This document shows positions 1 through 49,688 of a stretch of DNA of 49,688 nucleotides, piece after piece. Within the stretch, counting starts at the first letter, position 1. The number at the start of each line of letters is the position of its first letter. This stretch comes from Methylovulum sp. (GTDB lineage Bacteria > Pseudomonadota > Gammaproteobacteria > Methylococcales > Methylomonadaceae), in the NCBI GenBank assembly GCA_030653435.1, contig JAURZI010000077.1:1-49688 (forward strand), in the 5' to 3' direction. The notes under the pieces are model-generated. The model was not told where the DNA came from. It searched no databases and worked only from the letters and a program-made list of their open reading frames with translations. A program made the position numbers and the translations under genes.

Positions 1-1
1 C

Positions 2-190
2 TTGGTCAAAGGCTGCCAAATGATCAGGGAACAATCGGCACGCATGGCGAGTTGCATCAATGACCTGGAAGCGTTGACCGAATTATTGAAAGAATTGGCG
101 GAACGCTTTACCTACGGTTGTTCGCTGAACTCAAGAAAAACCAAGCCCAACACATCACAACGCTTTGATATAGGCAGTGCTTTTTTCTAA
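2..190 (+). CDS. C-terminal fragment of an unidentified gene
   Basis: An open frame enters from the left edge and ends at a TAA at 188-190. About 62 residues are visible. The first half looks helical and amphipathic (QSARMASCINDLEALTELLK), as at the end of a coiled-coil or sensory protein. The last 25 residues are polar with no recognisable motif. I do not recognise the family. The true start probably lies outside the window. Confidence 0.35.
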   Translation: MVKGCQMIREQSARMASCINDLEALTELLKELAERFTYGCSLNSRKTKPNTSQRFDIGSAFF

Positions 191-211
191 AGTTGATGCC
201 TATGAGCGCAT

Positions 212-245
212 AAAAAAACCGCCCAACCCCTTGTGGGGTTTGCCC
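212..245 (-). terminator. Rho-independent terminator downstream of mobB
   Basis: The hairpin AACCCC-TTGT-GGGGTT (225-240) has partly complementary flanks. Read on the minus strand it is followed by seven T (A-run at 212-218 on the plus strand). It sits about 75 nt beyond the mobB stop. The plus-strand frame ending at 190 also runs into the stem, but there is no T-run on that side. Confidence 0.6.
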
Positions 246-315
246 GGTTGCTTATGCCTACGACATTAGGGGGCGCAATCTGTCAATAGCGGGTAAACCA
301 TGCTCGTGGCGGGTT

Positions 316-900
316 TTATGCTGATCCGCCAACGGGGGGAGGTGTTGCCATAGCAACGGCCCATTCCGCCCCCGTTGGCTCAACTGTTATAAACCGAGCC
401 AAAATAAACCCCGCAATCATTTCAGGCTGGTTAATATCCAGCAGCGTAACGTGATCGGGCACAGCCAACAAGCTATCCGAAGCCACCGCAATGATGTCAG
501 GGTCACCAGGATAAAGCAACGCTTGTTGGAGTGACTGCCGGTGTAACTCGATTTTTGGAAACCGTTCTGCTTTAAAGCCTTCAACCAGAATCAAATCCAG
601 CCCAGCTTGCCCGAAATGCTGCAATTCATCGTCCAGCCTAGGTTCACGTTCCGGCTCTATCTCGGTGATAATGGCGCGGCGGTGCGTAGAGACCAGCATG
701 ACAGGTGATGCGCCCGCTTCCCGCAAACGGAAGCTGTCTTTGCCCGGTTGGTCGATTTGAAAGCTGTGATGGCTATGTTTGATCAGGCCGATACGCAAAC
801 CGCGTTGTTTCAAAAGGGGGATCAAGGCCGTCAATAAGGTTGTTTTACCGGTGCCGCTGGCAGCGGCAAAACCTAAAATGGGGATAAGCGCGTGTTGCAT
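316..900 (-). CDS. mobB: Molybdopterin-guanine dinucleotide biosynthesis adaptor MobB
   Basis: GTP-binding accessory protein of molybdenum cofactor synthesis, which in the known family assists MobA in making the guanine dinucleotide form. The P-loop is at residues 10-21 (GFAAASGTGKTT). It is followed by the family signature GLIKHSHHSF and PGKDSFRLREAGA, and later a DLILVEGFK block. The usual family length is about 170 residues; here it is 194 with a Pro/Gly-rich tail of about 20. I chose the ATG at 900; the frame can be extended three codons to a TTG. No mobA is adjacent. A terminator lies downstream. Confidence 0.92.
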   Translation of the reverse strand: MQHALIPILGFAAASGTGKTTLLTALIPLLKQRGLRIGLIKHSHHSFQIDQPGKDSFRLREAGASPVMLVSTHRRAIITEIEPEREPRLDDELQHFGQAGLDLILVEGFKAERFPKIELHRQSLQQALLYPGDPDIIAVASDSLLAVPDHVTLLDINQPEMIAGFILARFITVEPTGAEWAVAMATPPPVGGSA

Positions 901-1010
901 GGTAATCAATTCATCAGACTGTTATCGTATCCGGTGTATTCTAAGGTATTATGCTTTCAAGCTCTATGCCAAGGACAGCCTTAAAACAGTCTACTTATCC
1001 GGAGCAAGCC

Positions 1011-1517
1011 TTGATTCGAATTTTTCTGATTCTACTGCTGATCGTTATCGCGTATTTTATGTTGCGGGGACAGATCAAGCATTTGCTGGCAATGCCGGCA
1101 AAAACAGCCCGAATCGCAGGGCTATCCGTCCTTGGCCTGTTATTGGTTTATTTGGCCGCAACCGGGCGGTTAAATTGGCTGCTTGCGCTGTTGAGCATGG
1201 GTCTGGCTTTTCTGCTGAGATTCATACCGGCCTTGTTACATTACGCCCCTCAGCTGCACCGCTTATGGGCCGAATTTACCCGCACCAGGCCGGACGCGGC
1301 CGAACAACAGCAGTCCGGGCAGCGCAGTACCAACGCTAAAGGCAAGATGTCGGCTGAAGAAGCTTTTGAGATTCTGGGCTTAAAGCCGGGCGCATCGGAA
1401 CAGGACATCATCGCCGCCCATCGTAAATTAATGCAAAAAAACCATCCCGACCGCGGCGGCTCGGATTATTTGGCGGCAAAAATCAACCTGGCTAAAAAAC
1501 TTTTACTAAAAAGATAA
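1011..1517 (+). CDS. Membrane-anchored small DnaJ-domain protein
   Basis: Two or three hydrophobic segments (about residues 1-17, 28-50 and 52-66) precede a linker and a C-terminal J-domain with the HPD signature ([11 protein letters not shown]). This resembles Tim14/Pam18-like or DjlA-like co-chaperones that stimulate an Hsp70 at a membrane. I prefer the TTG at 1011, which has GGAG at 1001-1004 six bases upstream and puts the first membrane segment at the N-terminus. The in-frame ATG at 951 adds 20 polar residues and has AAGG only four bases away. The stop is 2 nt before the next gene, so the two are probably cotranscribed. The partner Hsp70 is not in the window. Confidence 0.8.
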
Positions 1518-1519
1518 CC

Positions 1520-2407
1520 ATGTATTGCTATCCTGCGAAGCCGAGTTTTATAGCCGCCATGTTTAGGTTGGCCTTATCGGTCCTAATGATGCTAACGTCC
1601 GGTCACCTGCATGCGGCAAGCGCGACAACGATCATTAAGAACAAACAGCCGCCAGTTGCCCGCCTCATCTATCAGATAAAGCCTGGCGACACCCTTTACT
1701 CCATTGGTTTAAGTTCAGGCTGCGGCTACCAAAACTTGGCCCTATGGAACCATATTACTTCGCCTTATCTGATTAGGGCCGGCCAAACACTTACCTTATC
1801 CGCGCCGCCCGCAACCAAAAATCCGCCTCCAGCACCCACCCCAAAAAACATATCCACGAAGAGCGCCCCTAATCCCCACCCGGCAAACCCCATACCCGCC
1901 GTAAAAAAAACACAGCCCTTAAACGCCGTGGCAAAAATAACATCGGCAGCCCCGGCCGTCATTAAAAAAAAACCTACGTCGCAACAAAAAAAATCAATCA
2001 TTTCAATTGATAATAAAAAAATGTTAAAGTTAAACTTTAATTGGCCGCTGCAGGGCAAATTACTGAAAAACTTTTCCGAATCCGACCAACAAGGCATTGA
2101 TATAGCAAGTAAAACCGACAAACAACCGGTACTTGCCGCAGAAAAGGGCCTGGTAGTCTATGTCGGGCAGGAATTGAACGGCCTAAAAAATTTCAGCTTC
2201 AGAAATTTAATTATTATCAAGCACAGCCACGACTACTTAAGCGCCTACGCCAATGCTAGCCGCCTACTTGCCAAAGAAGGGCAACAGGTGGAAAAAGGCC
2301 AAACCATTGCAGAAATCGCGGCCACTAAAAACCAACAAAAAGCTTTGCATTTTGAAATAAGAAAAAACGGAAATCCGATAGACCCCATCAATCTTTTGCC
2401 TAAATGA
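1520..2407 (+). CDS. nlpD: NlpD-like LysM / degenerate LytM (M23) murein hydrolase activator
   Basis: Hydrophobic signal segment (about 14-33, ending HLHAASA), then a LysM domain (about 50-93, YQIKPGDTLYSIG). A low-complexity Pro/Lys/Ala linker (about 95-165) leads to a C-terminal LytM/M23 domain. Zinc ligands of active M23 enzymes are not all present: the first His of HxxxD is Gln (DQQGID) and the H-x-H area reads YANAS, while ALHFEIR is kept. E. coli NlpD is degenerate in the same way and activates the amidase AmiC rather than cutting murein. Placement directly before rpoS is the classic nlpD-rpoS arrangement, and in E. coli the main rpoS promoter lies within nlpD. The residue-14 ATG at 1559 is an alternative start. 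Confidence 0.9.
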   Translation: MYCYPAKPSFIAAMFRLALSVLMMLTSGHLHAASATTIIKNKQPPVARLIYQIKPGDTLYSIGLSSGCGYQNLALWNHITSPYLIRAGQTLTLSAPPATKNPPPAPTPKNISTKSAPNPHPANPIPAVKKTQPLNAVAKITSAAPAVIKKKPTSQQKKSIISIDNKKMLKLNFNWPLQGKLLKNFSESDQQGIDIASKTDKQPVLAAEKGLVVYVGQELNGLKNFSFRNLIIIKHSHDYLSAYANASRLLAKEGQQVEKGQTIAEIAATKNQQKALHFEIRKNGNPIDPINLLPK

Positions 2408-2445
2408 TCTAAACGCCTTGTAGGTTAATAATCAAGTGAGCCGAT

Positions 2446-3426
2446 ATGAACGAAGAATTAATAGAACCCTCGGATGATGATATTGCAATAACACTTGACG
2501 ACGATTTTGTTTTTGGTGATGAATTCAATGTAGCCGCCGCGATAAGCGAAACCGTCGATTTTGAAGCCACCACCGTCAAAGCCAAAATACCCACTGATTT
2601 CGACGCAACGCGGGTTTATTTGAATGAACTGGGCCGTTCGAAACTATTAACTGCTGACCAGGAAAAAATTTACGGTATCAGGGCATTGCAAGGCGATCAG
2701 GATGCCCGCAAAATTATGATAGAAAGCAATTTACGCCTAGTCGTGAAAATTTCGCGCCGTTACTTGAACAGGGGATTGCCTTTACTGGATATGATTAACG
2801 AAGGCAATCTCGGTTTAATGCGGGCCGTGGAAAAATTCGACCCGGACAGGGGCTTCCGGTTTTCAACTTATGCAACGTGGTGGGTCAGGCAATCCATTGA
2901 ACGAGCCATTATGAACCAGACACGCACGATCCGCCTGCCGATCCATATCGTTAAGGAAATGAACACGTATCTGAAAGCCCAGCGTCATTTAGCGCAATTG
3001 CTAGACCATGAGCCTAGCGCGGAAGACATAGCCGGGCATCTCGACAAGCCCGTCACTAAAGTTGAAAAAATGCTCAAACTGAATGAACGGGTTTCCTCCG
3101 TGGACGTTTCGGGCAATAAAAACTTCGACAAGCCCTTAGTCGAATCGATTAGCCATCCTGCCAGCTTATCCCATGATGAAAAAATACAGGAAGACCGCAT
3201 TAAACGGAATATTACCGGCTGGATATTCGAGCTGCCTGAAAAACAGCGCGAAGTGATTTGCCGTCGCTATGGCTTATGCGGCTACGAAGAAGCCACACTT
3301 GAACAAGTCGCGCAAGAACTGGGCGTCACCCGCGAACGTATCCGACAAATTCAAATGGATGCGTTAAAGCGGTTAAAAGAAATCCTGCATTTTCACGGTT
3401 ATTCTTTTGAAGAAATCTTTAATTAA
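2446..3426 (+). CDS. rpoS: RNA polymerase sigma factor RpoS
   Basis: Stationary-phase/stress sigma-70 family factor of 326 residues, the usual RpoS length. An acidic N-terminus is followed by region 1.2 ([20 protein letters not shown]) and region 2 with the core-binding and -10 recognition block ([20 protein letters not shown]). Region 3 follows, and a region 4 helix-turn-helix ([20 protein letters not shown]) lies at the C-terminus. The position 38 nt after nlpD supports RpoS over another group 2 sigma. Translation start ATG at 2446 follows GTGAGC. Nothing in the coding sequence is truncated. Confidence 0.97.
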
Positions 3427-3604
3427 GCAGCCATTGATACCATGACGCAACAACACCGTCTGACCGAAACCGTAATCCGCCTCATGCCTCAATCGCTGTA
3501 CGCGCCATTGCTTGCAGTGACCGCCAAACCAGGGCTAGAAGCTTGACCGCCACTGATAAAGCGCCAGCACCTAAAGCCTAACCGCAATCCCTTACCTTGA
3601 CACC

Positions 3605-4420
3605 ATGACCACCGACACACGCAGCCCTAAATTAAGCAGCAGGGCCAAATACAATTTGATCTATTTATTGTTTACCTTGTATGAACTGCGCTACAAGCAA
3701 ATTGTGCTGAACAACTGTGGCTATCACCCATCCGGGCTACAAACAGAAAACGGCCTGCAACTCCAGTTTTATCTGGAATTGCTGAACAAGGTTGAACTAC
3801 CGACCGAAAGACCGCTGAAAATCCTCGACATCGGCTGCGGCCAAGCGCATGGCGGCATATTCTTGTTGCAACATTATTTTGCGCCACAATCACAATATAC
3901 GGGTATCGACATTTCCGACGTGGCTATCCGGTATTGCAAGATCAAACACCGGCATCTGCATAACGCCGAATTCGTCACCAGCCATAACGTTCCCGCTTTT
4001 GCCGAGGGGACATTTGACTTGGTCATCAGTATCGAGACGACTTATCCCAGACATGAAAACAATTTACAAGAGATAAGCCGATTGCTGAAACCGGCGGGCA
4101 TGCTGCTGTTTGCCGAGACCTACAGCAAACAGGAAGCCGACAATTATGACCTGAAACTGCTGGGCAGCGGCTTTGAAATCATCAACAAAACCAATGTGAC
4201 GGACAATATCGTCGCCGCTTTTGTCCACGACAACGAACGCAAGCTGGCGTACTTGAAAAAACTGTCTTGGCTACCGAAAAAAACGCTGGCTTTTCTCGGC
4301 CACTATTATGGCGTGATAGGTTCCGCCCGGTTTAAAAATTACCAGTCCGGCCAACGCAATGGTTTCATATATGCCGCCAGAAAACCATCCCAGGCCTGCC
4401 CTGGACAGACGGAACACTAG
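3605..4420 (+). CDS. Class I SAM-dependent methyltransferase, substrate unknown
   Basis: 271 residues with a Rossmann-type methyltransferase core. Motif I ILDIGCGQAHGG (about 73-84) binds the SAM methionine/ribose. An acidic strand-2 end, YTGIDISDVAI, follows, then a Methyltransf_11-like LVISIETTYPRHENNLQEISRLLKP region. The N-terminal 70 residues are helical and the C-terminal 100 lack an obvious motif. The substrate cannot be told from sequence. It is about 180 nt downstream of rpoS with no clear gene between, and converges on the nitrilase-family gene with a 12 nt gap, so it is not in an operon with that gene. Confidence 0.8.
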   Translation: MTTDTRSPKLSSRAKYNLIYLLFTLYELRYKQIVLNNCGYHPSGLQTENGLQLQFYLELLNKVELPTERPLKILDIGCGQAHGGIFLLQHYFAPQSQYTGIDISDVAIRYCKIKHRHLHNAEFVTSHNVPAFAEGTFDLVISIETTYPRHENNLQEISRLLKPAGMLLFAETYSKQEADNYDLKLLGSGFEIINKTNVTDNIVAAFVHDNERKLAYLKKLSWLPKKTLAFLGHYYGVIGSARFKNYQSGQRNGFIYAARKPSQACPGQTEH

Positions 4421-4432
4421 CGCCGGCAAGAT

Positions 4433-5296
4433 TTACCCAAACCTGTTTTGCAAAGGCCAATCCCGATAATTAAAAACTTGGCCTTGGCCCCGAATGGCAT
4501 CACAATTAGCCAGCGAAATGTCTGCAAAAACCCATTGCACGAGGTTCAATTCCCCGATAGCCAGGATGCCGTTATCGGGAAACCCTCTATCCACCGGCGT
4601 ATAAACAGCCGCCGCGCCGACATTGACATCGACTGCTTCCGACCATGCTGCCTCGCCGACCAGACAGGATTGCACCACATAACACTGGTTTTCCAGCGCC
4701 CTGGCCTGACAGCCTATTTTTACCCGGTGGAAACCCGCCTGCGTATCGGTGCAACTGGGCACCAGAATGAGCTTGGCGCCCGCTTCGGCCTGCTTTCTTG
4801 CCAGCAATGGAAATTCACTGTCATAGCAGATATTAATCGCAATCCTGCCGTAAGCGGTGTCGAAGACTTTTAACTCATCGCCGGATTGTATGAACCATTG
4901 CTCGTTTTCAAAGCGGGTCATCATCAATTTATCCTGATAATCCATGCTGCCGTCCGGCATAAACAGATAGGCGCGGTTACGGTAAGCGCCTGATGCCGTT
5001 TTTACCGGAAATGTCCCGGCCTGAATAAGGCATTGGTAGCGTTGCGCCAGGCCTTGAAACAGCGCGATGTAATCGGCCAACACCGTCTGCATGGCCGCCA
5101 GCTGCTTGCTTAATGATGAATAGACGGCGACACCGAACAGAGAAGCCAGTTCCATGCTGGCGTATTCGGGAAACAGCAGGATATTCGCATGCTGTGCCGC
5201 AGCATCGGCAACCCAACGCTCGGCCTTGTCCTGATAATCCTGCCAGTCGGCAAGAAAACTGATGTCATATTGGGCGCTTGCAATTTTAACGGTCAT
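4433..5296 (-). CDS. Carbon-nitrogen hydrolase (nitrilase superfamily)
   Basis: The superfamily catalytic triad is visible at Glu44 (LLFPEYAS), Lys123 (YQDKLMMTRFE) and Cys157 (INICYDSEFP), numbering from the ATG at 5296. This predicts an active amidase-type enzyme cleaving a C-N bond. The substrate is not deducible. The ATG at 5296 overlaps the upstream GNAT stop as ATGA, so translation is probably coupled. A TTG at 5308 would add four residues. In many bacteria a GNAT domain and this hydrolase branch are fused in one polypeptide in the same order; here they are two overlapping genes, which suggests a joint function. Confidence 0.88.
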   Translation of the reverse strand: MTVKIASAQYDISFLADWQDYQDKAERWVADAAAQHANILLFPEYASMELASLFGVAVYSSLSKQLAAMQTVLADYIALFQGLAQRYQCLIQAGTFPVKTASGAYRNRAYLFMPDGSMDYQDKLMMTRFENEQWFIQSGDELKVFDTAYGRIAINICYDSEFPLLARKQAEAGAKLILVPSCTDTQAGFHRVKIGCQARALENQCYVVQSCLVGEAAWSEAVDVNVGAAAVYTPVDRGFPDNGILAIGELNLVQWVFADISLANCDAIRGQGQVFNYRDWPLQNRFG

Positions 5297-5886
5297 GTTT
5301 TCAGCCAAAAAGTCATCGGTTTAGGGGTTTCTTCGCTGTCGTCCAAATCCTTCCAGACATAGCTGCTTTTAAGTTCGGGATGTTTAACATAACCGCGCTT
5401 GTTCCAGAATTTATCCAGCGGCACATAATCGGCGGGGCGGCGCGGATGATCGGCGGGACGTTCCACGCAACAGAAAGTGATGTGTTTAAATCCGCCCAAT
5501 ACTTCAGCATGTGCTTCGCGCTCCTCGAAGAAGCGCACGCCTATCCCCAAACCGCGGTAATCCTTGTTTAATACCGATTCGCTACAGTAAAACACCTGAT
5601 CCAGATCGTAGTTGTTTTCAATGAACGGTTTTTTAAGCTCATCAGTTTCATATTTCATCGGAATCGCCGTTGACGCGCCGACGACTTTATTGCCGTCAAA
5701 TGCCAGCACGATCACGCTGTCAAGGTTATCGATATAGGTTTGCAGATATTTTTTCTCATAATCCAGGTTCCCGTCATACAGGTATGGAAAATCACGAAAA
5801 ACTTCAATCCTAAGACGGGCAAGTTCGGGAATATAAGGCAACAAAGCTTCGCCGCTACGGCGTTCAATGCGTATGTGTTTGGTCAT
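5293..5886 (-). CDS. GNAT-family N-acetyltransferase paired with the nitrilase-family hydrolase
   Basis: GNAT fold. A central strand (SVIVLAFDGNKVVGASTAIP) and the acetyl-CoA pyrophosphate-binding loop NKDYRGLGIGVRFFEERE (R/Q-x-x-G-x-G/A pattern) are followed by a family-specific tail with FWNKRGYVKHPELK. I chose the ATG at 5886 (MTKHIRIE); an in-frame ATG at 5913 adds nine residues. Neither has a strong ribosome-binding site. It is the first gene of a two-gene unit: its TGA overlaps the ATG of the hydrolase by 4 nt. The acetyl acceptor is unknown. It is divergent from the adhesin gene, with about 190 nt between start codons. Confidence 0.85.
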   Translation of the reverse strand: MTKHIRIERRSGEALLPYIPELARLRIEVFRDFPYLYDGNLDYEKKYLQTYIDNLDSVIVLAFDGNKVVGASTAIPMKYETDELKKPFIENNYDLDQVFYCSESVLNKDYRGLGIGVRFFEEREAHAEVLGGFKHITFCCVERPADHPRRPADYVPLDKFWNKRGYVKHPELKSSYVWKDLDDSEETPKPMTFWLKT

Positions 5887-6006
5887 AGTCGTCAAATCGG
5901 GCAAAACTGGCATTCTAGCTGAAGTCGATTGGTTTGCGTCAACCTGGCGTAAAAAAACTTGCGTTAATAAATATCAGCCACATCACGGCCTGTTAATAGC
6001 GGATGA

Positions 6007-6036
6007 TTGGTTTGGCACCATAATTGATGGTAAGAT
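6007..6036 (+). promoter_or_regulatory. Candidate promoter of the adhesin operon (sigma-54-like element overlapping a sigma-70-like one)
   Basis: TTGGCACCATAATTGAT at 6012-6028 matches the sigma-54 pattern TTGGCACGNNNNTTGCW except G-to-C after TGGCAC and A for C in TTGC. A sigma-70 reading is also possible: TTGGTT at 6007-6012, an 18-bp spacer, TAAGAT at 6031-6036. A start site near 6038-6045 would give a leader of about 30 nt before the AAGGAG at 6062-6067. Both readings are unproven. Confidence 0.4.
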
Positions 6037-6073
6037 TAAATCATGCCATAAACCTTTCATAAAGGAGATCGCC

Positions 6074-9000
6074 TTGAAATCCAACCGGCAACAGCCCAAG
6101 CATGATCATGTGTTCTTTGGCGCACCACTACGCCGGGCGCTCAATCTGGCCATTCTAGCGATAATCTATCCTCCTTCGCTACTCGCCAACCCCGACGGCG
6201 CCCAGATTATCAATGGACAAGTCAGCATTGACACCTCCTCGCCAGGCGTAAGCACTATCACCAACAGCCCCAATGCGATTATCCAGTGGCAAAACTTTAA
6301 TATCGCACAAAACGAAATCACCCAATTTATCCAGCAAAACAGCCAAAGCGCAGTGCTTAACCGCATTGTTGGTGAAAATCCCAGCGCCATCCTGGGCCAG
6401 TTATTTTCCAATGGCAAAGTCCTGCTTATCAACCCCAACGGCATCGTATTTGGCGCAAATACGGTAATTGATACGCAGGGGCTGATCGCATCTAGCCTTA
6501 ATTTAAGCAATGAGGATTTTCTTAACGGCAATTACCATTTTATCGCCGGTTCCAATGCCGGCAATATTGTTAACGAAGGGATTATTCGCGCCGGAAAGAA
6601 CGGCAATATCATTTTGATTGCGCCCACCATTAAAAACAACGGCATCATCAAAACCGAAGGCGGGCAGATCACGCTGGCCGCAGGACAAAAACTGGTGCTG
6701 ACCAATCTCGACGACCCCGATATCCGTTTCGAGATTCAGGCACCCGGCAATGCCGTGCTTAATCTCGGCAAATTATTGACCGAGGGCGGCGCCGTAAACG
6801 TGTTTGCCAACACCATCACACATAGCGGCGAGATCAATGCCGACAGCGTGACCGTAGACGCGCAAGGCCATATCAAACTGGTCGCCGAGCAAGCCATTAA
6901 CTTGACGCAAGACAGCAAGCTATCTGCCAATAACAGCCTGGGCGATGCGGGGACGATCAGCATCGAAAGCAAGGCCGGCACCAGTTTGGCAAATGGGGTG
7001 ATAGAAGCCAACGCCACAGGAACCGGCAAAGGCGGCAATATCACGCTACTGGGCGAACATGTCAGTGTGCAGGGCCAAGCCAGCATTGATGCCAGCGGTG
7101 CCCTCGGCGGCGGGCAGATTGTCCTGGGCGGGGACAAGCCAGCCAACAACAGCGACACGCATCTGGCCAAAACCACTACGATTGATGCAGGCGCCACTAT
7201 TACGGCTGATGCCACGAGCAGCGGAGATGGCGGCAAGGTGCGGATTGGATCCGATAACGCGACCCGCGCTTACGGGCGGATCAGCGCCAAAGGCGGCGGA
7301 CAGGACGGCAATGGCGGCACTATTTCCACGTCAGGCCACTGGCTGGACACCACCGGCATTAACGTCGATGCCTCAGCTAGCCACGGCAAGGGCGGGGAAT
7401 GGCAAGTTGATGCCGATAATATCAATATCCAGGCCGAAAGCCCCGCCGTCGCCGTGAATAACGCCGCCACCGTCACAGCTGAGCAGTCTGCCAGCATTGT
7501 CACGTCAAACAGCGTCCAATCCGCCCTCAATAATGGTACGTCCGTCACCGTCAACGCCACAGGCACTAACGCCAACGGCAATATTACTGTCAGCAATGCG
7601 GTCATCAAAAATGCCGGTGGCGATGCAGCCCTCAAACTGAGTGCCAACAATAACATTATGGTTGACGCATCTGTCGTATCGTCTGTCGGCAAGCTGGATC
7701 TTGCCGTGGCAGCCGATGCCGATGCGACAGATGGCGGCACGGCTACCCTCAATAAGACTATCGCGTTAAATTCAGGCACGTTGACCTTACATGGCCCCAG
7801 CGTCCTTGCTGCCTCTGGCGCGATAAAAAATGCCACGCTGATGATTCCCGATGCGGCCGCGACCGAGCTGAACGGTTCGTTAAGCAATGTCGACAGCATC
7901 AACATCGACCCAAACGCACAACTAACCATCAACCGCAGCAATGCCAGCTTTGACGGGCTAATCAACAACCACGGCACCTTAACGATCAATGCCTATTTTG
8001 CCATGAACGCGCTCAATCTTGACGGCGGCGTGCTAAGCGGCAGCGGTGCGGTCAAAGTTAACGACACGTTCAATTTCTATTCCGGTGTGTTGGACGGCGC
8101 GGCGCCATTCATCACCGCTGCCGGTTCAACAACAAACCTGGCGACGGCAGGCACCGCTTATCTGGGCAGGCAATGGAACAACCTTGGCACGATTAACTGG
8201 CAAGGGGAGGGAGAGTTCAAGGGTCATGGGAACAACAGCGTATTGAACAATGGCATAGGCGGTGTTTTCAACATCGGCAACGAGGGCAGCGGTGGCAGCC
8301 GTGAACTTGACATGACGCGGTTCAACAATCAAGGTGGCGTGAACCTGTACGGCGGTATGCTGAAAGTGTTAAGTTCGGGCACTGATAAGGGCAGTTATCA
8401 GGTCAGCGGCGACGGGCAGTTGCAATTTTGGTCGGATAGCCGCAACTTTGTCGGCAATGCTGCCATAGATAGCGCCAACACCGTTACTTTCGCGAATGGG
8501 GTCAGTACGTTCGGGCACGGTTCCTCCTATCATGCGCCGAACACCGAGGTCATATCGTTTGGAACCCTGAATTTTAATACCGGAACGACGGTCAACTTAG
8601 CCTCATTGACTCTGGAGACGGGCAGTTTGGGCGGTTCTGATGCTGTCAATGTAAACAGCTTATTTGCTTTCCACTCCGGCAGCCTGAATGGCAAAGGCCT
8701 GTTCACGACAACTGCGGCAACATCCACAACGCTGGCAGATAAGGGCACGGTATACCTGAACAAAAACTGGGATAATCTGGGCACCATAACATGGCAAGGT
8801 ATCGCCGATGTCGTCGACGACCACAAGCTTGCGGTTTTCAATAACGCAGTCGGCGGCATTTTCAATATCGGCAGCCCTGCCGGCACATCGGCGCTTGAGC
8901 TTAACACCGCACGGTTTAATAATCATGGCACGGTGAACCTGTCCGGTGGCCTGCTGAAAATCGTCAGCCCGGGCGCTGACACCGGCAGCTACCATGTCAG

Positions 9001-11611
9001 CGGCAATGGTGAGTTGCAATTCTGGTACGGCGCCCGATCCTTCGAAAACGGCGCCAGCGTGGACAGTGCGAACAAAATCACTTTTTCAAACGGTAAGAAT
9101 TCGTTCAGGAACGGCTCAAGCTACCATGCCGGGGAAACCGACATTATCAGCGAAGCCGTGCTTAACTTCAGCACCGGCAATGCCGTCACGTTATCCGCAC
9201 TGACGATAGACCGCGGAACCCTGGGCGGAACGGATGCGGTCAACATTAGCGACAGCTTTAATTTCCAGGCCGGCGTGCTCAACGGCAGCGGCACCTTAAC
9301 AACGGCCGCAGGCTCGGTGACAACCTTGGCTGATAAAGACACCGTGTATCTCGGCAAAACCTGGGACAATCTGGGGACAGTCTCCTGGCAAGGCCATGCC
9401 GCCATCAGAAACCCGAATAGCGGCGCTGTTTTTAACAATCTGGTTGGCGGTATTTTTAACATCAGCAACGCCGACCCAGCCCGCATACTGGAAATCGCCT
9501 CAGCAAAATTTAATAATCTGGGCACCGTAAACCTGGACAGCGGTATCTTGAAAATTTTCAGTAACGGTACGGACACCGGCCGTTATAACGTGACCGGCAC
9601 CGGTCAGTTACAGTTCTGGAACGGCACCCGCAACTTCAACAGCGGGGCTACCGTAGACAGCGTTAACACCGTCGCATTCGTCAACGGCAAAAGCCAATTC
9701 AACCAGGGGGCCAACTATAATGTCGACGACACGCTGATTGACAATGCCCGTGTCACGTTCAACACCGGCAACACTATTGTCATGCCTATGCTGACTATTG
9801 ACAATAGCGGATCATTGGCAGGTAGTGATGCACTACAAATCAGCAAAATCTTAAACTTCTACTCCGGCTTTATGAGCGGAGGCAGACTCACGACGCAAAC
9901 AGATTCAAAAACGCTGTTAACCGAAGGTATTGCCTTGCTCAACAAGGATTGGGACAACCACGGCACCGTCACTTTTGGCGTCCCCCCCTCAACAGACTTG
10001 GCCAGGACATCCGAGCTCACGCTACCGACCAAATTCTGGAACAACTACGGCACCATCTTCTGGCAAGGCGCGGTTAGCCCCAGCAACGACCTCGGTAAAA
10101 ACATCGTCCTGACCAACAAACCGGGCGGGCTATATAACATCAGCAGCGATGATCCGTCTAGCGTCCGGGAAATCAACATAGGCGCATTTAATAACCAGGG
10201 CACACTGAACCTGTCTGGTGGTATCCTGAAAATTTTCAGCCCCGGCACCGATACGGGCGCCTATAATGTCACGGGCACAGGGCGGCTAGAATTCCGGGAC
10301 GGCGCCCGGGCATTTAGCGGCGCGGCGATAAACAGCGCCAATAGCGTCACATTTGGCGGCGGCAGCAACCTGTTCAACAACGGTGCAATTTACAACGCGC
10401 CGGAAACCGTTATTAACGACGCAACCGTCAGCTTTAACTCCGCCGCATCATTAGGCGATCTGGTCATGTCCGGGGGCCTGCTGAATACCTCCGACAACCT
10501 GACGGTCAACGGGACATTCTACTGGTCAGGCGGCACCTTATCGGGCAATGGCGCATTTAACTTCAACAACGGTTTTAATTACACTGCCGGAAGCCTGCTG
10601 GCAACGGGCACGGTAACCATCAACGACACTAGCGGCTCATTATCATTGCCGGCAATGCCATCCATAAAACGGCTTCGCGCCAACTCTGCCGGCGATTTAA
10701 TCCTGAATGGGGACATTATTGCCAGCGGACAGGACACCGCCATTGCGCTGATGGCCGCCAACCGCTTTGATAACAGCGTGGGTGCAACACTATCCGCAGT
10801 CCATGGGCGTTGGTTGGTGTATTCTGAAACACCCAGCGACAACTCGCTAGGCGGCTTAACGGCAGATTTCAAGCATTATGGCTGTACTACCGAATCATGC
10901 AATAACGGCTTTAGTGTCGCCGACACCGTCGGCAATGGCCTGCTCTATCAAATTACGCCGGTGCTTACCGTCACGCCTGATAGCGTAAGCAGCATTTACG
11001 GCAACCAAGCCGACTTCTCATCGACCTATACGGGCTTCATTGACGGCGACACCGTTGCGGAGGCCGGCATATCAGGCAACGCCCATTACGCCAACGACGC
11101 CACCAGTTCCAGCTCCGGCAATGCTAATGTGGGCACCCACAATATCGCCTATGCCGACGGCTTGGCCAGCAAACTCGGCTATCAATTCAAGGATAATAGC
11201 GGCTCCAGCGACGAGTGGACCATCACGCCGCGCGACTTAAGCATTGCTGCCGACGCCAAAACCAAAGGCTACGGTCAGGCTGACCCGCTGTTTACCTACC
11301 TCGCAGACGGCTTGGTCACCGGCGATACGCTCAGCGGTGCGCTTAGCCGTATCGCCGGTGAAGATGCGGGGCGATACGCCATCACCTTGGGCAGCCTGTC
11401 TGCGGGTACTAACTACACTATCGGTTACACAGCGGCTGACCTGACCATTCACGCCAGCGTCCCGCCTGAGCAGATACAACAGCAAATCACTAACCAGCAA
11501 AACGAAGTGCAGGTTTCAACCAAACCGGACACCTTCACGCTAGGATCAAGTGACAACGATACGCCCGAGCCTGAAACCACAGTGAAAAAACCGCTTAAGC
11601 AATGTAAGTGA
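6074..11611 (+). CDS. Two-partner-secretion exoprotein (TpsA, filamentous haemagglutinin-type adhesin) with MBG-like C-terminus
   Basis: Large secreted protein of about 1845 residues. TTG start at 6074 with AAGGAG seven bases upstream; the frame is open further upstream but that part is not protein-like. A basic N-region and hydrophobic stretch form a signal peptide (ALNLAILAIIYPPSLLANP). The TPS domain follows with hallmark motifs IIQWQNFNIAQNE and INPNGIVFGANT. Next are beta-helix-like Gly/Asn/Thr-rich repeats, four long repeats (about residues 654-1469), and two C-terminal MBG-like modules (SSIYGNQADFSSTYTGFIDG and TKGYGQADPLFTYL). The only cysteines I see are in CTTESC near residue 1600 and the penultimate residue (KQCK). 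No toxin domain is visible, so adhesion or biofilm is more likely than contact-dependent inhibition. TpsB lies two genes downstream. Confidence 0.9.
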   Translation: MKSNRQQPKHDHVFFGAPLRRALNLAILAIIYPPSLLANPDGAQIINGQVSIDTSSPGVSTITNSPNAIIQWQNFNIAQNEITQFIQQNSQSAVLNRIVGENPSAILGQLFSNGKVLLINPNGIVFGANTVIDTQGLIASSLNLSNEDFLNGNYHFIAGSNAGNIVNEGIIRAGKNGNIILIAPTIKNNGIIKTEGGQITLAAGQKLVLTNLDDPDIRFEIQAPGNAVLNLGKLLTEGGAVNVFANTITHSGEINADSVTVDAQGHIKLVAEQAINLTQDSKLSANNSLGDAGTISIESKAGTSLANGVIEANATGTGKGGNITLLGEHVSVQGQASIDASGALGGGQIVLGGDKPANNSDTHLAKTTTIDAGATITADATSSGDGGKVRIGSDNATRAYGRISAKGGGQDGNGGTISTSGHWLDTTGINVDASASHGKGGEWQVDADNINIQAESPAVAVNNAATVTAEQSASIVTSNSVQSALNNGTSVTVNATGTNANGNITVSNAVIKNAGGDAALKLSANNNIMVDASVVSSVGKLDLAVAADADATDGGTATLNKTIALNSGTLTLHGPSVLAASGAIKNATLMIPDAAATELNGSLSNVDSINIDPNAQLTINRSNASFDGLINNHGTLTINAYFAMNALNLDGGVLSGSGAVKVNDTFNFYSGVLDGAAPFITAAGSTTNLATAGTAYLGRQWNNLGTINWQGEGEFKGHGNNSVLNNGIGGVFNIGNEGSGGSRELDMTRFNNQGGVNLYGGMLKVLSSGTDKGSYQVSGDGQLQFWSDSRNFVGNAAIDSANTVTFANGVSTFGHGSSYHAPNTEVISFGTLNFNTGTTVNLASLTLETGSLGGSDAVNVNSLFAFHSGSLNGKGLFTTTAATSTTLADKGTVYLNKNWDNLGTITWQGIADVVDDHKLAVFNNAVGGIFNIGSPAGTSALELNTARFNNHGTVNLSGGLLKIVSPGADTGSYHVSGNGELQFWYGARSFENGASVDSANKITFSNGKNSFRNGSSYHAGETDIISEAVLNFSTGNAVTLSALTIDRGTLGGTDAVNISDSFNFQAGVLNGSGTLTTAAGSVTTLADKDTVYLGKTWDNLGTVSWQGHAAIRNPNSGAVFNNLVGGIFNISNADPARILEIASAKFNNLGTVNLDSGILKIFSNGTDTGRYNVTGTGQLQFWNGTRNFNSGATVDSVNTVAFVNGKSQFNQGANYNVDDTLIDNARVTFNTGNTIVMPMLTIDNSGSLAGSDALQISKILNFYSGFMSGGRLTTQTDSKTLLTEGIALLNKDWDNHGTVTFGVPPSTDLARTSELTLPTKFWNNYGTIFWQGAVSPSNDLGKNIVLTNKPGGLYNISSDDPSSVREINIGAFNNQGTLNLSGGILKIFSPGTDTGAYNVTGTGRLEFRDGARAFSGAAINSANSVTFGGGSNLFNNGAIYNAPETVINDATVSFNSAASLGDLVMSGGLLNTSDNLTVNGTFYWSGGTLSGNGAFNFNNGFNYTAGSLLATGTVTINDTSGSLSLPAMPSIKRLRANSAGDLILNGDIIASGQDTAIALMAANRFDNSVGATLSAVHGRWLVYSETPSDNSLGGLTADFKHYGCTTESCNNGFSVADTVGNGLLYQITPVLTVTPDSVSSIYGNQADFSSTYTGFIDGDTVAEAGISGNAHYANDATSSSSGNANVGTHNIAYADGLASKLGYQFKDNSGSSDEWTITPRDLSIAADAKTKGYGQADPLFTYLADGLVTGDTLSGALSRIAGEDAGRYAITLGSLSAGTNYTIGYTAADLTIHASVPPEQIQQQITNQQNEVQVSTKPDTFTLGSSDNDTPEPETTVKKPLKQCK
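8033..10480 (+). repeat. Four direct long repeats inside the adhesin (198, 198, 198 and 222 codons)
   Basis: Units start at 8033, 8627, 9221 and 9815. The first three are exactly 594 nt. The fourth is 666 nt because a second WNNxGTIxWQG-type segment of about 24 codons is inserted. Each unit carries in order LGGSDAVNV-like, W(D/N)NLGT(I/V)xWQG, GGIFNI, FNN.GTVNL.GG.LKI, TGxGQLQFW and a LNF.TGN block. Protein conservation is clear while the DNA has diverged, so the duplication is old. Confidence 0.9.
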
Positions 11612-11638
11612 CTTGTTAACCTCACTCAAAAATAGACT

Positions 11639-13090
11639 ATGCACACTCAAATTTCATATGCTGCTAAAACCGGTGGGATATTGCTGCTGCTATCGCTTAT
11701 CGCATTGCCCAGCCACGCCGCACCGCAAATCGTCGGCAAAATCAGCTTTGCCCGTGGCAGCGCCGCCGCGCAACAGCCGGGCGCAACGCCCAGAATCCTC
11801 GGCAAAGACATGGAAATTTTTCAAGGTGACAACATCCAAACCACGGAGCGCAGCTTTGTCATCATCGAATTTTCCGACGGCGCCAAGGTCACCGTTCGCC
11901 CCAACAGCAGTTTCAGCATAGACCAGTATGACCCGCAAACCAAACACCCCAAAGCCCAGCTAAGCTTGCACGAAGGGGGAGTACGCGCCAGCAGCGGTGA
12001 TATTGCCAAACAAAACCCCGAAAATTTCCAAATAAAAACCGAGCTCGCCACCGTCAGCGCACAACAAGCCGAATATTCGGTAAGGCTTTGCAAGCAGGAT
12101 TGCGGGCAAGACCAGCTGCAAGCAAGCAATGCGCCGGTCAAAACCGACCAGAGCGTCGTTGCCCGTGTTGCCGATATTAAAGGCAAAGTCATGGCTAAAA
12201 ACCACGGTGAAAAAAATGCTCAAGAACGGCAGTTGTCACTGGGCGGCCCCTTATATAGCGAAGACCATCTGCGTAGCGGTAAAGACAGTTTTGCGCTGAT
12301 GGTCTTTCGCGATGGTGAGAAAATAACGTTGCAAGCTGACAGCGAAATGGATATTGCACAATACCACTATCAGCAAGACGCCACCAAGGATCATGCCCTA
12401 TACCGCTTGACCACCGGCGGCATGCGGGCATTGACAGGCAGCATAGGCAAAACCAACAGAGACGCTTATGCCGTTGAAACGCCGGTAGGCACGATTGGCA
12501 TCAGGGGCACCGGATTTGATTTGAGTTGTATTGGCGATTGTGTCAGCGACACCGGCAACCGTTCAAAAAAACCTCCGAAAGAACTGTCAGCAGGTCTTTA
12601 TACCCATGTCTGGCAAGGCCAAATTGCATTGCGGAACGAAACGGGCGAACACGTGCTGACCATGCCGGAAAGCCATTATATTGCCAGCCGTAGCTCCGAC
12701 GCACTGAGCTTGCCTAATCTTCCTGACACTTTGTTCAATAACCTTACGCCAAGACCCGACAAAAACAACAGCAATATCCAAAAGCTCTTTGCCGCGCAAG
12801 CGCCTAAAGGCACACCGCCTGGATTGTATGTCACCGTGCACAGCGGTCATGTCCAACTGGAAAACGAGGCCGTAACCAGCGATGAAGAAAACGCTATGGA
12901 TTTGGGCAAAGACGAAGCAGGCCACGTCAGCCCACAGAAAAACATCACGCGTTTAACCCTGCAACCTCCTTTCCAGGCGCAAGACCCCTACCCATTACCC
13001 GATCAAGTAAGGCAAGACACGAGCACCGGCATTTATTCGCCGTTTAATGATAACGGCGATAGCGGTGACGCTTGCGCCACGCCCAATTGA
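11639..13090 (+). CDS. Secreted protein with two FecR domains, encoded between TpsA and TpsB
   Basis: 483 residues with a Sec signal peptide (about 1-27, LLLLSLIALPSHAAP). The first FecR-like domain (about 55-150) has QGDNIQTTERSFVIIEFSDG and KVTVRPNSSFSID. The second (about 205-300) has SEDHLRSGKDSFALMVFRDG, EKITLQADSEMDIAQY and the closing VETPVGTIGIRGTGFDL. No transmembrane helix follows, unlike the FecR anti-sigma factors of iron uptake, so this one is predicted to be periplasmic or exported. A role in adhesin handling is inferred from position: 27 nt after tpsA and about 50 nt before the transporter start. The C-terminal 180 residues are not recognised. Confidence 0.82.
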   Translation: MHTQISYAAKTGGILLLLSLIALPSHAAPQIVGKISFARGSAAAQQPGATPRILGKDMEIFQGDNIQTTERSFVIIEFSDGAKVTVRPNSSFSIDQYDPQTKHPKAQLSLHEGGVRASSGDIAKQNPENFQIKTELATVSAQQAEYSVRLCKQDCGQDQLQASNAPVKTDQSVVARVADIKGKVMAKNHGEKNAQERQLSLGGPLYSEDHLRSGKDSFALMVFRDGEKITLQADSEMDIAQYHYQQDATKDHALYRLTTGGMRALTGSIGKTNRDAYAVETPVGTIGIRGTGFDLSCIGDCVSDTGNRSKKPPKELSAGLYTHVWQGQIALRNETGEHVLTMPESHYIASRSSDALSLPNLPDTLFNNLTPRPDKNNSNIQKLFAAQAPKGTPPGLYVTVHSGHVQLENEAVTSDEENAMDLGKDEAGHVSPQKNITRLTLQPPFQAQDPYPLPDQVRQDTSTGIYSPFNDNGDSGDACATPN

Positions 13091-13138
13091 TTAGTTTTCA
13101 GGATGCGTTGCCACAGATCACAGGCCCAGAGTAACTTT

Positions 13139-14719
13139 ATGAAAACACAACATCATCACCCACTCAACCCGCTAGGCCACCGCTTGTTGGGCTGCGCTCT
13201 GATTAGCGCAGGATTATGCCTGGGCACGGCGCAAAGCAGCGCGGCGACACCGGCCGCAATCAGATTTACCGTCCAGCATTTTTCCGTTGAAGGCGAGTCA
13301 CCCTTGCCGCCCAAAGCGATAGCCGCTTATTTTCAGCCCTTGCAGCAACGGCAGTACAATTTGAAAGAACTACAGGATGTCGGTAAAGGATTGGAATCGG
13401 CGATACGAGAGCAAGGCTATCCGTTTTATCGTGTGGTGCTGCCGCCGCAAACCCTGGAGTCAGGCAACGTAAAACTGCAAATTGTTTCATTCGCGCTCGG
13501 TGACATATCGGTGACAGGCAACCAGTATTTTGATAATAAAAATATTATCGCCAGCTTGCCCGGGCTAAAAAGCGGCGAATCGCCCAATATGGACGAGTTG
13601 TCCGGCTATTTGAAAGTCGCCAACAAACACCCGTCAAAACAACTGCAACTGACGTTTAAGCATAGCGAAACCGCTGATAAAGTCGATGCCAAGATCAATG
13701 TCGCCGAACAACGGCCTTACCAGGCATCATTGACATTTAATACGGTAGGCACGAAAAACTCAGGCAATATACGCATGACCGGCGCGTTGCAACACAGTAA
13801 TTTATGGGGCATGGACCATATCCTGAACGGCAGCTACACCACCTCGCCAGACCATGCCGACAGCGTTGAACAATACGGCGTCAGCTACAGCTTGCCGGTC
13901 TACCGGCTTAAAAGTTGGCTGAGCAGCTATTACGCCTATTCCAATGTCAATAACGGCACCGTCGGCGACTTCTCGGTAACCGGTTCAGGGGAAATGTACG
14001 GCATCCATTACCAACAACTCTTGCCCAAACTGGGCAGATATGAGCACTGGTTGGACGTCGGGCTGGATAACCGCTATTTCATCAACGATATACAGTTTGG
14101 TACGACCCAGCTCGGCGCCAATATCCGCAGCACGCCGGTTAGCGTCCTTTACAAGGGCGAGTATCCATGGAAAACCGCACATATCGGCTATTATGCCCAA
14201 TGGTCAGGCAACGCCGGCATAGGCGACCACAATAGCCAAGCCGATTACAACGCCTCACGATTTGCCGCCGATCAAGGCTGGAATTTACTGCGTTATGGCT
14301 CGACCTTATCGGTTAATCTCCAACAGTGGCTGATACAAACCGCATTAACTGCCCAATATAGCGGCGATAGCCTGATTGCCGGCGAACAACTGGGCATAGG
14401 CGGCAGTTATGACGTAAGAGGTTATCAGGAGCGCGAAACCAGCGCCGATAGCGGCGAAATCGTCAAATTTGAAATCACAACGCCATCCTGGCAAAAAGTC
14501 AGTTTATTTGCTTTTTATGATTATGGTCACGGCTACTTAAATAACGCGTTCCCAGGCAGCCTAACTGACTGGAACCTCAGCAGCACTGGCGTAGGGGCGA
14601 ACTGGCAATGGCAGGATCATGTCCAGGCTAAAATCGCTGTAGCCAATGCGCTTAATAACGCAGTAACCACACAAGCTGGCGATGCACGTATCCATGCCAG
14701 TATCGTTTTACGGTATTAA
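13139..14719 (+). CDS. TpsB outer-membrane transporter (ShlB/FhaC/HecB family)
   Basis: Signal peptide (about 12-35), then a POTRA domain with the ShlB-type signature (FTVQHFSVEGESPLPPKAIA to GYPFYRVVLPPQTLESG). A second POTRA follows (FALGDISVTGNQYFDNKNII), then a beta-barrel of the usual size with the conserved VRGY motif of loop 6 (GIGGSYDVRGYQERE) and a terminal aromatic residue (IVLRY). It exports and folds the TpsA partner across the outer membrane. I chose the ATG at 13139 (AGAG about seven bases upstream); an ATG at 13103 adds 12 residues that do not suit a signal peptide. Third gene of the adhesin operon. Confidence 0.92.
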   Translation: MKTQHHHPLNPLGHRLLGCALISAGLCLGTAQSSAATPAAIRFTVQHFSVEGESPLPPKAIAAYFQPLQQRQYNLKELQDVGKGLESAIREQGYPFYRVVLPPQTLESGNVKLQIVSFALGDISVTGNQYFDNKNIIASLPGLKSGESPNMDELSGYLKVANKHPSKQLQLTFKHSETADKVDAKINVAEQRPYQASLTFNTVGTKNSGNIRMTGALQHSNLWGMDHILNGSYTTSPDHADSVEQYGVSYSLPVYRLKSWLSSYYAYSNVNNGTVGDFSVTGSGEMYGIHYQQLLPKLGRYEHWLDVGLDNRYFINDIQFGTTQLGANIRSTPVSVLYKGEYPWKTAHIGYYAQWSGNAGIGDHNSQADYNASRFAADQGWNLLRYGSTLSVNLQQWLIQTALTAQYSGDSLIAGEQLGIGGSYDVRGYQERETSADSGEIVKFEITTPSWQKVSLFAFYDYGHGYLNNAFPGSLTDWNLSSTGVGANWQWQDHVQAKIAVANALNNAVTTQAGDARIHASIVLRY

Positions 14720-14805
14720 ACACCCGGCCACAACCTTCACTGCCATTATAATTGGAGCCCGTTTCGTGTTTGCCTGCAACACGAACAGGACATGAGGCTT
14801 AAACG

Positions 14806-15255
14806 TTATTTTTCGTTTAAATAAAGATCCAGCACGGTTTTAGTACGGACATTGTTCTGGCGCATCCGCATGACCAGATTCATAAAAAGTTCACGCAACA
14901 CGAAATAACCCTTGTCCGGGTATTGTTCCATAAAGCTGAGCATGCGGGAGCCGTCTATTTTAGCCACTTCACACTCGGTCAAGGCAATCACTTCAGCGCT
15001 ACGCGGTTCGCCGTCAAACATCGCTAATTCACCAAAAAAGTCATCCTTACCCAGCCGCGCCAAACCCGGCACCAGTTTGCCGCTTTCATCGCCAATATGG
15101 GTGCTCACCTGCACCTGTCCTTCCAAAATAAAATAGACATCCTGGCTGATTTCGTTTTCTTTTAAAATGACATCCTTCGATGGGTACTTTATTTTGCTGT
15201 ACGGCACAGATTGAATAAAGTCTGGATCATCAAGCAAGTGTATTAAATTTATCAT
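14806..15255 (-). CDS. Stand-alone cyclic-nucleotide-binding (CRP-like beta-barrel) protein
   Basis: 149 residues. It has the cNMP-binding fold with VYFILEGQVQVS and a phosphate-binding cassette FGELAMFDGEPRSAEV at about 74-89, where the Gly-Glu and Arg-Ser-Ala pattern is intact. After the barrel come only helical residues (SFMEQYPDKGYFVLRELFMN), with no DNA-binding helix-turn-helix, so it is not a CRP-type transcription factor. Ligand (cAMP, cGMP or c-di-GMP) is unknown. It converges on tpsB and is divergent from the GAF/HD-GYP gene, an arrangement that fits shared signalling. It could also act as a regulatory subunit of another protein. Confidence 0.82.
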   Translation of the reverse strand: MINLIHLLDDPDFIQSVPYSKIKYPSKDVILKENEISQDVYFILEGQVQVSTHIGDESGKLVPGLARLGKDDFFGELAMFDGEPRSAEVIALTECEVAKIDGSRMLSFMEQYPDKGYFVLRELFMNLVMRMRQNNVRTKTVLDLYLNEK

Positions 15256-15379
15256 GGGTCTGCTGGCTCGTGCTGAATGTTAAGGGGAGGATGAAATTGT
15301 TGGCATGCACTGTTGCAGTACTACAATCGGAAAAATTATAACCCAAGTCAACAAGAATGCCTTGGCAAAAAAAACATCC

Positions 15380-15398
15380 CATAATTCATCGAATTATG
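15380..15398. promoter_or_regulatory. Perfect dyad in the divergent promoter region (operator candidate)
   Basis: CATAATTC-ATC-GAATTATG is an 8-bp perfect inverted repeat with a 3-bp spacer. It lies about 125 bp upstream of the cNMP-binding gene and 143 bp upstream of the GAF/HD-GYP gene. It is AT-rich with no T-run, so an operator is more likely than a terminator. The binding protein is unknown. Confidence 0.35.
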
Positions 15399-15540
15399 CT
15401 AAATATGCCAGGACTGAAATAACAACCTGAGCTTGCGCTATGGGACTGATGTCCGCCCCGAAACACAAGCAACAGCCTAACGGCCCCGGGCGACTTTGCA
15501 GCCCACAAGACAGCTGCCTGCCCATAACCTAGTATTCGTT

Positions 15541-17124
15541 ATGAAAAACAAAAACATCAACTACCAGCTCGAAAAATTAATAAGCATCGGAACCGCTTTG
15601 TCATCAGAAATAAATATCCATTTATTACTGGAAATGATTGTGCAAGGTGCCAAAGAAATCAGCAATGCCGACGGCTGCACCTTATACCGCATTTATGGCG
15701 ATGCCATAAAAATGGAAATCGTCCATTCCGACAGTTTGGGGATCAAATTAGGCGGAACTTCGGGCATTCCGGTGAATATGCCCGATATTCCCCTATACCT
15801 CCCCGATGGTTCCCCCAATTTAAAAAATGTGGTCAGTTGCTCCATCCACGGTAACAAAACCATCAATATCCTTGACGCCTATAACGACCAGCTATTTGAT
15901 TTTTCAGGGACGAAAGCATTCGACCGCCAAAACAACTACCATTCCAAATCGTTTCTTGCCGTGCCGATGAAGAACCACCAGGGTGACATCATCGGCATAC
16001 TGCAACTCATCAATTCCATAGATAAAACGGATCATAGCGCGACCGGCTTTGATGCCATATCCCAGCACATCACCGAGGCGCTGGCTTCCCAGGCCGCCAT
16101 CGTGCTAACCAAGCAATGTTTGATCTCCGACCTGGAAAACATGTTTGAATCATTAATCCAACTCATCGCCACGGCTATTGACGACAAATCGCCACATACC
16201 GGCGGACATTGCCGCAGAGTGCCGGAACTGACGATGCTGCTGGCCGAAGCCGCCCATAATACCCAACAAGGCTATCTGAAAGACTTCACGATGACCGACG
16301 CGGATCGCTACGAACTTAAAATTGCAGGCTGGCTACACGATTGCGGCAAAATAACCACGCCCGAATGCGTCATTGACAAGGCGACCAAGCTGCAAACTAT
16401 TTTTGACCGCATCGGCCTGATTGAAACACGTTTTGAAGTTGCGAAGCGCGACCAGGAGATCGCCATGCTCAAACAGCAGCTGCGCGCTTTAGAAAAAGGC
16501 GAACCGCCTGACACCGACACTGGGCGGCGCTATCTCGACGCCATCGCCCAACTCAATGATGACCTGGACTTTATCAGATCGGCAAACACCGGCGGCGAAT
16601 TCATGTCACCCGAAGACCAAGCGCGGGTTAGCGCATTTAGCCAAAAGTCCTGGTGTTTGAATGGAGAAACCCAACCGCTGCTGTCCGACGATGAAATTTA
16701 TAATTTGAATATCACCAGAGGCACGTTGACCGCCGAAGAACGGGGCATCATTAACCATCATATTGTCGCCACGATAGCCATGCTCGAAAAAATCACCTTC
16801 CCCAAACATCTGAAAAATGTCCCTGAATATGCAGGCGGTCATCACGAAAGAATGGATGGCGCGGGCTACCCTAAAGGCTTATGCCGCGAACAGATGTCCA
16901 TACAGGCCAGGGCCATGGCGATAGCCGATATTTTTGAAGCCTTAACGGCAAAAGACCGGCCTTATAAATTAGGCAAAAAATTGTCTGAAGCGCTGTCCAT
17001 CTTAAAAAAGATGAAAGACAACCAGCATATCGACCCTGATTTGTATGATGCCTTTATTGAGCAAAAAGTCTACAAACGCTACGCCGAACAATTTCTGGAT
17101 GACTATCAAATGGATGTGGACTGA
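15541..17124 (+). CDS. GAF domain / HD-GYP cyclic-di-GMP phosphodiesterase with an insertion
   Basis: Numbering from the ATG at 15541 (527 residues; a TTG at 15496 adds 15). The GAF domain spans about 8-190 (FLAVPMKNHQGDIIGILQLIN). The HD-GYP domain has His219 in SPHTGGHCRRV, His266-Asp267 (WLHDCGK), a GIINHHI helix and HHERMDGAGYP at 434-444. All metal and GYP residues look present, so activity on c-di-GMP is likely. Between the HD pair and the GIINHH helix there is an extra segment of roughly 100 residues with coiled-coil character (RDQEIAMLKQQLRALEKGE). Lowering c-di-GMP would favour loss of adhesion, which is relevant next to adhesin genes. Confidence 0.9.
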   Translation: MKNKNINYQLEKLISIGTALSSEINIHLLLEMIVQGAKEISNADGCTLYRIYGDAIKMEIVHSDSLGIKLGGTSGIPVNMPDIPLYLPDGSPNLKNVVSCSIHGNKTINILDAYNDQLFDFSGTKAFDRQNNYHSKSFLAVPMKNHQGDIIGILQLINSIDKTDHSATGFDAISQHITEALASQAAIVLTKQCLISDLENMFESLIQLIATAIDDKSPHTGGHCRRVPELTMLLAEAAHNTQQGYLKDFTMTDADRYELKIAGWLHDCGKITTPECVIDKATKLQTIFDRIGLIETRFEVAKRDQEIAMLKQQLRALEKGEPPDTDTGRRYLDAIAQLNDDLDFIRSANTGGEFMSPEDQARVSAFSQKSWCLNGETQPLLSDDEIYNLNITRGTLTAEERGIINHHIVATIAMLEKITFPKHLKNVPEYAGGHHERMDGAGYPKGLCREQMSIQARAMAIADIFEALTAKDRPYKLGKKLSEALSILKKMKDNQHIDPDLYDAFIEQKVYKRYAEQFLDDYQMDVD

Positions 17125-17191
17125 TACCCCCCGCTTATTTGTAGTCAGCAAACCCGTTTTAAGCTAGCGGAACCCTCTACACAGACCGGAA

Positions 17192-17216
17192 CAGGGTGGA
17201 CGGCTTGCCCACCCTG
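17192..17216. repeat. Hairpin between convergent genes
   Basis: CAGGGTGG (17192-17199) pairs with CCACCCTG (17209-17216) over a 9-nt loop. It lies between the ends of the HD-GYP and collagen-like genes. No T-run follows on either strand, so it may be a REP-like palindrome rather than an intrinsic terminator. Confidence 0.4.
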
Positions 17217-17271
17217 CACGGCTGTGTTGTCAAAAAGTTAAGGCTTGCCCGCGTAAGACGTGTAGCGACTA

Positions 17272-19251
<1,980 letters not shown>

Positions 19252-21576
19252 TTATTCCACCGCCTGCCGCGCAGCAGCAACCACCGCTTGCCCTAAAGCC
19301 AGACCGCCGTCGTTCATCGGATAGCGTTGCGGCGATAGCACCGTCTTACCGCGCTGCTGTAATTGCCGGGTCACAGCTTCCAGCAACAGCCGGTTTTGAA
19401 AGACGCCGCCGCTGAGCACGATGCGGTCGGCGCCGGTTTGGCAGCTGAACTGGTTTAATAGGCCAACCGTCGCGGCAACCAAACTATGATGGATACGCGC
19501 GGCAATCCGGGCTTTATCAACGCCGTGTTTAAGGTCGTCCAAGACCGCCAGCCATAAGCCTTGCCAGCTTAACACTGTCAACGCCCCGTTGCGGATTGCT
19601 GTCCAGGCTTGCGGATAAGCTTGTTCGTCAGCAAACAGCGGTGTGGCCAGGATTTCCAGCGCAATCGCGGCTTGGCCTTCGTAAGACACCTGCCCGCTGT
19701 GCAAACCTAGCGCGGCGGCAAACGCGTCGAACCAGCGACCGCAAGATGTACTGGGCGGTGAGTTGATATTTTTGGCGATCATAGTCGCCAGCGTCGCCAG
19801 CGGCTTGCCTGCCAATAAACGGACGATATCCAGGGCAGCATAATCGGCTTGCAACATCGGGCCATCAATATAATGCAATAGTTGTGCATAAGTGTTGCGC
19901 CAGGGCTCGCGCATGGCTTGCGTGCCGCCGGGCAGGGCGATAGCTTGAAAATGGCCGAGCCGGGTATAAGACTGGTAATTGCCCAGCAGAAACTCACCGC
20001 CCCATAGGACGCCGTCATCGCCCAGCCCTATACCGTCGAAAATAGCCGCCAATACCGGCGGCGCATCCAGCGCAACTCGGTGTTCCGCTAGACAGGCGGC
20101 CAGATGGGCGTGATGGTGCTGCACCGGCACTAGCACGGCATTTTCGGCTACAGCCAGCGCTTGCCCGTACTGTGTAGACAAATAGCCGGGATGGCTGTCC
20201 ACGGCGATTAGCGCTGGCCTGAAACCATAAAGTTGCCGATATAAAGCTATCGCGCTACGGTATTCGTGCTGGACGGCGGCATTTTCCAGATCGCCGATAT
20301 GCTGGCTAACGATAAGCTGATCATGGTTCAGCAAACAGAAACTATTCTTAAGTTCCGCGCCCATAGCCAAAATAACACCGAATGCTTCAAGACCTGACGG
20401 CAACGCCAGCACTTCCGGACTGTAACCGCGTGCACGGCGCAGCAAACGGTTTTTGCCGCCCATAACCCGAACCACAGAATCATCCAGCCGGTTGATAATG
20501 TCCCTATCATGCAGCAGCCAATAATCGGCAATACCCGCCAGCTTTGCGCGCGCCTCGTCATTACCGGTGCATTGCGGCTCGTCGCTGACATTGCCGGAAG
20601 TCAACACGATGGGCAGGTCCAGAACCTGCAACAGCAGCGTATGCAGCGGTGTGTAGGGCAGCATGAAGCCGAGCTTGTCATCATCCGGCGCAACGCCGGA
20701 CGCCAAAGTTTCGCCGGACGCCGCCAGTAACACAATCGGCGCGGCTTTATCCAGCAACGCGTTAGTTTCCTCAACACCTAGCTTGGCGTAACGGGCAATC
20801 GTGCCGACATCTTTAGCCATCAACGCGAACGGTTTGGCGTAGCGCCGTTTGCGCTCGCGCAAACGGCTGACGGCGGCGGCATCGGTTGCATTGCAAGCCA
20901 GATGAAAGCCGCCCAGACCTTTTATCGCGATGATATGGCCTTGCCGAATCAACTGGGCGGCCAGGCTTAACGGATCACCGCTTTCCTGGACTTGGCCTAG
21001 CCTGTCTTCCAACCACAGCTTAGGGCCGCAATCGGCACAGCAGTTGGCTTGGGCATGAAAGCGGCGGTCGGCTGGGTTGTCGTATTCCTGCTGGCAGTGT
21101 TGGCACATCACAAAATCCGCCATGCTGGTATGGCAGCGGTCGTAAGGCATATTCAGGAGGATGGACAAACGCGGCCCGCAGTGCGTACAGTTCGTGAACG
21201 AATAACGGTAGCGGCGGTTATTAGGATCGGCGATTTCGGCAAGACAAGCGGGGCAAGTAGCGGCATCTGCGGCAATAGGCGTTTCCATGCCGTGGCTCCG
21301 GCTGCTGGCGACGATGCGGAAGCCGGAGCCGTCCGGCTTACCGTCCAGCGTTTGCACGTCCAGACTGTCCAATCTGGCCAGCAGCGGTTTGTGCAGTGGT
21401 ATTTGCCGGATGAATGCAGCCAGATTTTCGTCGTTACCGAAAACATGGATCATCACACCCAACCCATCGTTCCAGACCTCCCCGTCCAGCTGGTATTGCC
21501 GTGCCAGACGAAAGACCATCGGCCTGAAGCCGACCCCCTGCACGACGCCGCGTATCCGTATCGCCTTGCCGGACAT
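19252..21576 (-). CDS. hypF: Hydrogenase maturation carbamoyltransferase HypF
   Basis: HypF uses carbamoyl phosphate and ATP to make the carbamoyl group that becomes the cyanide ligands of [NiFe] hydrogenase. Domains in order: acylphosphatase-like (RIRGVVQGVGFRPMVFRLA, 5-23); two zinc-finger-like CxxC pairs (CPACL, CTHCG, then CQHC, CADCG); YrdC-like (HIIAIKGLGGFHLACNAT); Kae1/TobZ-like C-terminus (VQHHHAHLAACLAEH, ILSGGVFQN-type VLSGGVFQNRLL). 774 residues, close to the usual 750. The ATG at 21576 shares one base with the hypE stop (TGATG). The frame is open 122 codons further upstream, but that only shadows hypE. Confidence 0.97.
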   Translation of the reverse strand: MSGKAIRIRGVVQGVGFRPMVFRLARQYQLDGEVWNDGLGVMIHVFGNDENLAAFIRQIPLHKPLLARLDSLDVQTLDGKPDGSGFRIVASSRSHGMETPIAADAATCPACLAEIADPNNRRYRYSFTNCTHCGPRLSILLNMPYDRCHTSMADFVMCQHCQQEYDNPADRRFHAQANCCADCGPKLWLEDRLGQVQESGDPLSLAAQLIRQGHIIAIKGLGGFHLACNATDAAAVSRLRERKRRYAKPFALMAKDVGTIARYAKLGVEETNALLDKAAPIVLLAASGETLASGVAPDDDKLGFMLPYTPLHTLLLQVLDLPIVLTSGNVSDEPQCTGNDEARAKLAGIADYWLLHDRDIINRLDDSVVRVMGGKNRLLRRARGYSPEVLALPSGLEAFGVILAMGAELKNSFCLLNHDQLIVSQHIGDLENAAVQHEYRSAIALYRQLYGFRPALIAVDSHPGYLSTQYGQALAVAENAVLVPVQHHHAHLAACLAEHRVALDAPPVLAAIFDGIGLGDDGVLWGGEFLLGNYQSYTRLGHFQAIALPGGTQAMREPWRNTYAQLLHYIDGPMLQADYAALDIVRLLAGKPLATLATMIAKNINSPPSTSCGRWFDAFAAALGLHSGQVSYEGQAAIALEILATPLFADEQAYPQAWTAIRNGALTVLSWQGLWLAVLDDLKHGVDKARIAARIHHSLVAATVGLLNQFSCQTGADRIVLSGGVFQNRLLLEAVTRQLQQRGKTVLSPQRYPMNDGGLALGQAVVAAARQAVE

Positions 21577-22619
21577 CAACAAATGCGCGGCAACTGCTCG
21601 CCAACCGGCCAATCGACGATGCGTCGCCCGCCGAAAGCGGTACGCATCTGGACGAAACCGTGGATATCGGCAATCACATCGCCGATGATGGCGGCATCGC
21701 GCCCCAGCGGATGTTGCCGCATCACGGCCAGCAAGCGTCCGGCGGCGGCGGCAGTGCAAATACACACCAGCTTGCCTTCGTTGGCGACATATAGCGGATC
21801 TAAACCAAGAATTTCGCAAGCGGCTTTGACTGCGGGCTGAACGGGTATCTGGGCCTCGTCGATGAGCATGCCGACGCCGGATTGCTGCGCCAACTCGTTC
21901 AACGCCGTCGCCAGGCCGCCGCGGGTAGGATCCCGCAAGCAACGAATATCGGCAGGCGCGGCGGCAACCATATCGGCGACCAGCGTATTCAGCGCAGCGG
22001 AATCCGAAACCATGTTGGTGCCGAATTGCAGGTTTTCCCGCCCGGCCATAATCGCGACACCGTGGTCGCCTATCGTACCGCTAAGCAAAATGGCACAGCC
22101 CGGTTGTGCGCGGTTGCCGGAAATATTGACGCCCTCGGGCACGATACCGACACCGGTCGTGGTAATAAACACGCCATCGCCCTTGCCGCGCTCCACGACT
22201 TTAGTATCGCCGGTGACAACAGGCGTACCACACAGCTTCGCGGCCGCCGCCATGCTGATGACGATTTTTTCCAAATCGGCCAGCGACAAACCTTCTTCGA
22301 GTATAAAGCCCGCCGCCAGATAAAGCGGCTCTGCCCCTGACATCGCGACATCGTTGACGGTACCGTGCACCGCCAGCGAACCGATGTCTCCGCCCGGAAA
22401 AAACAGCGGTGAAATGACATGACCATCGGTGCTGATGACCAGCCGTCCTGCCGGGACGGTAAACAGGGCTTGATCATTGCGCTGACGCAGCAGGTCGTTG
22501 TCAAAATGTTTGATGAACAACTCGTCGATGAGCTGGGCCATCGCCCGCCCCCCGCCGCCGTGGCTTAGATCGACTTTGCCGGTTTTTAGGTTTAGGCTTG
22601 ATGTGTAAGGTTTTGGCAC
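21576..22619 (-). CDS. hypE: Hydrogenase maturation protein HypE
   Basis: HypE dehydrates the thiocarbamate on its C-terminal cysteine to thiocyanate, the cyanide donor. The sequence ends in the required PRIC. The AIR-synthase-like fold shows KVDLSHGGGGRAMAQLI near the N-terminus, STDGHVISPLFFPGGDIG and GTVNDVAMSGAEP. 347 residues, normal length. The start is a GTG at 22619 with no strong ribosome-binding site; no ATG gives a complete N-terminus. The gene is separated from hypD by an SPFH gene and by a 206-bp gap with two palindromes, so hypEF may have its own promoter. Confidence 0.96.
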   Translation of the reverse strand: MPKPYTSSLNLKTGKVDLSHGGGGRAMAQLIDELFIKHFDNDLLRQRNDQALFTVPAGRLVISTDGHVISPLFFPGGDIGSLAVHGTVNDVAMSGAEPLYLAAGFILEEGLSLADLEKIVISMAAAAKLCGTPVVTGDTKVVERGKGDGVFITTTGVGIVPEGVNISGNRAQPGCAILLSGTIGDHGVAIMAGRENLQFGTNMVSDSAALNTLVADMVAAAPADIRCLRDPTRGGLATALNELAQQSGVGMLIDEAQIPVQPAVKAACEILGLDPLYVANEGKLVCICTAAAAGRLLAVMRQHPLGRDAAIIGDVIADIHGFVQMRTAFGGRRIVDWPVGEQLPRIC

Positions 22620-22705
22620 TGCAAGGATTCTCGTATGACAAAGCGTTGCTCTTTCGACGGATTAAGTCCATCTCTGAGTTTGGAGGAAAAACAGGGTTGT
22701 TATGT

Positions 22706-22726
22706 AAGGTACGCATCGCGTACCTT
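22706..22726. repeat. Palindromic element, copy 1
   Basis: AAGGTACGC-ATC-GCGTACCTT, a perfect 9-bp stem with a 3-nt loop, followed by T residues on the plus strand. It lies in the 5' flank of hypE. The core GGTACGC-N3-GCGTACC recurs inverted 30 bp away. Confidence 0.75.
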
Positions 22727-22754
22727 TTTAGAATTATGATAAAAATCAATGCAA

Positions 22755-22773
22755 AAGGTACGCGATGCGTACG
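22755..22773 (-). repeat. Palindromic element, copy 2 (possible terminator of the SPFH gene)
   Basis: The same core in opposite orientation to copy 1. Read on the minus strand it is GTACGC-ATC-GCGTAC followed by CTTTT, about 50 nt after the SPFH stop. It could end the SPFH transcript, though the T-run is short. Confidence 0.6.
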
Positions 22774-22825
22774 AAAAATTGTAAAAACCGTATTGTGACT
22801 GTGCGAAGTATATATGGCACTTGCC

Positions 22826-23791
22826 CTACTTAACCCCAGAAGGTAATGTCATCGGCACAATGATGGCGTTTTGCCCGGAACCGCCAGCACTGACCACTTG
22901 CGGTGACTGCCCATTCCATTGCAGTTGAGCTTTGGCTTGCAAATAGCGGATATACAACTCAGGGTTATTATTAAAAGCCGAAATCTCCAGCTTCAATCGT
23001 GCCGCTTGCCCTTCGCCATCCAACACTTGCTTGGTTTTATTGGCTTCCGCTTCAATCACAACCGATCTGGCCGCCCCGGTAGCCGATTCAATGGCGGAAT
23101 CCGCCAAGCCTTTCGCTGCAATCACTTTTTGTTGCGCCTTCGCTGTTTCCACAACTTGTTTATTTTGTTCCGCCACCGCATCGTTTTTCGCCTTCACTGC
23201 ATTTTCATTAGATTGCACAAACGCAGGTGAATAAACAATCTGTGCAATCTGCAAACTATGTGGCTGGAGACCAAACAGTTCAGTAACCGAGCTAAAAACA
23301 ATAGTAGTGACTTCTTCCTGTATCGATTCACGATTTTGTGAAATAGTCGTCGTGTTCTTTTTGTTGAATACCCGTCCTGCACGGTCTTTAACGACAGGAA
23401 TAATGCTGTCAGCAATATCAATATCGCCCGTTTTGCCGACCTCATAAAGCAGGTGATTGACTTTGTTTCTTGGAATAGTGAAATTAAAATTCATATCCAA
23501 GGTGATTTTTTGATTGTCGATAGTATTGACATCAAAAGGCGGGATATGCAATGTGGTCAGGCTCACCTGCACTTTATCGACCGTGTCAATGAGCGGTATC
23601 TTAAAATGCGGCCCAGACCCCACCGGTTGTTGATAAACAACATTGCCTAGCCGTCGGATATTAGCCATTTCTGAGGGATCAACCGTATAAAACGTGTTGT
23701 AGAGCAGCAAAACGGCAACCAAGCCGTAACCTAGAAATTGTTTAAATTTATCTTTTGATGCGGCGACCATATCTGGCGTTAGCATTGTCAT
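22826..23791 (-). CDS. SPFH/Band 7 (prohibitin-like) membrane protein inside the hyp cluster
   Basis: 321 residues. One N-terminal transmembrane helix (about 17-36, LGYGLVAVLLLYNTFYTVDP) leads into an SPFH domain (MANIRRLGNVVYQQPVGSGP to EVTTIVFSSVTELFGLQP). A charged Ala/Lys/Gln-rich helical region follows (NAVKAKNDAVAEQNKQVVET). Such proteins form membrane rings or scaffolds and often bind proteases; the partner here is unknown. AGGAG lies seven bases before the ATG. It splits hypABCD from hypEF, 158 bp after hypD and 206 bp before hypE, so it may be an independent unit. No NfeD or FtsH neighbour is seen. Confidence 0.85.
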   Translation of the reverse strand: MTMLTPDMVAASKDKFKQFLGYGLVAVLLLYNTFYTVDPSEMANIRRLGNVVYQQPVGSGPHFKIPLIDTVDKVQVSLTTLHIPPFDVNTIDNQKITLDMNFNFTIPRNKVNHLLYEVGKTGDIDIADSIIPVVKDRAGRVFNKKNTTTISQNRESIQEEVTTIVFSSVTELFGLQPHSLQIAQIVYSPAFVQSNENAVKAKNDAVAEQNKQVVETAKAQQKVIAAKGLADSAIESATGAARSVVIEAEANKTKQVLDGEGQAARLKLEISAFNNNPELYIRYLQAKAQLQWNGQSPQVVSAGGSGQNAIIVPMTLPSGVK

Positions 23792-23949
23792 GATTTATCT
23801 CCTAAAAAGGTGATGTTATTCAACGCGGTAAATCATATCCCGTAGTGTGCATCTTGTAGGTGGGTTCTGACCTAAAAAGCTTCTATATCCTCTTACAACA
23901 ACACAGTGCATCTCAAAATCGGCAAAAACCATTCGCAGCGACAACGACC

Positions 23950-25056
23950 TCAAGCCCTAGCCCGCCCATACGACCAATACGCCGCACAAGCTCCCTCAGA
24001 AGACACCATACAAGACCCCATAGGATTTTCCGGCGTACACACCGTGCCCAATAATTTGCAGTCCTGTGGTTTTTTAGCGCCGCGCAGGATGGCTGGACAT
24101 TCGCAGCCTTTGACATCGGACGCCTTAATAGCAGGCATATTAAAGCGTTGTTCGGCATCGAATTCAGCGTAACCGGCTTGTAGTTTTAACGCACTGTTAG
24201 GAATCAAGCCCAAACCGCGCCATTCAAATTGCGGGCGCAACTCGAACACGTCCCGCACCAATGCTTGTGCTTTCAAATTGCCTTGCCGGGTGACGGCGCG
24301 GCGGTATTCGTTTTCGACTTCGTGACGGCCTTCGTTAAGCTGGCGTATCAGCATCAGCGCCGACTGCATCACGTCCAACGGTTCAAAACCGGCGATGACT
24401 ATCGGCTTGGCGTAGCGCTCGGCGAAGGTTTCATAAGGCTGGCTACCGATGACCGTGCTGACGTGTGACGGGCCTAGAAAGGCATCAATCGCAACCGGTT
24501 GCGGTGCGTCCAGTATCGCCTGCATCGCTGCGGGCGTCAGCACGTGGTTGCAGAACACCGAAAAATTCGCTAGCCCTTCGGCCTGCGCTTGTTGTATCGC
24601 GACGGCGGTCGGCGGTGTTGTCGTTTCAAAGCCGATGGCAAAAAACACCACTTGCCTTGCCGGATTTTCGCGGACGATTTTCAAGACATCTTGCGTGGAA
24701 TAGACCATGCGGATATCGCCGCCGCCAGCCTTGGCTTTCAGCAGGCTGTTGCGGCCTGTGGCGGGAACCCTCATCAAGTCGGCGTAGGTGCAAAGTATCA
24801 CATCCTGCTGTTCGACCAATTGTATGGCATTGTCGATGCGTCCGGTCGGCAATACGCAGACCGGACAACCTGGGCCGTGGATGAATTCGACATTCGGCGG
24901 CATCAGGTCCTGTACGCCGTAGCGGAAAATAGCGTGGGTATGGCCGCCGCAGAACTCCATCAGCCGGTAATGGCGGTCGGGCACTACGGTTTGGGCCAGC
25001 GCGTTAGCAAGCTGTAATGCAAGATCTTGCTGACGGAATTCGCTGATGTATTTCAT
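23950..25056 (-). CDS. hypD: Hydrogenase maturation protein HypD
   Basis: 368 residues. HypD holds a [4Fe-4S] cluster and, with HypC, assembles the Fe(CN)2CO unit. Conserved features are MEFCGGHTHAI, IHGPGCPVCVLP, GFETTTPPTA, and the C-terminal cluster region with GCECPAILRG, DCKLLGTVCTPENPMGSCMV. The ATG overlaps the hypC stop by 4 nt (ATGA). The tail SSEGACAAYWSYGR is also typical. Complete. Confidence 0.97.
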   Translation of the reverse strand: MKYISEFRQQDLALQLANALAQTVVPDRHYRLMEFCGGHTHAIFRYGVQDLMPPNVEFIHGPGCPVCVLPTGRIDNAIQLVEQQDVILCTYADLMRVPATGRNSLLKAKAGGGDIRMVYSTQDVLKIVRENPARQVVFFAIGFETTTPPTAVAIQQAQAEGLANFSVFCNHVLTPAAMQAILDAPQPVAIDAFLGPSHVSTVIGSQPYETFAERYAKPIVIAGFEPLDVMQSALMLIRQLNEGRHEVENEYRRAVTRQGNLKAQALVRDVFELRPQFEWRGLGLIPNSALKLQAGYAEFDAEQRFNMPAIKASDVKGCECPAILRGAKKPQDCKLLGTVCTPENPMGSCMVSSEGACAAYWSYGRARA

Positions 25057-25283
25057 GTCGCGTACATTAATCCGGCTTCGGCAAACAAGGCCAGGGTCTT
25101 CAAGGCCTCATCCTCGTCGATTTTATTGAGCGCATAACCGACATGCACCAGAACGTAATCGCCGATTGCCACATCGTCGACCAAGGCCAGCGACACCTCG
25201 ACATTGACATTGCCGACTGAGGCCGTGGCCATGCCGGTATCGGAAGCGATGGCGACAATTTGGGCGGGTAAGGCTAAGCACAT
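25053..25283 (-). CDS. hypC: HypC/HybG-type hydrogenase maturation chaperone
   Basis: 76 residues starting MCLALPAQIVAI. The second residue Cys is essential in the family, which fixes the start at 25283 rather than the longer frame to 25310. The rest (VGNVNVEVSLALVDDVAIGD, YVLVHVGYALNKIDEDEA) is the usual small OB-fold. It shuttles the iron unit between HypD and the hydrogenase precursor. Translationally coupled to hypD. Confidence 0.95.
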   Translation of the reverse strand: MCLALPAQIVAIASDTGMATASVGNVNVEVSLALVDDVAIGDYVLVHVGYALNKIDEDEALKTLALFAEAGLMYAT

Positions 25284-25313
25284 GGGTTGGATTCCGGTTG
25301 CTGAGATCAAATA

Positions 25314-25333
25314 TAGGTCGCGTAGCGTACCTA
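25314..25333. repeat. Palindromic element in the hypB-hypC gap
   Basis: TAGGTCGCGTAGCGTACCTA forms an imperfect hairpin (TAGGT/ACCTA with CGCG/CGT inside). It resembles the GGTACGC-N3-GCGTACC core found upstream of hypE. It fills about a third of the 63-nt gap within the operon. Confidence 0.5.
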
Positions 25334-25346
25334 CAGATAGACGGGG

Positions 25347-26120
25347 TTAAGCATAAGCAATACGCTGCAATTCCAATTCGGCCTTCAGCCAACGCAGCCA
25401 CTGTTCCATACCTTCGCCGGTTTTAGCCGACAAAGACAATACTTTGATGCGCGGATTGACCTGTTTTGCAAACTGTATGCAGGCCTCGCTATCAAAATCG
25501 AGATACGGCAACAAATCGGTTTTGTTCAAAATCATCAAATCGGCAGCATGAAACATATCGGGATATTTAAGCGGTTTGTCCTCGCCTTCGGTAACCGACA
25601 GGATCACCACTTTATGCGCTTCGCCCAGATCGAAGGCGGATGGACAAACCAAGTTGCCGACGTTTTCGATGAACAACACGCTTTGGTGTTTCGGTTGCAG
25701 GCTTTCCAGCGCATGCCCCACCCGGTGGGCATCGAGATGACAGCCTTTGCCGGTGTTGATTTGCAATGCCGGTACGCCGGTGGCACGGATGCGTTCGGCA
25801 TCGCGGGCGGTTTGCTGATCGCCTTCGATCACCGTGATGGCGACCTCCTCTTTCAACCGCGCTATGGTTTCGGTCAGCAACGTAGTCTTGCCGGAGCCGG
25901 GGCTGGAAACCAGATTCAACGCCAATATGCCGCGCTCCTCAAAATAATGGCGGTTTGTGGCGGCATAACGGTTATTCTTCGCCAGAATATCCTGTTCGAT
26001 TTGTACCATGCGCTTAGGGTTTAACCCCGGCGCATGGCTATGCGCCGGGCCGTGTTCATGGGAATGCTCGTGTTCATGGTCGTGGGAATGGCCCTCGCCG
26101 CAGCCGCAGATGCCGCACAT
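25347..26120 (-). CDS. hypB: Hydrogenase nickel insertion GTPase HypB
   Basis: 257 residues. The N-terminus [11 protein letters not shown] carries the CxxCGC nickel site. It is followed by a His-rich stretch (about 11-29) that stores nickel in other HypB proteins. A G-domain follows: P-loop [42 protein letters not shown], and NKTD for guanine. HypB delivers nickel to the hydrogenase large subunit with HypA. The ATG shares one base with the hypA stop (TAATG). Confidence 0.97.
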
Positions 26121-26461
26121 TATTCTACCTCCAGTTCTTTAATTCTCATGTGATCACCCTTGTTGACCTGTAATTGATGGCTGCCGCAGTGTGGGCATAC
26201 ATCGTATAATTGCTGCACATCCACATTGCAGCCGCATGGCAAGCACCAAGCTTGGCCCGGTATTTCAATTATTTCCAGCCGGGCGTGCTCGGCTAGCGAG
26301 CCTAGCACGACCATATCAAAACTGAAGCGCAAGGCCTCAATCTCGACACCCGCCAATGCGCCGATTTCCAACCAAACGGTTTTAACTTTGCGGTAGCGCT
26401 GGACTTCCGCCTGTTGTTCCAATACCTGTAAAATACTTTCGCAAAGCGACATTTCATGCAT
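26120..26461 (-). CDS. hypA: Hydrogenase nickel chaperone HypA
   Basis: 113 residues starting [10 protein letters not shown]; the N-terminal Met-His-Glu binds nickel in this family. The zinc-hairpin cysteines are at [10 protein letters not shown] and CPHCGS. It is the first gene of hypABCD, with 258 nt of non-coding DNA upstream. No strong sigma-54 element was found there; TACATA/CATAAT with TTGCAA about 18 bp upstream on the minus strand is a weak promoter candidate. No hydrogenase structural gene is in the window. Confidence 0.95.
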
Positions 26462-26690
26462 GGGTTTCCACCTCGTTATCGCGCGTATCTGCGAAAGACC
26501 GTAAAACCTGTAAACATGACATCTGTACCTCCGCTCCCCCTTAATAGGCCATTATGTACTAATCCTACACCCTCTCTTGCAACAACGCCTAGAGATGGAT
26601 AATCCTGCTATCGGCTATCGCTATACTTAAGGCTGTCGACAATACGCCCCCCCTTGCCAACCCTTGAAGAGGCAGACGCCCCCATTTAAT

Positions 26691-26717
26691 CTGATGGCCT
26701 CGGATTAACGCCATCAG
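26691..26717 (-). terminator. Hairpin after the DUF523/DUF1722 gene
   Basis: CTGATGGC pairs with GCCATCAG over an 11-nt loop. It starts 3 nt beyond the stop codon at 26720. The following ATTAAAT is not a true T-run, so it is a weak terminator or a 3'-end stabilising stem. It marks the end of the ccm-side transcript. Confidence 0.45.
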
Positions 26718-26719
26718 CC

Positions 26720-27655
26720 TCATAATTGGTTAATCAAACGCAGCTCTTGCGGATACGGCGACATGTAATAGGAGTTTTCGATATAAGAATCAGGGGATTT
26801 ACGAAAATGGTGTTTGAGCAAAGTCAGCGGCACAATCAGCGGTATTTCTCCGTTACGGTAACGCTCAATCAGTTCGCATAATTCAGCCTTATCATCAGCA
26901 CCCAATTCTTTTTTCAAATACCCTTGGATATGTTGCAGCACATTGACATGGCTGGCACGATTAACTACCGTCTTCAGCAATGCCATTAATTGCACGATGT
27001 ATTGCCCGGCAACTGATGCCAAGTTCTCTTTGCTGATACCGGCAAGTAACTGCCCCAAATCCCGATAATCGGCATGACTCATGATAATCAGCTTATGGCG
27101 GGCGTGAAAAGTCGTCAAGCTTTGTGGCGTCAACCCGTTTGCCAACAGCTGTTTCCAACGGTACAACACATAAACGCGCTGGATAAAATTCTCGCGCAAT
27201 CCGGCATCTCCCAACCTGCCCTCTTCTTCTACCGGCAACAGCGGATTATTTAGCATCATCTCTGCGGCATAAATGCCTACGCCTTCCCGCCTGGGCTGTC
27301 CATTGGCAAAGATCTTGACGCGCTCCATGCCGCAACTGGGGGATTCTTTCTTTAAAATATAGCCGCATAACTCTTCATGTGAAGATTTTTGCTGGTCTGC
27401 ATAAGCGCGCAAGCGCTCGGTCACATCATGGTCCGGGTCTTTAATCCCAACACAGTGTATCGTCCCCTCTTTTTTCACCAGATGGAGGGTAGGCCGCGGC
27501 ACACCCAAGCCGATAGCGACTTCCGGGCAGAAAGGGCGAAATTCAAAGTATTCGGCTAGCGTACCGACAATATAGGCATCACATTTATGGCCGCCGTCAA
27601 AACGGACGTTTTCACCCAGCAAACAACTGCTGATACCGATAGGAATTTTTTTCAT
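26720..27655 (-). CDS. DUF523 / DUF1722 fusion protein of unknown function
   Basis: About 311 residues. The N-terminal DUF523 (about 1-145) has GISSCLLGENVRFDGGHK, FCPEVAIGLGVPRP and KKESPSCGMERV, with conserved cysteines. The C-terminal DUF1722 (about 185-300, YbgA-like) has HARHKLIIMSHADYRDLGQL and SYYMSPYPQEL. The biochemical role is not established. I chose the ATG at 27655 (MKKIPIGI); the longer frame to 27709 overlaps slyX only at its stop and adds a non-conserved tail. It is the last gene after slyX and may be cotranscribed. Confidence 0.85.
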   Translation of the reverse strand: MKKIPIGISSCLLGENVRFDGGHKCDAYIVGTLAEYFEFRPFCPEVAIGLGVPRPTLHLVKKEGTIHCVGIKDPDHDVTERLRAYADQQKSSHEELCGYILKKESPSCGMERVKIFANGQPRREGVGIYAAEMMLNNPLLPVEEEGRLGDAGLRENFIQRVYVLYRWKQLLANGLTPQSLTTFHARHKLIIMSHADYRDLGQLLAGISKENLASVAGQYIVQLMALLKTVVNRASHVNVLQHIQGYLKKELGADDKAELCELIERYRNGEIPLIVPLTLLKHHFRKSPDSYIENSYYMSPYPQELRLINQL

Positions 27656-27708
27656 GGTGTGTTTACCTGGAGCTTTATCTAATGGGCCAAAGCCAGTGCT
27701 CAATAGCA

Positions 27709-27936
27709 CTAATAATGCGGTGGAATTTCATAACCCTGGTTCCCGCCCTCGCCGCGCAAACTATCGGCAGACAGGCTTTTAATGCGTTCATTAAGCAGGC
27801 TGCATGTCGCTTCCAACCGCGCTATCTGCTGCTGTTGACGGCTGACTATCTGGTTTAGCGCCTGTAGCAAATCTTCCTGATAAGCGACTTTTATTTCCAG
27901 CTCAACGATTCGGTCATCATTCATGGCATCGGGCAT
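27709..27936 (-). CDS. slyX: SlyX family protein
   Basis: 75 residues, almost entirely a predicted coiled coil (ELEIKVAYQEDLLQALNQIV, QQQQIARLEATCSLLNERI), ending in the family's PPHY. The function of SlyX is not known. The ATG shares one base with the ccmI stop (TAATG), so it belongs to the ccm transcript. Confidence 0.88.
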   Translation of the reverse strand: MPDAMNDDRIVELEIKVAYQEDLLQALNQIVSRQQQQIARLEATCSLLNERIKSLSADSLRGEGGNQGYEIPPHY

Positions 27937-29159
27937 TATTTGACCTGGCTGTTAATGACGATATTATTGACGCGCTTATCCTCGACAGCAACCTGTTCAA
28001 CAGTGCCGATCAAATCGCCAGGTTTGGACATCGCATCACCGGATTTGGAGATCCGCGCCAACAGTTTGACAACCGGGAAAGCGGATATTTTCATTGTTGG
28101 CGTCATCGCCAACGCATCGGTCAAGCTGACCGTCACCGGCAAATCGGACACTTTTTTACGGATGATCGCCAAAGGCATACGGGAGCCGGACACCGCTTGC
28201 GCGTAGATGAAGACGGTATCGTCTGCCGCCGCCGATTTTTGCAATTCCGGCGCCAGACTAACCTGAACCGCTATGGCAATAGCTGCTGTTTGCGCGGATT
28301 GTTCAGGTTCTGCCGGCATGCCTCCGGGTATCTGGCTTTCCAGTTTAGCCAACAAACCTTGAGTTTCCTGTTGCGCTGCCGACCCCGGCGGCAATAACGT
28401 CACCAGTTTACGCCACAATCTGATACCGGCCGGTGCATCACCCGCCTGTGCCTTGGCCATACCGCCCAGCCACAAACCCATAATATTATCAGGCTCCAAG
28501 GCTAAGGCTTTAAAGACCAATTCGGCTGGTTTTCCGGCCAATTGTTCGTCATTGGCAAAAGCCAGCGCATCGGCGTACAACAGCATGACGTCGGGGCGCT
28601 CGCCCATTAATTGGTAGGCCTGTGCAAACGCAGCGACAGCTTTAGGATATTGCTGCAAATATTTATAGGACTTGCCCAGCATCATCCAGCCTTCGGCATC
28701 GCCAGGATTGGCCTTCATACGTTCAGCCAGTTTGGCGACCATCTTGTTAATGTCTTCAATATTGGGTGCGCCCGGATTAACCGCCAACATTTCCGGGCTG
28801 GGTTCGACAGCCTCGTAAGTGCCAAGACCGACATACAACGAAACCGCCAGCACAGGCATAGCCAAAATCAGCACATAAACCATCCACCGGCCTTGCGATA
28901 ACTGCGCGGCATCCGGGCTAACCATATCCAGGTCATCGCCCAATGCCAACTCCAACTCCATGCGTTGCTGACCGTATTGTTCAGAGTTTAAGGTACCGGC
29001 TTGCAGCTGTTCATTCAATTCGGCCAATCGCGTTTTGGCAATGGCGATATTGCGACCGTCCATATCCGCAGCAGCCAACGGACGTTGCCGCCACAACGGC
29101 GGCAAGACAAACGCAAACGCGATGAGGATTAACAGACCAGCCAACAGCCAAAATAGCAT
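27936..29159 (-). CDS. ccmI: Cytochrome c-type biogenesis protein CcmI
   Basis: About 407 residues. An N-terminal helix (1-20), a cytoplasmic loop with coiled-coil character (RLAELNEQLQAGTLNSEQYG) and a second helix (about 92-113) are followed by periplasmic TPR repeats (NPGDAEGWMMLGKSYKYLQQ and on). The C-terminal domain ends VNNIVINSQVK. CcmI presents apocytochrome c to CcmF/CcmH. I chose the ATG at 29159, 2 nt after the ccmH stop; a TTG at 29165 would overlap. Confidence 0.92.
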   Translation of the reverse strand: MLFWLLAGLLILIAFAFVLPPLWRQRPLAAADMDGRNIAIAKTRLAELNEQLQAGTLNSEQYGQQRMELELALGDDLDMVSPDAAQLSQGRWMVYVLILAMPVLAVSLYVGLGTYEAVEPSPEMLAVNPGAPNIEDINKMVAKLAERMKANPGDAEGWMMLGKSYKYLQQYPKAVAAFAQAYQLMGERPDVMLLYADALAFANDEQLAGKPAELVFKALALEPDNIMGLWLGGMAKAQAGDAPAGIRLWRKLVTLLPPGSAAQQETQGLLAKLESQIPGGMPAEPEQSAQTAAIAIAVQVSLAPELQKSAAADDTVFIYAQAVSGSRMPLAIIRKKVSDLPVTVSLTDALAMTPTMKISAFPVVKLLARISKSGDAMSKPGDLIGTVEQVAVEDKRVNNIVINSQVK

Positions 29160-29161
29160 AT

Positions 29162-29626
29162 TCAAGATAAATCACCTTTTTCTAACAGGCTACGGATTTT
29201 TGCCAATTTTTCAGCCTGTCCGCTGTCCTGAGTTACGGCAGCATGCTTTTTACGCCTCACCACCCAGACCACAGCCATCAAACCCAGTAATAAAAATACC
29301 ACCGGACCCAGCCACAACAAGCCGGTTTTGGCTTTAAAGGGCGGCTTGTACAACACAAAATCACCGTAACGGTCGGTCATAAACTGCACAATCTCATCCC
29401 GCGACTTGCCTTGTTGCAACATTTCGTAGACTTGCCTGCGTAGATCGCTAGCCAGTTCGGCATTGGAATCGGCTATTGTCTGGTTTTGACAAACCAGACA
29501 ACGTAATTCCGAGATCAATGTTTCGTAAGCCGCCTGCTGTTCAGGATGGGCAAACTGCCGCGAATCAATCGCATGGGCGGCAAGCGGCGATAATAGCAGT
29601 AATAAAATAAGGGTGCTGGGTTTCAT
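29162..29626 (-). CDS. ccmH: Cytochrome c-type biogenesis protein CcmH
   Basis: 154 residues. Signal peptide (LILLLLLSPLAAHA), a thiol-reductase domain with LRCLVCQNQ (redox Cys pair), and a transmembrane helix at about 105-125. CcmH keeps the apocytochrome CxxCH thiols reduced for haem ligation. The ATG overlaps the ccmG stop by 4 nt (ATGA). It is the short CcmH form; the TPR part is supplied by separate ccmI. Confidence 0.96.
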   Translation of the reverse strand: MKPSTLILLLLLSPLAAHAIDSRQFAHPEQQAAYETLISELRCLVCQNQTIADSNAELASDLRRQVYEMLQQGKSRDEIVQFMTDRYGDFVLYKPPFKAKTGLLWLGPVVFLLLGLMAVVWVVRRKKHAAVTQDSGQAEKLAKIRSLLEKGDLS

Positions 29627-30156
29627 TGAGCTTCCGCTTGTAATTGGGCAATCAAGGGCAAAAAGGTTTGCTGGACATCGGCTGGCGTCACCGGACCAGT
29701 ATGCTTGTACCGCACCCAGCCTTTTTTATCGACCACAAACGTTTCCGGCACACCGTAAACCCCCCAATCCAAACCGATGCGCCCGTCTTGATCCATAATG
29801 CTGATGTTGTAAGGGTTGCCCAAGGTATCCAGCCAGTTCTGGGCGGCGGCTGGTTCGTCTTTATAATTCAAGCCGATTATCGTCACGGTTTTTTGCTGCG
29901 CCAATTGGTTCAGCACCGGATGCTCCTCACGGCAAGACACGCACCAAGACGCCCAGACATTAAACAGCCAGACCTGGCCTGTTAAATCGGCGCTGGCCAA
30001 TTTTTCGTTTGGAGCTTGCAGTTTAGGTGCAGAAAAAACGGGCGCAGGTTTGTTAAGCAACGGCGACGGGATCTCGCTGGGTTTCAGGTTTAAGCCGATG
30101 GCGAGGAATACTGCCATGATGATGAATAGCAACAGGGGGAGAATATATTTAAGCAT
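29623..30156 (-). CDS. ccmG: Thiol:disulfide oxidoreductase CcmG/DsbE
   Basis: Membrane-anchored periplasmic thioredoxin of 177 residues. One N-terminal helix (LKYILPLLLFIIMAVFLAI) precedes a thioredoxin fold with active site WASWCVSC and the cis-Pro loop GVYGVPETFVV. It reduces apocytochrome c and CcmH. The ATG at 30156 is preferred; a TTG at 30183 adds nine basic residues. The gap to the upstream NYN gene is 73 nt, larger than other junctions in the operon. Confidence 0.95.
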   Translation of the reverse strand: MLKYILPLLLFIIMAVFLAIGLNLKPSEIPSPLLNKPAPVFSAPKLQAPNEKLASADLTGQVWLFNVWASWCVSCREEHPVLNQLAQQKTVTIIGLNYKDEPAAAQNWLDTLGNPYNISIMDQDGRIGLDWGVYGVPETFVVDKKGWVRYKHTGPVTPADVQQTFLPLIAQLQAEAQ

Positions 30157-30229
30157 GGCTGGATTAAGGCGTTTTGTCTTCAAATAGTGGTTGCCATTTT
30201 ACGGGATATAGATCGAAACCCTTTTAGTT

Positions 30230-31057
30230 TTAAGGATTAGAATCTTTAAATCGGATATAAATATTCGATCCGCTATCAATATTTTTTTGTTGCACTTCTA
30301 TGTAATCCAGCGACCTGATCAGTTTGCCCAGTTTGTCAAAGCCATAATTTCTAGGATCAAACGAACTGTCCACGCGCGGGATATACGACCCTACACCACC
30401 TAGGTTTGCCCATCCGTCTTCTTCAGACGCGGACTCAATAGCTTCTTTAATCAGCTTTTTTAACGTAGCATCTTTGGACGGATTGACAATTTTGCTAGCT
30501 GGTACGTTTTTATCATGTTGGACAACAGCAGAAATCGCGCTATCGGCTTTTTTCGAAAGGGCGGCGTTTGTTTCCACCGGCTTTGTTGCTTTCTTAGTGT
30601 CATCGGCAGGATTGTCATCCATGATGGTTTCGGTAAAAACAAATTTATTACACGCCGCACGAAAAGCCTCAGGCGTTGACCGTTTACCAATGCCAATAAC
30701 CTCAAGCCCTGCTTCCCTGAGCCGGGTTGCCAATTTAGTAAAATCACTGTCACTGGAAACCAGAAAAAAACCGTCAAACTTGCCGCTATAAAGTAAATCC
30801 ATGGCATCAATGATTAATGCGGAATCCGTGGCATTTTTACCTGAGGTATAAGCAAACTGCTGCATAGGTTGAATAGCGTGTTTATTAAGCACCGTTTTCC
30901 AACTGCCCAGGCGGGTGTTGGTCCAATCGCCATAACAACGCCGTGACGTGACATCCCCGTATCTGGCTGCTTCAGTCAGTATCGCATCAATTGCTTTAGC
31001 CTGGGCGTTATCGGCGTCGATCAACAAAGCAAACCTTTTGTTTTCATTAACGTTCAT
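30230..31057 (-). CDS. NYN-domain putative RNase with C-terminal OST-HTH/LOTUS domain
   Basis: 275 residues. The PIN-like NYN domain (about 8-140) has the acidic residues expected for metal-dependent RNA cleavage: LLIDADN (11-17), SALIIDAMDLLY and SSDSDFTKLATRLRE. A lysine-rich linker (about 145-205) leads to a LOTUS-type winged helix (about 200-272, LKKLIKEAIES, DPRNYGFDKLGKLIRSLDYI). Related proteins bind and cut RNA; the target here is unknown. The ATG shares one base with the ccmF stop (TAATG), so it is translated from the ccm mRNA, between ccmF and ccmG where no such gene is needed for cytochrome c maturation. Confidence 0.88.
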   Translation of the reverse strand: MNVNENKRFALLIDADNAQAKAIDAILTEAARYGDVTSRRCYGDWTNTRLGSWKTVLNKHAIQPMQQFAYTSGKNATDSALIIDAMDLLYSGKFDGFFLVSSDSDFTKLATRLREAGLEVIGIGKRSTPEAFRAACNKFVFTETIMDDNPADDTKKATKPVETNAALSKKADSAISAVVQHDKNVPASKIVNPSKDATLKKLIKEAIESASEEDGWANLGGVGSYIPRVDSSFDPRNYGFDKLGKLIRSLDYIEVQQKNIDSGSNIYIRFKDSNP

Positions 31058-33003
31058 TATCCACCTGTCGGTAATTTGGCCATCCGATACCGCCGATCAC
31101 AAGCCGCGCATAATCCCCCCACCGCCATAAACACTGCGCCCAGCCAAATCCAGCGTATGAACGATTTATAATAAATCCTGAGGCTCCATGCGCCTTCATT
31201 ACCTAGCGGCTCGCCGATAGCGACGAATAAATCCCTGAATAACCCGGCATCAATCGCCGCTTCCGTCATCGGCATGGTTTGCACTTGATACACGCGCTTT
31301 TGCGGTTCCAGTTGTGCGACTTGTTTGCCGTTGTGGCTGACGGTGACAAACGCTTGTTGGGCGACGTAATTGACGCCTTGGGTCTCCTTAACGCCGTGGA
31401 ATTCAAAAATATAGCCTGACATATCCAGTGAGTCGTCCGGTGCCATACGCACGTCTTTTTCGACGCTGTAAACTGAGGTTAACGTAATGCCGGTGGCGAA
31501 AACGGCGATGCCGAGATGGGCGATGGTCATACCGTAAAAGCCGGAGGGGATAGTCGCCAAGCGTTGCCAGGATAAGCCTTTGGCACCCAATCGCTCAACA
31601 AACGCCAGCACGGCGATGGCGGTTGTCCATAAAGCCAGCGTCAAACCCAACACCGCACCCCAGGAGTAAAACGGCATCAGCAATGGGATGGCTAAGCCAC
31701 CCGCCACACAGCCACCGATAATCCAGCGCAAGCGGGCACCCAACGCAGCCAGGCTATCTTTTTTCCAACGCATTAACACGCCCAAGCCCACCACCACGGC
31801 TAGCGGCGCCATCAGCGGGATGAACACAGCGTTGAAATACGGCGGGCCCACGGATATTTTACCCAGGCCCAGTGCGTCGATGACCAGCGGGTATAGCGTA
31901 CCCAGCAAAATGCTGGACGCGGTCACGACCAGTAAGACATTGTTCAGCAAGATCGCCGATTCTTTGGAAACCAGTTCAAACGTCGCGCTGCTTTTGACGT
32001 AAGGCGCGCGAATGGCGTACAGCAATAACGAGCCGCCGACGACCACGCCCAAGAACACCAAAATAAACAGGCCGCGGGCGGGATCGCTGGCGAAAGCGTG
32101 GACGGAAGTCAATACACCGGACCGCACCAGAAAGGTACCGAGCAAGCTCAACGAAAATGCAAAAATCGCCAATAACACCGTCCAGGTTTTAAACACACCG
32201 CGTTTCTCGGTCGCCGCCAGCGAGTGCATTAAGGCCGTGCCGACCAGCCAGGGCATAAACGATGCGTTTTCCACCGGATCCCAAAACCACCAGCCGCCCC
32301 AACCGAGTTCATAATAAGCCCACCAGCTGCCCAACGCGATACCCAAGGTCAAAAACATCCACGCCATATTTGTCCATGGCCGTGACCATCGCGCCCAAGC
32401 CGCATCCAACCGCCCTTCCAATAAGGCCGCAATCGCAAAGGCAAACGCCACCGAAAAGCCGACATAGCCCATGTACAGCATCGGCGGATGGATTGCCAAA
32501 CCTGGATCTTGTAATAACGGGTTCAAATCCCGCCCTTCCAAGGGTGCGGGAAACAACCGCTCAAACGGGTTGGATGTCAACAACAAGAACAGCAAAAAGC
32601 CGATGGATACCAAACCCATCACACCCAGCACTCTCGCCACGGTCATTTCAGGAATGGTTTTGCTAAACTGCGCCACCAAGCCCGTCCAACATGCCAGCAC
32701 CAAAGCCCACAGCAATAACGAGCCTTCATGCGCGCCCCAAACGCCGGAAACCAAGTACAGCGTCGGTAAGGCGGTATTGGAATTATGGGCAATGTAAGCC
32801 ACGGAAAAATCATGGACGATGCAGCTATAGGTCAAGCAGCCGTAAGCGATGGCTATAAAAAATAATTGCGCGAACGCGGCGGGCTTCGCGACGGCTATCC
32901 AGCCGGAAACGCCACGGAATGCGCCGATGATGGGTAGGCTGCCAAGCACCAGCGCCATGCACAAAGCGAGGATGAGGGAAAAATGGCCGAGTTCTGGGAT
33001 CAT
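31057..33003 (-). CDS. ccmF: Haem lyase subunit CcmF
   Basis: 648 residues, many transmembrane helices, with the tryptophan-rich haem-handling motif WGGWWFWDPVENASFMPWL and WGAHEGSLLLW. A periplasmic domain follows (SVYSVEKDVRMAPDDS to FRDLFVAIGEPLGN) and a last helix. CcmF with CcmH/I transfers haem from CcmE to apocytochrome c. 70 nt downstream of yeeN in the transcription direction. Length and motifs are normal. Confidence 0.97.
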   Translation of the reverse strand: MIPELGHFSLILALCMALVLGSLPIIGAFRGVSGWIAVAKPAAFAQLFFIAIAYGCLTYSCIVHDFSVAYIAHNSNTALPTLYLVSGVWGAHEGSLLLWALVLACWTGLVAQFSKTIPEMTVARVLGVMGLVSIGFLLFLLLTSNPFERLFPAPLEGRDLNPLLQDPGLAIHPPMLYMGYVGFSVAFAFAIAALLEGRLDAAWARWSRPWTNMAWMFLTLGIALGSWWAYYELGWGGWWFWDPVENASFMPWLVGTALMHSLAATEKRGVFKTWTVLLAIFAFSLSLLGTFLVRSGVLTSVHAFASDPARGLFILVFLGVVVGGSLLLYAIRAPYVKSSATFELVSKESAILLNNVLLVVTASSILLGTLYPLVIDALGLGKISVGPPYFNAVFIPLMAPLAVVVGLGVLMRWKKDSLAALGARLRWIIGGCVAGGLAIPLLMPFYSWGAVLGLTLALWTTAIAVLAFVERLGAKGLSWQRLATIPSGFYGMTIAHLGIAVFATGITLTSVYSVEKDVRMAPDDSLDMSGYIFEFHGVKETQGVNYVAQQAFVTVSHNGKQVAQLEPQKRVYQVQTMPMTEAAIDAGLFRDLFVAIGEPLGNEGAWSLRIYYKSFIRWIWLGAVFMAVGGLCAACDRRYRMAKLPTGG

Positions 33004-33073
33004 TAAGTTTGTCCTTCGTGGTTATAACTGAAACCGATGGGCGGTGTTGCTTGCCAAACCACGACAGGGAACC

Positions 33074-33790
33074 TCAATACTCGGCATCATGATAAATATT
33101 CTGCACATCATCCAGCTCATTCAACATATCCAAAAACTTTTCAAACAGGACCAGATCGTCGCCGCTAATGGCTGTGGAGCTTTTGGGTAAAAATTGAATT
33201 TCATCGACATCAAAATCCACCGCACCTATGCCATCCGCCAAGGCTTGCTTAGCCTTAAAGTAATCGGCAGGGGGGGTAAAAACCGTGACTTTGCCCTCTT
33301 CGCTTTCAATATCGGAGACATCCACGTCAGCCGCCAGCAAGGCTTCCAAAACCGTGTCCTCGTCATCATGCTTAAAGGCCAAGATTGCGGCATGGTCAAA
33401 CATGTGGCTGACCGCGCCCTGGATGCCGATTTTAGCTTTGGTTTTGGTGAAACACTGGCGCACATCGTTAAAGGTACGGTTAGGGTTGTCGGTCAGGCAA
33501 TCGACAATCACCAGGCAACCGCCGGGGCCAAAGCCTTCATAGCGGGCAGGCGTGAATTCTTCACCGCCGCCGCCTTTGGCTTTGTCCAAGGCTTTTTCGA
33601 TAACGTGGGCTGGCACCTGGGCTTTTTTAGCACGGTCAATCAGCCCCCGTAATGCCAGATTCCCATCAGGGTCTATACCCCCCGCTTTAGCGCACACATA
33701 AAGTTCGCGGCCATATTTACTGTAGACTTTTGCCTTGGCATCAGACGTTTTGGCCATAGACACTTTGCGGTTTTGGTAGGCTCTACCCAT
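33074..33790 (-). CDS. YebC/PmpR family protein, YeeN-like subgroup
   Basis: 238 residues starting [20 protein letters not shown], the YeeN-type N-terminus. It continues with [60 protein letters not shown] and [11 protein letters not shown]. The family is annotated as transcriptional regulators, while recent work on YebC proteins points to a role at stalled ribosomes; which applies here is unknown. GGAG lies about 10 nt before the ATG. It sits between ccmE and ccmF. Confidence 0.9.
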
Positions 33791-33935
33791 TTGGTTATTG
33801 CTCCATTTAAAAAATAAAAATGCCGATTTTACAGTTAAGTATTTGCCTAGGGAACTTATTAGTCTATTTGGCTAAGGTAACGCGATGATTGAGGTAACAG
33901 GATAACTTCAGCCCTCTTTTATTCATCAGGGATCA

Positions 33936-34055
33936 TCACCCGTTTGTCACCTTGCCATCAATCATGATCATGCTGAGAGTTTCGGTATCTACTCCCATCT
34001 GAGTCAAAAAGCGTTGAAGTTTTTGCCAGATGTCATTATTCAGCCTTTTTCCACC
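33936..34055 (-). pseudogene. Transposase-like fragment, minus copy
   Basis: A short frame ends at TGA 33938-33936 and encodes GGKRLNNDIWQKL, QRFLTQMGVDTE, TLSMIMIDGKV. The pattern (W-x-x-L...MID-x-x-V) resembles the first catalytic Asp region of IS5-group transposases. It breaks off exactly where the palindromic element begins at 34056. No start, no rest of the gene. Confidence 0.5.
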
Positions 34056-34120
34056 GTAGGGCGCGCTGTGCGCGCCATCGGCGGTTCGGTACCGGAAAAG
34101 GCGCGCGCGGCGCGCCCTAC
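34056..34120. repeat. Long imperfect palindrome (REP-like)
   Basis: GTAGGGCGCGCTGTGCGCGCC (34056-34076) pairs with GGCGCGCGCGGCGCGCCCTA plus C (34100-34120), with 19 of 21 positions complementary around a 23-nt loop. Composition is far more GC-rich than its surroundings. It lies between two remnants of the same transposase-like frame. Confidence 0.8.
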
Positions 34121-34140
34121 ATTTCGTGTGACGGTAGGCG

Positions 34141-34206
34141 TTGCCGGTTTCAAAACTTAGACGTTTTCTCGATCAGATGGGAGTAAAATACCGCTCTTGC
34201 GGATAG
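34141..34206 (+). pseudogene. Transposase-like fragment, plus copy
   Basis: Reads SKLRRFLDQMGVKYRSCG then TAG at 34204-34206. It matches the minus-strand copy (QKLQRFLTQMGVDTE) at KLxRFLxQMGV. The DNA of the two copies forms an inverted repeat, 33983-34002 with 34173-34193. It is a decayed fragment. Confidence 0.45.
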
Positions 34207-34318
34207 ATAGCGAATATGCCCCGCTTGAGTTAAACCCCAGCTGTGTAATTCAGCCCGATATTGAGAGCCCCAATAAAACTACCCGTGTTACTCAACCGTT
34301 TTAACCGTTTTAACCATT

Positions 34319-34771
34319 TTAAATTAGGGGGGGGGGGTATTTACCTTCAACCTGCTGCTTCAAACTCGCCTTAACTTCCGGCGGCATATAATTCTCATCA
34401 TGCTTCGCCAACACTTCCTCTGCAACAAACACGCCGCGGCTATCCAGCTTGCCGTTGGCGACGATGCCTTGGCCCTCGCGAAATAAATCCGGCAAGATGC
34501 CGGTATATTCCACCGCCACTTCCTTACTGAAATCGGTCAGTGTAAAGTGCACGGTCAAGCCGTTTCCTGGGCGTTGCACCGAGCCTTTAACAACCATGCC
34601 GCCCAGACGGAACAGCGCGTCATTCGGTGCTTTGCCTGCCATCACATCGGTGGTCGAAAAAAAATACATCAGATTTTCGTTAAAAGATTTAAGCGCGAAA
34701 CCGACGGCTGTACCTATGCCGATGACCATCAACGCTATCAATATTAATCGCTGTCTTCTTGCTGGCTTCAT
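34319..34771 (-). CDS. ccmE: Periplasmic haem chaperone CcmE
   Basis: 150 residues. N-terminal anchor helix (LILIALMVIGIGTAVGFALK), then the OB-fold domain with FRLGGMVVKGSVQRPG. The haem-binding motif is VLAKHDENYMPPE, whose His takes haem covalently in the family. The last codons (YPPPLI) are encoded over a run of 11 C on the minus strand (34327-34337), so the tail is prone to frameshift beyond the functional core. The ATG overlaps the ccmD stop by 4 nt. Confidence 0.96.
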   Translation of the reverse strand: MKPARRQRLILIALMVIGIGTAVGFALKSFNENLMYFFSTTDVMAGKAPNDALFRLGGMVVKGSVQRPGNGLTVHFTLTDFSKEVAVEYTGILPDLFREGQGIVANGKLDSRGVFVAEEVLAKHDENYMPPEVKASLKQQVEGKYPPPLI

Positions 34772-34932
34772 GGGTTTTGCCGTTTTTGTTTGTGTGCGAG
34801 TTGCCGTAAAAATTGTTTGCGTTGGATAATCGGCAACACGATGTTAGCGAGTAACACCACAAAGCAAATACCATAACTTGCCCAGACATAAAAGGCGTAA
34901 CCGCCCATTGCGAAGAATTCTTGCAGGCTCAT
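34768..34932 (-). CDS. ccmD: Haem exporter accessory protein CcmD
   Basis: A 54-residue frame reads MSLQEFFAMGGYAFYVWASY then a hydrophobic helix (GICFVVLLANIVLPII) and a basic tail (QRKQFLRQLAHKQKRQNP). This is the CcmD pattern: one helix, cytoplasmic basic C-terminus. It stabilises the CcmABC-CcmE haem transfer complex. It is bounded by ATGA overlaps at both ends (ccmC stop 34929-34931, ccmE start 34771). Confidence 0.93.
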   Translation of the reverse strand: MSLQEFFAMGGYAFYVWASYGICFVVLLANIVLPIIQRKQFLRQLAHKQKRQNP

Positions 34933-35693
34933 GGTTGTTGCTCCGTGACCATTTTTTTAACCCAGGCCGCAGTACGTTCGCGTTGCAGCAATTCCAGCCG
35001 TGCCCGTTGCAGCATGGCGATGACATAATAAAATTTGAACGCCACCGCCATCGTGAGCAAAGGCACCAGCATGCTGACATGGATGGACGGCTTGTCCATT
35101 TTGGTGACAGTCGGGCCCTGGTGCAAGGTGTTCCACCATTCCACCGAGTAATGGATAATCGGGATATTGACCACGCCGACCAAAGCTAAAATCGCCACGG
35201 CTTTGGACGCCGTGCGCTTGTCGTCTATCGCATTGTACAGGCCTATGACGCCCAAATATAAGAACAACAAGATCAATTCCGACGTCAGCCGCGCATCCCA
35301 TACCCACCATGCCCCCCACATGGGCTTGCCCCATAAGGAACCGGTCACCAAAGCGATAAAGGTAAAACTCGCGCCGACTGAGGCACTGCTGATCGCGACG
35401 ATTTCGGCGAGTTTGATGCGCCAAATCAGGCCAACCGCACCAGCCATCGCCATAACGATATAGATGAACAAAGACATCCACGCACTTGGGACATGGATGT
35501 AAATGATACGGTAGCTGTCGCCTTGCTGGTAATCGGGCGGGGCAAGGTACAAGCCGCCATACAAGCCGCCGACCAGCAATATTAAAAAAATACCCACCAG
35601 CCAAGGCATTAGTTTGTCGGTCAGTGCGTAAAAATGCGGTGGCGACGCCATGCGGTGAAAGAACCGGCCTACCGGATCGGGAAATAGGAACAT
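34929..35693 (-). CDS. ccmC: Haem exporter membrane protein CcmC
   Basis: 254 residues with about six helices. The haem-handling tryptophan motif is WGAWWVWDARLTSELIL, preceded by the periplasmic loop SYRIIYIHVPSAWMSLF. It loads haem onto CcmE. The start ATG at 35693 has no strong ribosome-binding site. It is separated from the upstream ferritin-like gene by 121 nt with overlapping hairpins, while it is coupled to ccmD by a 4-nt overlap. Confidence 0.96.
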   Translation of the reverse strand: MFLFPDPVGRFFHRMASPPHFYALTDKLMPWLVGIFLILLVGGLYGGLYLAPPDYQQGDSYRIIYIHVPSAWMSLFIYIVMAMAGAVGLIWRIKLAEIVAISSASVGASFTFIALVTGSLWGKPMWGAWWVWDARLTSELILLFLYLGVIGLYNAIDDKRTASKAVAILALVGVVNIPIIHYSVEWWNTLHQGPTVTKMDKPSIHVSMLVPLLTMAVAFKFYYVIAMLQRARLELLQRERTAAWVKKMVTEQQP

Positions 35694-35753
35694 AGTGGAA
35701 GTGCTATTAAATTAAATCGTGAAATCTACTGAAACCGTATTACCTGTTAAACC

Positions 35754-35816
35754 GAGAAAGGTTCAAAGCAACGGGCCGTTTACTTTGAACCTCATTGTGA
35801 GGTTGCCGCCTTTCTC
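35754..35816 (-). promoter_or_regulatory. Overlapping, mutually exclusive hairpins between the ferritin-like gene and ccmC
   Basis: Stem A pairs AGGTTCAAAG (35759-35768) with CTTTGAACCT (35783-35792). Stem B pairs AACCTCA (35788-35794) with TGAGGTT (35798-35804) and shares bases with the second arm of A. A third pairing GAGAAAG/CTTTCTC (35754-35760 with 35810-35816) can close around both. There is no clear T-run. It could be an attenuator, a processing site or a weak terminator. Confidence 0.4.
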
Positions 35817-36708
35817 AAGCTTTGCAATAAGAAGGTATCCAACTCTGTTCAACCATGTAAGCAGGCACCTCATTAAAATCAAACGCTACACCATCTTTAA
35901 CCATTTGTTCCACATCAAACAGCACACCGACTTCAGGAATATCGGCGAAGAACATTTTATACAAAGGCCCTACCATCATTTTTGCGGCTTTCATGCCCAT
36001 CCCGCCGATAAAATTGCGACGCTGGCCGACATGGGCTATTTCGTCTATGGTGATTTCATCCAAAAGTTCCTTTAATCGCTGCTTAACCTCCGGCTCATCC
36101 GCCAGTAACTCATCAAACAAGCGATGCAAATGGAAATAGTAGGTCACACCCATTAATTCCGTGACAAAAGCAGGCGCATCCAATAAGAAACCCGGTAATT
36201 TTGGGAATTGCTCATAAATCCATTCTTTAACAGGGCTCAAAGGCACCCATTCCACTTTGTCCAAACCACAAGTCAGCAACATTTCTTCGAATAAGCGCCA
36301 GTGGCAGAATTCTTCCGCCAGATGCACCCGGCTAATTTTATCTTCCAGGCATCGGGAATCCGCCATTGTCGGCGTCACATCCCATGCGCCTTTGATGCCT
36401 ACCCATTCATGTCTGGCGAATTTGTACATACTGGTCAGCATCAGGGTCATCCGGTCTAAGGACTGAGGATTATCTTCCAGCTCAATATAATTGCGGTAAA
36501 AAGCTTCAGGATCAGCCAGCGGTGTCCGCAATTTGACGGGATGGTCTTTAAAATGCTGCAATCTAGCGCGTTTTTTAGCTAAATCTTTATCTGCTTCGAG
36601 CAGCTCACCACCGTGCCGCTGGGTAAATTCCCAGTAATCGGCAAAGTTTTCTTGCCGTTGTTGCTTGCTTGCTGGTGAAAAAATGGACAGATAGTTGGCA
36701 GTCCCCAT
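35815..36708 (-). CDS. Ferritin-like putative diiron protein inside the ccm operon
   Basis: 297 residues, all-helical, no signal peptide, so probably cytoplasmic. A four-helix diiron ligand set can be read: Glu101 (FARHEWVG), Glu133-x-x-His136 (AEEFCHWRLFEE), Glu184 (FVTELMGV) and Glu223-x-x-His226 (IDEIAHVGQR). This fits the E, ExxH, E, ExxH pattern of ferritin-like oxidases and reductases. I do not recognise the specific family and no substrate can be named. It lies 36 nt after ccmB and 121 nt before ccmC. A link to haem or iron handling is only inferred from position. It could alternatively be an unrelated oxygenase carried along. Confidence 0.8.
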   Translation of the reverse strand: MGTANYLSIFSPASKQQRQENFADYWEFTQRHGGELLEADKDLAKKRARLQHFKDHPVKLRTPLADPEAFYRNYIELEDNPQSLDRMTLMLTSMYKFARHEWVGIKGAWDVTPTMADSRCLEDKISRVHLAEEFCHWRLFEEMLLTCGLDKVEWVPLSPVKEWIYEQFPKLPGFLLDAPAFVTELMGVTYYFHLHRLFDELLADEPEVKQRLKELLDEITIDEIAHVGQRRNFIGGMGMKAAKMMVGPLYKMFFADIPEVGVLFDVEQMVKDGVAFDFNEVPAYMVEQSWIPSYCKA

Positions 36709-36744
36709 AAGGCCAGGCTCCGGATTATGATTGATATGATAAGG

Positions 36745-37422
36745 TTATTGGCTCATGCTCATTTTTAATGCTGCGGCAGTTGGCCAAGGCGCCAATGCCA
36801 GAGCCATAAACAGCATTGCCGTCAGGATATTGATTTGCGCCCCTACCGGCAAACCGTTGCCGGCCATGGCGACGGCATTACCGGCAAAAATCAGCACGGG
36901 TACATAAAGCGGCAACACCAGCAGCGATAAAATCATACCGCCCCGACGCAAACCGACGGTTAGTGCAACGCCTATTGCACCAATCAAACTTAACACCGGC
37001 GTGCCGAGCAACAGCGTCAGTAATAAGATGCCCAGGGAATGCACGGACATCCCCAAAAAAATCGCCAGCAAGGGCGCAATCACCAATAATGGCAGGCCTG
37101 TCACCAGCCAATGCGCGATAATTTTGCCTAGTATCAGGACGGATACCGGATGCTGGCTTAATAACATCTGCTCCAAAGAACCATCATCAAAATCCGAACG
37201 GAACAGGCTGTCCAACGACAGCATCGCCGCCAATAATGCCGCAACCCAGATAATCCCTGGCGCAATCGTTTGCAATAACTGCGGCCTTGCACCTATCCCT
37301 AGCGGAAACAAGGTGATGACCAACACAAAAAACAGCAAGGGGTTGGCGATTTCCGAGCGGCGGCGCAACGCTAAAATCAGGTCGCGGCGAATAACGGCAA
37401 AAAATGCGTGGGTTAATGGCAT
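36745..37422 (-). CDS. ccmB: Haem exporter permease CcmB
   Basis: 225 residues with about six helices and the family motifs RRDLILALRRRSEIANPLLF, DDGSLEQMLLSQHPV and LLGTPVLSLIGAIGVALTVG. With CcmA it forms the ABC transporter that powers release of holo-CcmE. Its ATG shares one base with the ccmA stop. Normal length. Confidence 0.96.
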   Translation of the reverse strand: MPLTHAFFAVIRRDLILALRRRSEIANPLLFFVLVITLFPLGIGARPQLLQTIAPGIIWVAALLAAMLSLDSLFRSDFDDGSLEQMLLSQHPVSVLILGKIIAHWLVTGLPLLVIAPLLAIFLGMSVHSLGILLLTLLLGTPVLSLIGAIGVALTVGLRRGGMILSLLVLPLYVPVLIFAGNAVAMAGNGLPVGAQINILTAMLFMALALAPWPTAAALKMSMSQ

Positions 37423-38036
37423 CAGGATAAATGGATACGCTGGACAGCAACGCCCTGGAGGTTAAGGTCATGGTGCGACGTCAACACAATCAGGCCGCCG
37501 CCTGCACAGTGTTCAGCCATCAACGTTTCGGTCAGTTTTATGCCTTGCTTGTCCAGCGAGGTGAACGGTTCGTCAAGTATCCATAATCGGTTTTGCGTAA
37601 CCAGCAACCGCGCCAGCGACAAACGCCGCTTTTGCCCGGCCGACAAGGCTTGAACCGGCATATCATCGTAACCTGACAATTGCACTCGCGCCAACGCGTC
37701 GGCAATAGCATGTAGGCCAGACTGCCCTAAGGCCACTGCAAAACTCAGGTTTTCCAAGACTGTCAATTCTTTTTTGATGCCGTCCAGATGACCGACATAA
37801 GCCATATCGGCACGGTATTGGCTGTCATTAATGCCGGTTCCGCACCACAAAATGGTGCCTGCATCCGCTTCCCTAAAACCGCATAAGATACGCAACAGCG
37901 ACGTTTTGCCGCTACCGTTTTGGCCCTCCAGCAATAAAGCCTGGCCGGCTTGCAACGCAAAAACCAAGTCGGCAAACAACACCCTATCATCGCGGATACA
38001 GCTTAAGCCTATACCTTGCAATACCGGACTGGTCAT
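37422..38036 (-). CDS. ccmA: Haem exporter ATP-binding protein CcmA
   Basis: 204 residues. Walker A EGQNGSGKTSLLR, signature ALSAGQKRRLSLARLL, Walker B LWILDEPFTSLD and the switch His in TSHHDL. It hydrolyses ATP for the CcmAB complex. The ATG overlaps the rlmB stop as ATGA, so rlmB and ccm are cotranscribed here. Confidence 0.97.
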   Translation of the reverse strand: MTSPVLQGIGLSCIRDDRVLFADLVFALQAGQALLLEGQNGSGKTSLLRILCGFREADAGTILWCGTGINDSQYRADMAYVGHLDGIKKELTVLENLSFAVALGQSGLHAIADALARVQLSGYDDMPVQALSAGQKRRLSLARLLVTQNRLWILDEPFTSLDKQGIKLTETLMAEHCAGGGLIVLTSHHDLNLQGVAVQRIHLS

Positions 38037-38776
38037 CGTATTAGCCGCTGACGCAACACTTCGTACAACAATACGCCGGTCGCCACCGACAAGTTCAGAC
38101 TTTCCACCTGCCCCTGCATCGGCAATTTAACCAACACATCGCATTGCTCTCGGGTCAAACGGCGCATGCCCTTCTCTTCCGCACCGACAACCAACGCCAA
38201 GGGCACATCAAAATCAACCTGATAAGCCGTTTGCACAGCTTCGCCTGCGGCGCCCATCACCCAGATGCCTTGCTCTTTTAGCCAACGCAAGGTTCGTGAC
38301 AAGTTTGTCACCTGATATACCGGTACGGTTTCAGCCGCGCCACTCGCCACTTTGCAAACAGTAGGCGTAATGCCTGTCGCATTGTCTTTGGTGATAATCA
38401 CGCCGTGCACGCCAGTGGCATCGGCGCTACGCAAACAAGCACCGAGGTTATGCGGGTCTTGCACATTATCCAGAACCAGAAACAAAGGCGTCGTCGTGAG
38501 ATTTTCCACGGCGGCTTTCAGCTCATTTTCCGACAATTCGGCAGGCATTTCGACTTCGATGACAATGCCTTGGTGATTATTGCCTTCGGCGAGTTTATCG
38601 AGTCTCTTGCGCTCAACCTTTTCCGGCTCTATGCCTAAATCAAGCAACGCATCAATCGCCTGAGTTAAGCGCTTGTCTTGCCGTTGCGCGTCTATCCAGG
38701 CCTTGCTAATTTTTTTCGGCGAGTAATCGAGGGCGGCTTGTACGGAATGCAGGCCGTAAAGTTTGCTTGGTTTCAT
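38033..38776 (-). CDS. rlmB: 23S rRNA (guanosine-2251-2'-O)-methyltransferase RlmB
   Basis: SpoU/TrmH-type enzyme of 247 residues. The N-terminal substrate-binding domain (YGLHSVQAALDYSPKKISKA) is followed by the trefoil-knot SAM domain with DNVQDPHNLGACLRSADATG, VVGAEEKGMRRL and VESLNLSVATGVLLYE. The ATG at 38776 (MKPSKLYG) is preferred; the frame extends 15 codons upstream. About 230 nt separate it from the rnr stop; in E. coli the two genes are neighbours in the same order. Confidence 0.96.
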   Translation of the reverse strand: MKPSKLYGLHSVQAALDYSPKKISKAWIDAQRQDKRLTQAIDALLDLGIEPEKVERKRLDKLAEGNNHQGIVIEVEMPAELSENELKAAVENLTTTPLFLVLDNVQDPHNLGACLRSADATGVHGVIITKDNATGITPTVCKVASGAAETVPVYQVTNLSRTLRWLKEQGIWVMGAAGEAVQTAYQVDFDVPLALVVGAEEKGMRRLTREQCDVLVKLPMQGQVESLNLSVATGVLLYEVLRQRLIR

Positions 38777-39006
38777 AATTCTGTCTTGAATAGATTGCGT
38801 TGCCGTGTTTCGATCTTGCAATCGTCAAGATTACCCATCATTCCTGATAATTGGCGTTTTAACACATCAAGCTTCTCTATATTCGTATGGTTTTTGCAAA
38901 CAACCGGTAATTTATAAGTCGGGGCAGCGTCAGCCAAATCATCAGTTTTTAGATATAGGCATTCGATAACAGCAAGTTAGCCACTCCGTGGATTGATAAA
39001 AAATGT

Positions 39007-41325
39007 TTACCCGCTCTTCGGTTTTCTCTTGCGTTTTTTCTTAGGTTTGCCTATCCCAGCCGACACCTTGACCGCTTCCTGTTTTTGTATCAGCTCAAAA
39101 TCAAGCTTTTTTTCGTCCAGATCAACGCGGGCAACTTTAATTTTGACACTATCTCCCAAACGGAAATTAGTATTGGTGCGTTCGCCTTTCAACTGGTGGC
39201 TGGTCGGGTCAAAGTGGAAATAATCCTGCCCCAGATTACTAATATGCACCAAGCCCTCGACATAAATTTCGGCAAGTTCGACAAAAAAACCAAATGACGT
39301 GACCGCAGAAATAATACCGATGAATTCTTCACCAATTTTATCCATCATGTATTCGCATTTCAGCCAGCTCACGACATCACGGGTAGCCTCATCAGCACGG
39401 CGCTCATTAGCTGAGCAATGCTCACCCAGCATGACCATATCTGGTACGCCGTAGACAAAACTGGACACGCTTTTACCTTGCAAGCAGTGCCGGATAGCAC
39501 GATGTACCAATAAGTCGGGATAACGGCGTATTGGCGACGTGAAATGTGCATAAGCCTCCAGTGCCAAGCCAAAATGACCTTTTAATTCGGGGCTGTAAAC
39601 AGCTTGAGACATCGAGCGCAACAACACAGTCTGGATTAAATGTGCATCGGCCCGACCTTTGATGGAATCGACCAAATGCATGTAGTCCAGCGGTGTAGGG
39701 TTGACTCCGCCGCCAAATTTGAGGCCAAGCTCTCCCAAAAATGTTTTCAGATTAAGTAATTTATCTGCACTAGGGCCCTCATGAACGCGCAACAGCTTGG
39801 GGATTTTTTTAGCGTTCAGATAACGTGCTGCCGCGCTATTGGCAGTAATCATGAATTCTTCTATCAATTTGTGCGCATCATTGCGCTCAACGGGGACTAT
39901 TTTTTCGATTTTACGGTCTGCGCCGAAAACAATCCGCGTTTCCTGAGTATCAAAATCCATGGCACCGCGCTGTTCACGCTGGACACGCATCACTTTATAC
40001 AACGCATACAACTCACGCAAATGCGGCATCAGCGCTTGATATTTTTCTGCCAGCTCCTGCGCCGAGCCAGTTCCCGACTGGCTTGCGGCATACACACCAT
40101 CCCTGGCGATATCGCCATCGACCAATATTTTGGCGACCTCGGTATACGTCAAGCGCGCATGGGATCTCATCACCGCATCAAAAAAACGTGACCGCGTCAC
40201 TTGCCCTTCCGAGTCTATGAGCAGCTCGCAGACCATACACAAACGATCCACCAGTGGATTCAATGAACACAGACCGTTAGATAAGATCTCCGGCAACATC
40301 GGAATAACGTTTTCGGGAAAATAGACTGATGTACTGCGATTTTTCGCTTCTTTGTCCAATGAGCTGTTAACTTGCACATAATGCGAAACATCGGCTATTG
40401 CGACGAGCAGCTTCCAGCCTTTAGGCGTTTTTTTGCAATAAACCGCATCGTCAAAATCGCGGGCATCTTCGCCGTCTATCGTAACCAGCGGCAGTTTCCG
40501 CAGATCTTCTCTATGTTCTTTCGCCGATTCGGGAACTTCAGGGCTTAAGGACTTGATGTCTTCTAGCAGCTCATCCGGCCAGATATGGGGCAATTCGTGG
40601 GAGCGGATTGCCATTTCAATTTCCATACCGGGCGCCAGATGATCGCCCAGCACCTCAACGATGCGGCCTATGGGTTGGCGCAGTTTAGTCGGTTGTTCGA
40701 CGATTTCGGCAACAACGATTTGCCCTTGCTTGGCTTTGCCGACTCCGTCTTTTTGCAACAGCACGGTTTGTGCGATATTTTTATTGTCGGGCACGACATA
40801 AGTAAAACCGTCTTCCTTGTATAGCCGCCCGACAATCTGATGGGTGTTTCGCTCCAGAATCTCGACAACCGCGCCTTCCCTGCGGCCTTTTTTATCAATG
40901 CCGGCAATACGCACCATTGCACGGTCATTGTGCAGCAAAGGGTTCATTTCGCGCGGTGATAAAAACAAGTCATCCGAACCGTCATCGGGGCGTATAAAGC
41001 CAAAACCATCGGCATGACCGATAATACGGCCCACAATTAAGTCTTTGTTGTTGACCAAACAATAGCGCTGCTCACGATTAAATAATAATTGCCCATCTCG
41101 CTCCATCGCCCTGAGCCGACGGCGTAGCGCCTCCAATTGGTCTTCTGTTTCCAGAGAAAACGCGTCGGCAATATCTTTACGTAACAGCGGCTTTCCCGCA
41201 TGTTCAATGAACTGGAGGATTAACTCCCTGCTCGGTATGGGGTTTTCATACTTTTCAGCCTCGCGCTGTGCATATGGATCTTTTGTTGAACTAAAATCAA
41301 CATCTTTTTTAGACTTCGATGGCAT
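39007..41325 (-). CDS. rnr: Exoribonuclease R
   Basis: 772 residues. An N-terminal winged-helix region (RELILQFIEHAGKPLLRKDI) is followed by cold-shock domains (GRIIGHADGFGFIRPDDG). The RNB catalytic core has the metal-binding TIDGEDARDFDDAVYCKK, then an S1 domain (IGIISAVTSFGFFVELAEIY) and a basic tail (KPKKKRKRKPKSG). It degrades structured RNA 3' to 5'. The predicted promoter lies just upstream. In E. coli rnr precedes rlmB, as here. Confidence 0.97.
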   Translation of the reverse strand: MPSKSKKDVDFSSTKDPYAQREAEKYENPIPSRELILQFIEHAGKPLLRKDIADAFSLETEDQLEALRRRLRAMERDGQLLFNREQRYCLVNNKDLIVGRIIGHADGFGFIRPDDGSDDLFLSPREMNPLLHNDRAMVRIAGIDKKGRREGAVVEILERNTHQIVGRLYKEDGFTYVVPDNKNIAQTVLLQKDGVGKAKQGQIVVAEIVEQPTKLRQPIGRIVEVLGDHLAPGMEIEMAIRSHELPHIWPDELLEDIKSLSPEVPESAKEHREDLRKLPLVTIDGEDARDFDDAVYCKKTPKGWKLLVAIADVSHYVQVNSSLDKEAKNRSTSVYFPENVIPMLPEILSNGLCSLNPLVDRLCMVCELLIDSEGQVTRSRFFDAVMRSHARLTYTEVAKILVDGDIARDGVYAASQSGTGSAQELAEKYQALMPHLRELYALYKVMRVQREQRGAMDFDTQETRIVFGADRKIEKIVPVERNDAHKLIEEFMITANSAAARYLNAKKIPKLLRVHEGPSADKLLNLKTFLGELGLKFGGGVNPTPLDYMHLVDSIKGRADAHLIQTVLLRSMSQAVYSPELKGHFGLALEAYAHFTSPIRRYPDLLVHRAIRHCLQGKSVSSFVYGVPDMVMLGEHCSANERRADEATRDVVSWLKCEYMMDKIGEEFIGIISAVTSFGFFVELAEIYVEGLVHISNLGQDYFHFDPTSHQLKGERTNTNFRLGDSVKIKVARVDLDEKKLDFELIQKQEAVKVSAGIGKPKKKRKRKPKSG

Positions 41326-41336
41326 TTAAATAATGA

Positions 41337-41366
41337 TATATAGTGATATATAAAGAATGGCTACAA
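41337..41366 (-). promoter_or_regulatory. Candidate sigma-70 promoter of rnr
   Basis: On the minus strand TTGTAG (41366-41361), an 18-bp spacer and TATATA (41342-41337). The start codon is 12 nt downstream of the -10, so a transcript would be nearly leaderless unless the -10 lies further up in the same AT-rich stretch. A direct repeat TGATATATA surrounds the -10. Confidence 0.3.
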
Positions 41367-41422
41367 TAAGCTGATGTTTATATGATACATGCTTAGCCTG
41401 TTGATTAGAATTGAAAATAGCA

Positions 41423-41473
41423 TATCCATGCACCTGGCGGGAATATAAGAATCCTTTTTGCCCAGCATGGATA
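41423..41473 (-). terminator. Stem-loop between the CcsA-like gene and rnr
   Basis: TATCCATGC (41423-41431) pairs perfectly with GCATGGATA (41465-41473). Inside, TGG/CCA can extend the stem after a bulge. It lies 42 nt beyond the CcsA-like stop. No T-run follows, so it may be a weak terminator or a processed RNA stem. Confidence 0.4.
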
Positions 41474-41514
41474 AATCCGCATCAAACCGGCATAACCTGG
41501 ACGGCTGTCGATTT

Positions 41515-42309
41515 TTAACGATGCAAAATCAATTTCAATACCAGCTTACTGCCAAAATAAGCCAACAACAGCAAGATAAACCCACACATGGTCCATTGTA
41601 TTGCTGTTTTCCCACGCCAACCGTAACGGCTTCTACCTATCAACAAACCCGAAAATATTATCCATGCCAGTATCGATAAAACAGTTTTATGCACCAGATG
41701 CTGGGCAAACAGATCTTCTATAAACACAAAACCGCTCACTAACGACAAGGTCAGAAAAAAAAGCCCCGCCGCCAACATCTGAAACAGCAGGGATTCCATC
41801 GCTTGCAACGAAGGCAAAGATTGAATGAAGCGTTTGGGCGGATGGCTTTTGAGCTGCTGATCCTGAATGGCGAGCAACGCCGCTTGTAATGCAGCGATGT
41901 TCAATAGGCTGAAAGCAATAATAGACGTCAGGATATGACCGGTCATCGCCCAACTATAAATAGATAACTGCTGTGATTTGTCGTCAAAATTAACCTCCAG
42001 ACCGAACATAATAGCGGCAATAGGAAAAACGGCGATACCGAGCTTTTCAACCGGCTTTCTTAGTGTAGCCATCAGTAACAGCAGCGCAACTATCATCGCA
42101 ACAAACGAGGCGGTGCTGTAAAAACTAAAACTGAAACCGTTATTTTGCTGAAAAGCCAGCGCAGTATATAAGGTATGGACGCATACCGCAGCCCAAGCCA
42201 GATAAACCGGCGTCCGCTGCGGGCTATTCTGGTCAATATGACGAATAATCAGCAAAGTATTTGCCAAATAGGCACAAATTGCAATGGTTGCGAGTACAAC
42301 AGAAGTCAT
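41515..42309 (-). CDS. CcsA-like inner-membrane protein (YpjD type)
   Basis: About 264 residues with eight predicted helices. It is of the CcsA/HemX-like cytochrome assembly class, with the periplasmic-side His residues in MTGHILTSIIAFSLLNIAAL and HLVHKTVLSILAWIIFSGLL. E. coli ypjD occupies the same place upstream of ffh, divergently transcribed. The role is uncertain; a cytochrome c link is suggested by the family only. The ATG at 42309 (MTSVVLATIA) puts the first helix at the N-terminus; the longer frame adds 27 polar residues. Confidence 0.85.
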   Translation of the reverse strand: MTSVVLATIAICAYLANTLLIIRHIDQNSPQRTPVYLAWAAVCVHTLYTALAFQQNNGFSFSFYSTASFVAMIVALLLLMATLRKPVEKLGIAVFPIAAIMFGLEVNFDDKSQQLSIYSWAMTGHILTSIIAFSLLNIAALQAALLAIQDQQLKSHPPKRFIQSLPSLQAMESLLFQMLAAGLFFLTLSLVSGFVFIEDLFAQHLVHKTVLSILAWIIFSGLLIGRSRYGWRGKTAIQWTMCGFILLLLAYFGSKLVLKLILHR

Positions 42310-42645
42310 TGATTCTTTATTGGCTACGATGAGAGACTGTGTTAACTGAATAGTTTTGCCATGGGATAGGTCTGGACAACGCATATCCAAAGGTTATATG
42401 GATAGGGATTTTGTCCGTATAAGCGAGCTCGAACACAAGCCTTACTGCACATTTTGCAAGCGCCAAATAAACGCAGGACACGGACAAAAAGACAAACCAA
42501 TTTAACCCCTTATAAAATGCACGCACCTAACTCCGGCTAATGCAAAGGCCTTAACGGGTATGGTAATATATCGCATTGAATAGTCCTAGCGCATTTGTGT
42601 TAGTAAGCTGCAGCCCACCCACATCAAAATAATAAGAATTCAGAT

Positions 42646-44001
42646 ATGTTTGATAATTTAACCGATCGATTAAGTAATACACTAAAAAAACTTAAGGGGC
42701 AGGGACGCCTGACTGAAGACAACATCAAGGAAACCCTACGCGAAGTCCGCACGGCCTTGCTTGAGGCTGATGTCGCATTACCGGTCGTCACGGACTTTAT
42801 TGAACGCGTCAAAACAGGCGCTCTAGGACAAGATGTCCAAACCAGCCTGTCACCCGGCCAATCAATGATTAAGCTGGTCCAGTCGGAACTGGTTAAAGTC
42901 ATGGGCGAAGCCAATGAAGGGCTTAACCTCAAGGCCGTCCCCCCTGTGGTCATTTTAATGGCCGGCTTGCAAGGTGCAGGCAAAACCACTACCGTGGCTA
43001 AACTAGGCCGCTGGCTGCAAGAGAACCAAAAGAAAAAAGTCGGTGTCGTCAGTGCTGACGTTTATCGCCCAGCCGCTATCAAGCAATTGCAAATGCTCGC
43101 GAACGAAGTGTCACTGGATTTTTTTGACAGCGATATTTCACAACACCCTGTTGATATCGCCAAAAACGCAATTGCAGCTGCCAGAAAAAAATTCCTGGAT
43201 GTCATTATTGTCGATACGGCAGGCCGTCTGCATATCGACGATGAAATGATGGGCGAGATCAAAGCATTACATGCCGCCATCAATCCCACCGAGACCCTGT
43301 TTGTGGTTGACAGCATGACTGGTCAGGATGCCGCCATTACGGCAAAAGCGTTCAATGATGCGCTACCGCTAACCGGCATTATCCTGACCAAGGCCGATGG
43401 CGACGCTAGAGGCGGGGCCGCGTTATCAATACGCCACATTACCGGCAAACCTATTAAATTTATCGGCGTAGGCGAAAAATCCCACGCACTGGAACCCTTC
43501 CATCCCGACCGCATTGCTTCACGCATTTTGGGCATGGGTGACATGCTCAGCCTTATTGAAGAAATCGAGCAAAAAGTCGACAAGGAAAAAGCTGAAAAAT
43601 TTGCCCGCAAAATGCAAAAGGGCAAGGGTTTCGACCTGGAAGACTTTCGCGAGCAATTGCAGCAAATGCAAAGCATGGGCGGCATCGGCTCGATGATGGA
43701 CAAATTGCCCGGCATGAATAGCGTTCCTCAAGAGATGAAGGACAAAGTCAATGACAAAATGCTGGCACGACAAATCGCCATCATCTGCTCCATGACTATG
43801 CAGGAAAGACGTTACCCCGATTTAATTAAAGGCAACCGCAAAAAACGCATTGCCGCAGGCTGCGGACAAGAATTACAGGATGTTAACCGTATTTTGAAGC
43901 AATTTTTAATGATGCAAAAAATGATGAAGAAATTAAAAAACGGCAATATGGCCAATATGGTACGGGGTTTCAAGAGCAATGTCCGCGGCATGAGAAGGTA
44001 G
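42646..44001 (+). CDS. ffh: Signal recognition particle protein Ffh
   Basis: 451 residues. The N domain (LSNTLKKLKGQGRLTEDNI) leads to the G domain with P-loop LQGAGKTTTVAKLGR, DVYRPAAIKQL, DTAGRLHIDDEMMGEI and TKADGDARGGAAL. The Met-rich M domain binds 4.5S RNA and signal peptides (MQKGKGFDLEDF to MMQKMMKKLKNGN). It targets membrane proteins with FtsY. It heads the ffh-rpsP-rimM-trmD-rplS cluster but has a 117-nt gap to rpsP containing a promoter candidate. Confidence 0.98.
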   Translation: MFDNLTDRLSNTLKKLKGQGRLTEDNIKETLREVRTALLEADVALPVVTDFIERVKTGALGQDVQTSLSPGQSMIKLVQSELVKVMGEANEGLNLKAVPPVVILMAGLQGAGKTTTVAKLGRWLQENQKKKVGVVSADVYRPAAIKQLQMLANEVSLDFFDSDISQHPVDIAKNAIAAARKKFLDVIIVDTAGRLHIDDEMMGEIKALHAAINPTETLFVVDSMTGQDAAITAKAFNDALPLTGIILTKADGDARGGAALSIRHITGKPIKFIGVGEKSHALEPFHPDRIASRILGMGDMLSLIEEIEQKVDKEKAEKFARKMQKGKGFDLEDFREQLQQMQSMGGIGSMMDKLPGMNSVPQEMKDKVNDKMLARQIAIICSMTMQERRYPDLIKGNRKKRIAAGCGQELQDVNRILKQFLMMQKMMKKLKNGNMANMVRGFKSNVRGMRR

Positions 44002-44033
44002 TTTTTTGCGAAAAACTCCTCTCCACTTCAACA

Positions 44034-44061
44034 TTAAGCCAATTTATTCTTCACTTATAAT
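44034..44061 (+). promoter_or_regulatory. Candidate sigma-70 promoter of rpsP-rimM-trmD-rplS
   Basis: TTAAGC (44034-44039), a 16-bp spacer and a perfect TATAAT (44056-44061). It lies 58 nt before the rpsP start codon, which has GAGG seven bases upstream. The -35 is poor. A small stem AGTTTTT-TGCG-AAAAACT (44000-44017) overlaps the ffh stop. Confidence 0.45.
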
Positions 44062-44118
44062 TAAATTCGCGTAAAATAGTCGGATTAACAATGACTAAAT
44101 GTTTTTTGAGGAAATTAG

Positions 44119-44370
44119 ATGGTAACTATTCGTCTTTCAAGAGGCGGCGCTAAAAACCGCCCCTTTTATCACGTTGTTGTAACAGATAGCAGAAACGGTC
44201 GCGATGGTCGTTACATTGAACGAGTGGGATTTTTTAACCCGCTAGCTCGTGGCAACGAAGAAAGACTGCGCTTGGACAATGCCCGCGTTGATTATTGGAA
44301 GGCTAACGGTGCCCAACCTTCTGACCGCGTCGCAAAATTGATTAAAGACGCACTAAAAGCTGCCGCCTAG
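44119..44370 (+). CDS. rpsP: Small-subunit ribosomal protein bS16
   Basis: 83 residues, full length. Starts [20 protein letters not shown] and continues [19 protein letters not shown], the family signature. First gene of the ribosome and tRNA modification operon. rimM begins 4 nt after its stop. Confidence 0.98.
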
Positions 44371-44374
44371 TCTT

Positions 44375-44881
44375 TTGCCGAAAATAGAGCTTATAAACGT
44401 TGGGGAAATATCCGGCGTTTTTGGAATAAAAGGCTGGATTAAAGTATTTTCCTTTACGGGAACACGAGAAAATATTTTAAATTATTCACCTTGGCTTATA
44501 AAAAAAGGTAATGAAACCATAACCCTCGGCATCATCGAAGGTTCAATGCAAGGCAAAGCAGTAATCGCCAAGCTTGACGGCATTAACGACAGAGATCAGG
44601 CAGCCAGCCTTGTCGGCTGGAAAATTTTTGTAAAACCTGAACAATTGCCAGAGCCTGAAAAAGACGAATATTACTGGTCTGATTTAATCGGCTTAGCAGT
44701 CGAGACCATGTCGGGCATACATTTGGGTGTTATTGATAATCTGCTGGAAACGGGGGCAAATGATGTCGTCATCGTTAAAGGTGACCGGGAACGCGCCATC
44801 CCCTTTTTACAAAGCCAGATTATTATTGATATCGATCTACATGCAGGCAAGATGATTGTCGATTGGGATCCTGATTTTTAA
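44375..44881 (+). CDS. rimM: Ribosome maturation factor RimM
   Basis: 168 residues. An N-terminal beta-barrel ([20 protein letters not shown]) and a PRC barrel ([38 protein letters not shown]). It assists 30S head maturation. The only sensible start is a TTG at 44375, 4 nt after the rpsP stop, with no clear ribosome-binding site, so expression is probably coupled to rpsP. The last base of its TAA is the A of the trmD ATG. Confidence 0.95.
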
Positions 44882-45639
44882 TGGCACTGATACGCTTTGA
44901 CGTTGTGACATTATTTCCGGAAATGGTTACAGCGGCGGCCAGCTATGGTGTTACGGGCAGGGCTTTGGAGCGGGATATCGCAGCTCTGGCAGTATGGAAC
45001 CCTAGGGATTACACCAACGATAAACACAAATCCGTTGACGACCGTCCTTACGGCGGCGGCCCCGGAATGGTAATGAAATACCAGCCCTTGCACGACGCAG
45101 TAGTTGACGCTAAAAAGATAAATGTCGAAACCAGGAAAGTTATTTATCTAAGCCCTCAAGGCAAACCGATTACCCAACATTTACTGTCGGAAGCATGCCA
45201 GATTTCGCAATTGATACTTATTGCGGGACGCTATGAAGGGATAGATGAACGTTTCATTGATCTGGATTGTAATGACGAGTGGTCGATTGGTGATTATGTT
45301 ATTAGCGGTGGTGAGCTTGCGGCATTGATAGTCATTGACGCAATAACCCGTTTACTACCCGGCGTGTTGGGCGACGCCGAGTCTGCTGAACAAGACTCCC
45401 ATGCAGACGGCTTGCTGGATTATCCCCACTTTACCAGGCCTGAACTGCTTGAAGGGCGCCCAGCACCCAATGTCTTGTTAGGTGGTAACCATGCCGATAT
45501 AGCACGCTGGCGCATGAAACAAGCTTTGGGGAGAACGTGGCAAAGACGCCCGGATTTATTAAAAAAAAAGAACTTAAATACAGAACAGGAAAGTCTGTTG
45601 AAAGAATTTATAGTGGAATTGAATCAATTTAAGGTGTAG
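44881..45639 (+). CDS. trmD: tRNA (guanine-37-N1)-methyltransferase TrmD
   Basis: 252 residues with the trefoil-knot SPOUT fold. Motifs are [64 protein letters not shown] and [20 protein letters not shown]. It methylates G37 of tRNAs to prevent frameshifts. One-base overlap with rimM (TAATG); 2 nt before rplS. Confidence 0.98.
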
Positions 45640-45641
45640 CA

Positions 45642-45983
45642 ATGAGCAATATTATCGATGTATTGGAAGCACAACAGCTAAAACAAATTCCTGAATTTAA
45701 TTCAGGCGACACAGTTGTTGTGCAAGTTAAAGTAAAAGAAGGCGAACGCGAAAGAATCCAGGCCTTTGAAGGCATTGTTATCGCCAAGCGTAACCGTGGA
45801 TTAAACTCAGCATTCACGGTCAGAAAAATTTCTCACGGCACCGGTGTTGAACGCGTTTTTCAAACGCACAGCCCTATGATTAGCGAGATCACCGTTAAAC
45901 GTCGCGGTGATGTGCGTCGTGCCAAACTGTATTATCTACGTGACTTGACTGGTAAAGCAGCCCGTATTAAAGAAAAACTTTAA
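45642..45983 (+). CDS. rplS: Large-subunit ribosomal protein bL19
   Basis: 113 residues. [40 protein letters not shown] and [20 protein letters not shown] are typical. AAGG is upstream of the ATG. Last gene of the operon; a strong terminator follows 22 nt later. Confidence 0.98.
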
Positions 45984-46004
45984 ACTTTTTGCTTTCTAAC
46001 ACAT

Positions 46005-46033
46005 AAAAAAGGCAACTCCATGTTGCCTTTTTT
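46005..46033. terminator. Bidirectional rho-independent terminator
   Basis: AAAAAAGGCAAC-TCCAT-GTTGCCTTTTTT, a perfect stem with T-runs on both strands. It ends the rpsP-rplS transcript on the plus strand and the MFS gene on the minus strand (stop at 46064). Confidence 0.95.
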
Positions 46034-46063
46034 ATGTCTACGAGAAAACCGACCACTCCGGGT

Positions 46064-47695
46064 TCAGTAAAAAAACTTGCTGACATTAATCAAAGTATTG
46101 TACATCCCCCAAGCTAGCGGGATAACAACAATTGACCAAGCCAGCAAAACCACTACCGGCTTAGTCGGCTGGGTTATCCCACTTTGCTGCCCTGCCATCA
46201 GTTCTGTTGCGTAGATCTGCGCCTCATCTTCGCCCATTTCATCCGTCATAAACCATTTTTCGGCAACAGGCTGGATCAGCAGATTACACAACAAACCCAT
46301 AACCAGCATACCTGCTAAAATCAACATGGTCTGGTTATAGACCTGTTCCCGCGGGATGCCCAAGGCCAGCTGATATTCACGCATATAATTGACAATCACC
46401 GGGCCCATAATTCCTGCCGTAGCCCAAGCGGTCAACAAGCGACCATGAATGGCGCCAACCATTTGTGTGCCGAACAAGTCGGCCAGATAAGCCGGCACCG
46501 TAGCAAAGCCGCCGCCATACATGCTCAAGATAATACAGAATGCACCGACAAACAACAGCTTGTTACCAGCATTTGCGCTACCTGGAATACTGATGAACAA
46601 CAAACAACCAAGCACAAAAAAGACAATAAACGTCAGCTTTCTGCCCAATTTATCAGACCAGCTTGCCCAAAAAAATCGACCGCCAATATTAAACAAACTC
46701 AATAGCGCAGTAAATCCGGCGGCTACGGTCGCTATGGCCGCAAGCTCGGCTTTGTCGAGTTCCCCATAAGTCTTGGCGACACCGATCAACCGCCCGCCGA
46801 AAACCTCTTGCAACATCGGTGATGACATGCCGATCACCCCGATGCCGGCACTGACATTCATGCACAACACCCCCCACAACAACCAGAATTGCTTAATCCT
46901 AAAGACATGTTTCACATGGATATGACGCAAGGTAATCATTCGTTTGCCGACATGTGCATCCATAGGAACCCAGCCTTTAGGCTTCCAATCGCTGGCGGGG
47001 ATACGATAGCTTAAAGCGCCTGACAACATAAACACAAAGTAAATCAGTGCCATCACAATGAATGTCTGCATCACGCCTACATCAGTTGGCGTCGCAAAAG
47101 CCTTCATCAACAGAGTCGCCAAAGGCGATCCAATCATCGCACCACCGCCAAACCCCATAATCGCCATGCCGGTTGCCATGCCGCGACGATCCGGGAACCA
47201 TTTAATCAACGTGGAAACCGGGGAAATATAGCCTAAGCCCAAGCCAATACCGCCAATTACACCTGAACCTAGCAACATCATCCAGAACTGATGCAAATAG
47301 ATGCCCAACGCCGAAAACAACATACCGCCACACCAGCAAAATGTGCTGACCACAGCAGCCTTCCGTGGACCGACCTGCTCAAGCCAACCGCCCCAAAGCG
47401 CGGCCGACGAACCCAGGAAAACAAAAAACAGCGTGTACATCCAACCTAAAGTGGAGATTCTCCAATCGCAAGTAGTGACGAACAATTCCTGAAAAAAGCC
47501 GACCTCGGAGCCGCACGCAATGCTTTCTTTTATGCCTAGCGCTTTAGATAACGGCAGCCAGAAAACCGAAAAGCCATAAGCCATGCCGATACACAAATGA
47601 ATGGCCAATGCGGCAGGTGGCACTAGCCAGCGATTAAAACCGGAACCGGCGATGCTACGTTCTTTGGCTAAAAAATGAAGTGCAAGCTTATCCAT
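46064..47695 (-). CDS. OFA-family MFS transporter (oxalate/formate antiporter-like)
   Basis: About 543 residues with 12 or more helices. MFS signatures are GSGVIGGIGLGLGYISPVST, IKWFPDRRGMATGMAIMGFG and the second-half ASWSDKLGRKLTF. Two loops are longer than usual: one after the first helix with two Cys (ACGSEVGFFQELFVTTCDW), and one in the middle (WKPKGWVPMDAHVGKRMIT). The substrate is likely a small carboxylate but is not shown by the sequence. Start choice is uncertain: ATG at 47695 or 47707, with the frame open to 47758. Confidence 0.85.
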   Translation of the reverse strand: MDKLALHFLAKERSIAGSGFNRWLVPPAALAIHLCIGMAYGFSVFWLPLSKALGIKESIACGSEVGFFQELFVTTCDWRISTLGWMYTLFFVFLGSSAALWGGWLEQVGPRKAAVVSTFCWCGGMLFSALGIYLHQFWMMLLGSGVIGGIGLGLGYISPVSTLIKWFPDRRGMATGMAIMGFGGGAMIGSPLATLLMKAFATPTDVGVMQTFIVMALIYFVFMLSGALSYRIPASDWKPKGWVPMDAHVGKRMITLRHIHVKHVFRIKQFWLLWGVLCMNVSAGIGVIGMSSPMLQEVFGGRLIGVAKTYGELDKAELAAIATVAAGFTALLSLFNIGGRFFWASWSDKLGRKLTFIVFFVLGCLLFISIPGSANAGNKLLFVGAFCIILSMYGGGFATVPAYLADLFGTQMVGAIHGRLLTAWATAGIMGPVIVNYMREYQLALGIPREQVYNQTMLILAGMLVMGLLCNLLIQPVAEKWFMTDEMGEDEAQIYATELMAGQQSGITQPTKPVVVLLAWSIVVIPLAWGMYNTLINVSKFFY

Positions 47696-47823
47696 AATGA
47701 GTGCCATGATACGGTCAAACAAGGCCAAACTGTTGTTCAAACCCAACCATGAATACAAACCTGTTGGGCTCTTTTGAGGACGACACCATACTGCGTATTA
47801 AACTAAGCATGATGCCCGCACAA

Positions 47824-48711
47824 TTAAATTTTATGTGCTTTGATTAATTTCTTCAAATGCGCCAAGAAATCATCTTTTAACTCTTTGTGCATTAAGCCAT
47901 ATTCTACAGTCGCTATTAAAAAGCCAAGCTTGGAACCGCAATCATATCGTCTACCCTCGAATTCGTACGCCAATACTTGCTCATCCCGCATTAATTCGGC
48001 AATAGCATCCGTCAACTGAATTTCACCGCCCGCACCCCTGCCTGTTTTTTTAATCTTGTCAAAAATGGCGGGACTCAAAATATACCGGCCCACCACCGCC
48101 AAATTTGAAGGCGCATCTTCAGGTTTCGGTTTTTCGACAATCATCTCCACCGGAGCCGATGCGCCGGAAAACGCGCCAGTTTTCACAATACCGTAACTGC
48201 CGCTATCCACAGGGTTAATTCTTTCCACACCAAGTATGGAGCTATGCGTTTGCTCGTATAGCTTCACCATTTGCGCCATGCAGCCTCGACCGACATCTTC
48301 AATCAAATCATCCGCCAATATGACCGCAAAAGGCTCATCACCAATCACTGGCCGGGCGCAATAAACAGCATGCCCAAGACCTAATGCTTCAGCCTGGCGT
48401 ATAAAAATGCAAGACACATGGGGAGGCACAATATCCCGTATCAGATTGAGCGTCTCCACTTTATTTTTTGCTTCCAGCTCCTTTTCCAATTCGTAGGCTT
48501 TGTCGAAATGGTCAGTGATAGCGTTTTTGCTGCGTCCGGTAATAAAAACCATCGTATCAATACCAGCCGCCACCGCTTCTTCTACCGCATATTGAATCAA
48601 GGGCTTATCCACAATGGGCAACATTTCTTTCGGACTGGCTTTGGTGGCGGGCAAAAAACGTGTCCCTAAACCGGCAACCGGAAAAACTGCCTTGGTAATT
48701 ATCTTACTCAT
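47824..48711 (-). CDS. galU: UTP-glucose-1-phosphate uridylyltransferase GalU
   Basis: 295 residues from the ATG at 48711 (AAGGAAAGG upstream). The nucleotide-binding start is KAVFPVAGLGTRFLPATKAS with PKEMLPIVDKPLIQYAVEEA. Other blocks are QAEALGLGHAVYCARP, ILADDLIEDVG, VEKPKPEDAPSNLAVVGRYI and GGEIQLTDAI. It makes UDP-glucose for envelope polysaccharides. A longer frame to 48798 is unlikely. Confidence 0.96.
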   Translation of the reverse strand: MSKIITKAVFPVAGLGTRFLPATKASPKEMLPIVDKPLIQYAVEEAVAAGIDTMVFITGRSKNAITDHFDKAYELEKELEAKNKVETLNLIRDIVPPHVSCIFIRQAEALGLGHAVYCARPVIGDEPFAVILADDLIEDVGRGCMAQMVKLYEQTHSSILGVERINPVDSGSYGIVKTGAFSGASAPVEMIVEKPKPEDAPSNLAVVGRYILSPAIFDKIKKTGRGAGGEIQLTDAIAELMRDEQVLAYEFEGRRYDCGSKLGFLIATVEYGLMHKELKDDFLAHLKKLIKAHKI

Positions 48712-48952
48712 TAACCTTTCCTTATCACTAAATACTAAAAAGACCACGCCGCACAGCAGCGTAGCCGAGGGGGGCTTAAACACACGCGAACAGCACAACG
48801 TTTACTACCGATATTATACTGCACACCAGCATGGATACAGAAAAATGAAAAACCTTGGCAAACGAGGCTCATATCCTTCATTACCTAGTATTGATATAAA
48901 AATACAGCAAAAATTGCTATCATAACAAACAGCAACAAACCGGAGTCAGCAG

Positions 48953-49387
48953 ATGGCGCTCGCACAAGAAGACCTTATCCAAATTCAAAAACTTATCGAC
49001 CAAAGCCTTGCCGCACGCCCAGAAGCGGCTTATGCCAATGTGCGCTACGAACTGGATATACGCGAACGCATCATCCGCGTCGAGGAAGAGCTTAAACATC
49101 AGCGCGAGCTGATACAACAAGGGTTTGACCTAAGCAACAAACGCTTTGAGCAAGTTGATAAACGCTTTGAAGAAATGCGTATAAACAGTGATAAACGTTT
49201 CGAGCAGGTCGACAAGCGCCTTGAAGACATGCGTATCAACAGTGATAAGCGTTTTGAACAAGTTGACAAACACCTTGAACAACTGGAAAAACATCTGGCG
49301 CTTATCAGCAACCGCATGGACCGCTTTATGTTCTGGTCATTGGGCTTAACCATTTCAGCTGTCATCACGATTATCAAATTAACCTGA
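48953..49387 (+). CDS. Coiled-coil protein with C-terminal membrane anchor, copy 1
   Basis: 144 residues. A helical N-terminal region (EDLIQIQKLIDQSLAARPEA, IRVEEELKHQRELIQQGFDL) leads to 18-residue repeats, NKRFEQVDKRFEEMRINS and SDKRFEQVDKRLEDMRIN plus a third partial one. One terminal transmembrane helix follows (FMFWSLGLTISAVITIIKL). The pattern recalls DUF1640/CCDC90-like and Bdr-like proteins; the function is unknown. GGAG lies seven bases before the ATG. It is the first of two tandem copies. Confidence 0.8.
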   Translation: MALAQEDLIQIQKLIDQSLAARPEAAYANVRYELDIRERIIRVEEELKHQRELIQQGFDLSNKRFEQVDKRFEEMRINSDKRFEQVDKRLEDMRINSDKRFEQVDKHLEQLEKHLALISNRMDRFMFWSLGLTISAVITIIKLT

Positions 49388-49438
49388 GGCAAGAGACCCA
49401 GGCACACATAGCAAACAGCAATAAACCGGAGTCAGCAG

Positions 49439-49688
49439 ATGGCGCTCGCACAAGAAGACCTTATCCAAATTCAAAAGCTTATCGACCAAAGCCTTGCCGC
49501 ACGTCCCGAAGCGGCTTATGCCAATGTGCGTTACGAACTGGATATACGCGAACGCATCATCCGCGTCGAGGAAGAGCTTAAACATCAGCGGGAACTGATA
49601 CAGCAAGGCTTTGACCTGACCAACAAACGTTTTGAAGAAATGCTGGTAAACAGCAATAAGCGCTTTGAACAAGTTGATAAACGTTTTG
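49439..49688 (+). CDS. Coiled-coil protein, copy 2, truncated by the window edge
   Basis: The first about 57 residues are nearly identical to copy 1, including start context and Shine-Dalgarno. It then differs: NKRFEEMLVNSNKRFEQVDK, lacking one RFEQVDK unit. The 3' end lies outside the window. The paralogue pair is likely still being reshaped by repeat slippage. Confidence 0.8.
   Translation, partial: MALAQEDLIQIQKLIDQSLAARPEAAYANVRYELDIRERIIRVEEELKHQRELIQQGFDLTNKRFEEMLVNSNKRFEQVDKRF

Follow-up and report, generated by a model that had tools for sequence, protein, structure and literature searches.

A conserved gene in a cytochrome c maturation operon

The window, that is, the whole stretch of 49,688 nucleotides of Methylovulum sp. 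DNA analysed here (contig JAURZI010000077.1), carries a cytochrome c maturation operon in which the genes follow one another on the same strand in the order ccmA, ccmB, a gene for a predicted diiron protein, ccmC, ccmD and ccmE. The features assigned at this locus are listed below.

37422..38036, reverse strand: ccmA of the host operon (TIGR01189, 2.9e-68)
36745..37422, reverse strand: ccmB of the host operon (PF03379, 3.4e-79; TIGR01190, 4.4e-80)
35815..36708, reverse strand: diiron-protein gene, an ATG-started open reading frame of 297 amino acids, stop included
34929..35693, reverse strand: ccmC of the host operon (TIGR01191, 2.9e-80)
34768..34932, reverse strand: ccmD of the host operon (PF04995, 2.8e-20)
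34319-34771: CcmE, named by eye and not through a library match
33074-33790, reverse strand: YebC/TACO1-family gene (PF01709, 8.5e-46)
31057-33003: CcmF, named by eye and not through a library match

According to these coordinates, 36 bases separate ccmB from the start of the diiron gene and 121 bases separate its end from ccmC; the flanks proposed for it in the original prediction are confirmed by PF03379 and TIGR01191. The reading frame is a real gene, far from a chance occurrence, given that, of 301 Methylococcales genomes, 129 have homologues at E <= 1e-5, with intact copies in 122 and nothing but fragments (shorter than 200 residues) in seven. The encoded protein, which had been described as unrecognised, indeed matches nothing in Pfam or NCBIfam at E <= 1, Ccm families included, and contains no stretch of membrane-grade hydrophobicity (maximum Kyte-Doolittle value over 19 residues, 1.17).

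Outside the order, the gene is rare. Among 369 genomes drawn across the class, matches were confined to the window's own genome and to G328, a member of another order and the only holder found outside Methylococcales. A profile search over 398 genomes of the phylum yielded no convincing additional member; the 12 matches besides the window were short, with E-values of 0.03-0.97, and were taken as chance. A pattern scan of GTDB contigs returned 21 loci, and those with a genus in their title belong to Methylovulum, Methylomonas, Methylobacter and Crenothrix. Plasmids gave no match to the gene, and none of 13 pattern matches in viral contigs is a relative. Among the papers listed in our literature search, no title concerns this gene, and none combines Methylococcales, diiron and ferritin-like. 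We describe an unannotated family of predicted diiron proteins, absent from the family libraries searched, strongly conserved, and found here almost only in Methylococcales. For genome G244, the search output shows a pair of incomplete copies (L189 and L190), both of which contain a single in-frame TAG.

A conserved set of candidate ligands on a predicted four-helix bundle

Conservation was assessed over 123 distinct sequences, all 280 residues or longer, the most distant aligned member being 49% identical to the window protein. The positions that bear on metal binding, together with the C-terminal tail, are placed as follows.

36406..36408, reverse strand: Glu101 codon, helix 1 (residues 86-111), predicted metal ligand, 123/123
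36322..36324, reverse strand: His129 codon, helix 2, candidate third His ligand (HxxxExxH), 123/123
36301..36312, reverse strand: Glu133-x-x-His136 codons, helix 2 (residues 121-146), 123/123
36157..36159, reverse strand: Glu184 codon, helix 3 (residues 177-201), 123/123
36031..36042, reverse strand: Glu223-x-x-His226 codons, helix 4 (residues 206-255), 122/123
35824..35841, reverse strand: conserved C-terminal tail W290-x-P-x-Y-C295, invariant in 123/123

The seven candidate ligands occur together in 122 of the 123 sequences; the sole exception (L069, 4998-5948) has Lys at position 223 and Arg at 226. This divergent sequence is a second copy in genome G109, which also carries a normal one (L070). 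Beyond the candidate ligands, the residues kept in every sequence include K96, R99, W109, R127, E132, R138, Y191, D222 and the QRRN run at 229-232, as well as W290, P292, Y294 and C295 of the tail, and the N-terminal region of about 85 residues is also conserved. The ligand set named in the original prediction (E101, E133/H136, E184, E223/H226) is thus retained in 122 of 123 relatives, while H129 had been overlooked. Since its spacing with E133 and H136 (i, i+4, i+7) is that of the HxxxExxH helix in DnfA (PMC9478400), H129 is probably a third His ligand, which would give a set of three His and four Glu; alternatively, it may be a second-shell residue.

An AlphaFold (AF2) model built from 22 sequences reached a mean pLDDT of 75 and a pTM of 0.79, the other four models having pLDDT values of 55-69. 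In the best model the candidate ligands lie on long helices (86-111, 121-146, 177-201 and 206-255), whereas the N-terminus is poorly modelled, with residues 1-39 mostly below a pLDDT of 50. Conserved residues and predicted helices together place the pattern E, ExxH, E, ExxH on the four core helices. This is also the ligand order of ribonucleotide reductase R2, and two ExxH helices with four Glu constitute the general ferritin-like set.

Foldseek comparison with the PDB returned 322 matches at E <= 10, none of them at E <= 0.001. Among the 50 listed, all weak, 47 are ferritin-like as judged by their titles, headed by 3ez0, a ferritin-like protein of unknown function (E 0.12, the best value obtained), and including NrdF/R2, desaturases, PaaA/PaaC, aldehyde deformylating oxygenase and Dps; the others are a pair of AetD chains and one de novo protein. 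Class I ribonucleotide reductase R2/NrdF and R2-like oxidases thus stand among the best-listed matches, at E 0.16 or worse and TM values of 0.27-0.44. These 50 include no structure named as AurF or CmlI, a viral structure library gave no match at E <= 0.001, and a PDB sequence search with the window protein and profile A1 recovered nothing relevant and no R2. Single matches are all non-significant; because the fold class to which they point agrees with the residue pattern, we consider a ferritin-like diiron fold very probable. The four-helix diiron bundle originally proposed for this protein is thereby supported by conservation and by the AlphaFold helices, with the weak Foldseek matches as an accompaniment.

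A fold of this class is compatible with several activities. Rubrerythrin- or ferritin-like roles rely on similar residues, and a protein of that type, oxidising or storing iron or protecting against peroxide or O2, would be in keeping with the general ligand set, with the Dps-like chains among the Foldseek matches listed and with the patchy presence of the gene, which suits a stress function. Nevertheless, the invariant H129, the conserved N-terminal region and the WxPxYC tail, the latter two unlike small ferritins, argue against it, and most of the listed Foldseek matches are of R2 or oxygenase type. We therefore regard an iron-storage or protective role as unlikely, and an oxidase or oxygenase as reasonably probable in preference to an iron store.

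Relation to N-oxygenases and to DUF455

The count of three His and four carboxylates brings to mind AurF and CmlI, which are described as 3H/4C ferritin-like N-oxygenases (PMC13108848), and DnfA, for which the reported ligands are Glu88, Glu123/His126, Glu182 and His209/Glu213/His216 (PMC9478400). The family described here shares with these enzymes the four Glu and three His, a single HxxxExxH helix and a predicted four-helix bundle. Unlike in DnfA, however, HxxxExxH lies on helix 2 and plain ExxH on helix 4, where residue 219 is Ile in all 123 sequences. As read from the sequences, the residue pattern therefore resembles that of the N-oxygenases with the third His on the opposite half of the bundle, which may reflect a half-swap or mere chance.

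Profile comparisons are in line with a partial resemblance. Of 26 members, 22 gave weak matches to the Pfam AurF model (PF11583) at E <= 5, the best at 4.4e-5; the window protein itself was not among them. The ten members detailed scored 11.9-23.2 bits against a gathering cut-off of 29.6. The match begins at the HxxxExxH of family helix 2, aligned to profile positions 179-184, and mostly stops by position 215, extending to 247 and 270 in two loci (L072 and L066). With scores below the cut-off and a match out of register, membership of the AurF family was rejected. The cut-off was exceeded at a single place, a different gene of genome G062, whose product aligned with the diiron family over 22 columns containing the same HxxxExxH, at a non-significant E of 0.23; read by eye, this motif forms the last ligand helix of the G062 protein. 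Plasmids were searched for more AurF sequences and provided none.

A second kinship worth weighing is that with DUF455 (PF04305), of which the family could be a distant member or an old paralogue, a view compatible with the enzymatic reading developed below. The two share the order of ligands and nearly share their spacing: 32/51/39 in the diiron family and 32/50/33 in DUF455 alignment A3 (from E72, E104/H107, E154 and E187/H190). In addition, an hhalign comparison brings helices 1-2 into register across 64 columns (E 0.011), and PF04305 was matched at E <= 5 by three of 26 members (best 0.0028), the match in L067 spanning residues 78-234. These signals are faint, however: the best member scores 17.7 bits under a Pfam cut-off of 34.3, the hhalign probability is 3.9, and the DUF455 alignment lacks a conserved His where H129 would fall. 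Moreover, 56 of 61 genomes of the order, the window's own included, already carry DUF455 as a gene of its own, as compared with 129 of 301 for the diiron family. On balance, we find such a kinship with DUF455 doubtful. Among 15 papers that contain the term DUF455, none has a title that concerns its function.

The ccm operon as one of many genomic settings

The original prediction had drawn from the position of the gene a possible role, alongside CcmABC, in acting on haem, protoporphyrin or iron supply, and had set as its refutation that homologues be found mostly outside ccm operons. A copy was scored as lying at the ccm site when ccmB upstream or ccmC downstream was seen on the same strand in the fetched stretches. 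Placement was counted for the 125 copies that reach 200 residues, which come from 123 genomes, leaving out eight fragments below that length and the secondary fragments in G041, G191, G203 and G294. Homologues do lie mostly elsewhere: the ccm site accounts for 49 copies, and the other 76 occur in varied settings, with none of the copies of G114, G258 and G289 at the ccm site. A contig end comes within 1000 bp of 11 of those 76, so that some ccm sites were perhaps undercalled; even if all 11 were misjudged, 65 of 125 copies would remain outside.

Within the 49 copies at the ccm site, 35 are tightly flanked, ccmB lying no more than 200 bp and ccmC no more than 300 bp away, and in six only ccmB or only ccmC is visible in the fetched stretch. 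By genus, intact copies are found at the ccm site only in ten genera, elsewhere only in 17, and in both settings in genus g17, so that the ccm position is common to all intact sampled copies of ten genera and to most of those of an eleventh, and is well kept there. In a quickly built tree, for which 126 rows were thinned by identity to 103 sequences, the setting label needs at least nine changes, only one of which is forced by the starred branches. The 11 rows beyond the midpoint root are all non-ccm and comprise families f3, f4, f6 and f36 and two of genus g12; that root was drawn and not inferred, and the tree gives no direction of moves. In three genomes of genus g29 (L085, L193 and L194), what is left of the gene at the ccm site is fragmentary, a sign of gene loss there.

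No constant company was seen around the copies elsewhere. No same-strand open reading frame of at least 80 amino acids lies within 150 bp on either side in 32 of the 76, contig ends being counted as no neighbour. Neighbours vary from genus to genus and those upstream have no common theme; by eye, we take them to be genes for APRT, GyrA, amidophosphoribosyltransferase, MobA, UreG and NAD kinase, among others. Neither a reductase nor a substrate gene was seen to recur near non-ccm copies, few of whose neighbours were checked against the libraries. As separate observations, an ABC-2 type permease gene (PF01061; L076, 5909-6712, reverse strand) directly precedes the diiron gene in one locus, a parallel to the CcmAB pair, and recurs ahead of it in L077 and not in L073 of the same genus, and an ABC ATPase gene lies two open reading frames upstream in four Methylomonas loci (L047-L050).

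The junction between ccmB and ccmC was also inspected in a sample of 30 ccmB loci, returned from the 47 ccmB-bearing genomes in a draw of 61. In 19 of 20 non-holder genomes examined, ccmB and ccmC lie within 218 bp of each other, and in five holders with the diiron gene elsewhere the gap measures 14-192 bp, with 14 bp in both G056 and G101. In the twentieth non-holder (G070), the space is occupied by a gene for a 358-residue protein labelled by eye as a predicted membrane transporter:

L219, 2221-3294, reverse strand: G070 junction transporter

Further genes accompany the diiron gene at the ccm site, namely a DUF6338 gene (L036), a DUF1796 gene (L038) and, between ccmB and the diiron gene, a reverse-strand open reading frame with no Pfam family (L032, 3092-3841). 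The latter has equivalents in L033, L035 and L037, with a signal-like start as seen by eye. In the window operon itself, the YebC/TACO1 gene between ccmE and ccmF is another guest. The junction thus takes in unrelated genes, which makes operon position there weak evidence of function.

These data allow us to weigh the possibility that the protein is an accessory of Ccm, i.e. a cytoplasmic diiron protein supplying, modifying or guarding haem or iron for CcmABCD export. It draws on the intact copies beside ccmB and/or ccmC in 11 genera, on the tight flanking of most of them and on the fragments that persist at the ccm site in genus g29. Against it, the copies placed elsewhere retain the ligands, G056 and G101 keep a closed ccmB-ccmC junction while holding the gene at another place, the junction is short in almost all non-holders examined and it also hosts unrelated genes. 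The resemblance to System I Ccm is one of gene neighbourhood only: none of the 20 non-holders examined, and none of the five examined holders with a copy elsewhere, has the diiron gene between ccmB and ccmC, and the constant association with ccm genes expected of a System I accessory was not found (49 of 125). We consider a Ccm accessory quite improbable and a function independent of Ccm likely. The predicted diiron four-helix protein is supported, whereas its proposed functional tie to haem export is not. Copies at the ccm site may be co-expressed with the ccm genes, and in the ten genera whose intact sampled copies are found there only, some functional tie could exist.

A proposed O2-activating enzyme and its possible chemistry

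Given that relatives lie mostly elsewhere in the genome, the place in the ccm operon says little about the job of the protein. The reading that we favour, and hold to be somewhat probable, is that of a stand-alone cytosolic O2-activating diiron enzyme that is a guest in the ccm operon. In such a soluble protein, the four core helices would bind two irons through E101, E133/H136, E184 and E223/H226; the reduced diiron centre would bind O2, and the resulting diiron intermediate, peroxo or oxo, would carry out the oxidation of a small substrate. Electrons might be supplied by a general cellular reductase, which is proposed because no partner gene was seen travelling with the diiron gene; in this regard the family departs from the account of AurF, CmlI and DnfA, no recurring partner reductase gene being found beside it. 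Within the ccm operon, transcription would perhaps be shared, with the product remaining outside the haem-export machine.

As for the chemistry, N-oxidation would be a first guess, since the 3-His/4-carboxylate count is that of AurF, CmlI and DnfA, albeit an unlikely one on present grounds. If true, it would bear on how methanotrophs handle ammonia and hydroxylamine. The particulate methane monooxygenase (pMMO) can turn ammonia into a toxic by-product (PMC5623727). A more specific version would be a half-swapped AurF-type 3H/4C enzyme that oxidises hydroxylamine (as DnfA) or another amine, and so would serve detoxification in gammaproteobacterial methanotrophs devoid of a haem hydroxylamine oxidoreductase. 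It is favoured by the finding of the gene only in Methylococcales and one other PF02461-bearing genome, with no PF13447 overlap in 18 genomes tested, and we nonetheless judge it highly improbable.

PF13447, which we take to be of the haem hydroxylamine oxidoreductase type, was present in none of nine holders and two of nine non-holders among 18 chosen genomes, a non-significant difference, seven of the nine non-holders being also devoid of it. The idea that the diiron gene is a complement of hydroxylamine oxidoreductase was accordingly set aside, and a role as hopanoid hydroxylase was likewise considered and dropped.

Within Methylococcales, PF02461 (AMO/pMMO; methane/ammonia monooxygenase) was found in 206 of 251 genomes, and in six of the nine holders tested directly, so that it discriminates little there. 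In the class-wide draw, PF02461 occurs in 11 of 369 genomes, seven of them outside Methylococcales; the diiron gene does not simply follow it, because six of these seven are without the gene, the sole holder among them being G328, which thus carries both.
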